DNA of 11,952 nt from Desulfobacula sp. (GTDB lineage: Bacteria > Desulfobacterota > Desulfobacteria > Desulfobacterales > Desulfobacteraceae): the NCBI GenBank assembly GCA_023139225.1, contig JAGLNZ010000660.1, forward strand, positions 1 to 11,952, written 5' to 3'. The notes below the pieces were generated by a model. That model saw nothing but the letters and a program-made list of their open reading frames with translations, ran no database searches and was not told the origin of the DNA. This document shows, one piece after another, positions 1 to 11,952 of the stretch. Both the position numbers and the translations under genes were made by a program. Each line of letters opens with the position of its first letter. Position 1 is the stretch's first letter.

Positions 1-94
1 TTGCCTGAAGTTTTCCTTTTTTTATCCAGTTGGTGACCGTGTTCCTGTGAACATTCAGGTGTTTGGCAATGGTCCCGACTTTAAACATCAGCAT
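1..94 (-). CDS. Partial small helix-turn-helix DNA-binding protein, N-terminus only
   Basis: Reading leftward from ATG at 94-92 gives 31 codons with no stop before the window edge. The peptide starts MLMFKVGTIAKHLNVHRNTV and continues TNWIKKGKLQA. The pattern 'vgtiAkhLnVhrnTVtnWikkGkL' is the usual first helix-turn-helix of MerR-like or excisionase-like (HTH_17) proteins, in which the Trp and Gly-Lys-Leu lead into the wing. A Shine-Dalgarno-like AAAGGA lies at 106-111 and a good promoter at 134-161, which supports ATG94; ATG88 is an alternative start. The gene is divergent from the hydrogenase genes, so it could be a local regulator or an unrelated neighbour. Everything after residue 31 is outside the window, so the family and target cannot be fixed. 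Confidence 0.7.
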   Translation of the reverse strand, partial: MLMFKVGTIAKHLNVHRNTVTNWIKKGKLQA

Positions 95-133
95 GATACA
101 GACTTTCCTTTGAGATGGTTTGCAATCCAAATT

Positions 134-161
134 ACTATACTAAATAAATCCTTTTCGTCAA
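134..161 (-). promoter_or_regulatory. Probable sigma-70 promoter of the helix-turn-helix gene
   Basis: Read on the minus strand, TTGACG (156-161) is followed after 16 bases by TATAGT (134-139). Each hexamer matches the consensus at five of six positions. Transcription would begin near 127 and leave a leader of about 30 bases before ATG94. Confidence 0.55.
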
Positions 162-170
162 CCAAGACAT

Positions 171-182
171 TTGATTTATCAA
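171..182. repeat. Short inverted repeat, possible operator
   Basis: TTGATTTATCAA is a perfect TTGAT/ATCAA inverted repeat with a 2-base centre. The half-sites resemble FNR/CRP-family half-sites, but those normally have a 4-base centre, so I do not assign a regulator. It lies upstream of the -35 box of the minus-strand promoter at 134-161. Confidence 0.3.
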
Positions 183-212
183 TACAGATTACAAAATAGA
201 TTGATATTATCT

Positions 213-231
213 TTTTTATTGACAATAAAAA
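213..231. repeat. Inverted repeat over a TTGACA box, candidate operator/promoter
   Basis: TTTTTATTG-A-CAATAAAAA is a perfect 9-bp inverted repeat around one central base. It contains a consensus -35 hexamer TTGACA at 219-224 on the plus strand. A TATATT at 240-245 follows after 15 bases, which is short of the ideal 17. A plus-strand promoter here would start transcription about 135 bases before the small-subunit gene, and a repressor or activator bound to the palindrome would control it. The promoter assignment is tentative. Confidence 0.35.
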
Positions 232-260
232 TCGAACATTATATTCATAATAAATCATTT

Positions 261-293
261 TTGGCACAATGTAAAGTTGGCACACTTTGCACA
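261..293. repeat. Direct repeats TTGGCACA / TTGGCACA / TTTGCACA
   Basis: TTGGCACA occurs at 261-268 and again at 277-284 (16 bases start to start), followed by the near-copy TTTGCACA at 286-293. Three related octamers within 33 bases upstream of the hydrogenase genes suggest a binding site for a transcription factor. The similarity to a sigma-54 promoter fails on spacing. Confidence 0.35.
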
Positions 294-301
294 AACAAAA
301 C

Positions 302-342
302 GCTCCCGCTAAATACAGGGAGCTTATAAATATAGTATTTAT
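302..342 (+). promoter_or_regulatory. Two small hairpins in the hydrogenase leader region
   Basis: GCTCCC (302-307) pairs with GGGAGC (318-323) around a 10-base loop. Immediately after it, ATAAATA (326-332) and TATTTAT (336-342) form a second inverted repeat around TAG. They lie 45-85 bases before the small-subunit start. They could be RNA leader structures or DNA operators; the sequence alone does not decide. There is no long T-run after the first, so it is not an obvious terminator. Confidence 0.3.
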
Positions 343-374
343 GGAGTAATGATTGATTAGTTTTTAACAGCATC

Positions 375-382
375 AAGGAGGT
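375..382 (+). promoter_or_regulatory. Ribosome binding site that decides the hysB start
   Basis: AAGGAGGT is a near-perfect Shine-Dalgarno sequence. It ends 4-5 bases before GTG387 but overlaps the upstream GTG381, so translation most likely begins at 387. Confidence 0.75.
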
Positions 383-386
383 GCCC

Positions 387-1343
387 GTGAAAGACGAACA
401 AAAGTTGCTTGATGAGCAACAAAAGAAAACAGGGGTTTCCAGAAGAAATTTTTTGAAAACCGTTACTGGAACAGCTGCCGGAATCGGTATTTCTCAGGTG
501 TTCAATCCCGCCCTTGTTTCAGCAATGAAAAAAGCCCTTGAAACCCATCCGGTTCTCTGGATCCAGGGGCAAGGCTGCTCCGGTTGTTCCGTTTCCCTAT
601 TGAACAACGTTGATCCGGCTATTGCCGATGTACTTCTCAAAGTTATCAGCCTTCAGTTCCATCCAACCGTAATGGCAAGTGAAGGTGAAACTGCCCTGGA
701 AAATCTTTACAAGATTGCAGAAGAGTACAAAGGTAAATTCTCTTTGGCGGTTGAAGGTTCCATTCCAATGGCTGCAGATGGAAAATACTGCATTATTGGT
801 GAACTTAACCACAAAGAAATCACTATGGTTGACCTTGTAAAAGATCTGGGCGCAAAAGCAGGAAGTGTTCTTGCTATAGGAACCTGCGCTGCTTATGGCG
901 GAATTCCGGCGGCGGAAGGCAGTGAAACCGGTGCAACCGGTGTAATGGAGTTCTTTAAAACCTATGGCATTAAAACCCCGGTTGTTAATATACCCGGGTG
1001 TCCTTCTCATCCTGACTGGATTGTCGGATCAATTGTTCATCTGCTCACAAAAGGTATCCCTGAACTAGATGATGACGGACGTCCGGTTATCTTCTTTGGA
1101 GAAAATATCCATGACAATTGTCCGCATATAGATGAGTATGATGCCGGTGAAATGTCTGAAAAATTCTCTGATCCAAAAGGCTGCCGTATGGATCTTGGTT
1201 GTAAAGGTCCGGATACATATGCTGACTGTTACAAGCGTAAATGGAACAGCGGCATGAACTGGTGTGTGGACAATGCGGTCTGCATTGGTTGTGTTGAACC
1301 CGGATTCCCGGATTCAGCATCACCTTTCTATGAACCCTCATAA
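387..1343 (+). CDS. hysB: [NiFeSe] hydrogenase small subunit, Tat-exported, three [4Fe-4S] clusters
   Basis: This subunit carries electrons from the active site of the large subunit to the protein surface, and from there to periplasmic partners such as c-type cytochromes. A Tat motif, SRRNFLK, lies at residues 18-24, followed by a hydrophobic stretch and a likely cleavage after VSA near residue 46. Cluster ligands are visible: proximal Cys64, Cys67, Cys167 and Cys205; distal His242, Cys245, Cys266 and Cys272; medial Cys281, Cys293, Cys299 and Cys302. Cys293 (in NWC) stands where standard [NiFe] enzymes have Pro, giving a third [4Fe-4S] cluster, as is typical of the NiFeSe class. I chose GTG387 (318 aa) over GTG381 because AAGGAGGT at 375-382 overlaps 381 but is well spaced from 387. 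There is no C-terminal membrane helix. The large subunit follows after 40 bases. Confidence 0.95.
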   Translation: MKDEQKLLDEQQKKTGVSRRNFLKTVTGTAAGIGISQVFNPALVSAMKKALETHPVLWIQGQGCSGCSVSLLNNVDPAIADVLLKVISLQFHPTVMASEGETALENLYKIAEEYKGKFSLAVEGSIPMAADGKYCIIGELNHKEITMVDLVKDLGAKAGSVLAIGTCAAYGGIPAAEGSETGATGVMEFFKTYGIKTPVVNIPGCPSHPDWIVGSIVHLLTKGIPELDDDGRPVIFFGENIHDNCPHIDEYDAGEMSEKFSDPKGCRMDLGCKGPDTYADCYKRKWNSGMNWCVDNAVCIGCVEPGFPDSASPFYEPS

Positions 1344-1383
1344 CACAAATATCCGAAACTTTTAAACCTGAGGAGGTTTTATT

Positions 1384-2895
1384 ATGGCAGGCTGTAAACC
1401 ACAAGCTGCCCCGGTCGCGGCCGGGAAAAAAATCAAGGTTTCCATTGATCCTATCACCAGGATTGAGGGTCACCTTAAAGCAGAAGTTGAAGTAAAAGAC
1501 GGTGTTGTCGTTGATGCTAGAATACATGGCGGCATGTACCGTGGTTTTGAACAAATATTAACCGGCAGGGACCCAAGGGATGCTACCCAGATTACCCAGA
1601 GAATCTGCGGTGTATGCCCGACTGCCCACGCTACTGCGTCTTCACTTGCACTTGATGATGCATTTAATGTCAAACTCACCAAAAACGGCAGAATTGCAAG
1701 AAACCTGATTTTGGGTGCCAATTTCCTTCAATCCCATATTCTTCATTTCTATCATCTTGCAGCCCTGGACTATGTCAATGGTCCTGATGTTGCTCCTTTT
1801 GTCCCCAGATACGCCAACAATGATGTCCGTGTATCAAAAGACATCAATGACATTGCTGTCGGCCAGTATCTTGAAGCCCTTGAAATGAGAAAAATCTGCC
1901 ATGAAATGGTAGCACTTCTTGGCGGCAAAATGCCGCATGTTCAGGGCGTTGTTGTTGGTGGAACCACAGAGATTCCAACCAGGGAAGCGCTCAATGCCTA
2001 CGCAGAACGTTTCAAAAAAGTCAGAAAATTTATCATGGAAAAATATATCCCCATAGTTTACCTGCTCGCAGGTCCCTATGGTGATCTTCTTAAAACAGGC
2101 GGCGGCTATAAAAACTGTGTGGCATGGGGTGTATTCCCAATGGACGATGCAGGCAACACACTATTGAAAAGAGGTGTTGTCACTGACGGCAAAGATTATC
2201 CGGTTGATCCGGCCCTTATCAAAGAATATGTAAAATATTCCTTTTTTGATGACTCCACAACGGGCTTGAATCCTTCCGAAGGAAGAACGATTCCTGATCC
2301 TTACAAAGACGATGCATACAGTTTTATCAAAGCACCCAGATACAACAACAAACCCCATGAAGCAGGTCCGCTTGCAAGAATGTGGGTCACCAATCCTGAA
2401 TTATCTAAAATCGGCCAGGAAAAACTGGGCGTTAAAAAAATGCGTGATATTGGTGATGCAGCATTCTCTATTCTTGGAAGACATGTTGCAAGAGCGGAAG
2501 AAACCGCTATTGTTGCTGATGCTGTTGAACAATGGCTTTCAGAAGCCGTCCCCGGCAAAGAGACCTTTGTTCCTGCTCCAATTCCGGATTCAGCACATGG
2601 TCTTGGACTTACAGAAGCGCCTCGTGGTTGTCTTCTTCACTACGTTGAAATTAAAGACAAAGTGATTGCTAATTATCAGATCACTTCAGCGACCATCTGG
2701 AATGCCAACCCAATGGATGACATGGGCCAGAGAGGACCAATGGAGCAGGCGCTTATTGGTATTCCGGTTCCTGATCCTGAAAACCCGGTGAATGTGGGGC
2801 GGCTGATCCGCTCCTTTGACCCCTGACTGGGTTGTGCCGTCCACGTGCTGGACGCAGACACTGGTAGAAAAATTAAAGTAGAAATTCCTTTATAA
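1384..2895 (+). CDS. hysA: [NiFeSe] hydrogenase large subunit, selenocysteine-containing (TGA 2824-2826 = Sec)
   Basis: Catalytic subunit for reversible H2 oxidation and production. The N-terminal ligand motif RICGVCPTAH gives Cys75 and Cys78. At the C-terminus ...RSFDP is followed by TGA and then LGCAVHVL, the family motif DP(C/U)xxCxxH, so TGA encodes Sec481 and the second ligand is Cys484. Reading through gives 503 residues ending at TAA 2893-2895. The last 16 residues after His487 (VLDADTGRKIKVEIPL) are the tail expected to be removed by the maturation protease. There is no signal peptide, so export would be with HysB through Tat. The start MAGC resembles the N-terminus of D. vulgaris HysA, reported as a lipoprotein without a classical signal peptide. 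AGGAGG at 1371-1376 sits 7 bases before ATG1384. Ending the gene at TGA would remove Sec481 and Cys484. Confidence 0.95.
2824..2860 (+). promoter_or_regulatory. Selenocysteine codon with bacterial SECIS-like hairpin
   Basis: After the TGA codon (2824-2826), CGTCCA (2838-2843) pairs perfectly with TGGACG (2849-2854) around the loop CGTGC (2844-2848). The stem may extend through a bulged C2837 to G2836-C2855 and T2835-A2856. The loop carries GU at 2845-2846, 19-20 bases after the TGA; in E. coli fdhF the SelB-recognised GU is at almost the same distance. This fits a SECIS element recruiting SelB and Sec-tRNA. It also encodes the conserved AVHVLDA residues, so the hairpin is constrained by protein sequence too. 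Confidence 0.75.
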
Positions 2896-2915
2896 TTTAA
2901 ACTGATTTTTACTAA

Positions 2916-2957
2916 AAACATAAGAGGGGATGAGATTTTTCATCCCCTCTTATGTTT
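2916..2957 (+). terminator. Strong hairpin terminator or attenuator after hysA
   Basis: Bases 2916-2933 and 2940-2957 form a perfect 18-bp inverted repeat around the 6-base loop GATTTT, starting 21 bases after the hysA stop. The 3' arm ends in TTT, and a run of eight T follows at 2969-2976, a little further away than in a textbook terminator. It probably ends or reduces transcription of hysBA before the protease gene, or protects the 3' end of the hysBA message. Confidence 0.75.
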
Positions 2958-3023
2958 GCATTAATTTGTTTTTTTTGGTATCAGCTATATTTTAAATTGT
3001 AATAAATGGAAATTTAAATCAAA

Positions 3024-3491
3024 ATGAAAAAATTATTAGTTTTGGGTGTGGGCAATATCCTTATGATGGATGAAGGAGCCGGTGTTCACGCCATTCGTGA
3101 ATTCTGGAAAGAAAAAGAGAATTACGATGAAACCCTGGTTGATTTTATAGACGGGGGAACCTTTACCCAGGATATATTTTACCTGTTTGAAGAGTATGAA
3201 CAAGTCCTGGTTTTGGATATTGTCAGGGCAGGGCATGAGTCGGGCACCATTTACAGCCTTGATGAAGATGATCTTGTGAAGAATGAAAAACAGATGCTGT
3301 CACTCCATGATGTCGATCTTCTGGACTCCCTTGACATGGCCCAGATGAGGGGCCACAGGCCCAAGTTAAAAGTGGTTGGTATTGAACCTGACAAGATTAA
3401 CTGGGGGACCCAGATGACCCCTGTTCTTGTCAAAGCCCTTCCGTCATTCGTGCAAGTGGCAAAAAAACAGATAGAAAAACTTCTGGAATAA
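3024..3491 (+). CDS. [NiFeSe] hydrogenase C-terminal maturation protease (HyaD/HybD family)
   Basis: A 155-residue endopeptidase of the hydrogenase-specific M52 family. It would cut the large-subunit precursor after His487 once nickel is in place, letting the C-terminus close over the active site. The N-terminal GVGNILMMDEG motif is typical. Predicted nickel-sensing ligands are Glu17, Asp65 and His95, matching Glu16, Asp62 and His93 of E. coli HybD; SLHDVDLLDSL around His95 is the usual context. It is cytoplasmic with no signal peptide. It lies 128 bases after hysA, beyond the hairpin at 2916-2957, so it is made by read-through or from its own promoter. Its Shine-Dalgarno is weak (GGA at 3008-3010), consistent with low, catalytic amounts. 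Its target is inferred from adjacency. Confidence 0.92.
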   Translation: MKKLLVLGVGNILMMDEGAGVHAIREFWKEKENYDETLVDFIDGGTFTQDIFYLFEEYEQVLVLDIVRAGHESGTIYSLDEDDLVKNEKQMLSLHDVDLLDSLDMAQMRGHRPKLKVVGIEPDKINWGTQMTPVLVKALPSFVQVAKKQIEKLLE

Positions 3492-3518
3492 AAACAATCA
3501 ATTCATTTTGAGAAATCA

Positions 3519-4763
3519 ATGAAAACCCAGCTTTTAGACCGGTTCATAGCGTATGTAAAAATCGACACCCAGTCAGATGAAAATTCTGAAACCGTGCCCA
3601 GTACGGACAAACAATTTGATCTGGCAGAACTTCTTGTCAAAGAGCTGACCCAAATGGGCCTTGATGCGGTTGAACTTGATGATCATTGCTATGTCTATGC
3701 CAAATTGGATTCAAATATTCCCCGGGATCACCCGGTCTTTCAAAAAGCACCGAAGCTAGGATTCCTTGCCCACATGGACACCTCTCCTTCCGTAACCGGA
3801 AAAAATGTCAATCCCCAGATTATAAAGGGTTACCGTGGTGGCGACATTAAGTTAAATGACGCCTTCACTATTACGGACAGGGAAAACCCCGTATTAAAAA
3901 GATCCATTGGACATACGATTATCACAACTGACGGGACAACCCTTTTAGGTGCTGACGATAAATCCGGCATTGCCATCATAATGACGGTTGTGAACCACTT
4001 GAAAAACAATCCTTCAATCCTTCATCCGGATATCAGGATCGGATTCACACCGGATGAAGAGATCGGCAGGGGTGCATTACATTTCAATCTTGAAAAATTT
4101 GATGCTGATTTTGCCTACACAGTTGATGGCGGCCCGGCCGGTGAAATTAATAATGAAACTTTCAGTGCTGATGCAGCCGTTATTTCTATTAAAGGAAGGG
4201 ATATTCATCCAGGGGAAGCCAAAGACATCATGGTAAATGCCCTAAAGGTTGCCGCCGATATTATATCACTTTTACCCAAAGACATGACCCCTGAAACCAC
4301 TTCTGATAAAGAGTCCTTTATCCATCCCCATTTCATGGAAGGACAGGTTGGAGGTGCCACAATAAAACTTTTGCTGCGCGCATTTGATACCCAGACTTTA
4401 AAAAAACAAAAAAACACCCTTAAACAAATTATTTCAAAGGTCAGGACAGGTTATCCAAATGCATTGATTTCACTTGAGATATCAGATACCTACCGGAATA
4501 TGAACAAGACCCTCGAAACCGTCCCCCATGTGTCCCGATATCTTGAAGAAGCCGTTAAAAGGACGGGACTTGAGGCAAAATGGGTTCCTGTAAGGGGTGG
4601 AACCGACGGATCAGGTCTTACCGCCATGGGATTACCCTGCCCCAACATCTTTACCGGCGGTTATAATTTCCACGGTCAGACCGAGTGGATCTCCCTGAAT
4701 GTCATGGAAAAATCCTTTGAAACCCTTCTTAAGCTGATACAGGTTTGTATTGAAAAGGCCTGA
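3519..4763 (+). CDS. pepT: Tripeptidase T (peptidase M20B family)
   Basis: Cytoplasmic zinc aminopeptidase that releases the N-terminal residue of tripeptides. At 414 residues it is close to the usual PepT length (about 410). Expected metal and catalytic residues are visible: His85 and Asp87 in HMDTSP, Asp146/Asp147 in GADDKSG, Glu180/Glu181 in TPDEEIGRG, Asp203 in VDGGPAGE and His385 in YNFHGQTEW. The HPGEAKDIMVNA and RGGTDGSGL segments are also typical of PepT. It starts 27 bases after the protease gene on the same strand, so the two may be co-transcribed. The Shine-Dalgarno is weak (TGAG at 3509-3512). It ends only 11 bases before the stop of convergent hypE. There is no known role in hydrogenase assembly; it is probably a housekeeping peptide-recycling gene. 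Confidence 0.95.
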   Translation: MKTQLLDRFIAYVKIDTQSDENSETVPSTDKQFDLAELLVKELTQMGLDAVELDDHCYVYAKLDSNIPRDHPVFQKAPKLGFLAHMDTSPSVTGKNVNPQIIKGYRGGDIKLNDAFTITDRENPVLKRSIGHTIITTDGTTLLGADDKSGIAIIMTVVNHLKNNPSILHPDIRIGFTPDEEIGRGALHFNLEKFDADFAYTVDGGPAGEINNETFSADAAVISIKGRDIHPGEAKDIMVNALKVAADIISLLPKDMTPETTSDKESFIHPHFMEGQVGGATIKLLLRAFDTQTLKKQKNTLKQIISKVRTGYPNALISLEISDTYRNMNKTLETVPHVSRYLEEAVKRTGLEAKWVPVRGGTDGSGLTAMGLPCPNIFTGGYNFHGQTEWISLNVMEKSFETLLKLIQVCIEKA

Positions 4764-4774
4764 ATCTCTTTAAC

Positions 4775-5785
4775 TTAACAAATTCTTGGAAGCTGTTCGC
4801 CTGACAGCATATCAATGATTCTCAAGCCGCCAATATTGGTCTGCAAAAAGACCTTGCCGGGATCTTTGTCTATGACTTCACCTATTATTACTGCATCTTT
4901 ACCAAACTCATCCTGCTGAATAATCTCAAGTATTTTTTGTGCGTCCTTTTGTGGCACAAAAGCAATCAATTTGCCTTCATTGGCGATATATAAGGGATCA
5001 AACCCCAACAGCTCACAGACCCCCTGAACAGGCCCTCTTATGGGCAGAGACTGCTCATCTATTTTAATGGATACCTTAGATTGTGATGCGATTTCATTTA
5101 ATGTAGTGCCAAGGCCTCCCCTTGTGGGGTCACGAAGCACATGAACATCACAATTGGACTGGATAATGGACTGCACCATCTTGTTTAACGGGGCTGAATC
5201 GGTTTTGATATCAGAATCAAACTTTAAGCCTTCCCTTGTACTTAAGACTGTAATCCCGTGATCTGCCAGGGTACCGCTGATGATGATCTTGTCTCCGGGT
5301 TTTGCATTGCTTCCGGAGACATTCACATTGGGAGGAATCACTCCGATACCGGAGGTATTAATAAATATCTTGTCTGCTTTGCCCTTGGGAACAACCTTGG
5401 TATCACCGGTTACAATCTTGACCCCGGCCTTTTTAGCAGCAGCGGCCATGGTTTCAAGGATGAGTTTAAAATCTTTTATGGGCAGTCCTTCTTCAAGAAT
5501 CAGGCCCACGCTGATAAACTCAGGGTTGGCACCGCACATGGAGATATCGTTTATTGTCCCGTTTACAGCCAGATCTCCTATATTCCCGCCGGGAAAAAAG
5601 ATGGGGTCCACCACATAAGAGTCTGTAGAAAAGGCAAGCTTTGTGCCTTTAACATCCAGAACCGCCCCGTCATCCTGTTTTGATAATTCAGGATTTTCAA
5701 ACAACGGCAGGATGATATCGGAAAACATTGAATGGGAAACTTTTCCCCCGGAACCATGATCTAATAATATTTTTTCTTCAGTCAT
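4775..5785 (-). CDS. hypE: Carbamoyl-dehydratase HypE (hydrogenase CN-ligand synthesis)
   Basis: HypE receives a carbamoyl group from HypF on its C-terminal Cys and dehydrates it with ATP to a thiocyanate, the source of the cyanide ligands on the active-site iron. The 336 residues begin with a DHGSGGK motif and a PurM/AIR-synthase-like ATP-binding domain (QDDGAVL, STDSYVVDPIFFPGGNIG). They end in PRIC, which places the required Cys336 at the extreme C-terminus. SelD belongs to the same superfamily but has an N-terminal Cys/Sec active site that is absent here. Start ATG 5785-5783 has AGGAAG just upstream, and hypD ends 20 bases before it. It is the last gene of the hypCFDE operon, and no clear terminator lies between it and pepT. 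Confidence 0.96.
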   Translation of the reverse strand: MTEEKILLDHGSGGKVSHSMFSDIILPLFENPELSKQDDGAVLDVKGTKLAFSTDSYVVDPIFFPGGNIGDLAVNGTINDISMCGANPEFISVGLILEEGLPIKDFKLILETMAAAAKKAGVKIVTGDTKVVPKGKADKIFINTSGIGVIPPNVNVSGSNAKPGDKIIISGTLADHGITVLSTREGLKFDSDIKTDSAPLNKMVQSIIQSNCDVHVLRDPTRGGLGTTLNEIASQSKVSIKIDEQSLPIRGPVQGVCELLGFDPLYIANEGKLIAFVPQKDAQKILEIIQQDEFGKDAVIIGEVIDKDPGKVFLQTNIGGLRIIDMLSGEQLPRIC

Positions 5786-5805
5786 TTTTCTTCCTGTTCT
5801 TCTAT

Positions 5806-6891
5806 CTAACTATATCTGTAAAATGCGGCACAAGACCCTTCACTTGAGACCATACAGGGGCCCACAGGATTCATGGGAGTGCATTTTTTCTTATAAAGGA
5901 CGCATTCTTCCGGTGTTTTCAACCCCATGAGAATTTGTCCGCAGGCGCAGCCTTTTGGTTCAGGTACATCGGGCATATCCATCGCAAATTTTATGGCGGC
6001 ATCAAACCTTTGATACTCTTTTTTCAATTCCATGCCGCTTGAGGGAATTTGTCCGATACCTCTCCAAGAGGCATTGCAAACCTCAAAGACCTGGTTCATG
6101 ATCTGCTTTGCCTTAACATTCCCTGCATGGGATACTGCCCTTGGGTATGCATTTTCAAGGGCGGGTTTTCCCGCCTCATTCTGCTGAATTAAAAGCAGAA
6201 TGGCCTGTAAAATATCAATGGGCTCGAAACCTGCAATCACGGACGGTATATCATATTTTTCAAATGTGCCCCTGTAGGCATCAGTTCCCGTAATCACAGA
6301 GACATGACCCGGAAGGATAAATCCGTCAATCTGAACCCCATCTGTTTCCATCAAGGCGGCAAGGGCCGGTGGTGTAAGTTTATTGGCCGAATAAATAGAA
6401 AAATTATCTAGTTTTCCCTCGATGCCCATGAGAATACCGGCTGCAATGGTGGGAATGGTTGTTTCAAACCCCACGCCGCAAAACACGACTTCTTTATCCT
6501 TATTTTCCCTGGCAATATTGACAGCGTCAAATACCGAATAGACAATTCTCACATCAGCCCCGCAAGCTTTTTCCTTTGTAAGGCTTGAACTTGATCCCGG
6601 CACTTTCATAAGATCGCCAAAGGTTGTCACAATCACGTTCTTAACCCTTGCAAATGCCACAAAAGCATCAATATCCTTCTGGGCGGTCACACAGACAGGA
6701 CAGCCAGGGCCTGAAAGCAGCGTGATCCCTTTGGGCAGGACACTTCTGATACCATGTCTGAAAATGGATGTAGTATGGGTTCCGCAGACCTCCATCAGTC
6801 TTAATTTTTTTTTACTGACAGAATGAATTTTTTTTACAAGATCCCTTGCAAGCGTTCCATCCCTGTATTCTTCAACGTATTTTAAAGCCAT
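5806..6891 (-). CDS. hypD: Hydrogenase maturation factor HypD (Fe-S scaffold)
   Basis: With HypC, HypD forms the scaffold on which the Fe(CN)2CO unit is assembled. The 361-residue protein is of normal length. Conserved motifs are visible: MEVCGTHT with Cys36 and His39, and GPGCPVCVT with Cys64 and Cys67, the likely redox pair near the iron site. A C-terminal Cys cluster (Cys315, Cys317, Cys330, Cys337, Cys346, Cys354) supplies the [4Fe-4S] ligands. GVGFETTIPT and GFEPIDIL are family signatures. ATG 6891-6889 follows the hypF stop by 15 bases, with AGG just upstream, so it is translated in the same operon. No unusual features. Confidence 0.97.
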   Translation of the reverse strand: MALKYVEEYRDGTLARDLVKKIHSVSKKKLRLMEVCGTHTTSIFRHGIRSVLPKGITLLSGPGCPVCVTAQKDIDAFVAFARVKNVIVTTFGDLMKVPGSSSSLTKEKACGADVRIVYSVFDAVNIARENKDKEVVFCGVGFETTIPTIAAGILMGIEGKLDNFSIYSANKLTPPALAALMETDGVQIDGFILPGHVSVITGTDAYRGTFEKYDIPSVIAGFEPIDILQAILLLIQQNEAGKPALENAYPRAVSHAGNVKAKQIMNQVFEVCNASWRGIGQIPSSGMELKKEYQRFDAAIKFAMDMPDVPEPKGCACGQILMGLKTPEECVLYKKKCTPMNPVGPCMVSSEGSCAAFYRYS

Positions 6892-6906
6892 ATTTCAACC
6901 TGTTTT

Positions 6907-9228
6907 TTAATTGGCCTCCAAAGCAGCAGCAACCACTGCCTGACCTAATGAAATTCCACCATCTCCTGTTGGGACCTTTGTGTGTGTATATACCTTAAGA
7001 TTATTTTCTTCAAGGGTCCTGATCATTGAACTTAAGATATAATCATTATTAAACACACCCCCTGAGAGAACAGTTTTTCTGATACCTGTTTCTTTGCTCA
7101 CTTTTATGGCTGCACATGAAAAAGCCTTAACAATTGTATTGTGGAACTTTGAACTGATTTGGCCTAAAGATTCATCCACGCTTAAATCCTCTGCAATCTG
7201 CCGGATACAGGCCATCAAATCAATTTCAAAGGATCTGTCTTCTTCATTGTTTTCACATTGAATAATATCAAACCCATAGACACCATGAGTCAACTCTTTG
7301 TCAGTAATAAATTCCAGCTCCATGGCAGCCTGACTTTCATAGGAAATTTTGTGCCGAATACAAAGCAGGGAGGCAACAGCATCAAACAGCCTTCCTGTAC
7401 TTGATGTCAAAGGAGAATTTAAATTTTTATCCATCATTTGGCATACAAAGGACAGGTTTTCTTTTTCCATCTCTTTAATAAAGGGAATATCCAAAGCAAA
7501 AAAATCAGTTCCAAAGGCCTGATAAAGAACTGAAACTGCCATGCGCCAGGGTTCCAGGACCGCTGCATCACCGCCCGGCATTTTAATATAGGAAAGGTGT
7601 GCTTTTCTTTTAAAAGCGCTTTGTGTTGCCAGAAAAATTTCCCCGCCCCAGATATGGCCGTCTGTTCCATAGCCTGTGCCATCAAGGGTTATGGCAATGA
7701 CTTCTTCGTCAAGATCATTTTCAGCCATACAGGCCGCAGCATGGGCATGGTGATGCTGAACCGCCACCTTTTTTATATTCTTCTGTGCTTTGGCATAATT
7801 GGTGCTCATATAGCCGGGATGCATGTCATGAACGATGATCTCGGGTTGAATATCCAGGATATCTTTTAAATGATCAATGCTGTCCTGGAAAAAATCAAAC
7901 ACCTTCACATTATCAAGATCTCCGATGTGCTGACTTAAAAAGACATAATTATTCCGGGTCAGGCAGACCGTACTCTTAAGCCCTCCCCCACACCCCAGGA
8001 CCTTTGGCATTTTTTTATTTAAAAAAACAGGCAAAGGAGCATATCCCCGGGATCGCCTTATAAATCTTGGCCTGCCCGCCTGAATCCTGGCAATGGAATC
8101 ATCTGCCCGAAAATAAATATCCCTGTTGTGCAATAAAAAATAATCAGCAATATCACAGAATGCATCCAATGCGTCCTCATTATCAATGGAAAGCGGTTCT
8201 CCTGACCGGTTGCCACTGGTCATCACAAGAACATCCGGTCCCTTTTCAAGCAGTAAATAATGCAATGGCGTATAGGGCAGCATGACCCCGAAACTTTTGT
8301 TCAAAGGTGACACATCCGGTGCAACTCCTTTAATATTCCCTTCCTTGATATTTTTCTTGTTTAAAAGGACAATGGGCCTGTGATAGGATTCCAAAAGTTT
8401 CTTTTCTTCGGGACTTACATGGACATGTTCAAACAAATGGGATGTGGATTGGGCCATCAGGGCAAAGGGTTTATGGGGGCGTGATTTTCTTTGCCTTAAC
8501 GTTTTCACGGCCTCCTTGCTGGAGGCATCACAGGCCAGATGGAACCCGCCAAGGCCCTTTACCGCAACAATCTTACCTTGGCTCAAATATCGCGCTGCAA
8601 GGGTTACGGCCTCTTTTGAATCCGAATCGATCCTTTTACCCTTATTGTCTGTTAAAAAAACGTGTGGACCGCATTCAGGGCATGCGTTGGGCTGGGCATG
8701 AAATCTTCTGTTTAACGGATCATCATACTCCTGCTGACAGAGCGGACACATCTTAAATAGTTTCATGGATGTTTTAGGCCGGTCATAGGGGATATCCTCA
8801 ATAATGGTATATCTTGGACCGCAATTGGTACAATTGATAAACGGATATTCATACCGCCTGTCGCAAGGATTTTTCATTTCAGCCAGGCAGTCCGGACAAA
8901 TACTTACATCAGGGGAAATTAAAGTCGTGCGGCTGCTTGAAGACTTACTCTTCACAATTTGAAACAAAGAAAAATTTTGAAGCTTGGCATCAAAGGATTC
9001 AATCCTTGTCACCGAAGCAAGCAAAGGGTTTTTATCATAAATATCATTGGTAAAACTTTCAATATTTTTAAGCGTCCCTTCCACAATAACGAGCACACCG
9101 CCACAAGTATTGGAGACCTCACCTTTGAGATGATATTTTTTGGCCAGGACAAATAAAAAAGGCCGGAAACCAACACCTTGAACCACTCCGCTGATTTCCA
9201 GCCTTTTTGCTGCTATCGAAATTTTCAT
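6907..9228 (-). CDS. hypF: Carbamoyltransferase HypF
   Basis: HypF turns carbamoyl phosphate and ATP into carbamoyl-adenylate and passes the carbamoyl group to HypE. All domains appear intact in 773 residues. An acylphosphatase-like N-terminus carries GVVQGVGFRPF at 15-24. Two zinc-finger halves follow (Cys111/114 with Cys133/136; Cys161/164 with Cys183/186). A YrdC-like nucleotide-binding domain spans about 205-390, with KGLGGFHLACDA at 224-235 and MTSGNRSGEP at 336-345. The Kae1-like C-terminal domain contains HHHAHAAACM (492-501) and DGTGYGTDGHIWGGE (516-530). Its ATG lies 6 bases after the hypC stop and lacks a strong Shine-Dalgarno, which suggests translational coupling to hypC. Confidence 0.97.
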   Translation of the reverse strand: MKISIAAKRLEISGVVQGVGFRPFLFVLAKKYHLKGEVSNTCGGVLVIVEGTLKNIESFTNDIYDKNPLLASVTRIESFDAKLQNFSLFQIVKSKSSSSRTTLISPDVSICPDCLAEMKNPCDRRYEYPFINCTNCGPRYTIIEDIPYDRPKTSMKLFKMCPLCQQEYDDPLNRRFHAQPNACPECGPHVFLTDNKGKRIDSDSKEAVTLAARYLSQGKIVAVKGLGGFHLACDASSKEAVKTLRQRKSRPHKPFALMAQSTSHLFEHVHVSPEEKKLLESYHRPIVLLNKKNIKEGNIKGVAPDVSPLNKSFGVMLPYTPLHYLLLEKGPDVLVMTSGNRSGEPLSIDNEDALDAFCDIADYFLLHNRDIYFRADDSIARIQAGRPRFIRRSRGYAPLPVFLNKKMPKVLGCGGGLKSTVCLTRNNYVFLSQHIGDLDNVKVFDFFQDSIDHLKDILDIQPEIIVHDMHPGYMSTNYAKAQKNIKKVAVQHHHAHAAACMAENDLDEEVIAITLDGTGYGTDGHIWGGEIFLATQSAFKRKAHLSYIKMPGGDAAVLEPWRMAVSVLYQAFGTDFFALDIPFIKEMEKENLSFVCQMMDKNLNSPLTSSTGRLFDAVASLLCIRHKISYESQAAMELEFITDKELTHGVYGFDIIQCENNEEDRSFEIDLMACIRQIAEDLSVDESLGQISSKFHNTIVKAFSCAAIKVSKETGIRKTVLSGGVFNNDYILSSMIRTLEENNLKVYTHTKVPTGDGGISLGQAVVAAALEAN

Positions 9229-9234
9229 AAAAAC

Positions 9235-9486
9235 TTATGGATGGTCGTTCAAACCATTTGCCTGCCGGGCATCTGCTGCAAGGATATTGCGCATGTCTTC
9301 CAGAGTTTGAAGCGCTGCCTCTTCATCAATCTTATTGATGGCAAATCCTGCATGGACAATGACATAATCCCCTATTTTTATATCATCCATAAGCATGATG
9401 CTGGTTTCCCGGATCACACCATCCACATCCACTTTGGCAATAGTATCATTGATTTCAATAATTTTGGACGGAACTGCTAAACACAT
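9235..9486 (-). CDS. hypC: Hydrogenase maturation chaperone HypC
   Basis: Small chaperone (83 aa) that carries the iron centre with HypD and delivers it to the large-subunit precursor. The N-terminal MCLAVPSKI motif with essential Cys2 fixes the start at ATG 9486-9484; a longer in-frame start at 9534 would add 16 residues and hide Cys2, so I reject it. GDYVIVHAGFAI with His45 is the second family signature. AGAGGAATAGG lies upstream of the chosen ATG. It is the first gene of hypCFDE, with a promoter at 9523-9550. It could belong to the HybG branch, but with a single hydrogenase nearby HypC is the simplest name. Confidence 0.95.
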   Translation of the reverse strand: MCLAVPSKIIEINDTIAKVDVDGVIRETSIMLMDDIKIGDYVIVHAGFAINKIDEEAALQTLEDMRNILAADARQANGLNDHP

Positions 9487-9522
9487 ATCTTTGTACCTAT
9501 TCCTCTTAAATAATAAAAGGCT

Positions 9523-9550
9523 AATATAACACAAGATTTCGATTGGGCAA
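9523..9550 (-). promoter_or_regulatory. Probable sigma-70 promoter of hypCFDE
   Basis: On the minus strand TTGCCC (9545-9550) is followed after 16 bases by TATATT (9523-9528), which is preceded by TGT, an extended -10. Transcription would start near 9516, about 30 bases before hypC. The 90-base gap after the kinase gene contains no clear terminator, so some read-through from the kinase is possible. Confidence 0.55.
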
Positions 9551-9576
9551 ACTAAATTTTATTCACCTTATTTTAC

Positions 9577-11688
9577 TCATGAGTCTTTATTCCAAAACAA
9601 TTGATTAATAGTGTCTACATAAACCTTATTTGGGCATGGTTTGGAAAGATAGGCAATATTTTGATGCCTCTTCAATTTATCTATTGATTCCAAAAACTCC
9701 AGATTGCCGGAAATAAACAGGATGGGGGTTGTCTTGTCTTTTTTGCGGATCAGTTGATATACATCCATACCGTTCATTCTACCCGGAAGCTGGTAATCCA
9801 GGCTTACCAGGTCATATTTATTCCTGGAAAACAAATCAATGGCCATTTGTCCATTCATTGCAAGATCAACCCTGTGATTACAAGGACCCTGCGATAATAT
9901 CCGGTATTGTACATTGGAAATTGCAGGCTCATCCTCTACCAGAAGAATATATTTTCCAGTCGCAAGTTGTGATTTTCGAAGGTTAGTTTTTCCCTTCCTT
10001 AATAATCTTTGCCTGATAACCGGTAAATGGATGAAAAAAGTTGTACCGATATTGACTTGGGATTTTAAAGTAACTTTCCCATTATGCTGTTCTATATATC
10101 TTTTTACATTGGACATTCCATAACCGGTTCCTTTTATATTTCGTGCATAAGAACCGGTTAAGTCATTACCACCTTTCAGTGTAAAAGAAGGTTCAAAAAT
10201 ATCCGTTATATTCTCCAGGGGTATCCCACACCCGTTATCCTCTATTTCAAAACAGATATGATTGTCATTGCAGGCGGTTCTGACAATTATTCTTGCATTT
10301 CGGGTTTTGCTCAAAGCATGAATCGAATTTTGCAGGAGGTTTACCAAAGCATGCTCTATCATTCCCGGATCAGCTAATAAATCCGGAAGCCCCTGGTGAT
10401 ATTCTTTGATCAGTTCAATCTCTTCCAGATCTTTTTTTAAAAGATTCATGGCAAAATCCATGACATCATTGATCTTCAAGAATTCATGTCTGGGTTCCTG
10501 ATTTTTTGCAAAGGCGGTCAAATTTTTTGTTAAATTCTTACCCCGAATGGTTTGCCCGTATATTAACTCAAGTGTTTTTTTTATTTCCTCATCCCTGCAA
10601 TCCAGAAGAGCAAGTTCCGTATTGCCCATGATAACGCCTAAAATATTATTAAAATCATGAGCCATTTTACCGGCAACTCTTCCCACCAGGGCATGTTTTT
10701 CCTGTTCTGCTGCAAGCTGATTTACCCTGTTCTTTTCAATTTGGGCAAGCTTTTTTTCAGTGATATCCCTCCAGGTGGTATGAATAACCTGATTGCCTTC
10801 TTCTTTCGAAACCACCGTTAATAAGACTTCAACCGGAAAAATATCTCCATTAGCTCTGACATGGTCCCATTCAAATCTATGGCTCCCGTTTTCAAAAGTA
10901 ATCTCTATCATTTCAACGGCTTTTGTGAATGAATCTCTCCCATCGGGCTGAAACCTGGGCGACAGATCAGAAGGGTGTGTTTGAAGCATCAGTTCTTTGT
11001 TGTCATAGCCCAGCATATCAAGAGTTGCCTGGTTACAATCAATAAATTTCTGATTTTTGATGATGAGTAAGGCATCTTTGGATTTTTCAAACAATATTCG
11101 ATATCTTTTTTCACTTTTATGCAATCTTTCTTCGGCCTGTTTCCGATCAATGGCCACTGCAATCTGGTCTGAGACGGAGATCAAAAGATCCAGATCTTTT
11201 TTTGTATAACACTCAGGATCTGTATAACTTTGTACGGTAACAACCCCTATGATTTCACCTTTGACCCTTAATGGAACCCCCATCCAAATGACTGGCACCG
11301 GGCCCCAGACGCCGTTTTGTGATGCTCTTTGCCGCAATTCTTCTTTTTTTAACAGTAAGGGGTTTTTTTTTAAGACAACCATCCCGGTTAAAGAATTATG
11401 GGTATCAAAGTCAGTGATCGGGCCGAAATCATCATCTTCAATGTCCACGTGATAGGGGAAAAATAATGTTTTTCCTTTTTGGTTCACCATGGCAATGAAA
11501 AAATTTGTAACATCCATCACCCGCCCCAATGAATGATGAATCAAACGATAGAGATCCTCAAGACTTGACGTTGTATTTACAGCATTTGCAATACCATAAA
11601 GGGTTTGAGTCACCTGATTTGCATACTGCAATTCATCTGTTTTTATATCTTTTTTCTGCACATTGAAGTTGCTCTGCTGTTTGATCAT
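9577..11688 (-). CDS. Cytoplasmic hybrid sensor histidine kinase (GAF-PAS-HisKA-HATPase-REC)
   Basis: A 703-residue signalling protein with no transmembrane segment or signal peptide, so it probably senses an internal cue. Domain order: GAF (about 28-183), PAS (about 193-315, FEKSKDALLIIKNQKFIDCN), short coiled link, phosphoacceptor H-box MAHDFNNILG with His344, and ATPase domain with N-box Asn454 (NLLQNSIHAL), G1 box DNGCG at 484-488 and G2 box KGTGYGMSN at 519-527. A C-terminal receiver domain (about 579-700) has acidic pair Glu585/Asp586, phosphoacceptor Asp631 and Lys683. All key residues are present, so it should be active. It carries no DNA-binding output, so a partner must lie elsewhere. 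It is co-directional with hypCFDE 90 bases downstream; a role in hydrogenase control is only a guess from position. The start follows TTAAGGT at moderate distance. Confidence 0.93.
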   Translation of the reverse strand: MIKQQSNFNVQKKDIKTDELQYANQVTQTLYGIANAVNTTSSLEDLYRLIHHSLGRVMDVTNFFIAMVNQKGKTLFFPYHVDIEDDDFGPITDFDTHNSLTGMVVLKKNPLLLKKEELRQRASQNGVWGPVPVIWMGVPLRVKGEIIGVVTVQSYTDPECYTKKDLDLLISVSDQIAVAIDRKQAEERLHKSEKRYRILFEKSKDALLIIKNQKFIDCNQATLDMLGYDNKELMLQTHPSDLSPRFQPDGRDSFTKAVEMIEITFENGSHRFEWDHVRANGDIFPVEVLLTVVSKEEGNQVIHTTWRDITEKKLAQIEKNRVNQLAAEQEKHALVGRVAGKMAHDFNNILGVIMGNTELALLDCRDEEIKKTLELIYGQTIRGKNLTKNLTAFAKNQEPRHEFLKINDVMDFAMNLLKKDLEEIELIKEYHQGLPDLLADPGMIEHALVNLLQNSIHALSKTRNARIIVRTACNDNHICFEIEDNGCGIPLENITDIFEPSFTLKGGNDLTGSYARNIKGTGYGMSNVKRYIEQHNGKVTLKSQVNIGTTFFIHLPVIRQRLLRKGKTNLRKSQLATGKYILLVEDEPAISNVQYRILSQGPCNHRVDLAMNGQMAIDLFSRNKYDLVSLDYQLPGRMNGMDVYQLIRKKDKTTPILFISGNLEFLESIDKLKRHQNIAYLSKPCPNKVYVDTINQLFWNKDS

Positions 11689-11831
11689 CTGTGTAAGTAC
11701 CTTAAAAAATTATCAAAACAATTGTTGATTACCAATTTTATTTTACAATGGCAATACAAATCCAAACTAAGGATATTGGCAAGGCCGATTGTTCTGGGTG
11801 TACCTCCCTTCAAACGAGAAAGAACCCGCAT
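11685..11831 (-). other. Uncertain 48-codon ORF overlapping the kinase start
   Basis: ATG 11831-11829 opens a 48-residue frame starting MRVLSRLKGGTPRTIGLANI and ending YLHR. Its TGA (11687-11685) overlaps the kinase ATG (11688-11686) as ATGA, the arrangement seen in translationally coupled genes. However, it lacks a good Shine-Dalgarno sequence, its second half is rich in hydrophobic and Cys residues typical of translated AT-rich spacer, and I recognise no family. It may be a leader peptide, the remnant of an inserted element, or chance. Confidence 0.25.
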
Positions 11832-11855
11832 GGGTATAGTAAAGATGCCCTTGCG
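11827..11855. repeat. Imperfect hairpin upstream of the kinase
   Basis: CGCA (11827-11830) pairs with TGCG (11852-11855) and GGGTAT (11832-11837) with ATGCCC (11845-11850), including one T-G wobble, around loop AGTAAAG and one T/T mismatch. It overlaps the first codon of the 48-codon frame. There is no T-run on either side, so it does not look like an intrinsic terminator. Confidence 0.35.
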
Positions 11856-11872
11856 AAAAACTTTAAAATGGC

Positions 11873-11901
11873 TTGACTTTTTTTGTTGCTCCTATCTTAA
11901 T
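11873..11901 (+). promoter_or_regulatory. Probable promoter of the gene starting at the right edge
   Basis: TTGACT (11873-11878) is followed after 17 bases by CTTAAT (11896-11901). The -35 matches the consensus at five of six positions and the -10 at four of six. The next start codon, ATG 11923, is about 20 bases downstream. Confidence 0.45.
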
Positions 11902-11922
11902 ATTTCTTTGGAGACTGTTATT

Positions 11923-11952
11923 ATGAAACTAACCATATATAAAAAAATGATG
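11923..11952 (+). CDS. Partial CDS, first ten codons only
   Basis: ATG 11923-11925 opens MKLTIYKKMM and runs off the window. GGAG at 11910-11913 sits 9 bases before the ATG, and a promoter-like sequence lies at 11873-11901, so a real gene start is likely. A short basic N-terminus of this sort is common just before the first membrane helix of chemoreceptors and membrane kinases, but ten residues do not identify a family. Confidence 0.5.
   Translation, partial: MKLTIYKKMM

Follow-up and report, generated by a model that had tools for sequence, protein, structure and literature searches.

The window, i.e., the whole stretch of 11,952 nucleotides analyzed here, is best explained as encoding HysAB of a sulfate reducer resembling Desulfobacula, a periplasmic [NiFeSe] hydrogenase in which the large subunit would receive selenocysteine at residue 481 from a UGA codon through a SECIS element and SelB, and would be processed after His487 (probability about 0.96). 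The hysA frame opens at ATG 1384, reads through ...SFDP to 2823, meets TGA at 2824-2826, continues as LGCAVHVLDADTGRKIKVEIPL and closes at TAA 2893-2895, giving a product of 503 aa, against 480 aa if it ended at the TGA. The motif around codon 481 is DPULGCAVH, with U for the TGA, which thus stands at the first position of UxxCxxH. The first-pass annotation had taken this in-frame TGA of a hydrogenase large subunit for a selenocysteine codon that adds 23 residues, Sec481 and Cys484 among them, to a protein otherwise cut short. Reading codon by codon confirmed the in-frame TGA together with its coordinates and residue numbers, and the standard gene call indeed stops there, losing Sec481, Cys484 and the cleavage tail. 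The selenocysteine interpretation is very probably correct: we infer this residue from the agreement of HysA identity, the conserved TGA, a SECIS-type hairpin, tRNA-Sec(UCA), selA and selD. Features of the locus are collected in Table 1.

Table 1. Features of the hys locus and, in the last line, the GCA-type gene pairs found in other genomes
Feature	Position	Strand	Basis
hysB, [NiFeSe] hydrogenase small subunit	381..1343	+	NF045520 538.2 bits (cut-off 470); Pfam PF14720 and PF01058
hysA, large subunit, 503 aa with the TGA read as Sec	1384..2895	+	NF045518 847 bits (cut-off 780)
TGA, probable selenocysteine codon 481	2824..2826	+	Single in-frame TGA of frame 1384-2892, conserved in relatives
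SECIS-type hairpin	2838..2854	+	Comparison across relatives; published constraints
Codons of His487 and Val488, predicted maturation protease cut between them	2842..2847	+	Ends of crystallised chains
Hairpin, 19 pairs, terminator-like, between hysA and protease gene	2916..2957	+	Pattern scan
[NiFeSe] hydrogenase maturation protease	3024..3491	+	NF045519 222.6 bits (cut-off 190)
hypE	4775..5785	-	TIGR02124 467.4 bits (cut-off 251.6)
hypD	5806..6891	-	TIGR00075 471.9 bits (cut-off 192.8)
hypF	6907..9228	-	TIGR00143 827.9 bits (cut-off 466.1)
hypC	9235..9486	-	TIGR00074 91.2 bits (cut-off 48)
Hybrid sensor kinase (GAF, PAS, HisKA, HATPase, receiver) adjoining hypC	9577-11688	-	Pfam domains
GCA tRNA-Sec-like gene with second selB	L138:795-4425 (G099), L139:1147-3223, L140:1503-3592

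As judged from its sequence, the 503-aa product is a [NiFeSe] hydrogenase large subunit, HysA. The two subunits and their dedicated protease each score above the curated cut-offs for this enzyme, and the Pfam PF00374 score of HysA rises from 398.5 to 419.8 bits when the read-through is included. When the read-through product was aligned with chains of known structure, [NiFeSe] chains proved the closest; the first-pass annotation had suggested an alignment with the HysA of D. vulgaris and D. baculatum. The best 11 solved sequences, from 4kl8 and 1cc1 down to 6z8o, score 688-723 bits and the next one 343.8. Nine of these 11 chains were deposited under the name [NiFeSe]; the entries 4kl8 and 1cc1 are titled simply hydrogenase large subunits and are taken by us to be [NiFeSe] enzymes as well. 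The structures 1cc1 and 4kl8, presumably from Desulfomicrobium baculatum, and 2wpn and 5jsu, presumably from Desulfovibrio vulgaris, show full-length similarity to HysA (707-723 bits for these four) and resemble it in the position of selenocysteine and in a mature end after His. Of the five solved chains with an alignment shown, four have X opposite residue 481 and the fifth has C. The crystallised mature chains of 4kl8, 1cc1 and 2wpn stop at the residue aligned to His487, whereas 5jsu and 5jsh extend further. A loop near residues 148-160 is shorter in HysA than in 1cc1 in the alignment, whereas the active-site motif is without differences.

A scan of genome contigs for HysA relatives found 293 stretches, of which the best 80 were kept and gave 79 loci. 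Among these, the codon at the site is TGA in 55 and TGC or TGT in 21, and the site lies beyond the contig end in three. The 58 close loci within this best 80 of 293 (L018-L074 and L079, 61-92% identity to HysA) comprise 55 with TGA, none with Cys and three (L067, L070 and L079) whose contigs end before the site, so the TGA of hysA is more than chance. One of the relatives with TGA in HysA is a cultured species, Desulfospira joergensenii (L037). Both xxCxxH and the tail are conserved behind the TGA in these 55 loci, and the 21 TGC/TGT loci, from the same best 80, show at most 45% identity to HysA. In a sample of 395 genomes of the phylum, the organism's own was the only one to pass the HysA cut-off (780); 12 other full-length matches, at 686-757 bits and hence below it, have one internal TGA each. 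More rows with one internal TGA appeared among the 395 genomes (e.g., G040, G325, G269, G225 and G306), which may be ordinary gene ends.

A 6-bp stem (2838-2843/2849-2854) closes a 5-nt loop, CGUGC (2844-2848), 17 nt behind the TGA. Bacterial SECIS elements are described as having a loop of 3-9 nt, an upper stem of 4-16 bp, a G within loop positions 1-2, a distance of 16-37 nt from the UGA and an energy of -7.5 kcal/mol or lower (PMC13188914). The hairpin falls within all of these bounds, with its loop G second and an energy of -11.2 to -15.5 kcal/mol in cuts of 40-49 nt. The pair N1-N2 within the loop, common and not universal according to the same source (PMC13188914), is absent from the hysA hairpin (C and C). 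When folded as a single sequence, the hairpin was not more stable than shuffles (z of -0.27, +0.20, -0.95 and -0.72), and comparison among relatives was therefore used instead.

Codon entropy was measured in 68 TGA-bearing sequences (the window, 55 relatives and the 12 phylum matches) over the 221 degenerate codon columns in which at least 90% of rows share one residue. The median was 1.48, and only codons 481, 482, 487 and 488 fell under 0.15. The low value at codon 481 is trivial because the rows were selected by TGA. The others are frozen synonymous choices: CTG in 64 of the 64 rows with Leu482, CAC for His487 in 68 of 68, and GTG for Val488 in 67 of 68. We chose 22 rows out of the window and its 55 relatives; none of them breaks any of the six stem pairs, and five of the six are invariant. 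The remaining pair, 2841/2851, connects position three of a Val codon to position one of an Asp, His or Asn codon and varies without breaking in these rows (CG 12, GC 9, UA 1). Judged by eye, the tree implies roughly two double changes for this pair, so the covariation support is real but thin. All five inner pairs occur in 68, and CACGUG in 69, of 70 TGA segments, compared with four and one of 40 Cys segments, several of them from one locus; the Cys set is no clean control for CACGUG because it is more distant and frequently replaces the Val of HysA by Leu or a stop codon. Taken together, the fixed choice of synonymous codons and a single compensatory pair support a SECIS-type hairpin behind the hysA TGA. 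Two further helices were dropped: a 3-bp helix beside the UGA suggested by RNAalifold, in which one pair is broken in two of the 22 rows, and a lower helix between columns 34-36 and 46-48, paired in only 25.8% of cells.

The machinery for selenocysteine was searched for in the organism's own assembly (3,537,278 bases, 752 contigs, 77% complete), since selA, selB, selC and selD had all been predicted to lie elsewhere in the genome. Three of the four are present: a single tRNA-Sec above cut-off (selC; 73.2 bits, anticodon UCA, and G73 as read from the sequence), selA (599.4 bits) and selD (364.1 bits). The fourth, selB, gave no match above cut-off in this 77%-complete assembly. Across the genus, selB is above cut-off in 23 of 26 genomes, and the three misses, the organism's own included, are 77, 81 and 68% complete; the simplest explanation for the absence of the gene here is the incomplete assembly, and to judge from the family the organism probably possesses it. 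Hits of roughly 400 aa that the selB model gave in the genus were taken as probable EF-Tu from their length and spacing and set aside. The selD gene itself has one in-frame TGA, in SGUAAK (L013:1528-1530, C231), and is thus a second likely site of selenocysteine in this genome; the hairpin behind that TGA has a raw folding energy of -16.9 kcal/mol.

An anticodon UCA could also belong to a tRNA of another kind. A selC* tRNA-Cys(UCA), served by selB* and cysS* genes of its own, might insert cysteine at the UGA at 2824-2826, a reading to which we give very little credence. Cysteine does occupy this site in most NiFe hydrogenases, and the system has been described for some Desulfobacterales, where selC*, built like tRNA-Sec and charged with cysteine, has UCA in some cases and comes with its own selB* and cysS* (PMC7609411). 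A search of the organism's genome and 25 others of the genus, covering tRNA-Sec-like genes (E up to 1e-6) and selB, nevertheless argues against it. One tRNA-Sec was above cut-off in 22 of the 26 genomes and a second such gene in none, the own genome being 77% complete, and none of the 26 had two selB matches above cut-off. The same searches do detect selC* of the GCA type with a second selB in another family. Furthermore, selC* is described with U73 (PMC7609411), whereas the organism's own tRNA-Sec has G73. That HysA truly ends at Pro480 as a broken or shortened protein, or that the TGA is an assembly error for TGC or TGT, is hardly credible: the standard call does end at this codon and the assembly is fragmented into 752 contigs, but TGA stands at the site in 55 of 58 close loci of other assemblies, with three uncovered (best 80 of 293 stretches), and the tail behind it is conserved and RNA-constrained.

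For insertion of selenocysteine, the favored reading, the course of events would follow what is known of the enzyme family. The hairpin directly behind the UGA would recruit SelB loaded with Sec-tRNA(UCA), and selenocysteine would be inserted at 481 in place of termination. By analogy, Sec481 and Cys484 would be ligands of a Ni-Fe center assembled by Hyp proteins, a dedicated protease would cleave after His487 and take off 16 residues, and HysAB would be exported to the periplasm.

The N-terminus of HysB is twin-arginine-like by eye (RRNFLK), and hysB may start at GTG 387 instead of GTG 381. A T-rich stretch follows the 19-pair hairpin behind hysA, which suggests partial termination within the hys cluster; the pattern scan counted nine terminator-like sites in positions 1-5000 of the window versus 5.3 (sd 2.5) in shuffles. 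After the protease gene come a peptidase T gene and then, on the opposite strand, hypE, hypD, hypF and hypC. The adjoining hybrid sensor kinase is a possible regulator. A sigma-54-like site before hysB, suspected by eye, was abandoned: the consensus pattern gave no match in the window and none in the 49 relatives, out of 55, that were tested. The hysA product is the sole PF00374 hydrogenase found in the incomplete (77%) assembly.

Several observations in other genomes are regarded as leads, not findings. Two genomes, G099 and G213, have a Cys-coded HysA paralogue (DPCLACAVH, TGT; L131 and L130) besides a TGA-coded HysA. In a tree of 57 hydrogenase rows of our choice, for which the program issued a warning about long branches joining each other, these copies fall within the HysA clade (base 100/99, starred), while their inner placement (92/94) is not firm. 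Selenocysteine is therefore not indispensable to the HysA family, and the two forms in one genome are possibly a pair for selenium-rich and selenium-poor conditions. Three genomes of a single family, f48 (G099, G213 and G132), each have an additional tRNA-Sec-like gene, its anticodon GCA, beside a second selB; in G213 the anticodon was read from the loop because ARAGORN gave no call. The gene of G099 is followed by T and CCA, which fits the selC* tRNA-Cys as reviewed (PMC7609411), and directly upstream of the pair lies the Cys-coded hysA, with UGU at the Sec site. It is conceivable, though improbable, that a dedicated pathway of the SelB type supplies this hydrogenase at a sense codon with its Ni-ligand Cys, or even with Sec; if so, the selC*/selB* system would have a client. 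More prosaically, the genes may be neighbors by chance, in keeping with the fact that in G213 and G132 no hydrogenase gene is listed next to the corresponding pair.

Other combinations also occur. G063, a single contig 99% complete, has a TGA-coded HysA, a UCA tRNA-Sec and selB; it also has a GCA selC*-like tRNA (L141:2632-2724), with no second selB above cut-off, and selA was not found there with TIGR00474. TGA stands at the same site (DPUMACAVH) in two hydrogenases about 380 bits from HysA (L122:709-2328 and L124), which the 57-row tree places beside a long branch and not within the HysA clade. The genome of the latter, G267, has tRNA-Sec, selA and selB above cut-off, and in that of the former, G328, neither selA nor tRNA-Sec was found above cut-off. 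C-terminal PF00374 pieces with one internal TGA (G213:C164:53-331, G099:C5:106076-106369 and G132:C31:80793-81029) perhaps represent another type of selenocysteine hydrogenase.

The hysA gene of the window is one more case of a well-known enzyme family, and such genes are already described in this bacterial group. [NiFeSe] homologues cut off in annotation at the opal codon, with SECIS elements behind it, have been reported, in a table that includes Desulfotignum, Desulfobacter and Desulfobacterium species (PMC4730141), and Desulfobacterium autotrophicum has hysAB and at least 31 selenoproteins (PMC2702500). The HysAB of Desulfobacterium autotrophicum HRM2, Desulfobacter postgatei and Desulfotignum phosphitoxidans is of the same enzyme type and bacterial group (PMC4730141; PMC2702500). 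The hysAB genes of HRM2 are clustered with mvhA2DG and hdrA1 (PMC2702500), whereas those of the window lie near the peptidase T gene and hypEDFC. For the organism, the annotation of a hydrogenase is corrected, as the standard call deprives it of its active-site Sec, Cys484 and cleavage tail. For the gene, an RNA hairpin appears to dictate which codons are used, and one amino acid (Asp, His or Asn), within the tail that would probably be cleaved off by the protease.
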